Origin: Psychromonas sp. L1A2
Lineage (GTDB): Bacteria > Pseudomonadota > Gammaproteobacteria > Enterobacterales > Psychromonadaceae
NCBI RefSeq assembly: GCF_009828855.1
Contig: NZ_WUAG01000001.1
Span: 806,001-870,000 of the forward strand
Reading direction: 5' to 3'
Length of the DNA: 64,000 bases
Shown here: piece after piece, positions 1-64,000 of the stretch
How the letters are laid out: each line of letters starts with the position of its first letter
Numbering within the stretch: position 1 is the stretch's first letter
Position numbers and translations under genes: made by a program
The notes under the pieces: generated by a model
The model's input: the letters and a program-made list of their open reading frames with translations, nothing else
What the model was told of the DNA's origin: nothing
Databases searched by the model: none

Positions 1-1179
1 TTACATACATTCGAATCTAATATCGAAACGTTTAAAGTAGTTGCACCAAGTGAATGGCAAACATTAGTCCCTGCAAGAGAAAAGGTACTGCTTGAAGGTT
101 ATGAACTAATGGATGATTGGTTAGTGGTAGAAGAGCGTTCATTAGGCTTACCTGTGTTACGCCAAATTCATTTTAAAACGGGTGAGTCACGAGAGCTGAC
201 TTTTAATGATCCTGTTTATACTGTGTTTAGTCATTATAATCCGCAGTCAAATAGCACTAAGTTTCGTTACCAATATACTTCATTTACGACACCTTCAAGT
301 GTCTATGAGTTAGACCTTGATAGCGGTGAAACAACGTTATTAAAACAAAGCAAGGTCATGGGCGATTTTGATAGCCAAGATTACCAAAGTGAACGAGTTT
401 GGGTAACTGCTAGAGATGGCGTGGAAGTGCCTGTTTCATTAGTTTATAAGCGTGCTTTATTTAATCATAACAATCCATTGCTGGTTTATGCCTATGGTTC
501 ATACGGACATAGTTTAGATATTGGTTTTAGTTCTGCTAACTTAAGTTTGTTAGACCGTGGTTTTGTCTATGCCGTCGCGCATGTTCGTGGTGGTGAAGAA
601 CTTGGACGAGATTGGTATGAACAAGGTAAGTTACTGCAAAAGAAAAATACCTTTAATGACTTTGTTGATGTTTCAAAAGCGTTAATCGAAAAAGACTATG
701 GCGCAAAAGATAACGTTTTTGCAATGGGTGGAAGTGCTGGTGGTTTATTAATGGGAGCAATTGTTAATCAAGCACCTGAACTGTATCGTGGCGTTGTCGC
801 GGCTGTGCCGTTTGTAGATGTAGTCTCGACTATGTTAGATGACACTATTCCATTAACTACTGGTGAATACGATGAATGGGGTAACCCAAATGATCCAGAA
901 TATTATCATTATATACTCAGCTATAGCCCGTATGATCAAGTGTCAAAACAAGCTTATCCAAACATGTTAGTAACAACAGGTCTACATGATTCACAGGTTC
1001 AATATTGGGAGCCTGCTAAGTGGGTTGCTAAATTACGTGAATTAAAGACTGATGATAATCAATTGTTATTATATACCGATATGGAAGCTGGGCACGGTGG
1101 TAAGTCAGGGCGCTTTAAGCACTTTGAAGATATTGCGAGAGAGTTTGCATTTCTAATTGATTTAGCTAGGGGCTGTTGA
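1..1179 (+). CDS. ptrB: Oligopeptidase B (protease II), 3' part
   Basis: The reading frame is open from base 1, so the start lies outside the window and only about the last 392 residues are seen. The part present is the alpha/beta-hydrolase catalytic domain of the S9A prolyl-oligopeptidase family, with the nucleophile motif GGSAGG and the catalytic His in the [11 protein letters not shown] segment. The family cleaves small peptides after Arg or Lys, normally in the cytoplasm. The last residues (LARGC, then TGA at 1177-1179) are not the usual family end: they are encoded by the inverted-repeat element that begins at 1166. Family and substrate class are well supported; the C-terminal tail is unusual. 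Confidence 0.9.
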
Positions 1180-1422
1180 TCTTTGCCGTTCGAATTTTGT
1201 TCAATCTAGCACGTTTTGATCAGGGCTAGTAAGGTGTAGCTTAGTGATTCTAAGCAAATCTTGCCTAACGAAGAGCATAACAATCCTGAGAACAGTATTT
1301 GTTGACAATTTATAGTGCGTTTCGCTTATTTATGTGGGACAACCACATTACATAAGCTCAGCTCTGTATAAATAGCCAACAAATTGCTGTAAAAACGAAC
1401 TCGAAAGATCAACAGACCCTAG
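1166..1422. mobile_element. MITE-like element with inverted ends
   Basis: A 257-bp stretch without a credible gene is bounded by matching inverted ends. The left end reads CTAGGGGCTGTTGATCTTT and the right end, on the other strand, reads CTAGGGTCTGTTGATCTTT, one mismatch in 19. The likeness continues loosely inward (CCGTTCGAATTTT against CGAGTTCGTTTTT). The outermost CTAG could be part of the repeat or a 4-bp target duplication. This architecture fits a non-autonomous miniature inverted-repeat transposable element. It overlaps the 3' end of ptrB and supplies that gene's stop codon. No second copy was noticed in the window. Confidence 0.65.
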
Positions 1423-1513
1423 TTAAGAAGTTAACGAATAAAGAGTTGTTTAGATCAGATGCTAAATGAAAGCGTTGAATAAATGAATGTATTGTTGAAG
1501 TAAAATACTCCAT

Positions 1514-1550
1514 AAAAACTGACTTACCGTTTTGGTCAGTCAGTTTTTTA
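1514..1550. terminator. Bidirectional rho-independent terminator
   Basis: AAAAACTGAC at 1514-1523 pairs with GTCAGTTTTT at 1539-1548, with A-runs and T-runs on the two sides. It lies between the ends of the convergent ptrB and amino-acid-binding-protein genes and can serve both. Confidence 0.75.
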
Positions 1551-1580
1551 TTTAGTCAGTTTGTTTAGCTAGCCAGCTAC

Positions 1581-2369
1581 CTACTCGCCGTAAATATCAA
1601 AGCTAAAGTATTTTGATGCTATCTTATCGTAAGTCCCATTTTTACGGATTTCAGCTATTGCTGCATTGAATTTTTCCGTTAATTTTTTATCTTGTTTGCG
1701 TAATGCTAATGCAGTGCCTTCACCAACATAAGCTTTGTCTGTTACTAATTTGCCTTTTAAAGCAAAGTTAGCGCCATTGTCTTTTTGTAAGAAAGCTAAC
1801 ACTAACTGATCTGAGTTAGCGAATGCTGCATCTAAACGGCCATTTTCTAAATCAATGTAAACTTGATCTTGTCCTGTATAACGTTTAATTTCCGCAACGT
1901 CACCGTACACATCGGTTACATAATTATCATGTATTGTACCAACTTGAACGCCAATCACTTTGCCTTTCAAACCTGCTTTATCAATGGTAAAGGTTGCTGT
2001 TTTAGCTGCTACAAAGCTAGCAGGTGTTTGATAGTATTTATCAGTAAACAGTACGCGTTTTTGACGTTCTTCTGTAATACGCATAGAAGCCATGATCACA
2101 TCTGATTTTCTTGATAATAACCCCGGGATTAAACCGTCCCATGCAAGTGTGACCCATTCACATTTTAATGCTGCTTGAGCACATAACGCATCCGCAATTT
2201 CTATGTCAAAACCGACAGGTTTGCCATCTGAGTTTTTGTAATTAAAGGGTGGGTAAGTAAAATCAGAAGATAAACGAACTGTCTTTGATTCTGCTGCTTG
2301 TAATGGGGTAATAAATATTGATGACAGCAATGTTGATGATAATAGTACTGCTATTTTTAACGATTTCAT
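1581..2369 (-). CDS. Periplasmic amino-acid-binding protein of an ABC transporter (Arg/Lys/Orn/His type)
   Basis: The 262-residue protein has a clear Sec signal peptide (MKSLKIAVLLSSTLL, cleavage near PLQAAE) followed by an SBP_bac_3 domain. The opening strand TVRLSSDFTYPPFNYKN, the GFDIEIADALC segment and the late GEGTALALRK segment match the ArtJ/HisJ/ArgT group of polar amino acid binders. Its role is to capture an amino acid in the periplasm for an inner-membrane permease, but no permease or ATPase genes lie nearby. It starts 48 bp after the hisC-like gene on the same strand, so the two probably share a transcript. The exact ligand cannot be told from the sequence. Confidence 0.85.
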   Translation of the reverse strand: MKSLKIAVLLSSTLLSSIFITPLQAAESKTVRLSSDFTYPPFNYKNSDGKPVGFDIEIADALCAQAALKCEWVTLAWDGLIPGLLSRKSDVIMASMRITEERQKRVLFTDKYYQTPASFVAAKTATFTIDKAGLKGKVIGVQVGTIHDNYVTDVYGDVAEIKRYTGQDQVYIDLENGRLDAAFANSDQLVLAFLQKDNGANFALKGKLVTDKAYVGEGTALALRKQDKKLTEKFNAAIAEIRKNGTYDKIASKYFSFDIYGE

Positions 2370-2417
2370 CGTAAGTTCCTTTTAGATATATAGTTAATTG
2401 TAAATTTTTATCAATGG

Positions 2418-3506
2418 CTAATTTAAATTTTTTAGCGCGTTTAAGGTTTCAAGCATGCTTTCTTTAGATCCAATCGTAATACGAATACAATCATTTAAGG
2501 CAGGCTCATGGATTTGATTTCGCGTTACAATGCCTTGTTCAATAAGGTATTGATAACTGTTTAAATTATTATTAAATCGAATCAAAACAAAGTTGGTTTC
2601 ACTACCAAATACATGCTGAACAGAATCTAATAACATCAGCTGACCTTTAAACCATTCACGTACTTGTATGAGTTGACTTGTTTGTTGTTGCATAAGGTGT
2701 AGTCCATTTTGAGACAATGCTTTTAGCGCAATTTCTGCCGTCGGATCTGCAATTGGGTAAGGTGCAATTAGGCGGTTTATATAAGACATGACACTCGTAT
2801 CTGCTAATAAAAAACCACAACGTATAGCAGCTAAACCAAAAGCCTTCGATAATGTACGTATTACAATAAGGTGCGGATATTTATGCATTAAATGTAATGC
2901 ACTGCTATGTTTTGAAAATTCAATATAAGCTTCATCAATTACCACTAACGTAGAATTCTTACTGGCTTCTAGCAGATCAATAATATCAGTTTCATTAATG
3001 CTATTGCCCGTTGGGTTATTCGGTGAACATAAAAATAATAAGGTGCTGCTGGGTAGTTGTTGTTTAATGTTTTCTACATCAAGTTGAAAGTCTGCTAACA
3101 ACGGTACTTTACAGGTTTTTACAGAAAATGAATCTGCACAGAACTCATACATGCCATAAGTAGGGGGACATATAATAATTTGATCGTTACCTGGACTACA
3201 GAAAGTACGAATCAATAAATCAATGGCTTCATCTGCACCGCGCACTGCGACTATTTCACAATCTAATTTCCCTGATTGTTGTTGGCAGTAGTTGAGATAA
3301 GCTTGTGCCGTATCATGAGGTAAAAAGTCAGGGTAACGGTTATAGTGATCATTGCTACCTTGGCTTAAGTCACCGTATTGATTACAGGTTTCAAGTTCAT
3401 TCGCATTCAACCATAAATGACCATTGCCGCCGAGACGACGGGCCGATTGATAAGGAATAAGTTTTTGTACTGCGCTAGGGACTAATTTTGATGCTAATGA
3501 TTGCAT
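2418..3506 (-). CDS. hisC: Histidinol-phosphate aminotransferase family protein
   Basis: This is a 362-residue fold-type I PLP aminotransferase of the HisC family. The visible motifs are LNANELE near the N-terminus, RGADEAIDLLIR, PPTYGMYE, CSPNNPTGN and the PLP-binding lysine in RTLSKAFGLAAIRCGF. HisC moves an amino group between glutamate and imidazole-acetol phosphate in histidine synthesis; relatives also act on aromatic amino acids. No other his genes are near. Instead it sits upstream of an amino-acid-binding protein and divergent from a LysR regulator, so it may be a paralogue in amino acid use rather than the main biosynthetic enzyme. Family is sure, substrate less so. Confidence 0.75.
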   Translation of the reverse strand: MQSLASKLVPSAVQKLIPYQSARRLGGNGHLWLNANELETCNQYGDLSQGSNDHYNRYPDFLPHDTAQAYLNYCQQQSGKLDCEIVAVRGADEAIDLLIRTFCSPGNDQIIICPPTYGMYEFCADSFSVKTCKVPLLADFQLDVENIKQQLPSSTLLFLCSPNNPTGNSINETDIIDLLEASKNSTLVVIDEAYIEFSKHSSALHLMHKYPHLIVIRTLSKAFGLAAIRCGFLLADTSVMSYINRLIAPYPIADPTAEIALKALSQNGLHLMQQQTSQLIQVREWFKGQLMLLDSVQHVFGSETNFVLIRFNNNLNSYQYLIEQGIVTRNQIHEPALNDCIRITIGSKESMLETLNALKNLN

Positions 3507-3645
3507 TAACCAACTTCCAATTTAAGTAAAATACACCGTTATAAAAATATTGAATATTTACGCTTTAAAGTCGAATAATTATTCATATTTTTGTTGGTTC
3601 GATTTAAACAAATCTTCATTGAAAGGTGAAACGAAAAATAGGTAT

Positions 3646-3674
3646 ACTAGCTATGAATAAAAATCATAGCTAGT
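3646..3674. promoter_or_regulatory. Perfect 11-bp inverted repeat, candidate operator
   Basis: ACTAGCTATGA and its exact complement TCATAGCTAGT are separated by ATAAAAA. The site sits in the 272-bp gap between the divergent hisC-like and LysR genes, about 140 bp from hisC and 105 bp from the regulator. Such a palindrome in a LysR-type divergent promoter is a natural operator candidate, although a hairpin in the untranslated leader is also possible. No function is proven. Confidence 0.45.
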
Positions 3675-3778
3675 TATGTATTGAGAAGCATAACTAATCT
3701 CATTTCTGGATCTATTTGTTTATTTGGAATCGAGGTTAACCTGTTCGCTCTATTTGCAAAAGTCAGTATGAGACAATA

Positions 3779-4657
3779 ATGAATAATCGTTTACCTTCCA
3801 CTAAAGAAATGCAGGCATTTATTGTCACTGCGGAGAAACTGAAATTTACATCTGCAGCACAAGTCTTGAACGTGACACAAGGAGCGGTTAGTCGACAAAT
3901 TATATCGTTAGAAAAAAAGCTCGATATCACTTTATTTCATCGACATGCGAGAGGATTAAGTTTAACCGAGAAAGGGCAACACTTTTTGCCTTTAATAAAA
4001 CAAGTACTTCAACAAATGAAAAGCGCTGTCGAGCAAGTCTCAACGATAAAACCCCTCATTAAGTTAAAAGCACCTAGTTGTATTACGACTTGGTTATTAC
4101 CAAAAATAATGGCCTTTCAACAAGCCTATCCCGACATTACAGTCGCGCTGACATCTTCCATTAAACATGATACTAATTTTTCCTCAGAGTCCTTTGATGC
4201 CGCTATTTGCTATTGCACAGAAATAAAAGATAAAAGCTTAATCAGTGAGTTATTATTTGAGGAGGTATTAACACCCGTATGTGCACCGTCATTATTATCA
4301 GAAGGAAAAAATCAGCTCAGTATTACAGCAATGAAAAATATGCCGTGGTTACATTCAACACCGCAGCAAAGTGATTGGTCTTTATGGTTAGCCGATGCCG
4401 GTAGTACTTCATTAACTTCAAAACATAATCAACATTTTGCGACTTTAGATGTTGCCGTGAGTGCTGCCAAACAAGGTTTTGGTATTAGCATTGGTGATGT
4501 CGTATTAGCCTCGTTAGATGTGGCATCCGGTGCGTTAGTTATGCCTCACCCGTTACAGGTGAAATCAGGTAAAGGTTATTATTTGGCAAGTTCAAAAACA
4601 TCTAACAACTTATCATTACCCATCTTAGTTTCTTGGTTGCTCGACCACACAAAGTAA
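3779..4657 (+). CDS. LysR-family transcriptional regulator (GcvA-like)
   Basis: The 292-residue protein has the standard LysR layout. An N-terminal winged helix-turn-helix covers about residues 8-66 (MQAFIVTAEKLKFTSAAQVLNVTQGAVSRQI, in part), followed by a linker helix and a substrate-binding effector domain from about residue 90. The wording of the helix-turn-helix and of the IKLKAPSCITTWLLPKI segment is closest to the GcvA subgroup. It is divergent from the hisC-like and amino-acid-binding genes, the usual arrangement for a LysR protein controlling its neighbours, and the palindrome at 3646-3674 lies between them. The inducer is unknown. Confidence 0.85.
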   Translation: MNNRLPSTKEMQAFIVTAEKLKFTSAAQVLNVTQGAVSRQIISLEKKLDITLFHRHARGLSLTEKGQHFLPLIKQVLQQMKSAVEQVSTIKPLIKLKAPSCITTWLLPKIMAFQQAYPDITVALTSSIKHDTNFSSESFDAAICYCTEIKDKSLISELLFEEVLTPVCAPSLLSEGKNQLSITAMKNMPWLHSTPQQSDWSLWLADAGSTSLTSKHNQHFATLDVAVSAAKQGFGISIGDVVLASLDVASGALVMPHPLQVKSGKGYYLASSKTSNNLSLPILVSWLLDHTK

Positions 4658-4840
4658 GTTGTTTTTTAGCTGCTTTAGATAGAAAAAATTAATTTACTCA
4701 GTGGATTGTGCCCTTGTAAAATAGTTAGAGAGAGGCATTATAAAATCGCTAGGCAGAATGGTGGCTTGTAAGGTGATCCTGGATAGAAAATAGGTAGTGC
4801 TAATTAATGAGTGTGATTGGTATAATAAACGCTTAAAAAC

Positions 4841-4880
4841 AAAAAAGCCCGAGAACAATAAATTGCGCTCGAGCTTTTTT
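4841..4880 (-). terminator. Rho-independent terminator of the RRM gene
   Basis: AAAAAAGCCCGAG at 4841-4853 pairs with CTCGAGCTTTTTT at 4868-4880, one mismatch. It lies 17 bp beyond the stop of the leftward RNA-binding-protein gene. The T-run on the right also allows it to stop transcripts from the LysR gene. Confidence 0.75.
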
Positions 4881-4896
4881 ATGCTAGCTGAAAAAT

Positions 4897-5358
4897 TTAT
4901 TCAACTGAATCTTCACGTGGAGTACGTTCGTTTGCTTCACGTACTTTTAATGAACGTTCTTGGAACTCTTGTTCATTTAATGCTTCAATTGCATTTGCTG
5001 CATCGCTTTCAGGCATTTCAACAAAACCAAACCCACGGCGTTTGCCCGTATGTTTGTCTTTCATTAAACGTACTGAAATAACTTTACCGTGTTCTGCAAA
5101 TAATGTGCGAATAGCCATTTCGTTTGCGCGGTAAGGTAAGTTACCAACGTATAGCGTTGTGGTTGCAAAATCAGCTTCAGGTGCCGTTGCTGTTGCAGTA
5201 CTTTTGCTTGTATTGGCAAATTGAATAAGAAAACCAACTATCACAGCACCAGCGGCGAATAACATTGCGCCATTTAAGCTGATTGAAAGTAGAGTGATGG
5301 CAGCTGCACCAATAACGGCAACTGCAACAGAAAGCAACACTGGAGTGTTTGACTTCAT
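4897..5358 (-). CDS. Membrane-anchored RRM RNA-binding protein
   Basis: The 153-residue protein has two hydrophobic segments in its first 50 residues (about 6-26 and 30-47), a short Ala/Thr-rich linker, then one RNA recognition motif at about 67-143. RNP2 is seen as LYVGNL and RNP1 as RRGFGFVEM, both intact with the aromatic residues that stack on RNA. Bacterial single-RRM proteins are known, for example the cold-induced Rbp proteins of cyanobacteria. The two N-terminal membrane segments suggest that this one holds RNA at the inner membrane; that is inference. The gene stands alone with its own terminator at 4841-4880. Confidence 0.8.
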   Translation of the reverse strand: MKSNTPVLLSVAVAVIGAAAITLLSISLNGAMLFAAGAVIVGFLIQFANTSKSTATATAPEADFATTTLYVGNLPYRANEMAIRTLFAEHGKVISVRLMKDKHTGKRRGFGFVEMPESDAANAIEALNEQEFQERSLKVREANERTPREDSVE

Positions 5359-5945
5359 AATTTAATAACCTCAAAAATAATAAAAGAAAAGAAATAGAAA
5401 CGTAAGCGTAGATTCGATATCTCGAAAACAGCTCATAATGCTTTTTTTGAGAATGGTGGCATAATCCCTGCCATTATCAATCCATGAAAAGCAAGCTCTA
5501 TTGTATGTCAAAAAAACTAATTAGCGTTAATAGATTGCTTGATCATCTTTGATCTTGTTGAAGAAAAGTTAAAAATGTGAGGAAAGCCTCGCTGTTTGTG
5601 AGGGAAATGTGACCATTTGATGCTGATTTTTTGTGCTAAATGTTTTTTTAAAGCTAAATGTTTACTTTTTATTCTGACAAAAAATATAACACAGAGTTAA
5701 CTGCTAAAGCATTACGACTATAGGTGTTTAAAGATGGAGATTAAAACAGAAATTCGCTAGAATGCACGGCAATTAAGATGCGCAAATTAGGCGTGTTAAA
5801 ACTAGACATCAAAAGTAAGCATTAAAGTTACTAAAAGCGTAGCGTAAATGACGCTTAAGTTAGCTGCGATAAAGTGGTAATCAAACAATGATCAACCTGT
5901 ATCGCAATGCAATATGTAGTCACTAACAAGGTATTAAAAGTATTC
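5359..5945. other. Intergenic region between the RRM gene and lepA
   Basis: These 587 bp separate divergent genes and must hold promoters for both. They are very AT-rich. No gene, tRNA or strong terminator was recognised. The region contains a direct pair AAGCTAAATGTTTACTTTT and GCTAAATGTTTTTTTA near 5636-5668. The rseABC genes that usually precede lepA in related bacteria are absent here. Confidence 0.5.
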
Positions 5946-7742
5946 ATGAAAAATATTCGTAACTTTTCAATCATTGCCCATATCGACCATGGTAAATCAA
6001 CATTGTCAGATCGTTTAATCAGCACATGTGGTGGTTTAACTGAGCGTGAGATGGCTGCACAAGTAACTGATTCTATGGATATAGAACGTGAACGTGGTAT
6101 TACCATCAAAGCGCAAAGTGTCACGTTAGATTATAAAGCGAAAGACGGTGAAACTTACCAATTAAACTTCATCGATACACCAGGACACGTAGATTTCTCT
6201 TATGAAGTATCACGCTCTTTAGCGGCTTGTGAAGGTGCTTTATTAGTTGTTGATGCCGGTCAAGGCGTAGAAGCGCAAACACTAGCAAACTGTTATACCG
6301 CTTTAGAAATGGACTTAGAAGTTGTCCCTATCTTAAATAAGATCGATTTGCCGGCTGCAGAACCTGATCGTGTTGCTGAAGAAATTGAAGACATTGTTGG
6401 TATCGATGCAACGGATGCGGTTCGTTGTTCTGCTAAAACGGGGTTAGGTATTGATTTAGTATTAGAAGAAATCGTTCGCATGATCCCGCCGCCAGTAGGT
6501 AATTTGGATGGTCCTCTTCAGGCATTAATTATCGACTCATGGTTTGATAACTACCAAGGTGTTGTTTCATTGGTACGTATCAAGCACGGTCAAATTAAAG
6601 TCGGCGATAGAATGAAAGTAATGACCACAGGTCAAGTTCATTTAGTGACTAAAGTGGGTTACTTTACGCCAAAACAGAAAGAAACTGGTATTTTAAAAGC
6701 CGGTGAAGTTGGTTATGTTATTTCTGGTATTAAAGATATTTTAGGCGCACCAGTGGGCGATACCTTAACACTTGCTGATAACCCATCACCAAAAGCATTA
6801 CCTGGTTTTAAACGTGTTCAACCACAGGTTTACGCTGGTTTATTCCCAGTAAGCTCTGACGACTATGAAAACTTCCGTGATGCGCTGGGTAAATTAAGTA
6901 TTAATGATGCGTCATTATTGTATGAACCAGAGAACTCGTCGGCACTAGGGTTTGGTTTCCGTTGTGGCTTCTTAGGTTTACTACACATGGAGATCATTCA
7001 AGAGCGTTTAGAGCGTGAATACGATATTGATTTGATTACAACGGCACCGACCGTAATTTATGAAGTTGAAAAAAATAACAACGAAATTGAATACGTAGAT
7101 AGCCCTGCTAAATTACCAGCAACAAATGATATTAAAGAGATCCGCGAGCCAATTGCTGAGTGTAATATTTTAGTACCTCAAGCTTATTTAGGTAACGTAA
7201 TCACTTTATGTATTAACAAACGTGGTGTACAAACTAAAATGGCTTATCACGGTAACCAAGTCGCATTAACTTACGAGATCCCAATGGGTGAAGTAGTAAT
7301 GGACTTCTTTGACCGTTTAAAATCAACGAGCCGTGGTTATGCGTCATTGGAATATAACTTCATTCGTTTCCAATTAGCTGAAATGGTGCGTGTTGATGTC
7401 ATGATCAATGGCGATCGTGTTGATGCATTAGCATTGATCACACATCGTGATAATGCAGAAGGTTATGGACGTGAATTAGTAGAAAAAATGAAAGAATTGA
7501 TTCCTCGTCAAATGTTTAATATTGCAATACAAGCTGCGATTGGTAGTAAAATTATTGCCCGTTCAACGGTTAAGCAATTAACTAAAAACGTATTGGCAAA
7601 ATGTTACGGTGGTGATATCAGCCGTAAGAAAAAACTGTTGAAGAAACAAAAAGAAGGTAAGAAGCGAATGAAGTCTGTTGGTAACGTTGATGTTCCTCAA
7701 GAGGCTTTCTTAGCGGTGTTACATATCGGTAAAGATAAGTAG
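5946..7742 (+). CDS. lepA: Elongation factor 4 (LepA), ribosome-associated GTPase
   Basis: The product is 598 residues, the family length. The start at 5946 gives [19 protein letters not shown], which matches the usual LepA N-terminus; an in-frame ATG at 5907 would add 13 unrelated residues and is rejected. GTPase motifs are AHIDHGKST (P-loop), RGITIKAQ (switch I), DTPGHVDF and NKIDLPAAE. The C-terminal LepA-specific domain ends in [11 protein letters not shown] and a Lys-rich stretch. LepA binds the ribosome and affects initiation and elongation under stress. It is followed by lepB, the conserved pairing, with a terminator-like hairpin in between. Confidence 0.97.
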
Positions 7743-7799
7743 TGTTTGATTACTAATTCTTCTCAGTTTGATGATAGAAAATAGTAATTAAAGAATGTT

Positions 7800-7835
7800 A
7801 ATGCGCTGGTGTATAACCCGCGCATTTTGTATTTT
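7800..7835 (+). terminator. Terminator-like hairpin after lepA
   Basis: AATGCGC at 7800-7806 pairs with GCGCATT at 7820-7826 and is followed by TTGTATTTT. It may lower readthrough from lepA into lepB. Confidence 0.5.
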
Positions 7836-7897
7836 AAACGAGTCATATTAGTTAAAATCCATTAATTAATATGATTTATAAGTGGATAGGAAAAAAA

Positions 7898-8818
7898 ATG
7901 GCAAATTCATTTGCATTGATATTAGTAATTTTGACCTTAGTAACCGGTCTGGTTTGGGTTTTCGATAAAATTAAATGGGCTAAAAAACGTAAGCAGGCTT
8001 ATGCCGATTTACAAGCTCAATCTGAGATTGAGTTAGACGATAAAACACTTGCTAAAATGGTGCCTGAAAATCCAATTATTGAAAATGCACGTAGTTTATT
8101 TCCAGTTATCGCAACCGTCTTTATCTTACGTTCTTTTATTTATGAACCGTTTCAAATTCCATCGGGTTCAATGATGCCAACGCTGCTCGTTGGTGATTTT
8201 ATTTTAGTTGAAAAATTCTCATACGGTATTAAAGAGCCGGTTTGGCAAACAACGTTAATCCCAACCGGTCACCCTGAACGCGGTGATGTTGCGGTATTTA
8301 AATACCCTGAAGATCAACGTGTAGACTTCATCAAGCGTGTTGTTGGTTTACCGGGCGATAAGATAGTTTATAAAGATAAAGAATTATATATTGTACCTGC
8401 ATGTGGTGAAGCAAGCTGTGGTGATTACAAGAAATTAGATACCTCGTTCATCGGTAATCAAGACTTCAAACATGAAAGCAACACCGTAAAAGTTTACTCT
8501 GAAGTATTAGGCGATGCTGAGCATCAACTATTGATTAATCCTTTACGCAGAGAACAAACACAAGCTTATTACCAACAAAAAGAACCATTAACGGCAACCT
8601 ATGAGTGGGTTGTGCCTGAGGGGAACTATTTTGTAATGGGTGATAACCGTGATAATAGTCGCGATAGCCGTTTTTGGGGATTTGTACCTGAGCGTAACTT
8701 AGTTGGTAAAGCCGTTGCTAAATGGATTAGTTTTGAATTTGACCGCGATGCGAGTGACTTTTTACCTAGTTGGGTGCCAAGTAATGTACGTTTTGAACGT
8801 ATAGGTAGTATCAAATGA
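7898..8818 (+). CDS. lepB: Signal peptidase I
   Basis: The product is 306 residues from the ATG at 7898, which is preceded by AGGAAAAAAA and gives [17 protein letters not shown], as in known LepB proteins; the upstream ATG at 7871 would add nine residues. Two membrane segments are seen near residues 4-22 and 62-82. The catalytic Ser91 lies in [11 protein letters not shown] and Lys146 in [13 protein letters not shown], with the late box [14 protein letters not shown] also intact. It cleaves Sec and Tat signal peptides on the periplasmic face. Its stop overlaps the rnc start as ATGA, so translation of the two is probably coupled. Confidence 0.97.
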
Positions 8819-9501
8819 AGATGAAAGAACAAGAATTAAAGCGTTTAGAAAAGCGTATTGGTTACGAATTTTCAGATTTTTCATTATTAAAACAAGCATT
8901 AACGCATCGAAGCGCGCTTGGTTTACATAATGAACGTTTAGAGTTTTTAGGTGATTCGATTTTAAGTTTTGCTATCTCAACTGATTTATATAAACGTTTT
9001 CCTAAAGTTGATGAAGGCGACTTAAGCCGTATGCGTGCAACTTTAGTCTGCGGAAAAATGCTCTCAGAAGTAGGGCGTGAATTTGTATTGAGTGATTGTT
9101 TGATCTTAGGTCCTGGTGAATTAAAAAGTGGTGGATTCCGCCGCGATTCAATTATCGCCGATGGCGTTGAAGCGATTATTGGTGCTGTATTTTTAGATTC
9201 TAATATCGATGTGGTGAATAAATTGGTATTAAGCTGGTTTGAAAGCCGCCTTAATACTATTCAACCAGGTATCGGTCAAAAAGATCCTAAGACGCGTTTA
9301 CAAGAGCATTTACAATCTCGTAAACAACCTTTACCACTTTATGAAGTGCTTGATGTTAAAGGTGAAGCGCACAATCAGCAATTTACTATGAGCTGCGAAA
9401 TTGAAGGAATGCAACAAGTGCAAGGCAAGGGGACAAGTCGCCGTAAAGCTGAGCAAGTTGCTGCACAAACTATGTTAACCGCATTGTTAGGTGACAAATA
9501 A
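8815..9501 (+). CDS. rnc: Ribonuclease III
   Basis: The product is 228 residues, near the family norm of 226. The RNase III signature [10 protein letters not shown] lies at about residues 39-48, and acidic metal-binding residues recur in [12 protein letters not shown] double-stranded RNA-binding domain follows at about 155-225, with the [14 protein letters not shown] helix. The enzyme processes pre-rRNA and structured mRNAs. The start overlaps the lepB stop (ATGA); a second ATG at 8821 would also serve. The stop overlaps the start of a 23-codon ORF as TAATG. Confidence 0.97.
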
Positions 9502-9572
9502 TGTTACTTCTTAATGCTATTTATTTACCTGTATTATTAACTTTAACTTTCATCTATTTAGGAGCTAAATAA
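9501..9572 (+). CDS. 23-residue hydrophobic microprotein between rnc and era (putative)
   Basis: The whole gap between rnc and era is filled by one short frame: ATG at 9501 overlaps the rnc stop as TAATG, and its TAA at 9570-9572 overlaps the era ATG as TAATG. The peptide [23 protein letters not shown] is almost fully hydrophobic and long enough to span a membrane once. No Shine-Dalgarno sequence is apparent for it, so it would rely on translational coupling from rnc. The AGGAG near its own end can serve era. Such exact end-to-end packing suggests a translated element or a coupling leader. It resembles no named family known to me. Confidence 0.5.
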
Positions 9573-10474
9573 TGACACAAAAATGTGGCTTAGTCGCAAT
9601 CGTCGGGCGTCCTAATGTAGGGAAATCAACGCTTATTAATGCATTGCTTGGTCAAAAAGTAAGTATTACTTCACGTAAAGCACAAACAACGCGTCACCGT
9701 ATTCTTGGTATTGATACTGATGGTGATTATCAAACCATCTTTGTTGATACACCTGGATTACATATTGAAGAAAAACGTGCCATTAACCGTTTAATGAATC
9801 GTGCCGCATCAAGCTCAATCAATGATGTAGAAATGATTGTGTTTGTAGTTGAAGGGACACATTGGACTGCTGATGATGAAATGGTATTGAGAAAGTTTGA
9901 ATACCTAAAATGCCCTGTTATTTTAGCCGTTAACAAGATTGATAACGTCGAAGATAAAGAATTATTATTACCGCATTTACAGAAGATCGGTAAGCTTTAT
10001 AACTTTGCACATATTTTGCCGATGTCAGCTAAATCTGGTGATAACGTTGAAAAAATTCGTGAATGGGCTAAAGGCGTTTTACCTGAATCTGAGTTTTATT
10101 TCCCAGAAGATTACATTACCGACCGTTCTTCACGTTTCATGGCGTCTGAAATTGTACGTGAAAAGTTAATGCGTTTTTTAGGTGATGAATTACCGTATTC
10201 AGTGACCGTTGAAATCGAACAGTTTAAACAAAAAGCTAATGGTATTTTGCATATTAATGCGCTGATTTTGGTAGAGCGTGATGGTCAAAAACGTATGGTT
10301 ATCGGTAATAAAGGCGAAAAGCTGAAAGCGATAGGCATGCAAGCGCGAATTGATATGGAAGAGTTATTTGACTCTAAAGTATTCCTAGAAATTTGGGTTA
10401 AAGTTAAATCTGGTTGGGCTGATGACGATCGTGCATTACGTTCATTGGGTTACGGCGATGATTATAACGGTTAA
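9572..10474 (+). CDS. era: GTPase Era
   Basis: The 300-residue product matches the family length of 301. The N-terminal GTPase domain has GRPNVGKST, the switch-region TTRHR, DTPGLH and NKID; the C-terminal KH domain includes the [16 protein letters not shown] loop that binds the 3' end of 16S rRNA. Era helps 30S ribosome assembly and cell-cycle control. The ribosome binding site AGGAG lies inside the preceding microORF and the start overlaps that ORF's stop (TAATG). The lepB-rnc-era-recO order is conserved in gammaproteobacteria. Confidence 0.97.
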
Positions 10475-10561
10475 TAGACATTAATAGGGCTTTGCTTAAG
10501 GCTTTTGCTGGCAAGCTTTGACTTTTCATAATGGTTATTTTCTGCTTATAGAGGCTATTTA

Positions 10562-11263
10562 ATGTCTATTGAGTGCCACAATGCTTTTATACTTCACCGT
10601 CGTCCTTATGGTGAGACGAGTCAACTTGTTGACCTGTTTTGCCAAGACGTCGGTAAAGTAAGCCTTATTTTTAAAGGCGGTCGTAGTAGTACTCGCATGA
10701 AACGCGGCATGGCTCAGCCATTCACGTTATTGCTCGCCAGTTATTTTGGCCGTGGTAGTTTAAAAACGGTTAAGTCTCTAGAGGCGCAAACTCAAGTTGT
10801 ACCATTACATGGGCAACGTTTATATATTGCGATGTACGTTAACGAGCTGCTATATCGTTTATTGCAAGCTGAGACCGCCTGCGATGGTCTTTTTGAATGT
10901 TATCAACGTACTCTTATTAGTATTGCCCGTGATGACGACCCACAAAAAGCACTACGTTTGTTTGAATTAACATTGCTAGAAACATTAGGTTACGGTATTA
11001 ACTTCGACCATGATGTTTATAGCGATGAAATTATTGAGTCAGGTTTTCAATATCAATATCAACAGCAACTTGGTTTTTTTGCTAAACAAGCTATTTGTAA
11101 ACCAGAACAGGTTTATGATGGACAGGATATTATTAATTTATCGCAACGTGAACTCGATAGTGAAGCAACATTGAAAATGGCAAAACGTTTTTGCCGTCAA
11201 GCATTGGCTAATTTATTAGGTGATAAACCGTTACATAGCCGAACGTTATTTGCGGCTAAATAA
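10562..11263 (+). CDS. recO: DNA repair protein RecO
   Basis: The 233-residue product begins with the OB-fold domain (SIECHNAFILHRRPYGETSQL) containing FKGGRSSTRMKRG, followed by the helical C-terminal domain. RecO loads RecA on gapped single-stranded DNA with RecF and RecR. It lies 87 bp after era, and the pair is usual. It is slightly shorter than the E. coli protein (242). Confidence 0.93.
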   Translation: MSIECHNAFILHRRPYGETSQLVDLFCQDVGKVSLIFKGGRSSTRMKRGMAQPFTLLLASYFGRGSLKTVKSLEAQTQVVPLHGQRLYIAMYVNELLYRLLQAETACDGLFECYQRTLISIARDDDPQKALRLFELTLLETLGYGINFDHDVYSDEIIESGFQYQYQQQLGFFAKQAICKPEQVYDGQDIINLSQRELDSEATLKMAKRFCRQALANLLGDKPLHSRTLFAAK

Positions 11264-11363
11264 CTAAGCCAAATAAATAAAGCAAATAAGTAAGCCAAAT
11301 CAATAGCAAAAAAACTAATAATAACAATAAAAATTGTAACAGTAATAGCATAAAGGAAAGAAC

Positions 11364-12104
11364 ATGAGCAAAATTTTATTAGGTGTGAATATCGACCATG
11401 TTGCAACACTTCGTAATGCACGTGGTACATGTTACCCAGAGCCGGCACATTTAGCGGCTGTCGCAGAGACTTCAGGTGCCGATGGTATTACCATCCATCT
11501 ACGTGAAGATCGTCGTCATATTCATGATCGTGATGTTGCCGTGCTAGCTCAAACTTTACAAACACGCATGAATCTTGAAATGGCAGTGACTGACGAAATG
11601 GTTGAAATAGCGTTAAAAACTAAACCAACATTTGTTTGTTTAGTGCCTGAAAAACGTGAAGAGCTCACCACTGAAGGCGGTTTAGATGTGGTGGGTAATT
11701 ACGATAAAATAGCAAATGCAGTGAGTCGTTTAAATGCGGCGAATATCCAAGTTAGTTTGTTTATTGACCCTGAAGCGGCACAAATTGATGCTGCCGTTAA
11801 AATGAAAGCGGCTTATGTTGAATTACATACAGGTCAATACGCTGATGCTGAAACTGAAGAGATTCAAGAAGCACAGTTAGCGCGTGTTGCTAAAGCGGCA
11901 ACCTATGGTCATCAAGTCGGTATTAAAGTAAATGCGGGTCATGGTTTGAATTATCACAATGTTAAACCTATTGCTGCTTTACCTGAAATTATTGAGCTTA
12001 ATATTGGACATGCTATTGTCGCACGTGCATTAGTGGATGGTTTCTCTGTTGCAGTGAGTGAGATGAAGCGTTTAATGATTGAAGGTCGTAATCACAGTTT
12101 ATAG
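11364..12104 (+). CDS. pdxJ: Pyridoxine 5'-phosphate synthase
   Basis: The 246-residue TIM-barrel protein begins [18 protein letters not shown] and has the HLREDRRHI and HTGQYADA motifs that form the active site. It joins 1-deoxyxylulose 5-phosphate with the 3-amino-1-hydroxyacetone phosphate product to make pyridoxine 5'-phosphate. It follows recO as in relatives, with a good AAGGA site before the ATG. The acpS gene that commonly follows pdxJ is not here; a hairpin terminator comes next instead. Confidence 0.96.
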
Positions 12105-12183
12105 GTTACAATTTATAGGCCGTAGTTTATAAGCTATCTTAATAAACTATCTTAATAAACGACTTATAAGTCTTAGTTTGACT

Positions 12184-12230
12184 AAGAATAAGCATTAATC
12201 GAACAGAATGATCAATGCTTATTCTTCTGC
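12184..12230 (+). terminator. Terminator-like hairpin after pdxJ
   Basis: AAGAATAAGCATT at 12184-12196 is exactly complementary to AATGCTTATTCTT at 12214-12226, with a 17-base loop. The T-run is weak. The preceding 70 bp contain short repeats such as CTATCTTAATAAA twice. Confidence 0.55.
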
Positions 12231-12301
12231 TTTCATACTTAAGCCTACTTAAGTTAATAATAATATATCTATTGTTTAATTCCCTGTTGTAGAGGTGTCA
12301 C

Positions 12302-13528
12302 GTGAGTTCAGATCTTTATATTGAGCAGTTACGAACCCAATTTCCTATTTTAGATCAGCAAGTAAATGAGCATCAGCTTGTTTATCTTGATAACGCCGCT
12401 ACTACGCAAAAGCCACAATCCGTCATTGATGCTATCTGTCATTATTACCAAACCAGTAATGCCAATGTACACCGAGCTAGCCATGCTTTAAGTAACCAAG
12501 CAACGTCATTATTTGAACAAAGTCGAGTCAAAGTACAAACATTTATTAATGCACAACGTTCAGAAGAAATCATTTGGACAAAAGGCACAACCGAAGGCAT
12601 TAATCTATTAGCTAATGTATTTGCAGATCAGTTACAGGCTGGCGATGAAATTATTATTAGTGCTTTAGAGCATCATGCCAATATAGTACCTTGGCAAATG
12701 CTTGCTAAAAAAACAGGTGCAGTGCTTAAGGTCATTCCTTTAACTGAACAGCATTGTTTAGATTTAACGGCCTTTCAATCTTTACTCTCATCAAGCACTA
12801 AAATTGTTTCTATTGCGCATGTTTCCAATGCACTTGGCGTTATTAATCCCATTAAAGAAGTGATTGAATTAGCACATCAACAAGGCGCTAAAGTGATTAT
12901 AGATGGGGCACAAGCTGTTGCGCATATTGATGTAGATGTACAACAACTTGATTGTGATTTTTACCTCTTCTCTGGGCATAAATTATTTGGCCCAACAGGT
13001 ATCGGTGTGTTGTATGGAAAACTAGATTTATTAAATCAACTTCCACCATGGCAAGGCGGCGGTGAAATGATTCAAACTGTCACCTTTGAAGAAACCACCT
13101 ACAACCAGCTACCTTTCAAATTTGAAGCGGGTACGCCTAATATTGCAGGTGCTATTGGCCTAGCCGCAGCCATTGATTTTGTAAATGCTCTAGACACTGA
13201 ATTTTGTCAAAATCATGAACAAAGCTTAATTGAATATACTGAAAACGCCCTAAGCGAGATGCTTGAAATAAACCTATTTGCCAAAGGATTAACAAAGTCA
13301 GGTGCCATCAGTTTTATTGTGAAAGGTGAGCACAGCGCAGATATTGCCATGTTATTAAATGCACAGGGTATTGCTGTTAGAAGTGGAACGCATTGTGCGA
13401 TGCCATTAATGTCAGTATTAAATTGTAATGGGACGGTGAGAGTGTCTTTTTCTGTTTATAACACACTGGATGAAGCCAAGGTGTTTGTCGATGCATTACA
13501 AAAGGTGATTGAGCTTTTAGGTGATTAA
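12302..13528 (+). CDS. csdA: Cysteine desulfurase, CsdA/SufS (group II) type
   Basis: The 408-residue PLP enzyme starts at GTG with an AGAGGTG site just upstream. Motifs are YLDNAATTQKP, ALEHHANIVPW, DGAQAVAH, the PLP lysine in FSGHKLFGPTGIG and the active cysteine in RSGTHCAMPL, typical of the short-loop group II enzymes. It takes sulfur from cysteine to form alanine and an enzyme persulfide for iron-sulfur clusters or thio-cofactors. No SufE/CsdE partner lies next to it. CsdA is favoured over SufS because no suf operon is present and a tcdA (csdL) gene lies elsewhere in the window, but the two are hard to separate. Confidence 0.85.
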   Translation: MSSDLYIEQLRTQFPILDQQVNEHQLVYLDNAATTQKPQSVIDAICHYYQTSNANVHRASHALSNQATSLFEQSRVKVQTFINAQRSEEIIWTKGTTEGINLLANVFADQLQAGDEIIISALEHHANIVPWQMLAKKTGAVLKVIPLTEQHCLDLTAFQSLLSSSTKIVSIAHVSNALGVINPIKEVIELAHQQGAKVIIDGAQAVAHIDVDVQQLDCDFYLFSGHKLFGPTGIGVLYGKLDLLNQLPPWQGGGEMIQTVTFEETTYNQLPFKFEAGTPNIAGAIGLAAAIDFVNALDTEFCQNHEQSLIEYTENALSEMLEINLFAKGLTKSGAISFIVKGEHSADIAMLLNAQGIAVRSGTHCAMPLMSVLNCNGTVRVSFSVYNTLDEAKVFVDALQKVIELLGD

Positions 13529-13610
13529 GTCGACTCTCAACTAAATCAAAGTATCGATTAGGCTATTAATTAAATCCGTTTTTCTTCTAAGTATTTATTT
13601 AGGAACTATT

Positions 13611-14426
13611 ATGTCAGCAAACTTAACGCAACTATTATCAATCATGCAGCAACTACGTACACCTGAAACAGGTTGCCCTTGGGATCTAAAGCAAACCTTT
13701 GATAGTGTCGTACCTCATACCATTGAAGAGGCTTATGAAGTGGCAGATGCTATTGCGAATAAAGACTTTGATGACTTAAAAGGGGAGTTAGGGGATTTAT
13801 TATTCCAAGTTGTTTTTTATGCTCAGTTAGCTAAGGAGCAAGGTTTGTTTGAGTTTGATGACATCCTAGAAGTGTTAAACGAAAAGTTGATCCGTCGGCA
13901 TCCTCATGTGTTTTCTACTTCAGAGTTTACAACTGATGCAGAAATCAATGCGAATTGGGAAGCTGAAAAAGAAAAAGAGCGTCTTAAAAAAGCCAAGTCT
14001 TTAAACACAGAAGAAAGTATTTTAGATAACATACCACTTGCTTTACCTTCATTAACACGTGCTTATAAAATTCAAAAACGTGCCGCGAGTGTTGGTTTCG
14101 ATTGGGCTGAATTAGAACCTGTTATTGCTAAAATCCATGAAGAGATTGATGAAGTTTTAGTAGAAGTGAAAAGAACTGATTTAACTGAAGCGCAACAAAA
14201 AGAAAGAATTGTTGATGAATTAGGTGATTTATTATTTGCTAACGTTAATCTTGTTCGTCATTTAAAGGCCAATCCAGAACAAGTATTAAATCAAGCAAAC
14301 CAAAAGTTTTCATCAAGATTTAAGCTTGTAGAACAACATGTTAAATCTTTGGGTAAAGAGATGGGTGATTGCACATTGAATGAGTTAGATTCAATTTGGA
14401 ATCAGATAAAGAAAATCCCGTCTTAA
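13611..14426 (+). CDS. mazG: Nucleoside triphosphate pyrophosphohydrolase MazG
   Basis: The 271-residue protein carries two MazG domains. The first has CPWDLKQTFDSV, EEAYEVADAI and the metal-binding GELGDLLFQVVFYA; the second repeats this as EEIDEVLVE and DELGDLLFANVNLVRH. MazG hydrolyses nucleoside triphosphates to monophosphate and pyrophosphate and lowers (p)ppGpp effects under starvation. It stands upstream of pyrG as in many gammaproteobacteria, followed by its own terminator. Confidence 0.95.
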   Translation: MSANLTQLLSIMQQLRTPETGCPWDLKQTFDSVVPHTIEEAYEVADAIANKDFDDLKGELGDLLFQVVFYAQLAKEQGLFEFDDILEVLNEKLIRRHPHVFSTSEFTTDAEINANWEAEKEKERLKKAKSLNTEESILDNIPLALPSLTRAYKIQKRAASVGFDWAELEPVIAKIHEEIDEVLVEVKRTDLTEAQQKERIVDELGDLLFANVNLVRHLKANPEQVLNQANQKFSSRFKLVEQHVKSLGKEMGDCTLNELDSIWNQIKKIPS

Positions 14427-14460
14427 ACTAGACCCCATCTAAGGTCTAACAATCACCATC

Positions 14461-14491
14461 AAAGCACTTTATTACTAATAAAGTGCTTTTT
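14461..14491 (+). terminator. Rho-independent terminator after mazG
   Basis: AAAGCACTTTATTACTAATAAAGTGCTTTTT: an 11-bp perfect stem with a TACTA loop region and a T-run. Confidence 0.85.
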
Positions 14492-14672
14492 CGTTTGTCG
14501 AAAATAGCGCACCTTGTTATACTATTGTCCCATCTAAATGCTCAATTTTCTCCATTTTGATAAAACGGTCACACTTCAAGACCCTAACTTTACTTATTTA
14601 TAAGTTGAGTTTTTTTGCTGTGTGGTGTTTTTATTTGGCAGTGAAATTAGGATTCTTTTTTCTCATTCTTAA

Positions 14673-16325
<1,653 letters not shown>

Positions 16326-16433
16326 TTTTTGTTGACCAGGTCACGTTATTTTGTTAAAAAATTGCACAATAAAACGTTGTTGAAGTTATTAACAACTCGT
16401 TACAAAGAATTTTTAAAATTTTATTTTTATTAA

Positions 16434-17747
<1,314 letters not shown>

Positions 17748-17794
17748 TATTAGTACTTAACTTAGGTTAAGATTAATATTCTACTTTGATTTAT

Positions 17795-17823
17795 AAATCC
17801 TCACTTCGGTGAGGATTTTTTTT
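17795..17823 (+). terminator. Rho-independent terminator of eno
   Basis: AAATCCTCAC, a TTCG tetraloop and GTGAGGATTT followed by a T-run make a very stable UUCG hairpin. Three near-identical copies follow at about 18006, 18245 and 18484. Confidence 0.92.
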
Positions 17824-17849
17824 GCCTGTTTTTTGGCGAAAGAACATTA

Positions 17850-18520
17850 AGCCGTTCAGACCGATTAACGACGGGCAACCAACTTCCACATCGCTAAGTT
17901 GTTTTAGGCGCAGCTGCACCTCATTAACTTCAGTCTTAAAGAAGTTAAAGGTCAGTAATATTAGTACTTAACTTAGGTTAAGATTAATATTCTACTTTGA
18001 TTTATAAATCCTCACTTCGGCGGGGATTTTTTTTGCCTGTTTTTTGGTGAAGGGACATTAAGCCGTTCAGACCGTGTTGCATCACTTTATTAGCTGCGTA
18101 ATATTAATTTCGGACAACCAACTTCTACGTATCTAAGAAGCTTTAGGCGCAGCTGCACCTCATTAACTTCAGTCTTAAAGAAGTTAAAGGTCAGTAATAT
18201 TAGTACTTAGCTTAGGTTAAGATTAATATTCTACTTTGATTTATAAATCCTCACTTCGGTGGGGATTTTTTTTGCCTGTTTTTTGGCGAAAGAACATTAA
18301 GCCGTTCAGACCGTGTTGCAGCACTTTATTAGCTGCGTAATATTAATTTCGGGCAACCAACTTCCACATCGCTAAGTTGTTTTAGGCGCAGCTGCACCTC
18401 ATTAACTTCAGTCTTAAAAAAGTTAAAGGTCAGTAATATTTAATCTTAAGTTCGGCTAGGAAAAATATTCAACTTTGATTTATAAATCCTCACTTCGGCG
18501 GGGATTTTTTTGCCTGTTTT
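17850..18520 (+). repeat. Three tandem degraded copies of the eno 3' end plus terminator
   Basis: The segment beginning AGCCGTTCTGATCG in eno (17643), running through the stop codon and terminator, recurs with starts at 17850, 18061 and 18300. Each copy keeps GGCGCAGCTGCACC, the AAAGAAGTTAAAGGTCAGTAA end (one base changed in the last copy) and the TTCG hairpin, while the coding frame is broken. Spacings are 207, 211 and 239 bp; the first copy lacks about 30 bp inside. The result is four terminators in a row after eno (17795, 18006, 18245, 18484). The copies are not likely to be translated. Confidence 0.9.
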
Positions 18521-18593
18521 TTCTTATTATTTATTGAGTTAGGAAATAAGCTGCAGAGTACTTAAGATATTATGGCTACTTTGCAATGTCGGT

Positions 18594-18650
18594 TTTATTT
18601 TGACTTTGGGGCGCTGGCTTTAGCCTGCATTTTTGTGTGTTGGTGTTGAT
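18594..18650 (-). repeat. Solo end of the dispersed repeat family, reverse orientation
   Basis: TTTTGACTTTGGGGCGCTGGCTTTAGCCTGCA, written here in two parts as TTTTGACTTTGGGGCG and CTGGCTTTAGCCTGCA, is the reverse complement of the right end shared by the elements at 27604-28287, 51320-51712 and 57732-58560. The rest of the element is missing here. Confidence 0.75.
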
Positions 18651-18833
18651 AGGACAAAATAAGATAAAGATGAGCATTAAAAATAACGCTATTCCCTCGA
18701 TTCTTTATTTGTATGTTGGGGCTTGATTATACAAAAGTAAAATTCACTTAACATTGTGTTAGAGCATATCTTATTTAAGTAACTCAGCGTAAAATGCGCG
18801 CTTTAAATTATATGAATCCCCTTTGGAGCTGTG

Positions 18834-19394
18834 ATGCCTTCTCTTATTGATATACTTGGTTGGACAAGTGTCTTTTTTTACGTCTTTTTAATGATTTTTA
18901 ATGGTATGAAGAATGTGCGACTTGCTTCGTTTCTCTCTGTGATTAATGATGTTATGTGGGGTGTGATGATAGGAGTTATGCCTAAAGTATTGCTAAATCT
19001 GGTTGTCGGTAGTGTTACTTTATATCGTTACTTATGTGACTTTACTCATTTCTCTCGCAAAATGACGCGTTTAATATTAATTATTATGGTTGCTTTTCTA
19101 TTGTATGCAACGTACTTCTCTGTGAATAATTATCTAGCTAATCCGTCATTGGGACTGTTATTAACGTGGGCAGACTTTGCTATTATTTTAACGGCACTCA
19201 GTTTTAAAAAATTACGACTTTTCCAATTTTTTATGTGGATATCAGCTTTCGTTGGTGGTTATGCTTATTATTTATTAGGCATTGATCAAATGGTTGTTAT
19301 TAAAATGATTGTGGCATGTATTATGTCCCATAAATTATTTATTCATCCATTATTCCCGCAATTAGAAAGCAAACTGCTTTTCTGGAAGAAATAA
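18834..19394 (+). CDS. YgjV-like inner-membrane protein
   Basis: This 186-residue protein is almost wholly hydrophobic, with about six membrane segments and basic loops (KNVRLAS, RKMTRL). The sequence style (GWTSVFFYVFLMIFNGMKNVR, in part) and length fit the YgjV family of uncharacterised inner-membrane proteins. The ATG at 18834 lies six bases after GGAG and is preferred to the GTG at 18831. It sits between eno and ftsB, which are usually neighbours, so it is an insertion into a conserved order. Function unknown. Confidence 0.6.
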   Translation: MPSLIDILGWTSVFFYVFLMIFNGMKNVRLASFLSVINDVMWGVMIGVMPKVLLNLVVGSVTLYRYLCDFTHFSRKMTRLILIIMVAFLLYATYFSVNNYLANPSLGLLLTWADFAIILTALSFKKLRLFQFFMWISAFVGGYAYYLLGIDQMVVIKMIVACIMSHKLFIHPLFPQLESKLLFWKK

Positions 19395-19502
19395 GTTTTA
19401 TTCAGCCTAATGCTACGCAACTAAATTTAGTGTGTTTGAGTTGATTTTAATTTTCTGTTTAATGTGGGATGATTAACTTTTTTAATACTGAGTTTAAATA
19501 TC

Positions 19503-19784
19503 ATGCGCTTACTGTTAGCTATCTTTATTTTTATATTTTCATTATTGCAATACCATTTATGGTTTGGAAAGAATGGACTGCAGGATAATCGAGAATATTC
19601 TAAAGAGGTCGCATTGGCGACTGCTGGTAATACAGAGCTAACAACGCGCAATCAAATGATGTTTTCAGAAATCGATAATCTAAAAACAGGCACCGAAGCG
19701 ATAGAAGAACGCGCCCGTAATGAGTTAGGTTTAGTTAAAGAAGGTGAAACCTTTTTCCGCATTGTTCCAAAGGAAGATAACTAG
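19503..19784 (+). CDS. ftsB: Cell division protein FtsB
   Basis: The 93-residue bitopic protein has a short cytoplasmic start, one membrane segment (about residues 3-20), the conserved YHLWFGKNGL motif and a periplasmic coiled coil (residues 30-70) ending in the conserved ERARNELGLVKEGETFFRIV. FtsB forms the FtsQLB complex that activates septal wall synthesis. The next gene, ispD, starts immediately after the stop, and the ftsB-ispD-ispF order is standard. Confidence 0.93.
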   Translation: MRLLLAIFIFIFSLLQYHLWFGKNGLQDNREYSKEVALATAGNTELTTRNQMMFSEIDNLKTGTEAIEERARNELGLVKEGETFFRIVPKEDN

Positions 19785-20471
19785 ATGAGTGAACTTTCTT
19801 TTTCTGTTGTCATACCCGCAGCAGGCATTGGCAAACGTGTCGGTGCTGATATTCCTAAACAATATTTAACTATTTTAGATAAAACCATCATTGAACATAG
19901 TCTTGCCCCTTTTCTTGCCCACCCTGATATTAATATAGTCATTGTTTCTGTCGCTAAAAATGACCAATGGTTTAAACATTTAAAGGTTGCGCAACATCCT
20001 AAACTGACCATAGTGGAAGGCGGTAAGGAACGTGTCGATTCAGTCCTTAATGCATTAAAAATGTTACCAAATGATGATTATGTATTGGTGCATGATGCGG
20101 CTCGTCCTTGTTTACAAACAAGTGACATCGATAAGTTAATTTCTCATGCTCGTGCGACTAAAACGGGGGCAATGTTAGCTTCTCGAGTACGCGATACAAT
20201 GAAACGTACCAATCAAGACAACCAAATAGAACATACTGTTGAACGACAAAATTTGTGGCATGCGTTGACACCACAAATGTTTAATAATAAACAACTGATT
20301 ACCGCTATCTGTAATAGTGATGAACAACATCTGATTACCGACGAAGCTTCTGCTATTGAACTTGCTGGCGGTTCCGTCACTATTATTGAAGGGCGAAGTG
20401 ATAACTTAAAAGTGACTCAGTCTGAAGACCTGTTATTAGCAGAATTTTATCTGTCTAAATTTAGTTCTTAA
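19785..20471 (+). CDS. ispD: 2-C-methyl-D-erythritol 4-phosphate cytidylyltransferase
   Basis: The 228-residue nucleotidyltransferase has VIPAAGIGKRVGADIPKQYL with the CTP-binding loop, VEGGKERVDSVLNAL, VHDAARPC and the late ITDEASAIELAGG. It transfers CMP to methylerythritol phosphate in the non-mevalonate isoprenoid pathway. Its start follows the ftsB stop directly, indicating coupling, and ispF follows 43 bp later. Confidence 0.96.
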   Translation: MSELSFSVVIPAAGIGKRVGADIPKQYLTILDKTIIEHSLAPFLAHPDINIVIVSVAKNDQWFKHLKVAQHPKLTIVEGGKERVDSVLNALKMLPNDDYVLVHDAARPCLQTSDIDKLISHARATKTGAMLASRVRDTMKRTNQDNQIEHTVERQNLWHALTPQMFNNKQLITAICNSDEQHLITDEASAIELAGGSVTIIEGRSDNLKVTQSEDLLLAEFYLSKFSS

Positions 20472-20514
20472 AATTTAACACTTAAAGTTTAGCTCTCAAA
20501 ATTAAGGAAACAAT

Positions 20515-20997
20515 ATGATCCGTATCGGACATGGTTACGATGTACATAAATTTGGCGGTGAAGGCCCAATTACCATTGCAGGTATAAAGATTCCTCATGA
20601 CAGAGGATTATTAGCACATTCAGATGGCGATGTTGCTATTCATGCACTTTGTGATGCAATATTGGGCGCATTAGCGCTCGGTGATATCGGTCGCCACTTT
20701 CCTGATAATGATGATGCTTTTAAAGGTATTGATAGCCGAGAGTTATTGGTTAACGTATATGGACAAGTAAAAGAAAGAGGTTACCGCTTAGGTAATGCGG
20801 ATATTACCATTATTGCGCAAGCCCCTAAAATGGCCCCTTTTATTGATCAAATGTGTGCTGAGTTAACGCGATTATTAGAGACTGATGAAAACAATATCAA
20901 TGTTAAAGCGACAACAACCGAAGAGCTAGGTCCAATGGGACGTAAAGAAGGTATTGCAAGCCATGCTGTGGTTATTTTATTGAAGGAAGGACAATGA
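20515..20997 (+). CDS. ispF: 2-C-methyl-D-erythritol 2,4-cyclodiphosphate synthase
   Basis: The 160-residue protein begins [12 protein letters not shown] and has the metal-binding [21 protein letters not shown] (in part) and KATTTEELG motifs of IspF. It forms the cyclic diphosphate that leads to isoprenoid precursors. The stop overlaps the truD start by four bases (ATGA). Confidence 0.97.
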
Positions 20998-22037
20998 GTG
21001 AGACTCAGCCTGAAAAGAAAATCTATTCATTAGATTTTAATTACTTGTATGGCAAACCAACCTGTACTGCTCGATTTAAACAACATTGTGAAGACTTTAG
21101 AGTAGAAGAGCACTTAGACTTTGAATTAACAGGGGAAGGTGAGCACGTTTGCTTATGGGTAAAGAAAATTGGAGAAAATACTGATTATTTAGCCAGACAG
21201 CTTGCTAAATTTGCTGGCATTGCAGCTAAGAATGTCAGTTACGCAGGTATTAAAGATCGCCATGCGGAAACATACCAATGGTTCTCGCTTTATATCCCAG
21301 GTAAAATTACACCGGACTTCAGCACCTTCGAATCTGAAGGCGTGACCATTTTAAAAGTGATTCGTCATAATAAAAAACTACGTACTGGCTGCCTTGACGG
21401 TAATAAGTTTGCCATCGTATTACGTGAAGTGTCAGATAAAAGTGCTCTACAAATAGCATTAGATAAAGTACAAAATGGCGTACCTAACTATTTTGGTAAT
21501 CAACGTTTTGGTTTTGATGGCCATAATGTGAATGCTGCTCTACAGCTGTTTAATGGCAGAAAAATTAAAGATAGATTTAAACGTGGCATGTATCTTAGTG
21601 CAGCACGAAGTTATCTATTTAATCGAGTGATATCACAACGCATTAGCGATAACTTACAATCTTCTCCGTTGTTAGGGGATTGTGTTCAGTTTGTAGCGAA
21701 TCGCTCTTTCTTTCCTTTACCTGATTTATCTGAGCAAACATTGCAACGTTTAACGACTCGTGAGGTCTGTTTAACAGCTCCATTATGGGGTGCTGGTGAA
21801 TTAACATCTACTGAAGACGCCAAACAGTATGAATTAGATTGCTTAGCAGAATTTGAAGACTTACAGACAGGATTAGCGAAAGAAGGTTTAAAACAAGAAC
21901 GACGCCCTTTGTTGTTAGTACCCGAACAGTTTAGTTATGAATGGTTAGATGACTCATCAGTGCGCATTGAATTTTATTTACCATCAGGCTGTTATGCAAC
22001 CAGTGTAGTACGTGAACTTATCGAGATAAGCGGATGA
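20994..22037 (+). CDS. truD: tRNA pseudouridine(13) synthase
   Basis: The 347-residue enzyme has the TruD signature [15 protein letters not shown] with the catalytic Asp, together with NYFGNQRFG and the C-terminal [17 protein letters not shown]. It makes pseudouridine at position 13 of tRNA-Glu. It overlaps ispF and surE by four bases on each side, showing a tight operon. Confidence 0.96.
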
Positions 22038-22786
22038 TGTTATTGATTAGTAATGATGATGGTGTACTTGCCCCTGGTTTATTAGCGTTACAGCAACATC
22101 TAAGTCAAATATCAGATGTACAAACAATGGTGGTTGCGCCTGAACGAAATCATAGTGGTGCAAGCAATTCATTGACACTTGAACAACCTTTAAGAAGACA
22201 AACCTTAGAGAACGGCTTTATATCAATTAATGGTACCCCAACGGATTGTGTTCATTTAGCGTTATATAAATTTTGTGAAACACCGCCTAAGTTAGTGGTT
22301 TCTGGTATTAATGCTGGTGCGAATATGGGCGATGATGTTTTATATTCAGGCACTGTTGCTGCTGCAATGGAAGGGCGCTTTCTTGGATTGCCTGCCGTAG
22401 CCGTTTCACTTAATGGTACTGAACATTATGAAAGCGCAGCTCGCTATGCAAAGCAACTTGTTGAACATTTGTTAGCATCACCTTTAGCACAACACCAAGT
22501 GATTAATATCAATGTACCTGACTTGCCTTATGAGCAAATTAAAGGCGTGAAAATAACTCGTTTAGGAAAGCGTCATCAAGCAGAGTCGGTTATAGAAAGC
22601 GTTGACCCAAGAGGACAAGAAATATTTTGGATTGGCCCTCCAGGTAATATTGCAGATGCAGGCGAAGGAACCGACTTTAACGCGGTTGAACAAGGTTATG
22701 TCTCGATAACACCACTTAAAGTGGATTTAACAGCGACGGAACAATTGCCTATTTTAGAACAATGGCTAAATGCAACGATTAAATAA
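22034..22786 (+). CDS. surE: 5'/3'-nucleotidase SurE
   Basis: The 250-residue metal-dependent phosphatase begins [16 protein letters not shown], where the DD pair binds the metal, and has [22 protein letters not shown] and [22 protein letters not shown] (in part). It dephosphorylates nucleoside monophosphates and is tied to stationary-phase survival. It overlaps truD by four bases. The pcm gene that commonly comes next in related genomes is absent. Confidence 0.96.
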
Positions 22787-22788
22787 AA

Positions 22789-22845
22789 CGGTTAAACAAT
22801 ATAGTTAAACAACATAGTTAAACAATTATAGTTAAACACCGCTGT
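22789..22845 (+). repeat. Short AT-rich tandem repeat
   Basis: Four or five irregular copies of a TAGTTAAACAA unit lie between surE and yqaA, at the place where pcm stands in many relatives. Slippage is the simple explanation. Confidence 0.6.
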
Positions 22846-22884
22846 TAAAAGTTTAGGCATTTAAACCTATCAAAGAGAAATACT

Positions 22885-23466
22885 GTGAAAATTTTTGCCC
22901 CTTTGTATGAAAAAGTAATGTGCTGGTCAAGGCATAAAAATGCACCATTTTATCTTTACCTTACTGCATTTATTGAGTCTATTTTTTGGCCTATCCCTGT
23001 TGATATCATGTTAGCGCCTATGGCGTTAGCAAAACGTCATCTGGCTTGGCGATTTGCATTGGGGGCAACTATCTTTTCCGTATTAGGCGGTGCTGCTGGT
23101 TATTATCTTGGTAGTGCTTTATATGATCCTGTGGTGTTACCGTTTATTGAAACGATGGGGTATCAAGGTAAAATGGTTACAGCACAATCATGGTTTATTG
23201 AATGGGGAATCATGGTTATTTTCATTGCTAGCTTTACACCGATCCCATTTAAAGTGTTTACTATAACAGCAGGCGTGATGGGGATGGTATTTTGGCCATT
23301 TATATTAACTGCATTTATTGGGCGTGGTTTACGTTTCTTTTTGGTGGCTGGATTAATGGTATTAGGTGGAGAAAAAATGGAAACTAAATTAAGTCGGTAT
23401 ATCGATGCACTAGGTTGGATGACGATTATTGCTGCTGCTATTTTATATTTCACCTTGAAGCATTAA
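22885..23466 (+). CDS. yqaA: YqaA-type VTT/DedA-family membrane protein
   Basis: The 193-residue protein has about five hydrophobic segments and the family features: an opening with FIESIFWPIPVDIMLAPMAL (in part), a glycine-rich GGAAGYYLG loop, ASFTPIPFKVFTITAGV (re-entrant loop) and GRGLRFF. It belongs to the YqaA branch of the VTT domain family, membrane proteins linked to lipid handling. It sits just before nlpD, as in Vibrio and Shewanella. Exact role unknown. Confidence 0.85.
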   Translation: MKIFAPLYEKVMCWSRHKNAPFYLYLTAFIESIFWPIPVDIMLAPMALAKRHLAWRFALGATIFSVLGGAAGYYLGSALYDPVVLPFIETMGYQGKMVTAQSWFIEWGIMVIFIASFTPIPFKVFTITAGVMGMVFWPFILTAFIGRGLRFFLVAGLMVLGGEKMETKLSRYIDALGWMTIIAAAILYFTLKH

Positions 23467-23472
23467 TTTATT

Positions 23473-24354
23473 GTGAAATATTTACTATTCATCTCTTTGC
23501 TTTTCTTATCTGCTTGCTCTTCGCCAGGTGGCCGTGCTCCCGTATCTGATGTTAAATCAAAATCAACCCCTTATGTTGCAAGTGGCAAAAGCATTAAGGA
23601 AGGGCAAAAAAAATATTTAGTACAAACCGGCGACACGCTTTATTCCATCGCATGGCGTGCAGGTGTGAATGTAAATACACTCATAAAACGCAATAACTTA
23701 AAAAAACCTTACATAATTAGAAGTGGGCAAGTATTAACGTTACGTAACAGTAGTACTAAAGCGACATCAAATCCTAAAATCGCCTCTAATTCACAAGGTC
23801 AAAAAAAAGAGAGTTCTGAAAGTTGTTCAAATCAAAAATGTAAAAAAAATAACCAATTAGGGGTTGTTAAAGTAAAGCCAAAAGTCTACTCTAAGAATGT
23901 TGTTGACAAAAAGGTGACCAAAAAGCCGAAAGTGACACAACAAGTAACTCAGAAAAAAACACCTGAAAAGGTAAGTGCAAAAGTAACTGATTGGCAATGG
24001 CCAAGTAAAGGTAAGTTAGTTAAATCCTTTGCAAGTTCAACTCAGGGAATGAAAGGAATATCTATTTCAAATTCTCGTGGTTCGTCAGTATATGCTGCTG
24101 CTTCAGGTGAAGTTGTTTACGCGGGTAGTGGGTTAAGAGGATATGGAAATCTAATCATTATTAAGCATAATTATGATTACCTCAGTGCTTATGCACACAA
24201 TGACAAACTACTCATAAAAGAAAATGAGCACGTTAAAATAGGACAAAAAATAGCTGTAATGGGGGATAGTGGAACGGATAGCGTTCGTTTACATTTTGAC
24301 ATTCGCTACCGTGGAAAATCTGTTGATCCTTTGCGTTACTTACCAAAGAGGTAA
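23473..24354 (+). CDS. nlpD: NlpD-like murein hydrolase activator lipoprotein
   Basis: The 293-residue lipoprotein starts at GTG and has a signal peptide with lipobox LFLSACSS. A LysM peptidoglycan-binding domain covers about residues 48-91 (KYLVQTGDTLYSIAWRAGVN, in part), then comes a Lys-rich low-complexity linker and a LytM/M23 domain at about 185-290. The LytM domain lacks the full zinc-binding set: the first His is missing from the GISISNSRGSSV stretch. This is typical of NlpD, which activates the amidase AmiC instead of cutting wall itself. It lies directly upstream of rpoS; in relatives a main rpoS promoter is inside nlpD. Confidence 0.93.
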   Translation: MKYLLFISLLFLSACSSPGGRAPVSDVKSKSTPYVASGKSIKEGQKKYLVQTGDTLYSIAWRAGVNVNTLIKRNNLKKPYIIRSGQVLTLRNSSTKATSNPKIASNSQGQKKESSESCSNQKCKKNNQLGVVKVKPKVYSKNVVDKKVTKKPKVTQQVTQKKTPEKVSAKVTDWQWPSKGKLVKSFASSTQGMKGISISNSRGSSVYAAASGEVVYAGSGLRGYGNLIIIKHNYDYLSAYAHNDKLLIKENEHVKIGQKIAVMGDSGTDSVRLHFDIRYRGKSVDPLRYLPKR

Positions 24355-24461
24355 TGATGCTATAAATGCAGCGAACTATTAATTCTCTGAAAAATGAAGA
24401 GATTAATATAGTGCATTTTAATAGTTCATCAAGATTAATCGGTATAAAGGGAGTGTTAACC

Positions 24462-25460
24462 ATGGTAGGAACAGCCGCAATTAAGGTAGAAAAACTTAGA
24501 ACAGACCAATTTAGTAATCATGTCGTTAGTGATGATAACCAACAAGGATTTAAGGTTGTCAAAACAAATACATCTCGAGTCAAAGGCGCCACTGCTGAAA
24601 AATTTAGTGCTGGCACTGGTCATAAAATTATGGACGCGACTCAACTTTATCTCGGAGAGATTGGTTATACTCCTTTATTAACCGCTCCCGAAGAAATTTA
24701 TTATGCTCGTCGCTCACAGCGCGGTGATGAAGTTGCCCGTAAACGTATGATAGAAAGTAATTTACGACTCGTTGTTAAAATATCCCGCCGTTATAATAAT
24801 CGTGGATTATCATTGCTCGACCTAGTCGAAGAAGGTAATTTAGGGTTAATTCGAGCGGTTGAAAAATTTGACCCTGAAAAAGGTTTTCGTTTTTCAACTT
24901 ATGCAACTTGGTGGATACGTCAAACTATTGAACGTGCCATTATGAATCAAAGTCGCACTATACGTTTACCTATTCATATTGTTAAAAAATTAAATATCTA
25001 CTTACGTACCGCAAGAGACTTAGCACATAAACTAGCCCATGAACCAACCCCTGAAGATATTGCAAAAGAATTAGATGTTTCTGCAAAAGAAGTGTCAAAA
25101 ATTTTAAAGTTGAATGAACGTATTAGTTCAGTTGATACGCCGCTCGGTCAAAGTTCAAATACTGAATTATTAGATATCATTCCTGATAGTAATGAATCAA
25201 CTCCTGAAAATACCCTACAAACCAATAATATGAAGTTACGTATTGTAGACTGGTTGGAAGATCTAAATCCCAAACAGCGTGAGGTATTAGCAAGACGTTT
25301 TGGTTTATTAGGCTATGAAGCAGATACCTTAGAAAATGTAGGTAAAGAAATTGGATTAACACGAGAACGTGTTCGTCAAATTCAAGTTGAAGCATTAAAA
25401 GCGCTTCGTGAGGTGTTATCTGAGCAAGGTTTATCAATTGAATCTTTATTTCAGGCCTAA
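24462..25460 (+). CDS. rpoS: RNA polymerase sigma factor RpoS
   Basis: From the ATG at 24462 (site AAGGGAG nine bases upstream) the product is 332 residues, the usual RpoS length; an ATG at 24366 would add 32 unlikely residues. Region 1.2 ([21 protein letters not shown], in part), region 2 ([32 protein letters not shown]), region 3 and region 4 ([19 protein letters not shown]) are all intact. RpoS is the stationary-phase and general stress sigma factor. The nlpD-rpoS pair is conserved; mutS, which often lies nearby, is not present. Confidence 0.97.
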
Positions 25461-25544
25461 TTAACTTAACACCTAAAAGTAACGTTTAAAAATAGTTATA
25501 CCGATTACATTAAATAGGTGATCTAAACTTTGCGCAGGAAAAGT

Positions 25545-25913
25545 AACTTAGTTAATCCTCTATCGGAGAATTAACCAAAAGATGTTAATGCTTTAATGGC
25601 TGTTCCTTAGAGAAATTCACAACGAGGAAGTGGGCTGTTTTAACAAGTAAAATAGATAAGCTATTTATTGTGATTGGTATTAAGTGTTGTCTTTAAAAAT
25701 AATAGTTAGTATTAAATAAAAACGCATCCAATGGATGCGTTTTTTGTTTTTAATACGTTAGTTTTAGGCGTCAGTTGATACCTTTTGAAGATTAACTTCG
25801 TTAATCGTCTATCTGAGAATTAACTAAAAGATATTAATTCTTTGATAGTTGTTTCTTTTGCGAAACTTATAACGAAAAAATAAGTTATTTTAACCAGTTA
25901 AATAGAGCTATTA
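25545..25913. repeat. Duplicated ~120-bp intergenic segment downstream of rpoS
   Basis: Copy A (25545-25666) and copy B (25794-25913) are in direct orientation and roughly three quarters identical by eye. The first 39 bases differ at only four places (AACTTAGTTAATCC against AACTTCGTTAATCG). A rho-independent terminator lies between them at 25718-25748. No reading frame is shared. The function is unknown; a pair of small RNAs or an old duplication are the two readings. Confidence 0.6.
25718..25748 (+). terminator. Strong rho-independent terminator
   Basis: AAAAACGCATCC, the loop AAT and GGATGCGTTTTTT form a compact stem with A- and T-runs on both sides. It is 258 bp beyond the rpoS stop and could end rpoS or a transcript starting in copy A of the duplicated segment. 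Confidence 0.85.
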
Positions 25914-25956
25914 TGCACTTCAAGGTTGAATCTGCCTAAGAGTAGTACTAGTTCTT

Positions 25957-26142
25957 CTACATTAATTCAGATTGAGAAAAACTAAAGGAAGGGTCGATTT
26001 CTTTTAGCTCTTTAGCTAACGAGAGTTGCGCTTTAGCATTTTCAATTTCACGCCATTTACGTGGTTTAGCTCTACGCTTTGCTGGAACTGCGTATAAATT
26101 ATCTATATTCATGTCTACTTCATTCATCTGAGTTTGTTGCAT
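25957..26142 (-). CDS. DUF3545 family small protein
   Basis: The 61-residue hydrophilic protein has the centre KRRAKPRKWREIENAKAQ and KELKEID, which matches my recollection of the DUF3545 family of marine gammaproteobacteria. It is basic in the middle and has no membrane segment. It has a spaced start with AAGGATAT upstream. The gene stands alone on this strand. Function unknown. Confidence 0.65.
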   Translation of the reverse strand: MQQTQMNEVDMNIDNLYAVPAKRRAKPRKWREIENAKAQLSLAKELKEIDPSFSFSQSELM

Positions 26143-26352
26143 GTTATATCCTTAATTTTACGTACCAGTGTGTTTGTTACTGTGAATACAATAAAGTGAC
26201 TATATGACAATTTTATGACATCTGTGTTTTACTTTAATTACACTTTTTCTACCTAATTAGTCGTAAGGTTAGAAATAACCTTTTGTTCTATGCTTTCTAA
26301 TCAAACTTTTTATTTTGTCTTTAATGATGATTTTAAACGTTAGGGGAGAGGT

Positions 26353-26877
26353 ATGTTTATTTTAAATCATAGAGGTTTTACCTTGATAGAACTCATGATC
26401 ACGCTTGTTATTTTGGGGATTGTGATTGCTATATCAACCGCATCTTTTCAAAATTTAATCGCAGATCAAGCTTTGTCGAAGGCTGCTAGTCAGGTTTACT
26501 ACACACTCCAATTAGCTAAAACAGAAGCGGTTAAGCGTAATCAAAAAATTTATGTTCAGTTCTGCAAACAACAATCCGTTTGGAAGATGGGAATGAGTAA
26601 CTTTTCAGGTTGTGATTGCTTTAGTGCTAATTCATGTCAATTAGATGGCATAGAAAAAGTACAAGATTTAGCAGACGGAGAGAGAATATTTATTGATGAA
26701 AACGACATAAATTTTACAGGTTATCAAGCATCTTATGGGCCACTGCGTTTTTCTGTAGAAACGGGATCGGTAATTTTAACTAATCAAGATAATAAAAGGC
26801 TGTCAGTGATACAGAGTGCGATGAGGCTAAGAGTCTGCGCTCCAGATGAAGCCTATTTGGGGTACAAGCAATGTTAA
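26353..26877 (+). CDS. Type IV minor pilin, FimT/GspH family
   Basis: The 174-residue prepilin has a short leader and the type III signal peptide G|FTLIELMITLVILGIVIAI (cleaved after Gly8) with the essential Glu at position 5 of the mature protein. The body has LAKTEAVKRNQ, seen in FimT/FimU minor pilins, and several Cys (CDC, C-terminal C) that may form disulfides. It would be processed by PilD and help start pilus assembly. It overlaps the next gene by seven bases. A strong GGGGAGAGG site precedes the start. Confidence 0.85.
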   Translation: MFILNHRGFTLIELMITLVILGIVIAISTASFQNLIADQALSKAASQVYYTLQLAKTEAVKRNQKIYVQFCKQQSVWKMGMSNFSGCDCFSANSCQLDGIEKVQDLADGERIFIDENDINFTGYQASYGPLRFSVETGSVILTNQDNKRLSVIQSAMRLRVCAPDEAYLGYKQC

Positions 26878-27569
26878 CGTTGACTGCGATGATTAAAATA
26901 AGAAGCGAATTAAGAGCTCAGACAATACCTAACACCACACATAACGCAACAGCCACTAAGCATTTAGCAGCAGGTTTTACCTTTGTTGAAGTATTGATAT
27001 GCCTAGTATTAGGTTCGTTACTATTAAGTATGGTTATAGGTCTCTACATCACTAATGTTACTGGTAGTACAAAAATGCTTCAAATGTCACGTTTACGAAC
27101 TGATCTACAAGCATTAGTGGGCGTGATTGAAAATGATATCCGTCGAGCAGGTTATGGTGGGGATCAATTTATGGTTGGCTTAGACCAAGGAAAAATGGTG
27201 GATTCAAGTAATAGTAGTATTCAAAAATGTATCGTTTATTCGTATAACTATAATGATGCAGCAACACCAACCTCATCTCATGTGATGGCTTTTCGCTACT
27301 CAGCTATAAATGAAAGTATCCAGTTTGGTAGAAATGTTGATCGACAAGCCATTAATTGTTTGAATGGAGGTTACTGGGTTAACTTAACTGATCCTGATTT
27401 TTTAAAGATAACAGAGTTAAATTTTACAGAAATATCTGATACTAATCCTGATACACAAGTGACATTACGTAGCATTCAAATCACTATCACTGGCGAACTC
27501 GTCGAAAACAGCGAATACAGTTATCAAATAGCAACGCAGATACAGGTACGCAATCGCGAATTTAACTGA
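26871..27569 (+). CDS. Type IV minor pilin, PilW-like
   Basis: The 232-residue protein has an unusually long leader (about 35 residues) before the prepilin site G|FTFVEVLICLVLGSLLLSM. Downstream DLQALVGVIENDIRRAGYGG is the hallmark of PilW-type minor pilins, which belong to the pilus-tip priming complex. An internal Met at residue 8 could shorten the leader. PilV, PilX, PilY1 and PilE partners are absent: the next 1080 bp are repeats. The two genes may work with minor pilins elsewhere or be a remnant. Confidence 0.8.
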   Translation: MLTLTAMIKIRSELRAQTIPNTTHNATATKHLAAGFTFVEVLICLVLGSLLLSMVIGLYITNVTGSTKMLQMSRLRTDLQALVGVIENDIRRAGYGGDQFMVGLDQGKMVDSSNSSIQKCIVYSYNYNDAATPTSSHVMAFRYSAINESIQFGRNVDRQAINCLNGGYWVNLTDPDFLKITELNFTEISDTNPDTQVTLRSIQITITGELVENSEYSYQIATQIQVRNREFN

Positions 27570-27603
27570 GTATCAGTAAAGTTTAGTTGCATGTGGTCAT
27601 TTT

Positions 27604-27785
27604 CTTTTGACCTCGGGCGCATGGCGAATTAGGCAAAGCTTAGTGTCATGAGCGGAGAAGCTCTGCGAGTCCTGTTTTCAGCTTGCAGGTTTTGTGTGTG
27701 CTTTTAATGTAAAGTTTGTTCTTATTTTTGATTACCTTTTAAAATTCAACACAAAAATCCCTGCAGGCTGAAGCCAGCGCCCCTA
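27604..27785 (+). repeat. Dispersed repeat element, copy 1
   Basis: Starts TTTGACCTCGGGCGCATGG, continues GCGAATTAGGCAAAGC and GAGCGGAGAAGCTCTGCGAG, and ends CTGCAGGCTGAAGCCAGCGC followed by CCC. The two ends are imperfect inverted repeats. No coding potential is seen. Confidence 0.85.
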
Positions 27786-27821
27786 AAAATAAACTATTGC
27801 TTAGCATAAATACTATGATGA

Positions 27822-28074
27822 TTTGACCTAGGGCGCATGGCGAATTAGACCAAGCCTAGTGTCATGAGCGGAGGAGCTCTGCGAGTCTTGTTTTTAAATT
27901 ACATATATTAATCTGACTATTTCGTGTGTTTTATGTTTTGACTTCGGGGCGTATGCTTCAGCTTGCAGGTTTTATGTGTGTTCTTTAATGCAAAGCTTAC
28001 AGTCATTCAATCCACATTTCTAAATTCAACACAAAAAAACTCTGCAGGCTAAAGCCAGCGCCCCTAAAAATAAA
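27822..28074 (+). repeat. Dispersed repeat element, copy 2
   Basis: Same left part as copy 1 but with an extra internal end (TTTTGACTTCGGGGCGTATG at about 27936), as if one element had inserted in or recombined with another. It ends CTGCAGGCTAAAGCCAGCGC plus CCC. Copies 1 and 2 are each followed by the same AAATAAACTAT-CGCTTAGCATAAATACT spacer, so this part grew by tandem duplication. Confidence 0.85.
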
Positions 28075-28101
28075 CTATCGCTTAGCATAAATACTATGAT
28101 G

Positions 28102-28287
28102 ATTTGACCTCGGGCGCATGGCGAATTAGGCGAAGCCTAGTGTCATGAGCGGAGGAGCTCTGCGAGTCCTGTTTTCAGCTTGCAGGTTTTTGTTTGTGTT
28201 TGCTTTTTAATGAGGATTTTACTGCCATTCAATTCACATTTCTAAATTCAACACACAAATGATCCTGCAGGCTAAAGCCAGCACCCC
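28102..28287 (+). repeat. Dispersed repeat element, copy 3
   Basis: Left part as in copies 1 and 2; the right end reads CTGCAGGCTAAAGCCAGCAC plus CCC and runs straight into a 44-bp tandem array. Confidence 0.85.
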
Positions 28288-28420
28288 GATAGAAAAGCAA
28301 TATAAACTCTGCAGACTAAAGTCAGCGCCCCGATAGAAAAGCAATATAAACTCTGCAGACTAAAGTCAGCGCCCCGATAGAAAAACAATATAAACTCTGC
28401 AGACTAAAGTCAGGGCACCA
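28288..28420 (+). repeat. 44-bp tandem repeat, three copies
   Basis: The unit GATAGAAAAGCAATATAAAC + TCTGCAGACTAAAGTCAGCG + CCCC repeats at 28288, 28332 and 28376, with a decayed start of a fourth. Its second half is the right end of the dispersed repeat, so the array grew from that end. Confidence 0.9.
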
Positions 28421-28654
28421 ATAGAAAATCAATACGGTAATCCTGCCTGTTAAAACTAATACACCAATAAAGATTAACCAAATCCATTGAGCGATTGTAT
28501 TTTCACTATAACTTTCAGTTCGTTATATAAAACTTCATCAAGTAACTTTATTGAACTAAATGCCATCTTATTATTAAAATCTTATCTTTTTAATACTGAT
28601 TAATTAATAAAAGTCGATACAATAGCCTTATCAACTCACAAGGAAGTCACCGTA

Positions 28655-29794
28655 TTGAATATCGCCGCTAAATCATGGATAACTGCTTATTTTGTTTGCT
28701 TCTTTTTTATTTGGGGCGTCTTTTTACCTTTTTGGAGCGTTTGGTTAGCAGAGAAAGGAGTTAGTCCAGAACAAATAGGGACGCTATTTTCCTTAGGCCT
28801 CGTATTACGGTTTGTCAGTAATATTGGTTTATTACCACGTTTAAAAACAGCTAAAGGGCCATTGACAATGGTCTGTTATCTCACCTTTTTCGCTCTTATG
28901 TCTTTGTTATTATTGATTTATTTTCAAGGTTGGTATGCTTTAGCTGCTGCGACATTATTGCTTAATTTTTTATTGGCACCCATGATTCCTTTGGGCGATA
29001 TCATTGGCACACGTTTAGTTAAACAAATTCAGATTAATTATGGAAAAGTGCGGTTATGGGGATCAGTTAGTTTTATTGTGGGGTCTACTTTTGTAGGGTG
29101 GACAATCGGCGAGTTTGGTCATGAAAGCATTTTATGGTTAATTATTATTGCGGTCTTTTTTAATTATTGCTTAAGTCTAATTAAATTAAATCCACAATTA
29201 CAAGAACAAACAACGCCGAAAAAACATATTAATAACAATCTCATGTCATTAATTAAACAGCCGAAAGTTATTTATTTCATCTTAGTGATGGGGCTAATAC
29301 AAGGTAGTCACGCCGCTTATTATGCGTTTAGTGCTTTGTATTGGAACTCAATGGGAATTTCTGAGTTTAATATTGCATTATTATGGGGGATTAGTGTGGC
29401 TGCAGAAGTCCTGTTAATGCGCTTTAACGACAGATTGTTCGGTAGTTGGTCGGTTAAGCAAATGTGTCTTTTAGCGTTAATAGCGGGAATAATACGTTGG
29501 GGAGTCTTATCTCAAACCACCGATATGACGTTATTGATATTGGCACAAACATTCCATGCTTTTACTTTTGCATTATCTCACTTAGCGGCAATGCGTTTTA
29601 TTGCGATGCAGGAAGAACATTTAATGGTCGGTTATCAAACCTTATACTCAAGTGTTGGTTTAGGGTTAGTGATGGCGTTACTCACATTCATCTCTGGTTG
29701 GATATATGCCCCTCAAGACAGCACCATCTTTATATGGATGGCGTGTATTATGCTGCCGGTATTTTTCTTATTAAAAAAATGGAAATGTGACTAA
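28655..29794 (+). CDS. MFS transporter, HcaT-like (3-phenylpropionate transporter family)
   Basis: The 379-residue protein starts at TTG, eight bases after AGGAAG. It shows 12 hydrophobic segments and the MFS_1-like family opening (PFWSVWLAEKGVSPEQIGTL, in part) with an RLWGSVSFIVGS motif in the middle, as in HcaT. HcaT is proposed to take up 3-phenylpropionate, but no aromatic catabolic genes lie near, so the substrate is open. The gene stands between the repeat block and fxsA with its own promoter region. Confidence 0.8.
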   Translation: MNIAAKSWITAYFVCFFFIWGVFLPFWSVWLAEKGVSPEQIGTLFSLGLVLRFVSNIGLLPRLKTAKGPLTMVCYLTFFALMSLLLLIYFQGWYALAAATLLLNFLLAPMIPLGDIIGTRLVKQIQINYGKVRLWGSVSFIVGSTFVGWTIGEFGHESILWLIIIAVFFNYCLSLIKLNPQLQEQTTPKKHINNNLMSLIKQPKVIYFILVMGLIQGSHAAYYAFSALYWNSMGISEFNIALLWGISVAAEVLLMRFNDRLFGSWSVKQMCLLALIAGIIRWGVLSQTTDMTLLILAQTFHAFTFALSHLAAMRFIAMQEEHLMVGYQTLYSSVGLGLVMALLTFISGWIYAPQDSTIFIWMACIMLPVFFLLKKWKCD

Positions 29795-29817
29795 ACTTTA
29801 TCAAACCTTATTTAAAT

Positions 29818-29852
29818 TCAACCTCTCATTATTCATACATGAGAGGTTGAGC
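29818..29852. terminator. Inverted repeat after the MFS gene
   Basis: CAACCTCTCA and TGAGAGGTTG form a 10-bp perfect stem around a CATTATTCATACA-type loop. There is no clear T-run, so it may be a stabilising 3' hairpin rather than a full terminator. Confidence 0.45.
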
Positions 29853-29946
29853 ATGAACTTATTAAGCCTTTTACCCTCCAATACCTTGAAATAAACAAAT
29901 TAATCCCCATTTTATATGTGTATTCATTCTGTTAATTGAGGTCTCT

Positions 29947-30417
29947 ATGTTTGCACGGTTGTTTTTAATTTTTACTGGTGTGTCATTACTAGAAATATTT
30001 GTATTAGTTAAAGTTGGTGGTTTTTTAGGTGCGTGGCCAACTATTTTATTAGTGATCATCACCGCGCTAATTGGTTCAGCCTTAGTGCGTAGTCAAGGTT
30101 TACAACTAGTACAAAAATTACAAGAACGCATGGCCTCAGGTGAAATGCCTGGACAACAATTAATTGAAGGGATGATGTTAATTATCACTGGGATCTTATT
30201 AGTTACTCCAGGCTTTGTGACTGACTTATGTGGTTTATTATTATTACAACCGACTCTTCGTGCAGGCATTGCTAAATTCCTATTAGCACATGTTAAATTT
30301 GCACCCCAATCTTCAATGGGTGGGTTTTCTAGCCAAGGTTTTGGCCAAACCGCTAGAAATGATGATTCAGTGATTGAAGGTGAGTTTGAACATAAGGAAG
30401 ATAAAAAAATAGATTAA
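29947..30417 (+). CDS. fxsA: FxsA family membrane protein
   Basis: The 156-residue protein has two hydrophobic N-terminal segments and two more near residues 70-110. The family pattern is clear: SLLEIFVLVKVGGFLGAWPT, GSALVRSQGL, PGQQLIEGMMLIITGILLVTPGF (in part) and DLCGLLLLQP. The C-terminus is polar and acidic. E. coli FxsA limits phage T7 exclusion by the F plasmid when overproduced; its normal role is unclear. It lies upstream of groES as in E. coli, separated here by one small unknown gene. Confidence 0.92.
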   Translation: MFARLFLIFTGVSLLEIFVLVKVGGFLGAWPTILLVIITALIGSALVRSQGLQLVQKLQERMASGEMPGQQLIEGMMLIITGILLVTPGFVTDLCGLLLLQPTLRAGIAKFLLAHVKFAPQSSMGGFSSQGFGQTARNDDSVIEGEFEHKEDKKID

Positions 30418-30571
30418 ATATTGTGATTTAATCTAAATGTTTTTTAATAAAATTGTCATATAGTTTGCGTAATATACGTGCATCGTTTATTAATGCGCTG
30501 TTTATTAATACATTAGATTAATAGCTAACATCAATGCAACATCAAAATAAAAAATAATAATAAAAGGTAAA

Positions 30572-30820
30572 ATGATGAAAATTACTCGTCCTAGTACTTT
30601 AAGAGTATTTAAAAAATACCAACCACGTCAAATTGCAAAATTTGCTAAAGGTTTTTTTAATGGCCGTATTTTTATAGCAGGGTTAGGTCGCTTTAGAGTC
30701 GTTGATGGAAAAGTTGTTGCCTACAAACATTTAATTGCAGAACAGAAAGTCTTAATGGCTGTCAGCGAAATTAATAAAATGGTGTTAGAGCTGTCTCACC
30801 CAAAAGTCGTTACTGCATAA
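30572..30820 (+). CDS. Unknown small basic protein between fxsA and groES
   Basis: The 82-residue protein is rich in Lys, Arg and aromatic residues in its first half (RVFKKYQPRQIAKFAKGFFNGR, in part) and has a hydrophobic VLMAVSEINKMVLEL helix later. There is an AAAAGG site before two possible ATG codons (30572, 30575). I do not recognise the family. It has no signal peptide or clear membrane segment. Sound codon use and site support a real gene; the basic N-terminal half would suit nucleic acid or membrane surface contact, which is a guess. Confidence 0.6.
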   Translation: MMKITRPSTLRVFKKYQPRQIAKFAKGFFNGRIFIAGLGRFRVVDGKVVAYKHLIAEQKVLMAVSEINKMVLELSHPKVVTA

Positions 30821-31104
30821 TCTGTTTGTCATTTTAATGGTTTCTTCGTCATAACTGTCCTTTAGTGATAACGGCCCATTAAGCTTTAATCATTCCTTAC
30901 TTTTAACCACACCTTGATTTTCTTTTTCTCAAACATTAAATATATACCGGTTACTATTCAAGGTGCTTTGTTCAGTCGTTAGGCGCAACATATTAGCAAT
31001 GACTAGTCCTTACCGAAGATTGCAATGAAGAGTTGGTTTTCTTCGCCGCTTGTTGGTTTTTATGTTGGTGAGAAAATTATTTTAATAATTTTTTTCTAAA
31101 CTGA

Positions 31105-31132
31105 CTTGAATCGTACCTTTTTGACCCCATCA
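31105..31132 (+). promoter_or_regulatory. Sigma-32 (heat-shock) promoter of groESL
   Basis: CTTGAAT at 31105-31111 and CCCCATCA at 31125-31132 are separated by 13 bp and match the RpoH consensus CTTGAA and CCCCATnT. It lies about 50 bp upstream of the groES start. This predicts heat induction of groES-groEL. Confidence 0.85.
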
Positions 31133-31182
31133 CATAACCAACTATAAGCAACTTAATCTGTTAACTATCAAAGGAAGTCATA

Positions 31183-31473
31183 ATGTCTATTCGTCCTCTA
31201 CATGATCGCGTTATTTTAAAGCGTACTGAGAAAGAAACTAAATCTGCTGGTGGTATCGTTTTAACTGGTAGCGCTGCTGAAAAATCAACTCGTGGTGAAG
31301 TTATCGCCGTGGGTAAAGGTCGTATTTTGGAAAATGGTGAAGTAAGACCATTAGATGTAAAAGTAGGTGATACTGTTATTTTCAGTGAAGGCTACGGCTT
31401 AAAAACAGAAAAAATTGAAGGTGAAGAAGTCCTGATCTTAAGTGAAAATGACATTTTAGCGATTGTTGAATAG
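31183..31473 (+). CDS. groES: Co-chaperonin GroES
   Basis: The 96-residue protein begins [20 protein letters not shown] (in part) and has the mobile-loop region [15 protein letters not shown] and the [11 protein letters not shown] segment. Seven copies form the lid on the GroEL chamber. AAGGAAGT precedes the start, and groEL follows after 77 bp in the same heat-shock operon. Confidence 0.98.
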
Positions 31474-31538
31474 TCGAATCATCGCTAACAATTACTGTTT
31501 ATTCTCTTGTTTTGAAAACAAAAATTAAAGAAAAGTAA

Positions 31539-33182
<1,644 letters not shown>

Positions 33183-33313
33183 TTCTGACTGCATAAATCG
33201 TCTACTTCATCGTTGCTTTACCACTCGTTTAAGAAACACTAAACGTCGCGGACAAAGCGCCTTGAATTAAACAATTTCTGCTATCCAGAATGGCATTGCT
33301 GTTTATATTATTT

Positions 33314-33340
33314 AAAAGCTCACTTCGGTGAGCTTTTTTG
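33314..33340 (+). terminator. Rho-independent terminator of groESL
   Basis: AAAAGCTCAC, TTCG and GTGAGCTTTTTT form a UUCG-capped stem with a T-run. Confidence 0.92.
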
Positions 33341-33400
33341 TTTCATAAGTAATAGTCCAAAATTGTTTTTTAATATTACCAATAAACTTAAGGAGTTATG

Positions 33401-34390
33401 ATGAAATTAAGCTTCGTATTATTAAGTCTTATGGTCGCTTTTCCACTCTTTGCTCAAATCAAAAAATCACATGCAAATCAATTGGCAGAACCATCAAATA
33501 ACTTCTTTTCTCTTAAAGAGATAAAAAATGCAGATAGCAAAGAGTTAACGCCTCTGCAATATACACAGGCGAGTGATGATACCACTTTGGCGTTTCGCTC
33601 TTATCTGCCACTGCAAGCTAACGCGATATTAATATTTTTCCATGGGGCAGGTGCTCATAGCGGACTTTCCTATAATCATATTGGTGTGGGGTTACGTGAT
33701 GAGTTTAATATTGCCGTGTATATGCCAGACTTAAGGGGACATGGAAGCTCTGATGGACCACGAGGTGATACGCCCTGTGATCAACAAGTTTGGTTAGATA
33801 TTAATACAATGGTTAAACATGCTCGAAGTCAGTATCCTTATTTGCCTCTTTTTATAGGCGGTCACTCTGCAGGAGCTGGCCTTGCACTTAATTATTCCAG
33901 TTGGGAGCAAAGAGACGTTATCGATGGTTATGTATTTCTTGCCCCTTATTTTGGTTTTCGTTCAGAAACTAGTTACGATAAAGCTGAAAATGATGGATAT
34001 GAATTTTCTAGCATAAATGTTTCAGACTTTGTTATAAATAGCATGAGTGGTGGGCTGTTTTTAGGTCATTCAAAGGCGGTTAAATTTAATTACCCTGATA
34101 GTATTTTAGAAAATAACCCTAAAATAGTCACATTTAATACGGTCAATATGTCAAAAGCAGTCACGCCTTACTCTCCTGATACTCAACTCTCTAAATTACA
34201 GCAATTCGGACTGTGGATTGGAAACAAAGATGAAGCGTTTGATCCCGAAAAAGTTATTCAGTTTGCAAAAGACAATAGTGCACCGAAAGCAAATAAAGAA
34301 ATAAAAATCATTGAGGAGGCAAATCACTTTTCTATTATTTTAGACGCTTCTAAGTTAATGGGGTCATGGATAACGAGTGTTATCCAATAA
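33401..34390 (+). CDS. Secreted alpha/beta hydrolase, monoacylglycerol lipase-like
   Basis: The 329-residue protein has a signal peptide (MKLSFVLLSLMVAFPLFAQ) and a Hydrolase_4 fold. The oxyanion motif is FFHGAGAHS, the nucleophile serine is in GGHSAGAGLAL, and the catalytic His is in EEANHFSI near the end. PDLRGHGSSDGPRG matches lysophospholipase/monoacylglycerol lipase relatives. It probably hydrolyses lipid esters in the periplasm or outside the cell. The ATG at 33401 lies five bases after AGGAG and is preferred to that at 33398. The substrate is inferred only. Confidence 0.8.
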   Translation: MKLSFVLLSLMVAFPLFAQIKKSHANQLAEPSNNFFSLKEIKNADSKELTPLQYTQASDDTTLAFRSYLPLQANAILIFFHGAGAHSGLSYNHIGVGLRDEFNIAVYMPDLRGHGSSDGPRGDTPCDQQVWLDINTMVKHARSQYPYLPLFIGGHSAGAGLALNYSSWEQRDVIDGYVFLAPYFGFRSETSYDKAENDGYEFSSINVSDFVINSMSGGLFLGHSKAVKFNYPDSILENNPKIVTFNTVNMSKAVTPYSPDTQLSKLQQFGLWIGNKDEAFDPEKVIQFAKDNSAPKANKEIKIIEEANHFSIILDASKLMGSWITSVIQ

Positions 34391-34950
34391 ATCAAAGATG
34401 ACCCTGATGATTGGGCTGACCTTAACCACAACGTCTGTCTTATAAAGAGCTTAATCATTCATTTCGCTTTAGACGTGCTACATGATGTTCTGTTTTTTAA
34501 TGGCATAAATCGACTAGCGCATCATTTGTTTAAAAAGAAGTTTGTTTGTATTTGATAACTGGGAATAATATTAATTATTTTGTATAAATAACCTAAAGGT
34601 CAAAAAGTTGAACTTTCTTTTTTCTATCAAATAATCACTATGTTTTAAGTCGCTATGGGGCACAAAGCGACTTAGAATTTGTGTGTGTGTTTATAAAATA
34701 TAACGTCAGCTGTTCCGACAAAGCAGACATTAGAATTAATAATTTGGGCCCGATTTACAACATTCAGAAGATTCAGAGTTTCCTAATCTTGATAGGCAAC
34801 TAAGCCACCATTTAGGTCATTCAAATTAACTAATCCCAGCTCCATTCATTACTTAGTTTGTCTTGGTAGTGTAATTTAAAGCTGATGAAAGAACTTTAAA
34901 TACCCTTATGATATTGTTGATATATCAGACTAGGAAAAATAAGGTTATTC
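34391..34950. other. Intergenic region at the left edge of the accessory block
   Basis: These 560 bp separate the hydrolase gene from the HEPN gene. Apart from the flanking repeat at 34647-34734, no gene or RNA was recognised. The first part contains decayed-looking text that encodes nothing. A promoter for the HEPN gene should lie near 34900-34940. Confidence 0.5.
34647..34734 (+). repeat. Left copy of inverted flanking repeat (88 bp)
   Basis: Begins AAGTCGCTATGGGGCACAAA and GCGACTTAGAA, and ends GTCAGCTGTTCC + GACAAAGCAGAC + ATTAGA. Read on the opposite strand, 42647-42734 has the same order and spacing with CAAAGCGACTTAGAA exact and the last part about 22 of 30 identical. Both parts can fold on themselves. 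The two copies bracket the HEPN and Avs-like genes. Confidence 0.6.
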
Positions 34951-36204
34951 ATGGCGTTAAACTTACAGCTTCAATTATCAATGAGTAAAGGGTTATCAAA
35001 AGCAATTGTATTTCATGGCTTAGAGTTTTCTGTAGTAGTACATCCCACTATTCACGGAGATCCAATACTAACCTCACAAGGTTTTTATTACTTAGAACAA
35101 ATGGAATCCGTAGCTGAAATACGTTTTGAAACTGGAGTTCCTCGTTTAAATGATAATCAAATTGAGTACATCTTAGATAATTATTTATTTGAATATAGTG
35201 TTATTCATGATGAGTCGCAGGTTAATACTAAAGTTACCAATTTTAAATATTCACACAGCCATTTCAGTGAAATTTATCCTTTATATGATCAATTTAATAC
35301 TCAAGCTTTATTGCTAGATGAATTAAATGATACCTCTATATTAAGTATTAAATCTCTTGAAGGAGAGCCTAAGTATTACTTTCATGATTATTGCTTAGTT
35401 AAAGCTTATAGTGACGATATGATTAAAAACCATGTTAGTGCTTTATCACAGTTACTAGATAAAAAGTTATTAGTACAAATGTTACCTACAGAAGATCGTG
35501 ACGGCTACTTTGGTAAAATGCGTCTTTTAAAGTGTGATGATGGGTTAATCGATTATTATCAAGCAAGTCAATTTGAGTATGGCTTTGGGTCAAGAGATAT
35601 TAAACCTGATCAAGGGTGGGTAACACTCAGATCTGAAATTGAAAGTGTTAATGATTTTGAATTGCCAATAGAAACCGTTTATCTTGATAAAAAATATAAC
35701 CCTATATTATTACCTTATTATTTTTCTGGTTTAAAAGAAGTTAATCCCTTATTGAATTTTATCGGCTTTTATAATGTTCTAGAGTATTACTTTGAAGAAG
35801 CACCAATTATCTTGAATAGAAAAGCTATAGGTGAAAAAGAGCAGATAGAATGCGTGTTATCTTGGCTCGTTACTGAACAATCTATAACTGATTTCTTTGC
35901 CTTACAAAGTCCTGAGTTTAACTCTATTATTGAAAATGAAATAAAAACCTCTTCAACAGTTAGTATTAAAGGGTTAGATATTAAGACAAAATCAAATTTA
36001 GTTCGCAAGCTCTCAATCTGGTTCTACTCTATCAGGTGCGCTGTTATTCACTCTAAAAAAAGTCGTAATAACAAAGAGGTAGCTATATTTAAACCATATT
36101 CAGAAGAAGTAAATAATATGGCGATATCAATTCCAGTAATTAAATGGTTGGCTATTAAATGTATTCAAAAAGACAGTCAATTAAATGGTTTTTGTGATTT
36201 ATAA
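34951..36204 (+). CDS. Putative HEPN-domain ribonuclease (defence-type)
   Basis: The 417-residue soluble protein shows no family I recognise in its first 250 residues. The C-terminal part looks like a HEPN domain: a helix with LLNFIGFYNVLEYYFEEAPI followed about 95 residues on by RCAVIHSKKS, where R362-x4-H367 is the RNase motif Rx4-6H of HEPN toxins. In such proteins (ApeA, RloC, RnlA, Cas13 relatives) the dimer cuts RNA, often tRNA, during phage attack. It lies opposite an Avs-like defence operon inside the same inverted flanks, which supports a defence role. It has its own promoter region. The catalytic claim rests on the motif alone. Confidence 0.55.
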   Translation: MALNLQLQLSMSKGLSKAIVFHGLEFSVVVHPTIHGDPILTSQGFYYLEQMESVAEIRFETGVPRLNDNQIEYILDNYLFEYSVIHDESQVNTKVTNFKYSHSHFSEIYPLYDQFNTQALLLDELNDTSILSIKSLEGEPKYYFHDYCLVKAYSDDMIKNHVSALSQLLDKKLLVQMLPTEDRDGYFGKMRLLKCDDGLIDYYQASQFEYGFGSRDIKPDQGWVTLRSEIESVNDFELPIETVYLDKKYNPILLPYYFSGLKEVNPLLNFIGFYNVLEYYFEEAPIILNRKAIGEKEQIECVLSWLVTEQSITDFFALQSPEFNSIIENEIKTSSTVSIKGLDIKTKSNLVRKLSIWFYSIRCAVIHSKKSRNNKEVAIFKPYSEEVNNMAISIPVIKWLAIKCIQKDSQLNGFCDL

Positions 36205-36405
36205 TGATTTGAAATATGCGTCCCCAAGGTATGTCGAGATATGCTTACCTTACATTAGCCGTATGGCAAGAAGTGATATAATGAATTTGAGCACTCTTTT
36301 ATATATATTTTCGATGACGTATTAAAGGAAATTGAGTATGCATTCTAAATTGCCTTTACTAATGACTACTTCAGCCTCAAAGTTAATATTTAGTCATTAA
36401 ATACC

Positions 36406-36444
36406 AATAAAGGCAATGAGCTTGCAGGAGTCTTTGCCTTTATT
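36406..36444. terminator. Inverted repeat between the convergent defence genes
   Basis: AATAAAGGCA at 36406-36415 is complementary to TGCCTTTATT at 36435-36444. A third related arm (TTGCCTTTACTAATGA) lies at about 36350, allowing alternative folds. It sits between the HEPN gene and the partner gene of the Avs-like operon, where a two-way terminator is expected, but it lacks strong T-runs. The rest of this 329-bp gap shows nothing else. Confidence 0.4.
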
Positions 36445-36533
36445 CTAACTTCGTATACATAAGAGCTGGCAACAAAGTCACCAGAGCAATGCATTAAACA
36501 CCAACTTGCTGAAGGTTATTTATTATTTTCACT

Positions 36534-37397
36534 CTAAATAACTTCACTGTAATAAATTACATCAGGGATTATTTTTTTAAGTTTATTGAAATAGTCCTCT
36601 CTTAATATCAAATCACAACCTTCAAGCTTTGCAATATTTGAGTCCATCCCAACAAATGAAGAGCCATTACCAATTAATCGTTCTCTCCAACATCTAAATT
36701 GTAAAACGATTTCATCATTGCTATTTAATGCCCTTAGACCTTCATTGTAATTATCTAATTTTAGTTCAAGCATGTTCAATAATTTACTATTCATCCATAA
36801 AACGTATTGAGATTCGATGCTATTAATACTTGCATTAAAGCCCTGTATAAAAATCTCTCCAAGGTAGTAGCTGTTTTCCCAAATATGGTTAGACGAATAT
36901 TTCTCAACTAAAGGGTTCATTTCTATTTTACATGGAAGTAAACCTTCAAATATTATACCACCTTTGCTTTTCTCTCTTTCTCCGTAATTATTTTCACTTA
37001 ATTCTCTTTCAAATCTTGAGATCACTCTAAAACCCTCTTCATAATCAGGCTCTTTAAAGCCCATCACTACATCAGAAGGTTTTCGTATTATGGGTCTTTG
37101 GATTAAGGACTTAGAAGTGGCAATAATTGTTTTTATATCTAGTTTTATTTCACTTTCAAAAATCAGAGAGCTTTTATATTCGTCATATAAATGCTTGCAT
37201 ACGTATTTAAATACTAAGCTATCTATGTACACATTAGGAGACAATCGTTGATGAGAACGATTGACAAAAAATCCCATTTCATTTTCGTTAACATTTTTTA
37301 TTATTTCCTCTTTTATTACATCAATATCAATTCCAACATTGTCTAAATAAACAAGGTATTTGTTCCGACTTATGCTAGCTAAAATTTGCTCATTCAT
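36534..37397 (-). CDS. Unrecognised partner protein of the Avs-like system
   Basis: The 287-residue soluble, charged protein has no signal peptide or membrane segment, and I recognise no domain. A middle segment (KGGIIFEGLLPCKIEMNPL) looks beta-rich. The end is alternating and holds CWRERLIGNGSSF and LEGCDLILREDYFNKLKK. Its ATG overlaps the stop of the large gene by eight bases (ATGAATGA), so it is made together with it and probably works with it, for example as a sensor, adaptor or inhibitor. Most Avs types with a fused nuclease act as single genes, so a fixed second gene is noteworthy. The DNA is very AT-rich, like its partner. Confidence 0.55.
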   Translation of the reverse strand: MNEQILASISRNKYLVYLDNVGIDIDVIKEEIIKNVNENEMGFFVNRSHQRLSPNVYIDSLVFKYVCKHLYDEYKSSLIFESEIKLDIKTIIATSKSLIQRPIIRKPSDVVMGFKEPDYEEGFRVISRFERELSENNYGEREKSKGGIIFEGLLPCKIEMNPLVEKYSSNHIWENSYYLGEIFIQGFNASINSIESQYVLWMNSKLLNMLELKLDNYNEGLRALNSNDEIVLQFRCWRERLIGNGSSFVGMDSNIAKLEGCDLILREDYFNKLKKIIPDVIYYSEVI

Positions 37398-40300
37398 GAT
37401 CTAATCCATCTAAAATATCTTGTAGAGTGTTGTGGATATATAAATTTTCAATAACAAGAGCCTTCTTTAATTCAAGTTTAACCTCATTCAAAAATATAGA
37501 GTGGTTATCTATTTCGACTAGAAAAAGTTCTAATAAAGCTGCAACTGACAATTGATGAAAACGCTCTATATTATTAAAAAACCATCTAAAGGGTTTTATT
37601 AATAATGTATCATTGTGTTGCATGAGATAGCTAATAGCTACAATGATATCCTTTTGTATAAAGGCATCTAAGTTTTTTGTTTTACTAAGAATTACTACTA
37701 TAGCTAGTTCATCATGATTCATATCTGATAATTCGATGCTCTCTACACTTTCCCATTTAAAATCATTTTTATCCGGTAATCTATTTTCAATAAAGTCAAA
37801 ACTATTTTTGTACATTGATAAAATAGTTTCATCTTCTAAACCGGCATGTTCAAATGCAATAATTAAGTTAGAAGTATATTTATATAAGTAATTAGCAGAA
37901 GTTAGTATTTTACGAAGCGTTTTTGCTAAGATTTTCAAAGAGTCGGTTTTATTAATTTCTATGGCATCTTTCAGTGATTCTTTGTCAAAAAAACTAAAAA
38001 GAGAGTCATCCCTAGAGTAAACAAAATTATTTATTAAAAGAAAAATTTTAATTTCATTCGATAAAGATAATTGATTGATAATAAGTCGAATTGACTTATA
38101 GAATTCATCCGTTTCGCCTCTAATTTTTTTTGTAATAAGTGAAATCAATAATTCTTTTGAAAGTTTTTCATCATTGTTTCCAAAAAGGTATAAATAAAGA
38201 TAATCGAAATCCGCATAACTTAAACTGAATTTTTTACTATTTTCTTGAATTAACTGAATCTTAGTTTTATCGCTTAAAGCTGTAGGTTTACAAATTACCC
38301 TTGTTAAATAATCACATTCTGTTTCATTAATATGTGCCATAAGAGATTGTTTATTATTTTCTTTTAAGCTATTGGGGACGTTCAAACCAAATTTACTTAG
38401 TAATGAATTAAATTTAGTAAGTATCTTATAAGTCACATCACTATCTGAATGGCTTAACCCCCTACTAATTAAATTAATTAAAGATAGTTCTCCTAGCTTT
38501 TTATCTATACTTCCTAGTTTATTAATTACACTCAAAAATCCATTCAGGTAATTATTATTTATATTTGTTGGGGACAATTTATATAGAAAATTAAGAATTA
38601 TAGGATCTACAGAATCACTTTGTTGTAGGTATGCAACAAACATGTAATCAAGCTTCCAAAAATACTCATTCGTTAAAAACTCATTACATAAGTACATAGA
38701 GGCTAACTTATAATTAACATTCAAAAGTTGCTCAAACCAACTAATAGTCAACCATCGAGTATCTTTACCATCTTCTGTATGCTTCATTACAGCATCAGTT
38801 AAGAACTTTAACTTCTTAGAGTATTGCAAAGTAAATTCTTGATTAATTCTATTGATAGCTGGTAATGGGTAAATGACTTCTGTCAGGGTTGTATCTTTAC
38901 GAGAGGTGTAACTCGTGATCAGCAAAAGAGCCTTTTCCAGTTCGTCTTTTGCTTCATTAATCATTCCGACTTTTCCATAATAAATGGACTTCCTAAATGA
39001 ATAGTCTGCATGTTCATAATATTCATTGCTTTCCGCTTTATCAAACTGCTCATAGGCATCAATAATCAAGTGAATATTTTTATCATTTAGAAATTTTTTT
39101 TCTATTATGGGCAGTATTTGAAGTGGTATTCTCATTAAATCTGAGATCGCGACTTCCCATGACTCCTTTGAGACTATATATCGTAAAGATCGCTCAATAG
39201 TAAGCTCAATTAGACTACTATGGGTATCAATAAAATATACTGCTCTTGGTTCTCCTTTAAAGCGATCTGTATCGCTAGCTAAAAATTTAATGTTTTCTAG
39301 GATTGCTTTTTCTTTGTTTGTATCAGCGCAAGTATTTTCAATTATAAATAACCGAATAAAATACTTCATCCAATTGCATACGAAATTGTGTGAGGGCATT
39401 CCTTTTTCAAACTCAATTAATGCTTCAATATCGGACTGAGCATATCGTTCAACATTAAAGTAAAACTTGTCTAATTCATTGTTTTTTATAGGCTCACCTA
39501 TAAATTTTAAATCCAAAGGCTCTATTTCAGAAGGCTGTTTGTCATCTGCAATCGAAATTCTTTGTTCGCAATTTGTTCTCTCTAGAGCAGCATTAATTCT
39601 AACTGCGATCGTTTTGTCTTCATCGTCATTAACACTTTTACAATGATGAAGTATCACCTCAAAACCTTTACTCTTAAATACTTCTACAATAAAAACTCTA
39701 AGATAATCAGAGTATTTATCAGATAAAACAGAATTGAAGATTTTATCTAATGGACTATTTATTTGAATTTGATAACAAATGAAATATTTAAAATCATCAA
39801 ATGCAACGCCACTTTCAAATAAACCTTTTACTTCTTCCCAATGTGGTGAGTATCCATATTCTTGCAATATCGTAAAACCTTTAGCTGTAGTTCTGTCACT
39901 ATAGTTTTTTTCGCTATTAAAAAATAAAAATGAATTAGCTTTTTCTGTTCCATAGATAGAACAAATTGCTTCAAAATATAGCTCGAAATTATCTAAAAAC
40001 TGACTATGGTTTTTCTCAGAGTTTGTTGTTGATATAGCTCGATGCAACTCCCCTGAATAAATAAATAGAGGCCAGTCTTGTAATTTCTCTGCTATGTATA
40101 AGAAATGTTCATAGTTATTCTTTATTAACGTCTCTGAATGACCGTAATATAAGCTTTTGGATAAGAAGCTTTTCTCTGCATACGCACTCGCGTCTTCATA
40201 CCGTTCTGAAAGTATTAAGTAGTTTAATAAATATCTGTAAGATTTATCATTTTCATAGAAGTCATTATTAATCAACCAATTTGCTATATATTCATATATC

Positions 40301-42129
40301 TCTTTTATGTCTTCTATAGAAGACAGTTTCTCAATGTTAAACCTTCTAAAACTGTCATGATATAACTTTACTCCCCCCCTAGAGCTATTTTCAGATATAA
40401 CAGGGGCTAATACTTTCATGTCAGGATTAAAATGACGCTTCATCGGTATTATTTCTTTGAGTTCTTTTTTACTAACAGCGAACTCTAAGCAAGATAATAT
40501 TTCAGACGTTGTATTATTGCCTATTTGACTTGTTAAATATTCATAATAATTTTTTAGGCCTAAATCATATTTAGGCAGGCTATCGATAAGCTCTTCATTA
40601 ATAGCTTGATAATCATTAAGAGTCTTTAGTATGTAAGTCAAATATAGTGGACTCCCTTCACTTTTTTTATGAAGTAGAATCGATAGATTTTCATCATTAA
40701 TTTGAATGTCTTCACATTCAAACCTGTCCATCAGTTCTTTAGTATTTTCTATATCCCAATTAGGTAATTGTACTTTTATAAATTCATAACTTTCTGTTAA
40801 AACGGCAACTTCATCCGTTGGCTGAGAACCTAATATAATACTGACATTATTAGGTAGTTTGATCTTCGATATGTACTCAATAATTTTTGTCTTTTCTTTA
40901 GATAAAGTAACTGAATTTTTCAAAACTCTATTAATATGATCTAAACCATCTACTATGATTATGATTGGCTCCTCAATAGCAGAAAGTAATAGATTTAACT
41001 CTTCTAAGTTAGCTGCTAGTACATTATTTTTTTCTTTTTTTAATTCAGGAAATTTTTGCCCAATCTCACTTATTAGGTTACCAAAAAAAACATCTAAACT
41101 AACTCTCTTATCAAACAAGGGATCTTCTGTACTCGTGAAGCAATAGTGTCGTATTACAGCATGGTTATTTCGTGTCAAATACTCTATTAAGTTGGTTAAG
41201 AACCATGACTTTCCTGCACCGGGCTCACCGAGCAATAACGTTTTATTGTTAGTAATAGCATTTTCAAGAAATAAACTATTTTTTTCATCTGATGTAATGT
41301 TTTTATTTTGGTCAACTTCGAATTTTTGCTCTATTCGACCAAAATCGGTTCTTACTCGTAGTTCAATAAGTATATCTTTTGCTGAAATTTGAGCTGAGCG
41401 TGTTCTACACACTCCTGTTAATTTAGCTAATCGTTCTAGAAAATCAGAGATGTAAATATCATCATTTGGATATTGTTCTATACCTAATTTTTGAGCTTGT
41501 TCTATTAGTATTTCTTCTAACTGACTTGGTCTATTAAATTTTAAACTTGCTTTAGGTAAGTTGACCTCAATAAGTAAATCATTACAAAAATAATTAAAGT
41601 CGGCCCTATTTATATCGTTATCTTTTACATAAGTTTTTAGGCTATTCCAGCGATTAAAATTTTCTTGATTTTCTTCCCATAATTGGTCAAGGTTAATTTT
41701 GAAAACTTTTGTTGGAAAATTATTGAATGATGACCTGTCAAGCTGTACCTCTAAAATTCTTGTAATGTCTTGGTCAACTGGTTCGTCCCAAGCCAAGCAT
41801 AATCTAAATTCAGTATTAGGGGTTTTAAGGTTTTTCCACGTTTCAAATAATTTATGGATTGCTATTTTGTAATGAGTATCACCTGAAAGGTAATCTTTTA
41901 TTAGTATTTTTGATACTGTGTCATTACTGTACTTAATCTGCTTCCGCTGTATTTCGGCACCATTAGTAATGACTAAGTCATCAAACCTATCAGGGATACT
42001 ACCTGTCGTGTTCTTTTTATCTATTGAAAAAATACTATCGAGATTACCATCTAAAATTTCTTTTAAAATAAAGTAGCTTGTTATCAAATCTTGGTAATCA
42101 TACCCTTCATGTGCATTATTTAAACTCAA
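37390..42129 (-). CDS. Avs-like STAND NTPase with N-terminal Cap4/DUF4297-like nuclease
   Basis: This very large protein (1579 residues from the TTG at 42129) has three parts. The N-terminal ~190 residues resemble the Cap4/DUF4297 PD-(D/E)xK nuclease: an HEGYDYQDLITSYFILKEIL-type opening helix, then RFDDLV and EIQRKQIKY carrying the acidic, Gln and Lys residues. A STAND P-loop NTPase follows, with Walker A GEPGAGKS and Walker B IIIIVDGLDH about 90 residues later. The remaining ~1000 residues are helical, repeat-like and without clear motifs, as in the TPR-type sensors of Avs proteins. The TTG start has AAAGGTG eight bases upstream; an ATG at 42195 would add a hydrophobic 22-residue tail. The inferred role is to sense a phage protein and degrade DNA. 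Confidence 0.75.
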   Translation of the reverse strand: MSLNNAHEGYDYQDLITSYFILKEILDGNLDSIFSIDKKNTTGSIPDRFDDLVITNGAEIQRKQIKYSNDTVSKILIKDYLSGDTHYKIAIHKLFETWKNLKTPNTEFRLCLAWDEPVDQDITRILEVQLDRSSFNNFPTKVFKINLDQLWEENQENFNRWNSLKTYVKDNDINRADFNYFCNDLLIEVNLPKASLKFNRPSQLEEILIEQAQKLGIEQYPNDDIYISDFLERLAKLTGVCRTRSAQISAKDILIELRVRTDFGRIEQKFEVDQNKNITSDEKNSLFLENAITNNKTLLLGEPGAGKSWFLTNLIEYLTRNNHAVIRHYCFTSTEDPLFDKRVSLDVFFGNLISEIGQKFPELKKEKNNVLAANLEELNLLLSAIEEPIIIIVDGLDHINRVLKNSVTLSKEKTKIIEYISKIKLPNNVSIILGSQPTDEVAVLTESYEFIKVQLPNWDIENTKELMDRFECEDIQINDENLSILLHKKSEGSPLYLTYILKTLNDYQAINEELIDSLPKYDLGLKNYYEYLTSQIGNNTTSEILSCLEFAVSKKELKEIIPMKRHFNPDMKVLAPVISENSSRGGVKLYHDSFRRFNIEKLSSIEDIKEIYEYIANWLINNDFYENDKSYRYLLNYLILSERYEDASAYAEKSFLSKSLYYGHSETLIKNNYEHFLYIAEKLQDWPLFIYSGELHRAISTTNSEKNHSQFLDNFELYFEAICSIYGTEKANSFLFFNSEKNYSDRTTAKGFTILQEYGYSPHWEEVKGLFESGVAFDDFKYFICYQIQINSPLDKIFNSVLSDKYSDYLRVFIVEVFKSKGFEVILHHCKSVNDDEDKTIAVRINAALERTNCEQRISIADDKQPSEIEPLDLKFIGEPIKNNELDKFYFNVERYAQSDIEALIEFEKGMPSHNFVCNWMKYFIRLFIIENTCADTNKEKAILENIKFLASDTDRFKGEPRAVYFIDTHSSLIELTIERSLRYIVSKESWEVAISDLMRIPLQILPIIEKKFLNDKNIHLIIDAYEQFDKAESNEYYEHADYSFRKSIYYGKVGMINEAKDELEKALLLITSYTSRKDTTLTEVIYPLPAINRINQEFTLQYSKKLKFLTDAVMKHTEDGKDTRWLTISWFEQLLNVNYKLASMYLCNEFLTNEYFWKLDYMFVAYLQQSDSVDPIILNFLYKLSPTNINNNYLNGFLSVINKLGSIDKKLGELSLINLISRGLSHSDSDVTYKILTKFNSLLSKFGLNVPNSLKENNKQSLMAHINETECDYLTRVICKPTALSDKTKIQLIQENSKKFSLSYADFDYLYLYLFGNNDEKLSKELLISLITKKIRGETDEFYKSIRLIINQLSLSNEIKIFLLINNFVYSRDDSLFSFFDKESLKDAIEINKTDSLKILAKTLRKILTSANYLYKYTSNLIIAFEHAGLEDETILSMYKNSFDFIENRLPDKNDFKWESVESIELSDMNHDELAIVVILSKTKNLDAFIQKDIIVAISYLMQHNDTLLIKPFRWFFNNIERFHQLSVAALLELFLVEIDNHSIFLNEVKLELKKALVIENLYIHNTLQDILDGLDHE

Positions 42130-42195
42130 ACTACTTTCACCTTTTATCAATAATATAAATAGGAAGTCCATCTTAAGGGAACACTGACGTTTCAT

Positions 42196-43035
42196 CTTTT
42201 ATTTATATAACACAAATGCACTGATAAAGCAGTTTGTTCAGTGATTTCACTTAGTTAGGAAATAGTTTTAGTCGCAGGTGAAGTCTAAATGTGCATTTGT
42301 AAAAGTATCAATATGCAACAAACGTTGATAATAAAATGTATTATGGGTACATATTTATAAAGGAAGCTTCTGTCAGTGTAGCGGCCAGTGATTTTGGTCA
42401 ATAATTCAGAGAGAAATGGATCATTTTCCTAGGGCGCTTTTTGATGTAAAGCGACTTACAAAGCTAAGTCGAAAACGCCCACGCCCCCAAGTAAGATAGA
42501 CAAGAGATGGTTATATGATGACTATAGAACCGTAGTTAGCGCTCATTAAAAGTATTAACAATGGCAGGAATGAGCTTAAAACTGCCTCACAGCTAGCAGA
42601 AAAATCTGGAGAATATGCACCCAATAATTGTCATCGCTTCACAATATCTAACGTCGGCTTTAGGCTCACAGCGGACTTTTAAATTATGATCAATGATATA
42701 CATTTCTAAGTCGCTTTGGGGGCGAAAGTGACTCACGGCTTTAGCCCCAATCTCACATAATAAACCTGATACTTTTCGTTATTAAACTGTTACACCTAAG
42801 CAGAAATAAACACTGGCGATTATAAAAATTCTCTTAGTCTTTACCAAACTAAATCCAATAAAAGCCAAGTGTCATTCTTTTATTTTGATGCCTTTTTTCC
42901 TCAAATACCAACTTTAAATTATCGCTATTAGTCCCTCTTTTATAAGCATTATTTATTTATCTTTTTATTAAATACAGTCATTGCTAATCGCTATATTCTT
43001 GTCTATATTGAAATCGTTCTTTTCCCTTTAATTGG
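42196..43035. other. Intergenic region at the right edge of the accessory block
   Basis: These 840 bp hold no convincing gene. They contain the right flanking repeat (42647-42734) and a related hairpin at about 42427-42472 (GGGCGC...AAGCGACTTAC...TAAGTCG...CGCCC). A short stretch near 42540-42620 reads like decayed coding sequence but is too short to identify. Promoters for the Avs-like operon (leftward) and the glutathionylspermidine gene (rightward) must lie at the two ends. Confidence 0.5.
42647..42734 (-). repeat. Right copy of inverted flanking repeat (88 bp)
   Basis: On the reverse strand it reads GAGTCACTTTCGCCCCCAAA, then GCGACTTAGAA, and ends GTCCGCTGTGAGCCTAAAGC + CGACGTTAGA. It pairs with 34647-34734 in opposite orientation and equal length. 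Confidence 0.6.
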
Positions 43036-44937
43036 ATGACAATCTTGTCTAATAAATCAATCTCTTGTTCTTTTGGTACCTTACTTGGCTATGCACCAGG
43101 TGGTGTTGCTGCGTATTCTAGTGACTATGATAGTGCTAGTGATGTTGAGTATCCTAAACGTAGTGCTTTCCGTAGTTATGTGGATGGCATTTATATGGGC
43201 TATAAGTGGCAATGCGTTGAATTTGCACGTCGTTGGATGTATCAAAACTGTGGTTATATTTTTGATGATGTTTCGATGGCTTATGAAATATTCAATTTAC
43301 GTTCGGTACGCGATATTGCGTCTAATACACGTTTGCCACTACAAGCTTTTGGCAATGGCAGTCAACGTCACCCGCAACCGGGTTGTTTGTTAATTTGGGA
43401 GCAAGGTGGCGAGTTTGAAGAAACAGGGCATGTTGCCATTGTCACTGAAGTGTTCGCCGATAAAATCCGTATTGCAGAGCAAAACCTTGACCATGTTAAG
43501 TGGCCTGAGGGGCAGAACTATAGCCGTGAATTAGCGGCGACGATCAGTGAAGATGGCGAATATTGGGTGGCTTGTTCATTTAATGATGCGTTGATTTTAG
43601 GGTGGATGATACAAACTGACGATGACACTGATGCGGAAATACGTGAAGAAACTGATAAGCAGTTGTTTTCTTTATCTAGCCATCATGTCAAGCCTGTCTC
43701 AGGGCAAAAGAAGTCTTGGTTAAATGTCGCCAACAAAGATGAAGCGGCTTATGTCAAAGCATTGCAGGGGCATAAGTTAAGTGCCGCGTTTGCTGATGAA
43801 TATCGCTATTATGTTTTGTCTGAAACAGCGGAAGATGCTTTACGCCGAGCGACCAATGAGCTGCATGGTTTATTTATGCATGCCACGGATTATGTGCTTG
43901 ATAACGAACATCTATTAGACAAATTTAATTTACCACGTGCTTTATTAGCTAAGATCCGCCAATCCTGGGATAACCGTTTAAACCAGTTGATCACCAGTCG
44001 TTTTGATTTCGCGATGACAACGCAAGGTTTGAAGGTTTATGAATATAACTGTGACTCTGCGTCATGTTATATGGAAGGGGCTAAAATTCAGGGAAAATGG
44101 GCAGATCATTATGGCGTTCATGAAGGTGAAGATGCAGGTAAAGATCTGTTTAATCAGCTGGTGAAAGCATGGCAAAAAAGTCAGGTAAAAGGGTTGATAC
44201 ATATTCTTCATGATGATGATCCTGAAGAGAAGTATCATGCTTTATTTATTCAACAGACCTTAAAAGCGGCAGGTATTGATAGTCGTTTGATTGAAGGAAT
44301 TGATTCTTTAATTTGGGATGAATCAGGCAATGTGGTTGATGCACAAGGCGAGGTATTGCATTGGGTTTGGAAAACTTGGTCATGGGAAACAGCTCTGGAC
44401 CAAATTCGCTTAGAATGTGAATCAGATGATGCGTCGCCCGAGAGCTTTGAGCCTTTATCTAAAAAAGGTAAAACGCCACGACTTGCTGATGTGTTACTGC
44501 ATAAAAACATTATGATTTTTGAGCCGTTATGGACATTAATTCCAAGCAATAAAGCGATATTACCGGTGTTGTGGTCATTATTTCCGAATCACCCATTATT
44601 GTTACATGCTGACTTTGAATTAAATGAAGATTTACAAGCCAGCGGTTATGTTAGCAAGCCGATTGTTGGCCGTTGTGGAGCGAATATTCAGTTAGTTGAC
44701 TACGCGCAAGATGTGTTGGATGCAACGGACGGACAGTTTGCCCATCAAGACAATATTTACCAATCGCTATTTCCATTACCGTTGGTTGATGGTTATTACG
44801 TTCAAGTTTGTACGTTCACTGCAGCAGGTAAGTATGCAGGTAGTTGTTTGCGAGTGGATTCGTCGATGATTATTAGTAAAGACAGTGATTGTTTGGCGTT
44901 ACGCTTTGTGAATGATGAGGCGATTTTGTTGCAATAA
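43036..44937 (+). CDS. gss: Bifunctional glutathionylspermidine synthetase/amidase
   Basis: The 633-residue product (E. coli Gss has 619) carries an N-terminal CHAP-type amidase, FGTLLGYAPGGVAAYSSDYD (in part), with catalytic Cys60 in YKWQCVEFARRW and the His in TGHVAIVTE. The C-terminal ATP-grasp-like synthetase has LHGLFMHATDYVL, VYEYNCDSASCYMEGAKI and VWKTWSWETALDQIR. It joins glutathione to spermidine with ATP and also hydrolyses the product, linking thiol and polyamine pools. It stands just outside the right flank of the defence block with no operon partner. The Shine-Dalgarno site is weak, so the exact start may shift by a few codons. Confidence 0.95.
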   Translation: MTILSNKSISCSFGTLLGYAPGGVAAYSSDYDSASDVEYPKRSAFRSYVDGIYMGYKWQCVEFARRWMYQNCGYIFDDVSMAYEIFNLRSVRDIASNTRLPLQAFGNGSQRHPQPGCLLIWEQGGEFEETGHVAIVTEVFADKIRIAEQNLDHVKWPEGQNYSRELAATISEDGEYWVACSFNDALILGWMIQTDDDTDAEIREETDKQLFSLSSHHVKPVSGQKKSWLNVANKDEAAYVKALQGHKLSAAFADEYRYYVLSETAEDALRRATNELHGLFMHATDYVLDNEHLLDKFNLPRALLAKIRQSWDNRLNQLITSRFDFAMTTQGLKVYEYNCDSASCYMEGAKIQGKWADHYGVHEGEDAGKDLFNQLVKAWQKSQVKGLIHILHDDDPEEKYHALFIQQTLKAAGIDSRLIEGIDSLIWDESGNVVDAQGEVLHWVWKTWSWETALDQIRLECESDDASPESFEPLSKKGKTPRLADVLLHKNIMIFEPLWTLIPSNKAILPVLWSLFPNHPLLLHADFELNEDLQASGYVSKPIVGRCGANIQLVDYAQDVLDATDGQFAHQDNIYQSLFPLPLVDGYYVQVCTFTAAGKYAGSCLRVDSSMIISKDSDCLALRFVNDEAILLQ

Positions 44938-44940
44938 AAA

Positions 44941-45007
44941 ATCAGTAAGTTGCTAATTATCAGTAAGCTAGTACAAGTAGATTACTGATAGTTAATAGCT
45001 TACTGAT
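44941..45007 (+). terminator. Long imperfect hairpin after gss
   Basis: ATCAGTAAGTTGCTAATTAT + CAGTAA pairs with TTACTGATAGTTAATAGCTT + ACTGAT, about 22 of 26 positions. It lies between convergent genes and is followed on the right by a weak T-run (GTGTTTTTAA). Confidence 0.55.
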
Positions 45008-45079
45008 ATTGTGTTTTTAAACTCACATTGTTGATCTGACTTTCTTTATTGAAAGTCTTCGCGAGCTTTGTAATGCTAA

Positions 45080-46030
45080 TTATTTATTAAGTTCTTTCAT
45101 GAAATGCATAATATATTTTGCAATTTCAACTGGTTTTTCTTCCATCGCAAAATGACCTGCATCGATTAAATGAAGCTCTGCATTGGGTAGATCTTTTAAG
45201 TAAGCTTCTGCGCCTGCTGATATAAAGGCGGGATCATTTTTGCCCCAAACCAATAACGTCGGTAGTTGTTTCTCACGTAAAAATGCTTGCCATTTTGGGT
45301 AAGCTAATAAGTTATTGTAATAATCTTGCAGCAACTGTACTTGGATAACGCGTTGTTGTTCGGTCTCTAAAAAGTGCAGTGCGTGAGTCCAGCTATCAGG
45401 GCTCATGATCTCTTCTTTACCTTTAACATCACGTAAATATTGCTTATCTTTAATACCTTGTACGCCAGTAAAGTCATAAAGCTTTTTAAACATTTCTGGA
45501 GATGTATCTTCATGTGCTTTTTTGAAAAATGCTTGGCGTGGTGGTGTTAACCCTTCTAAATAAGCATTCCCATTTTGTGTGATCAACGCTGTCACGCGAT
45601 CTGGTTGTTGCATCATTAAGCGAAAGCCAACGGGTGCGCCAAAGTCTTGCATGTATACGGTGTAATTTTTAATGCCAAGTGCTTTAACAAACCCGTCCAT
45701 CACATCTGCCAATAGGTCAAATGTGTATGGGTGTTTCTTAGGATCGGGTTTATCGCTGTAACCTGAACCTAGGTTGTCTGGCACGACAATATGAAACGAT
45801 CCTGATAGTAGTGGAATCAGATGACGATACATGTGTGAAGAAGAAGGGTACCCGTGTAAAAACAGAATAGTAGGGTTGTCTGGATTACCCGCTTCGCGAT
45901 AAAAAATATTATTTCCGTCGACGTTAACGTTACGATAATAGGTGGTTTCAGGCCAAACGGCTTGTTCTGCAAAGGTTAAAGGGCTTGTGAATACGGTAAG
46001 TAAAATAAGAAACTTATAAATTATTTTCAT
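45080..46030 (-). CDS. Periplasmic alpha/beta hydrolase, haloalkane dehalogenase/epoxide hydrolase-like
   Basis: The 316-residue protein has a signal peptide (MKIIYKFLILLTVFTSPLTFA, in part). Its core is that of the Asp-nucleophile hydrolases: ILFLHGYPSSSHMYRHL with the HGxP oxyanion motif, PDNLGSGYSDKP, the nucleophile Asp in YMQDFGAPVG, LLVWGKNDPAF for the acid, and DAGHFAMEEKP for the His. This set is seen in haloalkane dehalogenases and epoxide hydrolases; the substrate is not predictable. A periplasmic place is somewhat unusual for these groups. It stands alone between convergent and divergent neighbours. Confidence 0.82.
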   Translation of the reverse strand: MKIIYKFLILLTVFTSPLTFAEQAVWPETTYYRNVNVDGNNIFYREAGNPDNPTILFLHGYPSSSHMYRHLIPLLSGSFHIVVPDNLGSGYSDKPDPKKHPYTFDLLADVMDGFVKALGIKNYTVYMQDFGAPVGFRLMMQQPDRVTALITQNGNAYLEGLTPPRQAFFKKAHEDTSPEMFKKLYDFTGVQGIKDKQYLRDVKGKEEIMSPDSWTHALHFLETEQQRVIQVQLLQDYYNNLLAYPKWQAFLREKQLPTLLVWGKNDPAFISAGAEAYLKDLPNAELHLIDAGHFAMEEKPVEIAKYIMHFMKELNK

Positions 46031-46437
46031 GTTATTTTCTCAACATTGGTTGTTTAGTTAATCGCTTAATTGATAGCTATTTAAAATGATTATTGAGTCA
46101 GCCTATTGTTAGTACTAACGATAAGTAAATGGTGGTGAACAGATCTGTTTACTTGTTTGCGATAGTGGACTTTGAATTATATTTTGTCAAATAAAACCTA
46201 ATTCAAATTTATCTCTGTTGGAGGTGTTTAAAAATCAGATTAAAAGCAATTAAAAAAACAGTTAGCCTTTCTCTTTAATTATCAGAAAAACATATTTGTT
46301 TATTCAATTGATTAATTACTCTATTTTCAATATTTTTGTGTGCTAATAAGCGCTTCTTAATCTATTGTATTGTTTATTTATTTTTTTAACTTAGCCTTAA
46401 GCTGAGCCGTTAATTTTTACCACTAGGTAGGTATTAC
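46031..46437. other. Intergenic region between the hydrolase and gdhB
   Basis: These 407 AT-rich bases hold the promoters of two divergent genes. A short palindrome GTTAGTACTAAC lies at about 46109. No gene or RNA was seen. Confidence 0.45.
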
Positions 46438-49400
46438 ATGAATATAAAAACGAACCAGAAATCAGACATCCTCGAACAAATCTTTTCTCAATTAAAAGCG
46501 CATTTTCCTGTGCGTGAACAGTCTTTATTACAAAATTTTATTAATGCCATTTATCGCGATGTCAGTATTGTTGATCTCGCGATCATTAGTCCTGACGATT
46601 TAGCAGGTTTAACGGTTTCTTTATGGCGTGAAGTGCATCAATGGAAAGGGGAAGTCGCTAAGGTCAAAGTATTTAACCCTGATGTTGAGCAAGATGAATG
46701 GCAATCAACGCATTCAATTATTAGTGTATTAAGCCGTAATATTCCTTTTATTATTGATACAGTCAAAATCACCCTAAATAAGCATAATACTAAACTTCAT
46801 CGTATTTTCTACAGTGAAATAAACAGTGAACGTAATGCTTCTGGTAAATTAAAAACACTTAACTCAGATATTGTTAATGCGAATGATTCGAACACTGAAC
46901 TATTGCTTTATATTGAAATCGATCAAACTAGTTCTTCTTCTGAACGATTGAAAATTCAAAATAGTTTAGAGAAAGCATTAGGTAATGTGTCTTTGGTTGT
47001 TGATGATTATTCTCACATGGCCGACAAAGTAAAAGATGCGATTAAAGTCAGTAAAAAAGAAGTGACTGCGATTACTTCAAAAGCAGATTTTGCAGAACAA
47101 CAAACTTATTTAGATTGGATGGCAGACGATCATTTTACTTTTCTTGCCTGTGACCAATTTACCGTAAAAGACGGCATGATTAGTATTGTTGAAAAAAGCC
47201 AATTAGGTTTATTAAAGCATAAAGAATTTATGCATGACAAAACACAATTCGATTGTTTACATGAGTTACAAGAATCGTCTTTATTGCATTTCAGTAAAGC
47301 GTCGCAACGTGCGATGGTGCATCGAATTGCTTATCCAGATGTGGTGTATGTTAAACAGTTCAATAAACAAGGTGAGTTGATTGGCGGTACACGCTTTATC
47401 GGTCTTTACACTTCTTCTGTTTATAGTGGCAGTCCATTAGGTATTCCAGTTGTTAGACAGAAAATAAATAATATTTTAGCGCAGTCTGGTCTGAGTTTAG
47501 GTGGGCACTATTATAAAGAGTTAACGCAAATCTTATCGACCTATGCCATTGAAGATTTATTACTTTGTGATGAAAAAACCTTACTTAATAATGTGGTAGA
47601 AGTTTTACATGCACAGGAAAGAAAGCAGCTTAAACTCTTTTTAAGAACCGATGGTAATAAACGTTTTGTTACTGCTTTACTGTATGTACCTCGCGATCTT
47701 TATAATACTAAAGTAAGACTCAAGTTTGTTGAGTTGTTATCACGCACTATGGACATTGTAGACAGTGACTTCCAAACCTATTTGAGTGAATCTAACCTTG
47801 CACGTTTACGTTTGGTGATTCACCTTGATAAGCCGCTTCAAGGCGAGTTAGAACTTGATGCTATTCAATTGCGTATGCAGCAAATTACTAAAGCATGGAA
47901 TGAAGATCTACAAGATTCATTAATTGAAAATCATGGTGAAGAAACGGCTGTTAAATTAGCGCGTAAATATGAATCTGCTTTCCCGACGAGTTACCAAGAT
48001 AGCTTTAGTTCTCGTGTTGCTGTGACGGATATTGACCGTATTGAATCATTGTTTTTATCACCAGATCGCTCAATGGCCTTGCGTTTCTACCGTTCTATTG
48101 AAGCGAATAATAGTGGATTGAAATTAAAGTTATTCCATCAAGATGGGGCTTTATTATTATCAGACTTAATTCCTATTTTAGAAAACTTAGGGTTAAAAGT
48201 CGCTCAAGAATACCCTTACCAAGTATCACCTTCAGGTGAGAGTGTATTTTGGTTATATGATTTCACGTTGTTATACGTTAACGATGATGGTTTTGACCCT
48301 GAAAATTACCGTCATTTATTCTCTGATGCGTTCCTTGCTATTTGGTATGCACAGGCAGATAACGACCCATTCAATAAATTGATTCTAGGGGCTGGCATTG
48401 CGTGGCGTGATATTGCCATGTTGCGTGCTTATGCCAAATACTTAAAACAAATTCGTTTTGGTTTCAGTCATTTCTCTATTGCTAAAACCTTGTTAGACCA
48501 CAGTGGGTTTGTAAAACAGATTGTTAATTTATTCCATGCTCGTTTTAACCCCGAAAAACAGGTGAGTTTAGAGAAACAAGCAGAGCTAGAAAACGCTATT
48601 TTAGAATCTCTTAACGATGTCAGTAACCTCAATGAAGATAGAGTATTACGTAAATACGTTGAACTGATTATGGCAACGATTCGTAGTAACTATTTCCAAC
48701 AACAAGAGGGTGAGTTTAAAGATTACATTAGCTTTAAGTTCGACCATAAAAAAATAGGCGAAATTCCATTACCGCGCTTAAGTTACGAAGTATTTGTTTA
48801 TTCTCCTCGTTTTGAAGGTGTGCATTTACGTGGCGGTAGTGTTGCTCGCGGTGGCTTACGTTGGTCTGACCGTGGTGAAGATTACCGTACTGAAGTGCTA
48901 GGGCTGGTGAAAGCACAGCAAGTTAAAAACTCTGTGATTGTACCTGTTGGTGCTAAAGGCGGCTTTGTTGCTAAGTACCTTAACCCAACAATGGATCGCG
49001 ATACCTTTATGCAAGAAGGTATTGCCTGTTACAAAATGTTCATTAGCGCGTTATTAGATATTACCGATAACCTTGAAGCGGGTAATTTAATCCCACCTCA
49101 GCAAGTGGTGCGTTACGACAATGATGACCCGTATTTGGTGGTGGCTGCGGATAAAGGCACGGCGACGTTCTCTGATATTGCTAACGAATTAGCGACAGAT
49201 CGTAACTTCTGGCTAAACGATGCATTTGCATCAGGCGGCAGTAATGGTTACGACCATAAGAAAATGGGGATCACAGCTAAAGGTGCCTGGATTAGTGTAC
49301 AGCGTCACTTTAGAGAGCTAGGCGTTGATGTCCAAGAACAACCAATTTCAGTGATCGGTATTGGCGACATGGCGGGCGATGTATTTGGTAATGGCATGCT

Positions 49401-51243
49401 ATGTTCTAAGAAAATCAAACTGTTGGCTGCGTTTAATCATCTGCATATTTTCATCGATCCGAATCCAGAAAACTTAGAGGCTTGTTTTGAAGAGCGTCAG
49501 CGTTTATTTGATACACCAAGAACAAGTTGGAAGGATTATGATGCTAAGTTGATTTCAGCTGGTGGCGGTATTTTTGAGCGTTCTGCAAAATCGATTGTGG
49601 TGACGCCTCAAATGGCTAAAGCGTTTGGTATTAAACAAGCGAAAGTCACACCGACTGACCTTATTTCATTATTACTGAAATCCTCTGTTGATTTGTTATG
49701 GAATGGCGGTATCGGTACTTATGTTAAAAGCGAAAAAGAGAGCCATGCTGATGTGGGTGATAAAGCCAATGACAGCTTGCGCGTTAATGGTTCTGAATTA
49801 CGTTGTAAAGTGATTGGTGAAGGCGGTAACTTAGGCATGACGCAAAGTGCTCGTATTGAGTTCTCTGTACATGGCGGTCAATGCTTTACTGATGCGATTG
49901 ATAATGCAGCGGGTGTGAACTGTTCAGATTTAGAAGTTAACATTAAAATCCTATTAGACAAGTTAGTGTCAAAAGGTGATTTAACCGTTAAACAGCGTAA
50001 TGTTTGGTTACAAAATATGACCGGACAAGTCTCTGAGTTGGTATTGCATAATAATTACCGTCAAGCGCAAAGTATTAGTTTATCTTATCTGCAAGGCCAT
50101 AAAGGCATTGAAGAGTTTCGTGGTTTAGTCAATAGCCAAGAAGAGAAAGGTAAGTTAAATAGGAGCTTAGAATTCATTCCAAGTGATGAAGAGATAACGG
50201 AACGTAAAAATGCAGGGTTAGGTGTGACACGACCTGTTCTTTCGGTGATGATCTCTTATGCTAAAAATGAAATGAAAGAAGAGTTGGCTAAAGCGCGTAT
50301 TGCTGAGGATGGTTATTTAGCAAAAGAAGCGGAGAAAATATTCCCGGGTGAGTTAGTTAAATCTTACAAAACTGAAATTCATGAGCATCCGTTGTTATCT
50401 GAAATTGTTGCGACGCAAGTGAGTAATGACTTATTTAATGTCATGGGCGCTACATTTGCTTATCGTATTATGTCTAGTACAGGTTGTTCGTTCTTAGACT
50501 TAGCTAAAGCATGGGTGGCTGCGCGTGATATCTTTAATCTACCTGAGTTATTGGCTGAGATTGAATCATTAGATAATCAGATTAATAGTGCAGTTCAAAC
50601 TGAGCTAATTAATAAGTTAATGCGTATGGTACGTCATGCGACTCGTTGGTTTATTAGAAGTCATAGAGAGCAGTTAGATTGCGCGACGTTAATTAAGAAA
50701 TACAAAACCTCGTTACATGCAGTGAAAGCGAATCTACCTAAGTTGCTGAGTGAACGTAGTTTACAGGAACGTCAATTAGAGTTAGATAATGCAAAAGAAG
50801 AGGGCGTACCGATCGCACTTGCTGAGAAACTCAGTAATACAGAGCAGTCTTATGCTTTATTAAATATCATTGATGTAGCCAGTAAATTGAAGGTCGATCC
50901 TCAATTAGCAGCACATGTGTATTTCTACTCTGAAGAGAAATTAAAGTTAGCTGATATTGCAACGCAGTTAAATCTATTGCCAGTCGATAGCCATTGGCAG
51001 TCATTAGCACGTGAAGCTATGCGTGATGATTTAGAGTGGCAGCAAAAACGTATCACTCGAGCTGTGTTATTGACCTTGCATGATAAAGACGTAGAAAAAG
51101 CGTATTTAGATTGGCAAGTGCAGCATCAGAGCCTAGCGGATCGTTGGCACAAGATGACAGAGTCATTATCTGCCGTAAGCTTACCTGAGTTTAGTATGTG
51201 TCAGGTAGCGTTAAGGGAGTTATTGGATCTGTCTAAAAGCTAA
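46438..51243 (+). CDS. gdhB: NAD-specific glutamate dehydrogenase, large (180 kDa) type
   Basis: The 1601-residue product is the full length for the GDH-180 class of Pseudomonas, Shewanella and relatives. The N-terminal third is regulatory, with ACT-like segments (NIPFIIDTVKITLNKHN). The catalytic core lies about residues 780-1250, with HLRGGSVARGGLRWSDRGED (in part), PVGAKGGFV with the active lysine, and the nucleotide-binding IGIGDMAGDVFGNGML. The C-terminal domain is helical. The enzyme deaminates glutamate to 2-oxoglutarate with NAD and serves amino acid catabolism. The gene is single, with a strong terminator right after it. Confidence 0.96.
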   Translation: MNIKTNQKSDILEQIFSQLKAHFPVREQSLLQNFINAIYRDVSIVDLAIISPDDLAGLTVSLWREVHQWKGEVAKVKVFNPDVEQDEWQSTHSIISVLSRNIPFIIDTVKITLNKHNTKLHRIFYSEINSERNASGKLKTLNSDIVNANDSNTELLLYIEIDQTSSSSERLKIQNSLEKALGNVSLVVDDYSHMADKVKDAIKVSKKEVTAITSKADFAEQQTYLDWMADDHFTFLACDQFTVKDGMISIVEKSQLGLLKHKEFMHDKTQFDCLHELQESSLLHFSKASQRAMVHRIAYPDVVYVKQFNKQGELIGGTRFIGLYTSSVYSGSPLGIPVVRQKINNILAQSGLSLGGHYYKELTQILSTYAIEDLLLCDEKTLLNNVVEVLHAQERKQLKLFLRTDGNKRFVTALLYVPRDLYNTKVRLKFVELLSRTMDIVDSDFQTYLSESNLARLRLVIHLDKPLQGELELDAIQLRMQQITKAWNEDLQDSLIENHGEETAVKLARKYESAFPTSYQDSFSSRVAVTDIDRIESLFLSPDRSMALRFYRSIEANNSGLKLKLFHQDGALLLSDLIPILENLGLKVAQEYPYQVSPSGESVFWLYDFTLLYVNDDGFDPENYRHLFSDAFLAIWYAQADNDPFNKLILGAGIAWRDIAMLRAYAKYLKQIRFGFSHFSIAKTLLDHSGFVKQIVNLFHARFNPEKQVSLEKQAELENAILESLNDVSNLNEDRVLRKYVELIMATIRSNYFQQQEGEFKDYISFKFDHKKIGEIPLPRLSYEVFVYSPRFEGVHLRGGSVARGGLRWSDRGEDYRTEVLGLVKAQQVKNSVIVPVGAKGGFVAKYLNPTMDRDTFMQEGIACYKMFISALLDITDNLEAGNLIPPQQVVRYDNDDPYLVVAADKGTATFSDIANELATDRNFWLNDAFASGGSNGYDHKKMGITAKGAWISVQRHFRELGVDVQEQPISVIGIGDMAGDVFGNGMLCSKKIKLLAAFNHLHIFIDPNPENLEACFEERQRLFDTPRTSWKDYDAKLISAGGGIFERSAKSIVVTPQMAKAFGIKQAKVTPTDLISLLLKSSVDLLWNGGIGTYVKSEKESHADVGDKANDSLRVNGSELRCKVIGEGGNLGMTQSARIEFSVHGGQCFTDAIDNAAGVNCSDLEVNIKILLDKLVSKGDLTVKQRNVWLQNMTGQVSELVLHNNYRQAQSISLSYLQGHKGIEEFRGLVNSQEEKGKLNRSLEFIPSDEEITERKNAGLGVTRPVLSVMISYAKNEMKEELAKARIAEDGYLAKEAEKIFPGELVKSYKTEIHEHPLLSEIVATQVSNDLFNVMGATFAYRIMSSTGCSFLDLAKAWVAARDIFNLPELLAEIESLDNQINSAVQTELINKLMRMVRHATRWFIRSHREQLDCATLIKKYKTSLHAVKANLPKLLSERSLQERQLELDNAKEEGVPIALAEKLSNTEQSYALLNIIDVASKLKVDPQLAAHVYFYSEEKLKLADIATQLNLLPVDSHWQSLAREAMRDDLEWQQKRITRAVLLTLHDKDVEKAYLDWQVQHQSLADRWHKMTESLSAVSLPEFSMCQVALRELLDLSKS

Positions 51244-51269
51244 ATAAACCTCACGTTAACGCTCGATTT

Positions 51270-51308
51270 TAAATAGCGATGTTGATATCAACATCGCTAT
51301 TTTTTTTG
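51270..51308 (+). terminator. Rho-independent terminator of gdhB
   Basis: AATAGCGATGTTGA and TCAACATCGCTATT form a 14-bp perfect stem with a tiny loop and a long T-run. Confidence 0.92.
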
Positions 51309-51319
51309 GTTTTTTTATG

Positions 51320-51499
51320 TTTTGACCTCGGGGCGCATAGCGAATTAGGCAAAGCCTAGTGTTATGAGCGGAGGAGCTCTGCGAATCCTGTTTTCAGCTT
51401 GCAGTTTTTTGTTTGTGTGTTTTGATACGAATCTTGATTTTACCCATTCTATTTTTCCAAATTCAACACACAAATCCTGCAGGCTAAAGCCAGCGCCCC
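51320..51499 (+). repeat. Dispersed repeat element, copy 4
   Basis: Full-length member: starts GTTTTGACCTCGGGGCGCAT, has GCGAATTAGGCAAAGCCTAG and GAGCGGAGGAGCTCTGCGAA, then CAGCTTGCAG, and ends CTGCAGGCTAAAGCCAGCGC plus CCC. It lies straight after the gdhB terminator. Confidence 0.88.
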
Positions 51500-51532
51500 T
51501 AAAAAACTAATCTCGAAGCGTAAAGTTATTAT

Positions 51533-51712
51533 GTTTTGGTTTAGGTTTCATGGCGAATTAGGCAAAGCCTAGTGTTATGAGCGGAGGAGCTCTGCGAGTC
51601 CTGTTTTCAGCTTGCAGTTTTTTGTTTGTGTGTTTTGATACGAATCTTGATTTTACCCATTCTATTCTTCCAAATTCAACACACAAATCCTGCAGGCTAA
51701 AGCCAGCGCCCC
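51533..51712 (+). repeat. Dispersed repeat element, copy 5
   Basis: Nearly identical to copy 4 except for the first 20 bases, with 33 bp between them. The right part from GCGAATTAGGCAAAGCCTAG to the CGCCCC end matches almost base for base, so this is a recent tandem duplication. Confidence 0.88.
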
Positions 51713-51763
51713 TAAATGAAAATTAACTTTGAGGCGTATAGATTTTATGTTTTTAATTCGCTG

Positions 51764-51894
51764 ATCAAACATCAAACATCAAACATCAAACATCAAACAT
51801 CAAACATCAAACATCAAACATCAAACATCAAACATCAAACATCAAACATCAAACATCAAACATCAAACATCAAACATCAAACATCAAACATCAA
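51764..51894 (+). repeat. Heptanucleotide tandem repeat (ATCAAAC)n
   Basis: About 18-19 uninterrupted copies of a 7-bp unit ATCAAAC, ending 11 bp before the stop codon of the leftward tcdA gene. The lack of sequence differences between units suggests recent growth by slippage and likely length change between strains. Confidence 0.97.
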
Positions 51895-51904
51895 TTTATA
51901 AGCT

Positions 51905-52726
51905 TTATTCTTTACCACTCGCTGCTTTGGCTTTTTCGGCTATTTTATTAAGGATAAATGCGCTACCGATAAAAGCGAAGCTTGCGGTTACCATGGTCGA
52001 TGCACCAAAGCCACTGGCACAATCCATCTTCATATTACCGTCTGATTCAGCTTTTTCCCTACACACTTCGCCGTTTAAATCTGGGTAACTTAATTGCTCA
52101 GTTGAAAAAACACAATAAACATGGAATCTTCGTTTAGGATTTTTACTGAAATTAAAGTGACGACGGAGTTCTGATCGTACTTTTGCGGCTAGCGGATCTT
52201 GAATGGTTTTTGCTAAATCAGTAACTTGTATTTGTGTTGGATCAAGTTGTCCACCTGCGCCACCACATGTTAACAACGGGTATTTATTGCGCTTACAATG
52301 CGCCACTAACGCTACTTTTGCATGAATACTATCAATGGCATCAAAGATGTAATCCATGTCACTTGTAAGATATTCAAAACAGTTTTCTTTATCGATGAAG
52401 TCATCAACACAGTTAACAATGATGTCAGGGTTTATTTGCTTACAACGAGCCGCCATCACTTCTATTTTTTGTTGTCCGACGGTATCTGCTAACGCATGAA
52501 CTTGACGGTTTGTGTTGGTCACACACAAGTCATCCATGTCAATTAGGGTGATTTGGCCAATGCCTGAACGCGCTAATGATTCAACAACCCAAGAGCCAAC
52601 ACCTCCAATACCTACAACGCAGATATGGCTATCTTTAAATTTTTGTAATGCTGTAGTGCCATATAAGCGTTTGATACCACCAAAGCGGTTTTCGTATTGT
52701 TCGTTCATGGTTTTACTCTTATTCAT
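51905..52726 (-). CDS. tcdA: tRNA threonylcarbamoyladenosine dehydratase TcdA (CsdL)
   Basis: The 273-residue protein has a ThiF/E1-like fold: RFGGIKRLYGTTALQKF, the nucleotide loop VVGIGGVGSWVVESLARSGIG (in part), LIDMDDLCVTNTNRQ, DAIDSIHAKVAL and CGGAGGQLDPTQIQVTDLAKT (in part). It turns the t6A37 base of tRNA into its cyclic form with ATP, helped in E. coli by sulfur carriers CsdA-CsdE. A later ATG at 52708 is also possible. The csdA-like gene at 12302 is not linked. A single hydrophobic helix near the C-terminus agrees with its membrane link in E. coli. Confidence 0.95.
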   Translation of the reverse strand: MNKSKTMNEQYENRFGGIKRLYGTTALQKFKDSHICVVGIGGVGSWVVESLARSGIGQITLIDMDDLCVTNTNRQVHALADTVGQQKIEVMAARCKQINPDIIVNCVDDFIDKENCFEYLTSDMDYIFDAIDSIHAKVALVAHCKRNKYPLLTCGGAGGQLDPTQIQVTDLAKTIQDPLAAKVRSELRRHFNFSKNPKRRFHVYCVFSTEQLSYPDLNGEVCREKAESDGNMKMDCASGFGASTMVTASFAFIGSAFILNKIAEKAKAASGKE

Positions 52727-53036
52727 TTTGAAAGGCGCGATTATACTTGCTGTTATTATGTGAATCTAGGAAATATAAAAACAATCTTTTTTACTTGTTT
52801 AATTTTTTATTATTTGTTTTATTCATGATTTTTCACATATTTGATCATTATCTTGTTTATTTAAGCTCATAACGTCTCTATTTAAGGTAAAAAATGAAAA
52901 ATAAAAGGCATCACAACCAAATAGTGAATATTACGTGATAAGTTCGTGATAACTCCCGTTCATACTGTTTTTTGTAAAACAATTACAACAAATTTATTAA
53001 CAACTATTTATTATTCGAATTAAAGGGAGTTTCTTC
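52727..53036. other. Intergenic promoter region between tcdA and the spondin genes
   Basis: These 310 AT-rich bases lie between divergent genes. GTGATAAGTTCGTGATAAC at about 52936 is a short direct repeat that could bind a regulator of the spondin operon, possibly the response regulator encoded downstream. No gene was seen. Confidence 0.4.
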
Positions 53037-53708
53037 ATGTTAAAAAAACATCTTATTGCTGTAGGCCTATTCGGTTTATTTTCTGCAACTAGCCAAGCGC
53101 AAGACTTAACAATAACAGTAACGAATTTAACACATGGTATATACTTCACACCGGTTATTACGGCTGCTCATGATGCTGATACTGCTATATTTACAACAAC
53201 AGAAGCTGCAAGTGCAGAACTAGAAGCTTTAGCTGAAGGCGGTGATATTTCTGGCGTAAGTGGATTGTTATCTGTTGCTAATGCTGATGTTAATGAAAAC
53301 CCAGCTGGTGGCTTGTTAGCACCTGCAACGTCTGCAAATTTTTCTCTAAGTAATAACAGCGGTAATGATTATCTATCTGTTGCAGCAATGATGTTACCGA
53401 CTAATGATGGTTTCATTGGTTTAGATAGTTGGGAAATACCAACTGAAGCGGGTACTTATACTGTTTACCTCAATGCATATGATGCAGGTACAGAAGCGAA
53501 TGATGAAATCATTGCTAATATACCAAATCCAATTGGTATTACAGCAACTGGCGCTTCTGGTGTTACAGAAGAAATTAGTAACCCGAATGTTCACATTCAC
53601 CCCGGTGTATTAGGTGATGATGACGAAGAAGGCGGCATCAGTGATTTAGATAATAGTGCTCATCGTTGGTTAAACCCTGTTGCAAAATTGACTATCGTTG
53701 TTGAATAA
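53037..53708 (+). CDS. Secreted spondin-domain protein
   Basis: The 223-residue protein has a Sec signal peptide (MLKKHLIAVGLFGLFSATSQA, in part) and one Spondin_N-like domain: LTITVTNLTHGIYFTPVITAAHD (in part) at the start, NDYLSVAAMMLPTNDGFIGLDS (in part) in the middle and LNAYDAGTEANDE with NVHIHPGV near the end. The domain is known from F-spondin, and bacterial versions are exported and of unclear role. A paralogous lipoprotein follows after 9 bp and a two-component system after that. The low basic and high acidic content suits a secreted marine protein. Confidence 0.8.
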   Translation: MLKKHLIAVGLFGLFSATSQAQDLTITVTNLTHGIYFTPVITAAHDADTAIFTTTEAASAELEALAEGGDISGVSGLLSVANADVNENPAGGLLAPATSANFSLSNNSGNDYLSVAAMMLPTNDGFIGLDSWEIPTEAGTYTVYLNAYDAGTEANDEIIANIPNPIGITATGASGVTEEISNPNVHIHPGVLGDDDEEGGISDLDNSAHRWLNPVAKLTIVVE

Positions 53709-53717
53709 GGAGGCTTT

Positions 53718-54410
53718 ATGATTAAATTTTCTAAAGTCGCTATTGCTACGGCTGCAGCGCTAACATTAGTTGCATGTGGAGACAATGACTCCGATTCAGT
53801 GACTATAATTGACACACCTGTTGAATATGAAGTTTTACTAAAAAACTTAACCAATGGACAGCCTATTTCAGCTCCATTACTAATATTACACGATACGGGT
53901 AAATTGTTTGAAGTAGGAGAACCTGCTTCAGAAGCACTAGAGCTATTAGCTGAATCTGGTGATGCTAGCCGTATACTTGATGAAACTAGTTTTCTTTTAA
54001 GTTCTGCAAGTGCTACTGGTGGTATTGTTTATGGCGAAACTGCTACGGTAACCGTTAGTCATACTGCTCAAGTTAATTATTTGTCATTTACCAGTATGTT
54101 AGGTAATTCTAACGATGCATTTACAGGCCTTAACAAAGTTGATTTAAGTGAGTTAGCGGTTAATGATTCATTAACATTTAGTACTGTTGCTTATGATGCA
54201 GGTACTGAAGCTAATACTGAAAGTGCTGAGACTGTACCTGGTCCAGCAGCTGGTGGTGAAGCAAGTAATCCAATTCGTGATGACATCGATATAGTGACTA
54301 TGCACCCTGGTATTGTCAGTGCTGACGACGGCTTAACTACGTCAGTGTTAACTTATCAACAAAAATTCGATAACCCAGTTATGTCTGTTACTATTACTCG
54401 TACCAGATAA
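53718..54410 (+). CDS. Spondin-domain lipoprotein, paralogue
   Basis: The 230-residue protein has a lipoprotein signal with lipobox LTLVACGD, so the mature protein is fixed to a membrane by Cys. The remainder is a second Spondin_N domain matching the upstream gene (VLLKNLTNGQPISAPLLILHD in part, NYLSFTSMLGNSNDAFTGLN, VAYDAGTEANTES, TMHPGIVS). The AAGGAGG site and 9-bp spacing show that it shares the transcript with 53037-53708. One soluble and one membrane-fixed copy suggest a pair acting at the envelope. Function unknown. Confidence 0.8.
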   Translation: MIKFSKVAIATAAALTLVACGDNDSDSVTIIDTPVEYEVLLKNLTNGQPISAPLLILHDTGKLFEVGEPASEALELLAESGDASRILDETSFLLSSASATGGIVYGETATVTVSHTAQVNYLSFTSMLGNSNDAFTGLNKVDLSELAVNDSLTFSTVAYDAGTEANTESAETVPGPAAGGEASNPIRDDIDIVTMHPGIVSADDGLTTSVLTYQQKFDNPVMSVTITRTR

Positions 54411-54488
54411 ACCATTATGGCTTGTTATTTTTTGTGATACCCCCTTAATTCACAATTATTAACAGGCCACCTTTTAGGAAGCTGAAAG

Positions 54489-55226
54489 ATGACAGATAGT
54501 ATTTTAATTGTTGAAGATGATCAGGATATTGCAGAGTTAATAAAAGTGAACATGCAAGATCTTGGGCTTGAAGTCACCCATTGTGATAATGGTGAAGATG
54601 CGATTAAACAAGGTTTAGAAAATGACTTTTCTCTATTAATGCTGGATATTAATTTACCAGGATGTAGCGGTTTGGAAGTTTGCCGAAAAGTAAGAGAAGT
54701 TAAACCAGAACAAGCTATTTTAATGCTAACAGCTAGAACATCAGAGATTGATCGTGTTGTTGGCCTTGAATTAGGTGCTGATGATTACATGGCTAAGCCA
54801 TTTAGCGTGAGAGAATTACAAGCGCGTATACATGCATTGCTTCGTCGTGTTCATTTATTAAAAAATAATAAACAAGAAACAACAGAAACAGATACAGGCA
54901 TTGTTTGTCATGGTCAATTGATGATAAATAAACGCACGCATGAAGTTGTGTTACGTGACCAAAGTTTAGATCTTACCTCAACAGAATTCGACCTATTGTG
55001 TTTTATGGCTCAACACCCTAGCCAAGTTTTTTCACGTACACAATTATTAGATAAAGTATGGGGCTATCAACACAGTGGTTATGAACATACTGTGAACTCT
55101 CATATCAACCGTCTACGTAACAAATTAGTGGCAGGACAACCTGACTCGACGCATAAAGTCTTCCCGAATATTATTCAAACCGTGTTTGGTGTGGGTTATA
55201 AATTTAGCCCTGAAGGTGTTGTTTAA
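54489..55226 (+). CDS. OmpR-family response regulator
   Basis: The 245-residue protein has a receiver domain (residues 4-117) with phosphorylated Asp53 in LLMLDINLPG, acidic pair ED10-D11, Thr in LTARTS and Lys in MAKPFS. A winged-helix Trans_reg_C DNA-binding domain (about 140-240) has LTSTEFDLLCFMAQHP and EHTVNSHINRLRNKL. Its stop overlaps the kinase start (TAATG). It probably controls the spondin genes just upstream as well as itself. Confidence 0.93.
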   Translation: MTDSILIVEDDQDIAELIKVNMQDLGLEVTHCDNGEDAIKQGLENDFSLLMLDINLPGCSGLEVCRKVREVKPEQAILMLTARTSEIDRVVGLELGADDYMAKPFSVRELQARIHALLRRVHLLKNNKQETTETDTGIVCHGQLMINKRTHEVVLRDQSLDLTSTEFDLLCFMAQHPSQVFSRTQLLDKVWGYQHSGYEHTVNSHINRLRNKLVAGQPDSTHKVFPNIIQTVFGVGYKFSPEGVV

Positions 55227-56704
55227 TGAGAGTGTCTTTATATCAGCGAATGACAATCGCATTGGTGTTACTTTTTATTGCTATCGCTTGTACCTTTTCA
55301 TGGTGGTCTGCAAAGTTAGAGGTTGAATCTCGACACGAAGCTGAACAACGTTTACATCTTAATTTAGCCGAACATTTGGGCAGAGATAACCCTTTATTAA
55401 AAGAGGGCGTCTATGACCAAAGTGCACTCAAAAATCTTTTTCATAGTTTAATGATATTAGGCCCTAGTTTTGAATTCTATTTTGTTGCACCCAATGGCAA
55501 TATTCTTAGTTATTCTGCTGAACCAGGTAAAGTGAAACGTGAAAAAGTAAATATTGCACCGCTTGTTGATTTTATTAATCTAAAAAAAGCATTACCTATT
55601 TATGGTGATGATCCACGTGATAATAATGAGCAGAAAATATTCTCAGCTTCACCTATCTATAATGATGAAAACCTTCAAGGTTACCTTTATGTCATTATTG
55701 GCGGCGAAACTTACGATTCAATTTTTGAAGCGGTTCAGTCTGATCAACATCTTTCACAATCGTTAGTGTTTTTATTGGGGGTTGTGGTTGCTTTTTTCTT
55801 AGTGTTAATCGCGTTATTACGCATTTTTACGCAGCCTTTGAAACAATTAACTCAAAATATTCGTGCTTTTAAAAAAGCAGGGTTTGAAAAAAACAAAGTA
55901 CAACTACGTGATTGGCCAGCTGCTAAAAACAATGAAATTCATGAGCTAGGTCAGGCATTTAATGAAATGGCTGAACAAATTAATTATCAATTAGTGCAGC
56001 TACAAGCAATAGATAAAACCAGACGTGAAATGTTAACAGATCTATCTCATGACTTACGTACGCCACTTGCAGCTTTACAAGGTTACCTTGAGACGATTCA
56101 ACTTAAAGGTAATACCTTAAGTGAAGAGCAGCATGAACGTTTTATTGATATTGCTTTTAAAAATGCCAATCAACTTAAAAAGCTAGTCGACCAAATATTT
56201 GAGTTAGCGCATCTTGATGGTGGACAGGTAACATTGGATCTTGAAACATTTCCGCTTGCCGAGTTACTGCATGATATTGTGGCTAAATTTCAACATAGGT
56301 TGCAAGAAAAGAAACTGGTTTTAAATATCTTACCTGAGCAATGCGAGTTCATGGTTTATACCGACATTGGAAAGTTAGAACGTGTATTGAGTAACCTGAT
56401 TGATAATGCGATTCGACATACAGATGTTGGTGGAAATATTACGATACAAGTTAATGAGAAAGAAAATAGTCGATTGAACATTTCTGTTATCGATAATGGT
56501 ACAGGCATTCACGAAAATGAATTAGCGTATATTTTTGATGCTCGTTATCGCGCTAGTAATGCAATTTTTGATAGTAAAGAGCATGGTGGTCTAGGGTTAG
56601 CGATTACGCAAAAACTACTTCGCTTATTACAATCAGATATTAGCGTTGAGAGCCAAATTGGTAAGGGGACTTCTTTTAACTTCTATTTAACTAAGGTTAG
56701 TTAA
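55226..56704 (+). CDS. Membrane sensor histidine kinase
   Basis: The 492-residue kinase has two membrane segments (about 10-26 and 178-200) that bound a ~150-residue periplasmic sensor domain, followed by HAMP (about 200-255), HisKA with phosphorylated His275 in DLSHDLRTPLAALQGY, and HATPase_c with the N box (NLIDNAIRHT), G1 (VIDNGTGI) and G2 (GGLGLAI). It is translationally coupled to the response regulator. The signal is unknown; linkage to two envelope spondin proteins suggests it reads an envelope or surface cue, perhaps through them. Confidence 0.92.
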   Translation: MRVSLYQRMTIALVLLFIAIACTFSWWSAKLEVESRHEAEQRLHLNLAEHLGRDNPLLKEGVYDQSALKNLFHSLMILGPSFEFYFVAPNGNILSYSAEPGKVKREKVNIAPLVDFINLKKALPIYGDDPRDNNEQKIFSASPIYNDENLQGYLYVIIGGETYDSIFEAVQSDQHLSQSLVFLLGVVVAFFLVLIALLRIFTQPLKQLTQNIRAFKKAGFEKNKVQLRDWPAAKNNEIHELGQAFNEMAEQINYQLVQLQAIDKTRREMLTDLSHDLRTPLAALQGYLETIQLKGNTLSEEQHERFIDIAFKNANQLKKLVDQIFELAHLDGGQVTLDLETFPLAELLHDIVAKFQHRLQEKKLVLNILPEQCEFMVYTDIGKLERVLSNLIDNAIRHTDVGGNITIQVNEKENSRLNISVIDNGTGIHENELAYIFDARYRASNAIFDSKEHGGLGLAITQKLLRLLQSDISVESQIGKGTSFNFYLTKVS

Positions 56705-56779
56705 ATTAAGGTTAGTTAACTTTAAGTTAATTGGTCTAGGGTTTACTCTCAATAATTTATTACGATTTGTTAGTTTTTA

Positions 56780-56840
56780 CAGTCAAATAGTAAGTGCTTA
56801 TATGAATTTATAAGGCACTTACTATTTGACTGCTTTTTTA
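56780..56840 (+). terminator. Rho-independent terminator after the two-component genes
   Basis: CAGTCAAATAGTAAGTGC at 56780-56797 is exactly complementary to GCACTTACTATTTGACTG at 56815-56832, followed by CTTTTTTA. The 18-bp stem is unusually long. The rest of the 361-bp gap up to 57065 shows nothing else. Confidence 0.88.
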
Positions 56841-57065
56841 TCTTCTATTTCTCTGTCCACTTCCTTTTTATTGCTCTATTTGAGTTTCTTTAAATCAACT
56901 TACTTATCTATTTTTTAGTACCTCATCATACTAAACGTAAGCTTATCTTTGCGCTTCTCTCCTATATTGAAAGGATAAAGTAGAAACCCATTGCTCTCTT
57001 TATTTTACTGCCTACAATATAAAGCACTTTTGAACCCAATACATTAACTGTTAAGGCTTGTTTCC

Positions 57066-57677
57066 ATGGATGCAACATTTCCGATATTCTCAACTGCTTT
57101 TTTAATCTTTTTTATTTTAGATCCTCTTGGTAATGTACCTTTGTTATTAAGCATTTTAAAAAATATAGATAAGCAGAAGCATTCGAAAATAATTATTCGA
57201 GAAATGTTAATCGGTTTATTAATTTTGATTGTTTTCCTGTTTTTTGGAGAGCAATTTTTAAGTTTATTTCATTTACAAACTCAAGCTATCACCATTGCCG
57301 GTGGGATTATCTTTTTTGTTATCTCTTTAAAAATGATTTTTCCTAGTGCTGATGGTGGAGATCTGTTTGTGATGAAAAAAGGTGATGAGCCATTAATCGT
57401 TCCTATTGCTGTGCCTATGATTGCAGGTCCTGCAGCTTTAGCAACACTCTTAGTATTAGCAAAAACTAATGCTGAGCATTCTGGCGCATTGTTTCTTTCT
57501 CTTTTACTTGCGTGGAGCATGTCTGCTGTTGTTCTGCTTTGCTCTCCTTATTTATATAAACTCTTAAAAGAAAAAGGCTTAACGGCATTAGAAAGGTTAA
57601 TGGGAATGTTATTGCTTATTATGTCTGTGCAAATGTTTATTGACGGTATTCGTTCGTTATTACCGACGTTGGTTTGA
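57066..57677 (+). CDS. yhgN: MarC/YhgN family membrane protein
   Basis: The 203-residue protein has six hydrophobic segments. The family text is clear: FFILDPLGNVPLLLSIL, GGIIFFVISLKMIFPSADGG (in part), EPLIVPIAVPMIAGPAALAT and GLTALERLMGMLLLIMSVQMFIDGI (in part), closest to E. coli YhgN. The transport or other function of the family is not settled; an early antibiotic resistance claim for MarC was withdrawn. It stands alone, followed by a long repeat block. Confidence 0.88.
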   Translation: MDATFPIFSTAFLIFFILDPLGNVPLLLSILKNIDKQKHSKIIIREMLIGLLILIVFLFFGEQFLSLFHLQTQAITIAGGIIFFVISLKMIFPSADGGDLFVMKKGDEPLIVPIAVPMIAGPAALATLLVLAKTNAEHSGALFLSLLLAWSMSAVVLLCSPYLYKLLKEKGLTALERLMGMLLLIMSVQMFIDGIRSLLPTLV

Positions 57678-57731
57678 TACTAGATTAGCTAACTTATGTA
57701 GTTATGGTACGTTTGAGCTTTTCGTTTGTAT

Positions 57732-57963
57732 GTTTTGACTTCGGGGTGCATGGCGAATTATGCAAAGCCTAGTGTTCTGAGCGGAGGAGCTTTGCGAGTC
57801 CTGTTTTTAGCTTGCAGTTTTTTTGTGTCGTTTATGCAGAGGATCTCTGAGAGTCCTATTGTTAGCTTACAGTGTGTTTTCTTTTTGAGCACTAAGCTTA
57901 TATTTATTTCTGATCTCTTTCCAAGTTCAACACACAAATTCTGCAGGCTAAAGCCAGCGCCCC
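57732..57963 (+). repeat. Dispersed repeat element, copy 6
   Basis: Starts GTTTTGACTTCGGGGTGCAT, then GCGAATTATGCAAAGCCTAG and GAGCGGAGGAGCTTTGCGAG, and ends CTGCAGGCTAAAGCCAGCGC plus CCC and AAAGTCAAAA. Its outer 16 bases at the two ends are near-perfect inverted repeats (TTTTGACTTCGGGGTG against TTTTGACTTTGGGGCG). Confidence 0.88.
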
Positions 57964-58560
57964 AAAGTCAAAAGATGTGATGATTTTTTAGGTCTTTTTG
58001 GCATAAATGTCGTTTCATTCGTAAATCACAGATACAAAAAATCCAAGCTAAATACTTGGCTTAATAACGTTTATCTTTCCAAGTTCAACACACAAATTCT
58101 GCAGGCTAAAGCCAGCGCCCCAAAGTCAAAATCATGTAATGATTTTTTTATATCTTTTGTGTTTTAAGCATAGGTGCGTTTTATTCATCAATAGCTGATA
58201 CAAAAAATCCAAGCTAAATTCTTGGCTTAATAGGGTTATCTTTTTAAATTCAACACACAAATTCTGCAGGCTAAAGCCAGCGCCCCAAAGTCAAAAGATG
58301 TAAGGATTTTTTAGGTCTTGTGGTCATAAGCGTCGCTTCATTCGTAAATCGCAGATGCAAAAAATCCAAGCTAAATACTTGGCTTAATAGGGTTATCTTT
58401 TTAAATTCAACACACAAATTCTGCAGGCTAAAGCCAGCGCCCCAAAGTCAAAAGATGTAAGGATTTTTTAGGTCTTGTGGTCATAAGCGTCGCTTCATTC
58501 GTAAATCGCAGATACAAAAAAGCCAAGCATTTAGCTTGGCTTAATAACAATATCGTTTTA
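57923..58560. repeat. Four tandem ~158-bp units: repeat end plus ilvC terminator
   Basis: Units start at 57923, 58081, 58246 and 58403 (lengths 158, 165, 157 and 158). Each holds the right end of the dispersed element (TTCAACACACAAATTCTGCA + GGCTAAAGCCAGCGCCCC), a spacer with TAGGTCTTGTGGTCATAAGC-like text, and a CCAAGCTAAATACTTGG hairpin next to an A-run. The last unit contains the terminator of the leftward ilvC gene, and the other three are copies of it. Transcripts leaving ilvC therefore meet four terminators. Confidence 0.9.
58513..58543 (-). terminator. Rho-independent terminator of ilvC
   Basis: On the minus strand AAGCCAAGC, TAAAT and GCTTGGCTT are followed by a T-run. Related hairpins lie at about 58037, 58203 and 58366. 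Immediately before it the end of ilvC is partly doubled (TTAGTTAGATGCTTC twice). Confidence 0.88.
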
Positions 58561-58586
58561 ACTAAAGGTTAGTTAGATGCTTCTAA

Positions 58587-60071
58587 TTAGTTAGATGCTT
58601 CAACGATTGTTTTCATGTCTTTCATGTAGCCACGTAGTTTCTTACCTACGATTTCTACTGGGTGGTTACGAATTTCGTCGTTAATTTCAATTAAGCGAGC
58701 GTTATCAACAGAGTTAGTTTTAACTGTTAATGGCTTACCTAGGAACTCTGGGCTCATCGCTTTAACGAAGTCTGCTAATAGTGGTTTAGCAGCGTGGTCG
58801 AATAAGTAACAACCGTATTCAGCAGTATCAGAGATAACTACGTTCATTTCGTAAAGTTTCTTACGAGCGATTGTGTTAGCGATAAGTGGCGTTTCATGTA
58901 GAGACTCGTAGTATGCAGATTCTGCGATGATACCTGATGCAGTCATTGCTTCAAATGCAAGCTCAACACCGGCTTTGATCATTGCTACTAGGAAGATACC
59001 GTGGTCGTAGAATTCTTGCTCATCAATTTCCATGTCGCCAGCTGGTTGTTTTTCAAAACCAGTTTCAGCTGTAGCTGCACGCCATTTAAGAAGATTAACG
59101 TCATCGTTAGCCCAGTCAGCCATCATAGTTGCAGAGAATTCACCTTCGATGATGTCATCCATGTGCTTGTTGAATAGCGGACGTAAGATATCTTTAAGTT
59201 CTAAAGACATATCGAATGCTTTAACTTTAGCTGGGTTAGATAGACGATCCATCATGTTAGTGATGCCGCCGTATTTAAGGCCTTCAGTGACTGTTTCCCA
59301 ACCGTATTGAATCAGTTTAGAAGCGTATGCTGGCTCAAGACCGTCAGCAACCATTTTTTCGTAACCTAAGATTGCGCCAGTTTGTAACATACCACAAAGG
59401 ATAGTTTGCTCACCCATTAGGTCAGATTTAACTTCAGCAACAAAAGAAGACATAAGAACACCAGCACGATCACCACCAGTACCAGATGCGTATGCTTTAG
59501 CCCAAGCAAGACCGTGGCCTTGTGGATCATTTGCTGGGTGAACAGCGATTAGTGTTGGAACACCGAAACCACGTTTGTATTCTTCACGTACTTCTGAACC
59601 AGGACACTTAGGTGCACACATGATTACTGTGATGTCTTCACGTACTTGCATACCTTCTTCAACGATATTGAAACCGTGAGAGTAAGCTAGTGTTGCGCCT
59701 TCTTTCATAAGAGGCATAACCGCACCAACTACAGCTGTATGCTGTTTGTCAGGCGTTAGGTTACATAGTAAATCAGCTTGTGGAATTAGTTCTTCGTAAG
59801 TACCTACTGTGAAACCATTCTCTGTCGCATTTTTCCAAGATTGACGTTTTTCAGCGATTGCTGCAGCACGTAATGTGTAAGATACGTCAAGACCAGAGTC
59901 ACGCATGTTTAAACCTTGGTTTAAACCTTGAGCACCACAGCCGATGATAACTACTTTTTTGCCTTTTAATGCTTCAATACCGTCAGCAAATTCGCTGCGA
60001 TCCATAAAACGACATTGACCTAGTTGATGTAACTTCTCACGTAGAGGAAGAGTATTAAAGTAGTTAGCCAT
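58587..60071 (-). CDS. ilvC: Ketol-acid reductoisomerase, class II
   Basis: The 494-residue product is of the long class II type (E. coli 491). The Rossmann loop is [20 protein letters not shown] (in part), followed by [46 protein letters not shown] (in part) and two knotted C-terminal repeats. It converts acetolactate and acetohydroxybutyrate to dihydroxy acids for valine, isoleucine and leucine, using NADPH. In E. coli its promoter is controlled by the divergent ilvY; here sseA lies between the two. Codon use is biased toward high expression. Confidence 0.98.
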
Positions 60072-60161
60072 GTTAGCTGCGCTCCAAAATAAATAATAAG
60101 GGTAAATGACTTAAATTTGGTGTCATTTAATTTCGGGTGTCACTATAACGTATAAGTAATA

Positions 60162-60196
60162 TTGCGCAAAATGATATATTAGCAATGTTACGTTGC
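60162..60196. promoter_or_regulatory. Candidate IlvY operators upstream of ilvC
   Basis: Two palindromic motifs lie close together about 90-125 bp from the ilvC start: TTGCGCAA at 60162-60169 and GCAATGTTACGTTGC (GCAA-N7-TTGC) at 60182-60196. The E. coli IlvY operators in the same place are also TTGCAA-type palindromes. This would let IlvY control ilvC across the shared gap. It is a pattern match only. Confidence 0.5.
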
Positions 60197-60374
60197 ATAA
60201 AATGAAATATACTATGGGCTTATATTGCAGTTTTTGAAAATAGATACCTTTTTTATCATACAAGTGTGAGCATGGGGGTATCTTGAGTTATTCTTTGACA
60301 TTACTATTGTTTTATATTTATTTGTGAGTAACTTGATTACTTTAAATCAAGCGTTTGTTATTAAAGGGGTTTTT

Positions 60375-61244
60375 ATGAATTCACTGGTGTTGCCAGGCAA
60401 TTTGGTTTCTATCCAATGGTTAGCTGAGCATCATAGCCATTCTGATTTGATTTTGTTGGATGCAAGTTGGCATATGCCGTTGACCCAACGTAACGGCTAT
60501 CAGGAGTGGTTAAACGAGCGAATTGATAATTCTCGATTTTTTGATTTTGATCGCGAAGTTTGTGATCAACAAGCTTCTTTACCTCATATGATGCCAACAC
60601 CACAACATTTCGAATTATCAGCGCAAATGCTGGGTATCAATAATGATAGTGTGATTGTTGTTTATGATAGCTTAGGTATTTTCTCTAGCCCAAGAGTGTG
60701 GTGGATGTTTAAAACCATGGGGTTTAATAATATAGCGGTATTAGATGGTGGTTTACCAGCTTGGAAAGAGGCGGGGTTGACGATCAACACTGATTCACCC
60801 GAGACAACACAACGTAAACAAGGTAATTTCAAAGCGAAATACCAAGCCGATCTTATTAGTACTAAAGACGATGTTTATGAAGCAATTGAAGATGAACAAG
60901 TCGCCATTATTGATGCGCGCTCTAAAGACCGCTTTTTAGGTAAAGTACCAGAAGCGCGAAGTGGGTTGCGCTCAGGGCATATGCCGACGGCTATTAATTT
61001 ACCTATTAGCGAAATCTTAAATAACCAAACTATGAAGAATGCTTACCAACTAGCACAAATATTTGAAGCATTAATGCCACAAAAGCAACGCTTGGTATTT
61101 AGCTGTGGTTCTGGAGTGACTGCTTGTATTCTGGCATTAGCAGCTAAATTAGCAGGTTATGATGCATTAAGTGTTTACGATGGTTCATGGAGTGAATGGG
61201 GCGCAAATGAAACGCTACCTGTCGTGCAATGTAAAAATGTATAA
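60375..61244 (+). CDS. sseA: 3-mercaptopyruvate sulfurtransferase
   Basis: The ATG at 60375 with AAAGGGG before it gives 289 residues (E. coli SseA 281); a GTG at 60324 would add 17. Two rhodanese domains are present: the first inactive (LLDASWHMPL to LDGGLPAWKEAGL), the second with the active loop FSCGSGVTACI, where CGSGVT marks mercaptopyruvate rather than thiosulfate users. It moves sulfur from 3-mercaptopyruvate to thiol acceptors or cyanide. It lies between ilvC and ilvY and, with 64 bp before ilvY, is probably cotranscribed with it. This placement is unusual. Confidence 0.92.
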   Translation: MNSLVLPGNLVSIQWLAEHHSHSDLILLDASWHMPLTQRNGYQEWLNERIDNSRFFDFDREVCDQQASLPHMMPTPQHFELSAQMLGINNDSVIVVYDSLGIFSSPRVWWMFKTMGFNNIAVLDGGLPAWKEAGLTINTDSPETTQRKQGNFKAKYQADLISTKDDVYEAIEDEQVAIIDARSKDRFLGKVPEARSGLRSGHMPTAINLPISEILNNQTMKNAYQLAQIFEALMPQKQRLVFSCGSGVTACILALAAKLAGYDALSVYDGSWSEWGANETLPVVQCKNV

Positions 61245-61308
61245 TGTAAAAGTGTGTGGTGTAGATATGTTAGGTGTAAAAATACTCAAGATAAGAAATA
61301 CTCGTTAA

Positions 61309-62190
61309 ATGGATATTAAGGCATTACAAACCTTTGTACATTTAAGTCAAAGCTTACACTTTTCTAAAACAGCATTAGCAATGCATGTTAGTCCTTCTAC
61401 TTTAAGCCGTTTAATTCAACGTCTCGAGGAAGATCTTGGAGCAAGCTTGCTCATTAGAGATAACCGTTCCGTTTTGTTAACGGAAGCTGGCGTCGCTTTT
61501 AAACAGTTTGCACTTCAACAAATTGAACAATGGGAGTTGTTAAAACATTCCATTTCGCAAGGCACTAATGAATTAGAAGGTGAAATTAATTTATATTGCT
61601 CGGTTACTGCTGCCTATAGCCATCTCCCTCCGATCTTAGATCGTTTTAGACGTAATCACCCTAATGTAGATATTAAATTAACAACAGGCGATAGCGCTGT
61701 TGCCATTGAGCAAGTGATGCAACATCAAGTTGATTTTGCTATCACAGCTTACCCTGATAACTTTCCTACTCGGATGCACTTTAGTCAATTAGCTGAAATT
61801 CCTTTATCAATTATTGCACCGACGACAGCGTGTGTGGCTACAAAACTAATCCATCAATCCCCTATAGATTGGAAAGCGATACCTTTTATTTTGCCTGAAC
61901 ATGGTGCAATCAGGCGTCGGTTTGATACTTGGTTCCGTTCTCTTAAAATTGGCAAGCCACATATCTATGCAAAAGTAGCAGGGCATGAAGCACTTATTAG
62001 TATGGTCGCATTAGGGTGTGGTGTCGGCGTAGCGCCGGATGTGGTTATTGAAAATAGCCCGGTACGAGATCGCGTTCAAAATCTATCCGATGTAGGTCAG
62101 TTAGCTTCATTTAATTTAGGCGTTTGTTGTCATAAAACGCGTTTAACTGAACCTTTAATCGAAGCCTTTTTAAAGTGTGTTGAAGATTAA
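61309..62190 (+). CDS. ilvY: LysR-family regulator IlvY
   Basis: The 293-residue protein matches IlvY along its length: MDIKALQTFVHLSQSLHFSK, AMHVSPSTLSRLIQRLEEDLG (in part), CSVTAAYSHLPPILDRFRRN and KLTTGDSAVA, then the late GHEALISMVALGCGVGVAPDV (in part). IlvY activates ilvC when acetolactate or acetohydroxybutyrate is present. The helix-turn-helix is at about residues 3-60 and the inducer domain from about 90. Here it is separated from its target by sseA, so it and sseA may share one promoter opposite ilvC. Confidence 0.94.
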   Translation: MDIKALQTFVHLSQSLHFSKTALAMHVSPSTLSRLIQRLEEDLGASLLIRDNRSVLLTEAGVAFKQFALQQIEQWELLKHSISQGTNELEGEINLYCSVTAAYSHLPPILDRFRRNHPNVDIKLTTGDSAVAIEQVMQHQVDFAITAYPDNFPTRMHFSQLAEIPLSIIAPTTACVATKLIHQSPIDWKAIPFILPEHGAIRRRFDTWFRSLKIGKPHIYAKVAGHEALISMVALGCGVGVAPDVVIENSPVRDRVQNLSDVGQLASFNLGVCCHKTRLTEPLIEAFLKCVED

Positions 62191-62398
62191 AACAGATTTT
62201 TTCAATTTTATTGATTGTCATTTTCCAGTGGTGTTAAGGCTTAATGTACTTTTTTAGTGTATTAATATTAAGAGTATTTACGCTAAATGTACGTAAAATT
62301 AAATCAAAAATCGAAATGAAAAACAAAGTTTGATTATATTCCCGTAGAAATTATCAAGTGTGGCGTTTACAATGCGCTTATTAATTAAGGAGCTTTTT

Positions 62399-62713
62399 AT
62401 GTTTAATCCGCAGAAGTTAGAAGAAATCGCAAAGCAAGTCAGTGATGCAATGCCTGAAGGTGTAAAAAGCTTTGGTAATGAAATTGACCGTAAGATCAAA
62501 CAAGTTTTACAGGCGCAACTAGGTAAGCTAGATATGGTAAGCCGTGAAGAGTTTGATGTACAAACACATGTGTTATTACGCACGCGTGAAAAATTGAATG
62601 CAATGGAAGAAAAGTTTGCACAATTAGAAAAAAAATTAGATGGTGCTGCTTCTGAAAGTAGTGCAGACGCTAAAGCAGAAAGTAGTATCAATACGACTGA
62701 ACAAGATAAGTAG
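62399..62713 (+). CDS. ubiK: Ubiquinone biosynthesis accessory factor UbiK
   Basis: From the ATG at 62399 (site AAGGAG) the product is 104 residues. FNPQKLEEIAKQVSDAMPEG (in part), RKIKQVLQAQLGKLDMVSRE (in part) and VQTHVLLRTREKLNAMEEKF match the BMFP/YqiC family. It has an amphipathic N-terminal helix and a C-terminal coiled coil that forms trimers, then a disordered Ser/Glu tail. UbiK works with UbiJ in aerobic ubiquinone synthesis. An upstream ATG at 62360 would add 13 unlikely residues. Confidence 0.92.
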   Translation: MFNPQKLEEIAKQVSDAMPEGVKSFGNEIDRKIKQVLQAQLGKLDMVSREEFDVQTHVLLRTREKLNAMEEKFAQLEKKLDGAASESSADAKAESSINTTEQDK

Positions 62714-62721
62714 GAAAACAA

Positions 62722-63129
62722 ATGAAAGAGCAATATTTAAAAAACGCAGAATTATTTGTTGAACAAGCGGCCGCTGAAGGTGAGTTGTTTGGTTTATTTG
62801 ATGAAACTCTAGGCTGGGCAAATTGCCATGCTCATGACAATAAAGATGCAACTGCTGTTTATTTGTTTTGGTCTGACGCAACATTAGCTGAAAAATTAAA
62901 AGCAGAAGAGTGGGCTAACTATAAAGTAGAAAGTATTGCGTTAGATGTGTTTTTTGATTCATGGTTAGACGGTATGCAGAAGCAACAAGTGTTTGCTGGG
63001 GTAAACTGGGATGAAGAGTTATGTGGTTTAGAAATTGAAGCAATGGTATTAAAAAATGCATTGGTCGAAAAGTTTCAAGCCGATGATTTAGAATCGGAAG
63101 CTGAACAGACAGAATCTGCTGGTGCATAG
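62722..63129 (+). CDS. DUF2750 domain protein
   Basis: The 135-residue acidic soluble protein starts 9 bp after ubiK and is probably cotranscribed. LYLFWSDATLAEKLKAEEWA-like text (here VYLFWSDATLAEKLKAEEW), VESIALDVFFDSWLDGM and VNWDEELCGLEIEA fit the DUF2750 family, whose members are small cytoplasmic proteins of unknown role. The C-terminus is a short acidic tail. Confidence 0.75.
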   Translation: MKEQYLKNAELFVEQAAAEGELFGLFDETLGWANCHAHDNKDATAVYLFWSDATLAEKLKAEEWANYKVESIALDVFFDSWLDGMQKQQVFAGVNWDEELCGLEIEAMVLKNALVEKFQADDLESEAEQTESAGA

Positions 63130-63178
63130 TTAATTTATTTAGAGTGTTTTTTATTCACAATTTTTATTAGCGCGTTAA

Positions 63179-63292
63179 TCTCTAAGTTTATTAAGAAATA
63201 GTCTCTAAGTTTATTAAGAAAAAGTTTCTAAGTTTATTAAGAAAAAGTTTCTAAGTTTATTAAGAAAAAGTTTCTAAGTTTATTAAGAAAAA
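63179..63292 (+). repeat. 23-bp tandem repeat, five copies
   Basis: The unit GTTTCTAAGTTTATTAAGAAAAA occurs five times, the first two with small changes (TCTCTAAG). Units two to five start at 63201, 63224, 63247 and 63270. The array lies between a DUF2750 gene and the terminator shared with rraB. Confidence 0.95.
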
Positions 63293-63300
63293 GTAGATAT

Positions 63301-63332
63301 AAAAAAACCAAGCAATGAGCTTGGTTTTTTTA
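63301..63332. terminator. Bidirectional rho-independent terminator
   Basis: AAAAAAACCAAGC, loop AATGA and GCTTGGTTTTTTT. It stands between the convergent DUF2750 and rraB genes and has runs on both sides. Confidence 0.9.
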
Positions 63333-63359
63333 TAGGCGACCGTTAGCGAAGATTAATGT

Positions 63360-63725
63360 TTATTCTTCTGGGTAAGTACCCCAACCGTCATATTCAATAC
63401 CAAACGATTGTGCTAATGCGACGAGTCTTTCAACGTCTTCGTAAATAGCTTCTTCATCCAAATTCATTTCAACAACAACATCAAAGCTTAGAATGATTGA
63501 ACCATCTTCTAGCTCTAGCTCTTCAGGGTCTGTAACTTCATAGCCTTTTTTGAAACAAGCAATAGCTGCCTTTTCTAATACGTCAAAGTTATCGCAAGAG
63601 AGGTGATGCTCAATCATGTAAACCGCATCAGGATTACTGCCATCTTCTAAAATAGCTTCAACAATATCAGCTGTTTCTTCTGCAAGTTCCGCTAATAATT
63701 CTTCATGTGTAAGTTCTTCTGACAT
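63360..63725 (-). CDS. rraB: Regulator of RNase E activity RraB
   Basis: The 121-residue acidic protein has ILEDGSNPDAVYMIEHHLSC, FDVLEKAAIACFKKGYEVTD and PEELELEDG, ending YDGWGTYPEE, as in E. coli RraB. RraB binds the C-terminal scaffold of RNase E and changes the makeup of the RNA degradosome. The E. coli protein has a longer acidic tail that is missing here. An AGAAGAGAT site lies upstream of the start. Confidence 0.94.
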   Translation of the reverse strand: MSEELTHEELLAELAEETADIVEAILEDGSNPDAVYMIEHHLSCDNFDVLEKAAIACFKKGYEVTDPEELELEDGSIILSFDVVVEMNLDEEAIYEDVERLVALAQSFGIEYDGWGTYPEE

Positions 63726-63795
63726 TTTTTATCTCTTCTATATCAAGGTTTACAACTTCCATTCATGGTTTATGCAATGAATGGAAATGGTTTAA

Positions 63796-64000
63796 TTAAT
63801 CACAACAATTAGTATTAGAATCTGGACGATTCACTTCTTTGTTAAGCTGTTTATATTTAGCTAACATAATGTCATATGAATCATTCATTAGGCGACGAAT
63901 TTCACGTTTTTTATATTGTGTAATATCAATAGGCTCCAACATTTCAACAATTACTTCGCCATTGTCCCAACGGTTTAAATTGACTTGTTGGTGAGTGTTA
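63796..64000 (-). CDS. Acyltransferase (PlsC-like), C-terminal part
   Basis: The frame runs leftward from the window edge to the TAA at 63796-63798, so only the last 67 residues are seen. NLNRWDNGEVIVEMLEPIDI and a following helix with Lys and Arg agree with the C-terminal end of 1-acyl-glycerol-3-phosphate acyltransferases, and the tail ends in CCD. The catalytic HX4D motif is outside the window. The family is a reasonable but not certain call; it lies about 70 bp upstream of rraB in the same direction. Confidence 0.5.
   Translation of the reverse strand, partial: NTHQQVNLNRWDNGEVIVEMLEPIDITQYKKREIRRLMNDSYDIMLAKYKQLNKEVNRPDSNTNCCD

Follow-up and report, generated by a model that had tools for sequence, protein, structure and literature searches.

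Two overlapping genes of Psychromonas sp. L1A2 probably form an anti-phage system of the Avs kind, in which the larger protein is a bacterial NLR. The genes lie in a 64,000-nucleotide stretch of DNA (hereafter, the window) from a source genome of 4.34 Mb in two contigs. The kind is already known, being Avs-like; the clade, the partner gene and the sensor exchange described below are absent from the libraries searched. A literature search, limited in coverage and not establishing absence from print, returned no account of the gene pair as a defence system. An earlier note on this DNA, made from the sequence alone, had recognised the larger gene and overlooked the overlapping partner, the mosaic sensor and the surrounding island.

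The large gene and its STAND ATPase

The larger gene occupies positions 37390..42129 of the minus strand. Its open frame gives 1601 amino acids from ATG 42195, or 1579 from TTG 42129. The latter is the likely start, since a start at SLNNAHEGY is common to the aligned relatives, with TTG, GTG or ATG as the codon. Residues are numbered from this TTG throughout. Because full-length relatives exist, at 84% and 46-52% identity, this is no chance frame, and the earlier note was right to treat it as a real gene.

Alignment, profiles and a structure match place a STAND/NACHT ATPase at residues 274-600 (40330..41310, minus strand). The complete P-loop claimed for it is present, with Walker A GEPGAGKS at residues 301-308 (41206-41229) and Walker B IIIIVDGLDH at residues 389-398 (40936-40965). 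The Pfam profile NPHP3_N matches at 35.2 bits (cut-off 24.8, E 1.8e-8) and NACHT at 25.8 bits, just below its cut-off of 26.7; both match all six family members at E<=5. Hence, both Walker motifs and one profile above its cut-off assign the protein to this class. PLYL (residues 494-497) and YHDSFRR (590-596) are invariant in the alignment of relatives. We take these to be a GxP-type and an MHD-like motif, respectively.

Residues 601-1579 (37393..40329, minus strand) make up the presumed sensor. This part had been described as helical, and is predicted to be so as far as residue 1200, where the model of the 1579-residue protein ends. With helices modelled to that point, the protein has an N-terminal effector, a STAND module and a long helical C-terminus, the layout of the Avs kind.

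A predicted nuclease domain at the N-terminus

Residues 1-190 (41560..42129, minus strand) resemble PD-(D/E)xK nucleases of the Cap4/DUF4297 type in motifs, profiles and fold. The earlier note had proposed this likeness, and a profile search as a check on it. The Pfam Cap4 profile PF14130 was silent, matching the N-terminus of none of six family members at E<=5; the N-terminal piece of one distant relative (L028) scored 17.3 bits, under the cut-off of 26.2. Profile searches of the PDB, with the whole family and with the nuclease domain, gave chance-level matches only (best E 0.057 and 0.081, respectively). Other comparisons favour the assignment. Weak PADLOC matches of Cap4 type occur in four of the six members (best E 0.0011), and hhalign alignment of the N-terminal profile with Cap4-type domains gave E 9.5e-5 and a probability of 59%, against E 0.1 and 0.6% for the reversed control. 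Two further profile pairs gave E 0.002 and 1.1e-4. The predicted order of secondary structure is alpha-beta-beta-beta-alpha-beta and, using VIA-align and a model of modest confidence, HerA-DUF4297 chain 9c1m_G matches residues 11-261; the structural likeness to Avs3, described below, also favours a nuclease. Hence, the D ... QxK signature of PD-(D/E)xK enzymes sits in the core expected, with the fold taken from that same modest-confidence model.

The active site had been placed at EIQRK, which the alignment contradicts: E59 of this motif is kept in only two of six sequences. Instead, D50/D51 (41977-41982, minus strand) and Q64-x-K66 (41932-41940, minus strand) are invariant in all six, and D51 with Q64-x-K66 is likely to be the nuclease active site, as predicted from this conservation.

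Likeness to known systems

The earlier note had called the protein Avs-like and suggested comparing its predicted structure with Avs proteins. In that comparison Avs3 (PDB 8dgc) is the best solved-structure match, with a Foldseek E of 2.8e-10 for a model of modest confidence. Avs3 also tops the VIA-align rows, within 1 Z of ORC chains, which align with the core of the ATPase. Note that Avs4, Avs2 and CBASS Cap4 are absent among the best fifty VIA rows, an absence that carries no weight. Like the window protein, Avs3 has a Cap4-type nuclease, then STAND, then a long helical sensor. Unlike it, the Avs3 chain has 2028 residues rather than 1579, and the dedicated partner of 287 amino acids is a feature of the window system. 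In addition, searching the PDB with our family profile recovers no Avs3 sequence, and the PADLOC models for Avs3 do not match either. Indeed, the window protein matches no PADLOC or NCBIfam Avs model at E<=1. Thus, the Avs-like identity stands on layout and structure, but not on any named Avs model.

By sequence, the nearest named protein is Avs1b, the only named-type model to touch the family (one of six members with PADLOC, two of six with NCBIfam, best NCBIfam E 1.3e-7). The PADLOC model matches the STAND core of the Gallibacterium genomosp. 3 protein (L004; E 1.2e-10) and that of the distant relatives L024, L029 and L027. In Avs1b a trypsin-like protease is fused to STAND and activates Avs1a, an MBL nuclease encoded upstream (PMC12799240, in excerpt). 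The window protein differs in that its N-terminus is itself nuclease-like; of the two neighbours scanned (P0002, P0003), neither is an MBL protein. When Avs1b was sought in 119 genomes of the order nothing matched, and since the controls likewise gave no match, this carries no information.

The Cap4/DUF4297 nucleases, including CBASS Cap4 and DUF4297-HerA, share the G-Y-x-Y-Q, DD and QxK pattern. DUF4297-HerA cuts double-stranded DNA, and its nuclease domain has been superimposed on the Cap4 domain of Avs3 (PMC11291478, in excerpt). In contrast to those systems, the window nuclease is fused to STAND, and family scans detected no SAVED or HerA. Among Avs1-Avs5, all STAND proteins that sense phage proteins, the first four kill the cell by means of nuclease effectors, while the effector of Avs5 is a Sir2 NADase, unlike the window protein (PMC12931631, in excerpt).

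An overlapping partner gene

The partner gene (36534..37397, minus strand) encodes 287 amino acids of no recognisable family, and its start overlaps the last 8 nt of the STAND gene. Its matches in Pfam, PADLOC, NCBIfam and the sequences of the PDB are all at chance level (for example ArsC, 17.8 bits, cut-off 24), and none turned up in phages or viral contigs. We compared eight close loci: the window, Pseudoalteromonas neustonica (L002), an Arcobacter MAG (L003), Gallibacterium genomosp. 3 (L004), a gammaproteobacterial MAG that is apparently G061 (L005), plasmid pMEGA of P. translucida TAC125 (L022), a Moraxella osloensis plasmid (L023) and G265 (L030). The two genes adjoin in all eight, and the partner is intact in seven; in L004 it is broken, next to an open STAND gene of 1568 amino acids. 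The 8-nt overlap is exact in six of the seven intact pairs and differs in L030. The STAND gene of L005 is split over two contig ends. That of G265 had seemed to be broken by an internal stop; breakpoint analysis shows 1571 open codons. Judging by the overlap, both genes probably share one mRNA, with the partner translated via its overlapping start.

Of 394 genomes of the order, 4 contain a homologue of the partner, as do 1 of 369 genomes of the class (the source genome itself) and two plasmid records, each time with the STAND gene. A lone partner was never found in these searches, although the contig collection was queried by the STAND protein only and could miss one. In the distant relatives L024 and L028, no partner-like gene adjoins the STAND gene. 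Since the partner was seen only in this STAND clade, and varies together with the C-terminal half, its most likely role is alongside the sensor, as a putative co-sensor, adaptor or assembly factor.

Mosaic divergence in the presumed sensor

Divergence between the window and P. neustonica proteins is unevenly spread. Residues 1-820 are 96% identical, with 7.2% of identical-residue codons differing. These values are 82% and 24.8% for residues 881-1200, 43% and 47.7% for residues 1201-1400 (a hypervariable cassette, 37930..38529, minus strand), and 76% and 21.3% for residues 1401-1579. Residues 821-880, omitted from these blocks, resemble the first block in a separate comparison. Allowing one change point in synonymous differences improves the log-likelihood by 55.0 units, against a maximum of 7.6 in 300 permutations. 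Selection on the protein was rejected as the sole cause of sensor divergence, and allele recombination is the simplest account, because protein-level selection alone would not raise synonymous divergence, which also rises here.

Over residues 1220-1339, P. neustonica is 67-68% identical to the G061 MAG, and the window 30-42%. Over residues 1201-1400, P. neustonica is slightly nearer the pMEGA protein (47%) than the window protein (43%). Hence, residues 1201-1400 appear to resemble a different allele, as though the C-terminal half had been swapped between alleles. The partners are 79% identical, compared with 96% for the nuclease-STAND part, as if the partner travels with the sensor half. Note that the mosaic border is diffuse, falling at about 880, 972 or 1085, that the early blocks 1-40 and 681-720 are also raised in synonymous divergence, and that the contrast is that of one allele pair; in the comparison with G061, the only distinct stretch is residues 1220-1399.

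Genomic setting and distribution

The gene pair lies in a variable island of about 8 kb (34685..42716), defined by comparison with the near relative G257. There, flanks match 33343-34684 and 42717-44957 at 95-96%, and about 2.5 kb of other genes replace 34685-42716. In G076, 7.7 kb of other sequence lies between groEL and the gene at 43036; by inspection, this gene is glutathionylspermidine-synthase-like and the insert includes recombinase-like ORFs. Nine other genomes of the genus have the flanking gene, and in the four examined the system is absent from this site. Between window positions 30001-46500 and L002, DNA likeness is confined to 36534-42130, from start codon to partner stop. The island has 27-33% G+C, against 38-42% in adjoining genes; this is weak evidence, because 30.0-31.5 kb and 46-47 kb also reach 30-34%. 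Palindrome-like elements at 34643-34677 and 42704-42733, 80% alike, lie near both island ends, and related sequence is found at the G257 junctions (L048). The same island encodes a 417-amino-acid protein at 34951-36204 (plus strand), convergent with the operon. Its best family match, MauJ, stays below the cut-off (16 bits, cut-off 28). It contains RCAVIH, which fits the R-x4-H pattern known from HEPN ribonucleases and makes this a possible second defence gene.

Within the order, 8 of 394 genomes match the STAND protein at E<=1e-8, and in three of these the match is limited to the STAND core. Of the genus genomes searched, the source genome alone has it. No relatives were found in phage records or viral contigs, and nothing close at the DNA level in E. 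coli genomes. Two named Pseudoalteromonas records (L002 and L022) carry the system, and two family members are plasmid-borne (L022 and L023). Within 4 kb of the system there are type I restriction genes in L022 (annotated; pMEGA carries restriction systems) and in L003 (by inspection), and an integrase-like ORF, also by inspection, stands on either side of the system in L002. The TAC125 operon (WP_181718163/WP_181718162) is transcribed more strongly at 15 degrees than at 0, with log2 changes of 1.90 for the STAND homologue (PSHA_p00043) and 1.19 for the partner (PSHA_p00042), as are 25 of 27 changed pMEGA genes (PMC11858219, in excerpt).

Further loci have their own arrangements. G072 (L028, 2668-9952) has a related nuclease-STAND gene, with 33% identity across residues 160-788, that transposase-like ORFs interrupt immediately after the nuclease motif. 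Distant Cap4-STAND proteins lie beside a 481-aa gene in Cupriavidus pMOL28 (L027, 6209-12072) and downstream of 818-aa and 1322-aa genes in G193 (L029, 1481-13674); these differing neighbours suggest that several multi-gene nuclease-STAND systems exist. On the Moraxella plasmid (L023, 915-7957) three overlapping hypothetical genes (1194, 2130 and 3747 bp) lie directly upstream, and are possibly another defence operon.

Proposed function and alternatives

We infer that the C-terminal helical half would recognise a phage-encoded protein, sensing it directly. By analogy with Avs3 and other STAND proteins, binding of this trigger would release the STAND ATPase, permitting ATP uptake and oligomerisation, and so gather the N-terminal Cap4-type nuclease domains. 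The nuclease may then cut double-stranded DNA, using D51 and Q64-x-K66, so that infection would end by cell death, as Avs1-4 and DUF4297-HerA lead us to expect. The partner would act with the sensor in one of the roles named above. A more specific version, which we put forward tentatively, is that the C-terminal sensor half and partner are one exchangeable specificity module, swapped by recombination (chiefly at residues 1201-1400) onto a fixed nuclease-STAND engine. The partner might then present or validate the phage trigger, as in paired or helper-dependent plant NLRs.

The large protein could alternatively be a self-sufficient Avs-type sensor, with the partner a dispensable regulator or an antitoxin-like inhibitor that restrains the nuclease until infection. 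We regard this as conceivable, if doubtful. The partner does lie directly behind the nuclease gene, overlapping its end, and in L004 it seems dispensable. Yet an obligate inhibitor would hardly be lost with the nuclease intact, unless the L004 protein is otherwise inactive or the break is a sequencing error. Moreover, joint variation of partner and C-terminal half, between the window and P. neustonica, fits sensing better than restraint of a conserved nuclease.

A role aimed mainly at plasmids or other mobile DNA, and not at phages, seems improbable. Cap4-type domains occur in several systems, including Lamassu, and LmuA matches are found in the relatives L027 and L029; the two plasmid-borne members could be read similarly. 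However, no SMC-like neighbour is among the adjoining genes listed, and the architecture is that of Avs3, which senses phage proteins. Least credible, and very unlikely in our judgement, is a non-immune STAND regulator, either MalT-like or a housekeeping AAA+ ATPase. The AAA/STAND profile matches are generic, a maltose-system chain (8bob_C) is among the VIA rows, and PSHA_p00043 has been interpreted as a general, growth-related AAA+ protein (PMC11858219, in excerpt). Such a regulator sits poorly with a nuclease-like N-terminal domain whose predicted catalytic residues are invariant, with the patchy distribution across the order, and with the island location and nearby restriction genes in L003 and L022.

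An anti-phage system of the Avs kind is hence our preferred reading. Avs proteins connect bacterial and eukaryotic innate immunity, and a rare Avs-like family, with a linked partner of no known family and natural alleles that have a common engine but differing sensors, would offer a direct route to map the target of the sensor. Since a pMEGA-cured derivative (KrPL2) of the laboratory strain TAC125 has been published (PMC11858219, in excerpt), a first test could be quick.
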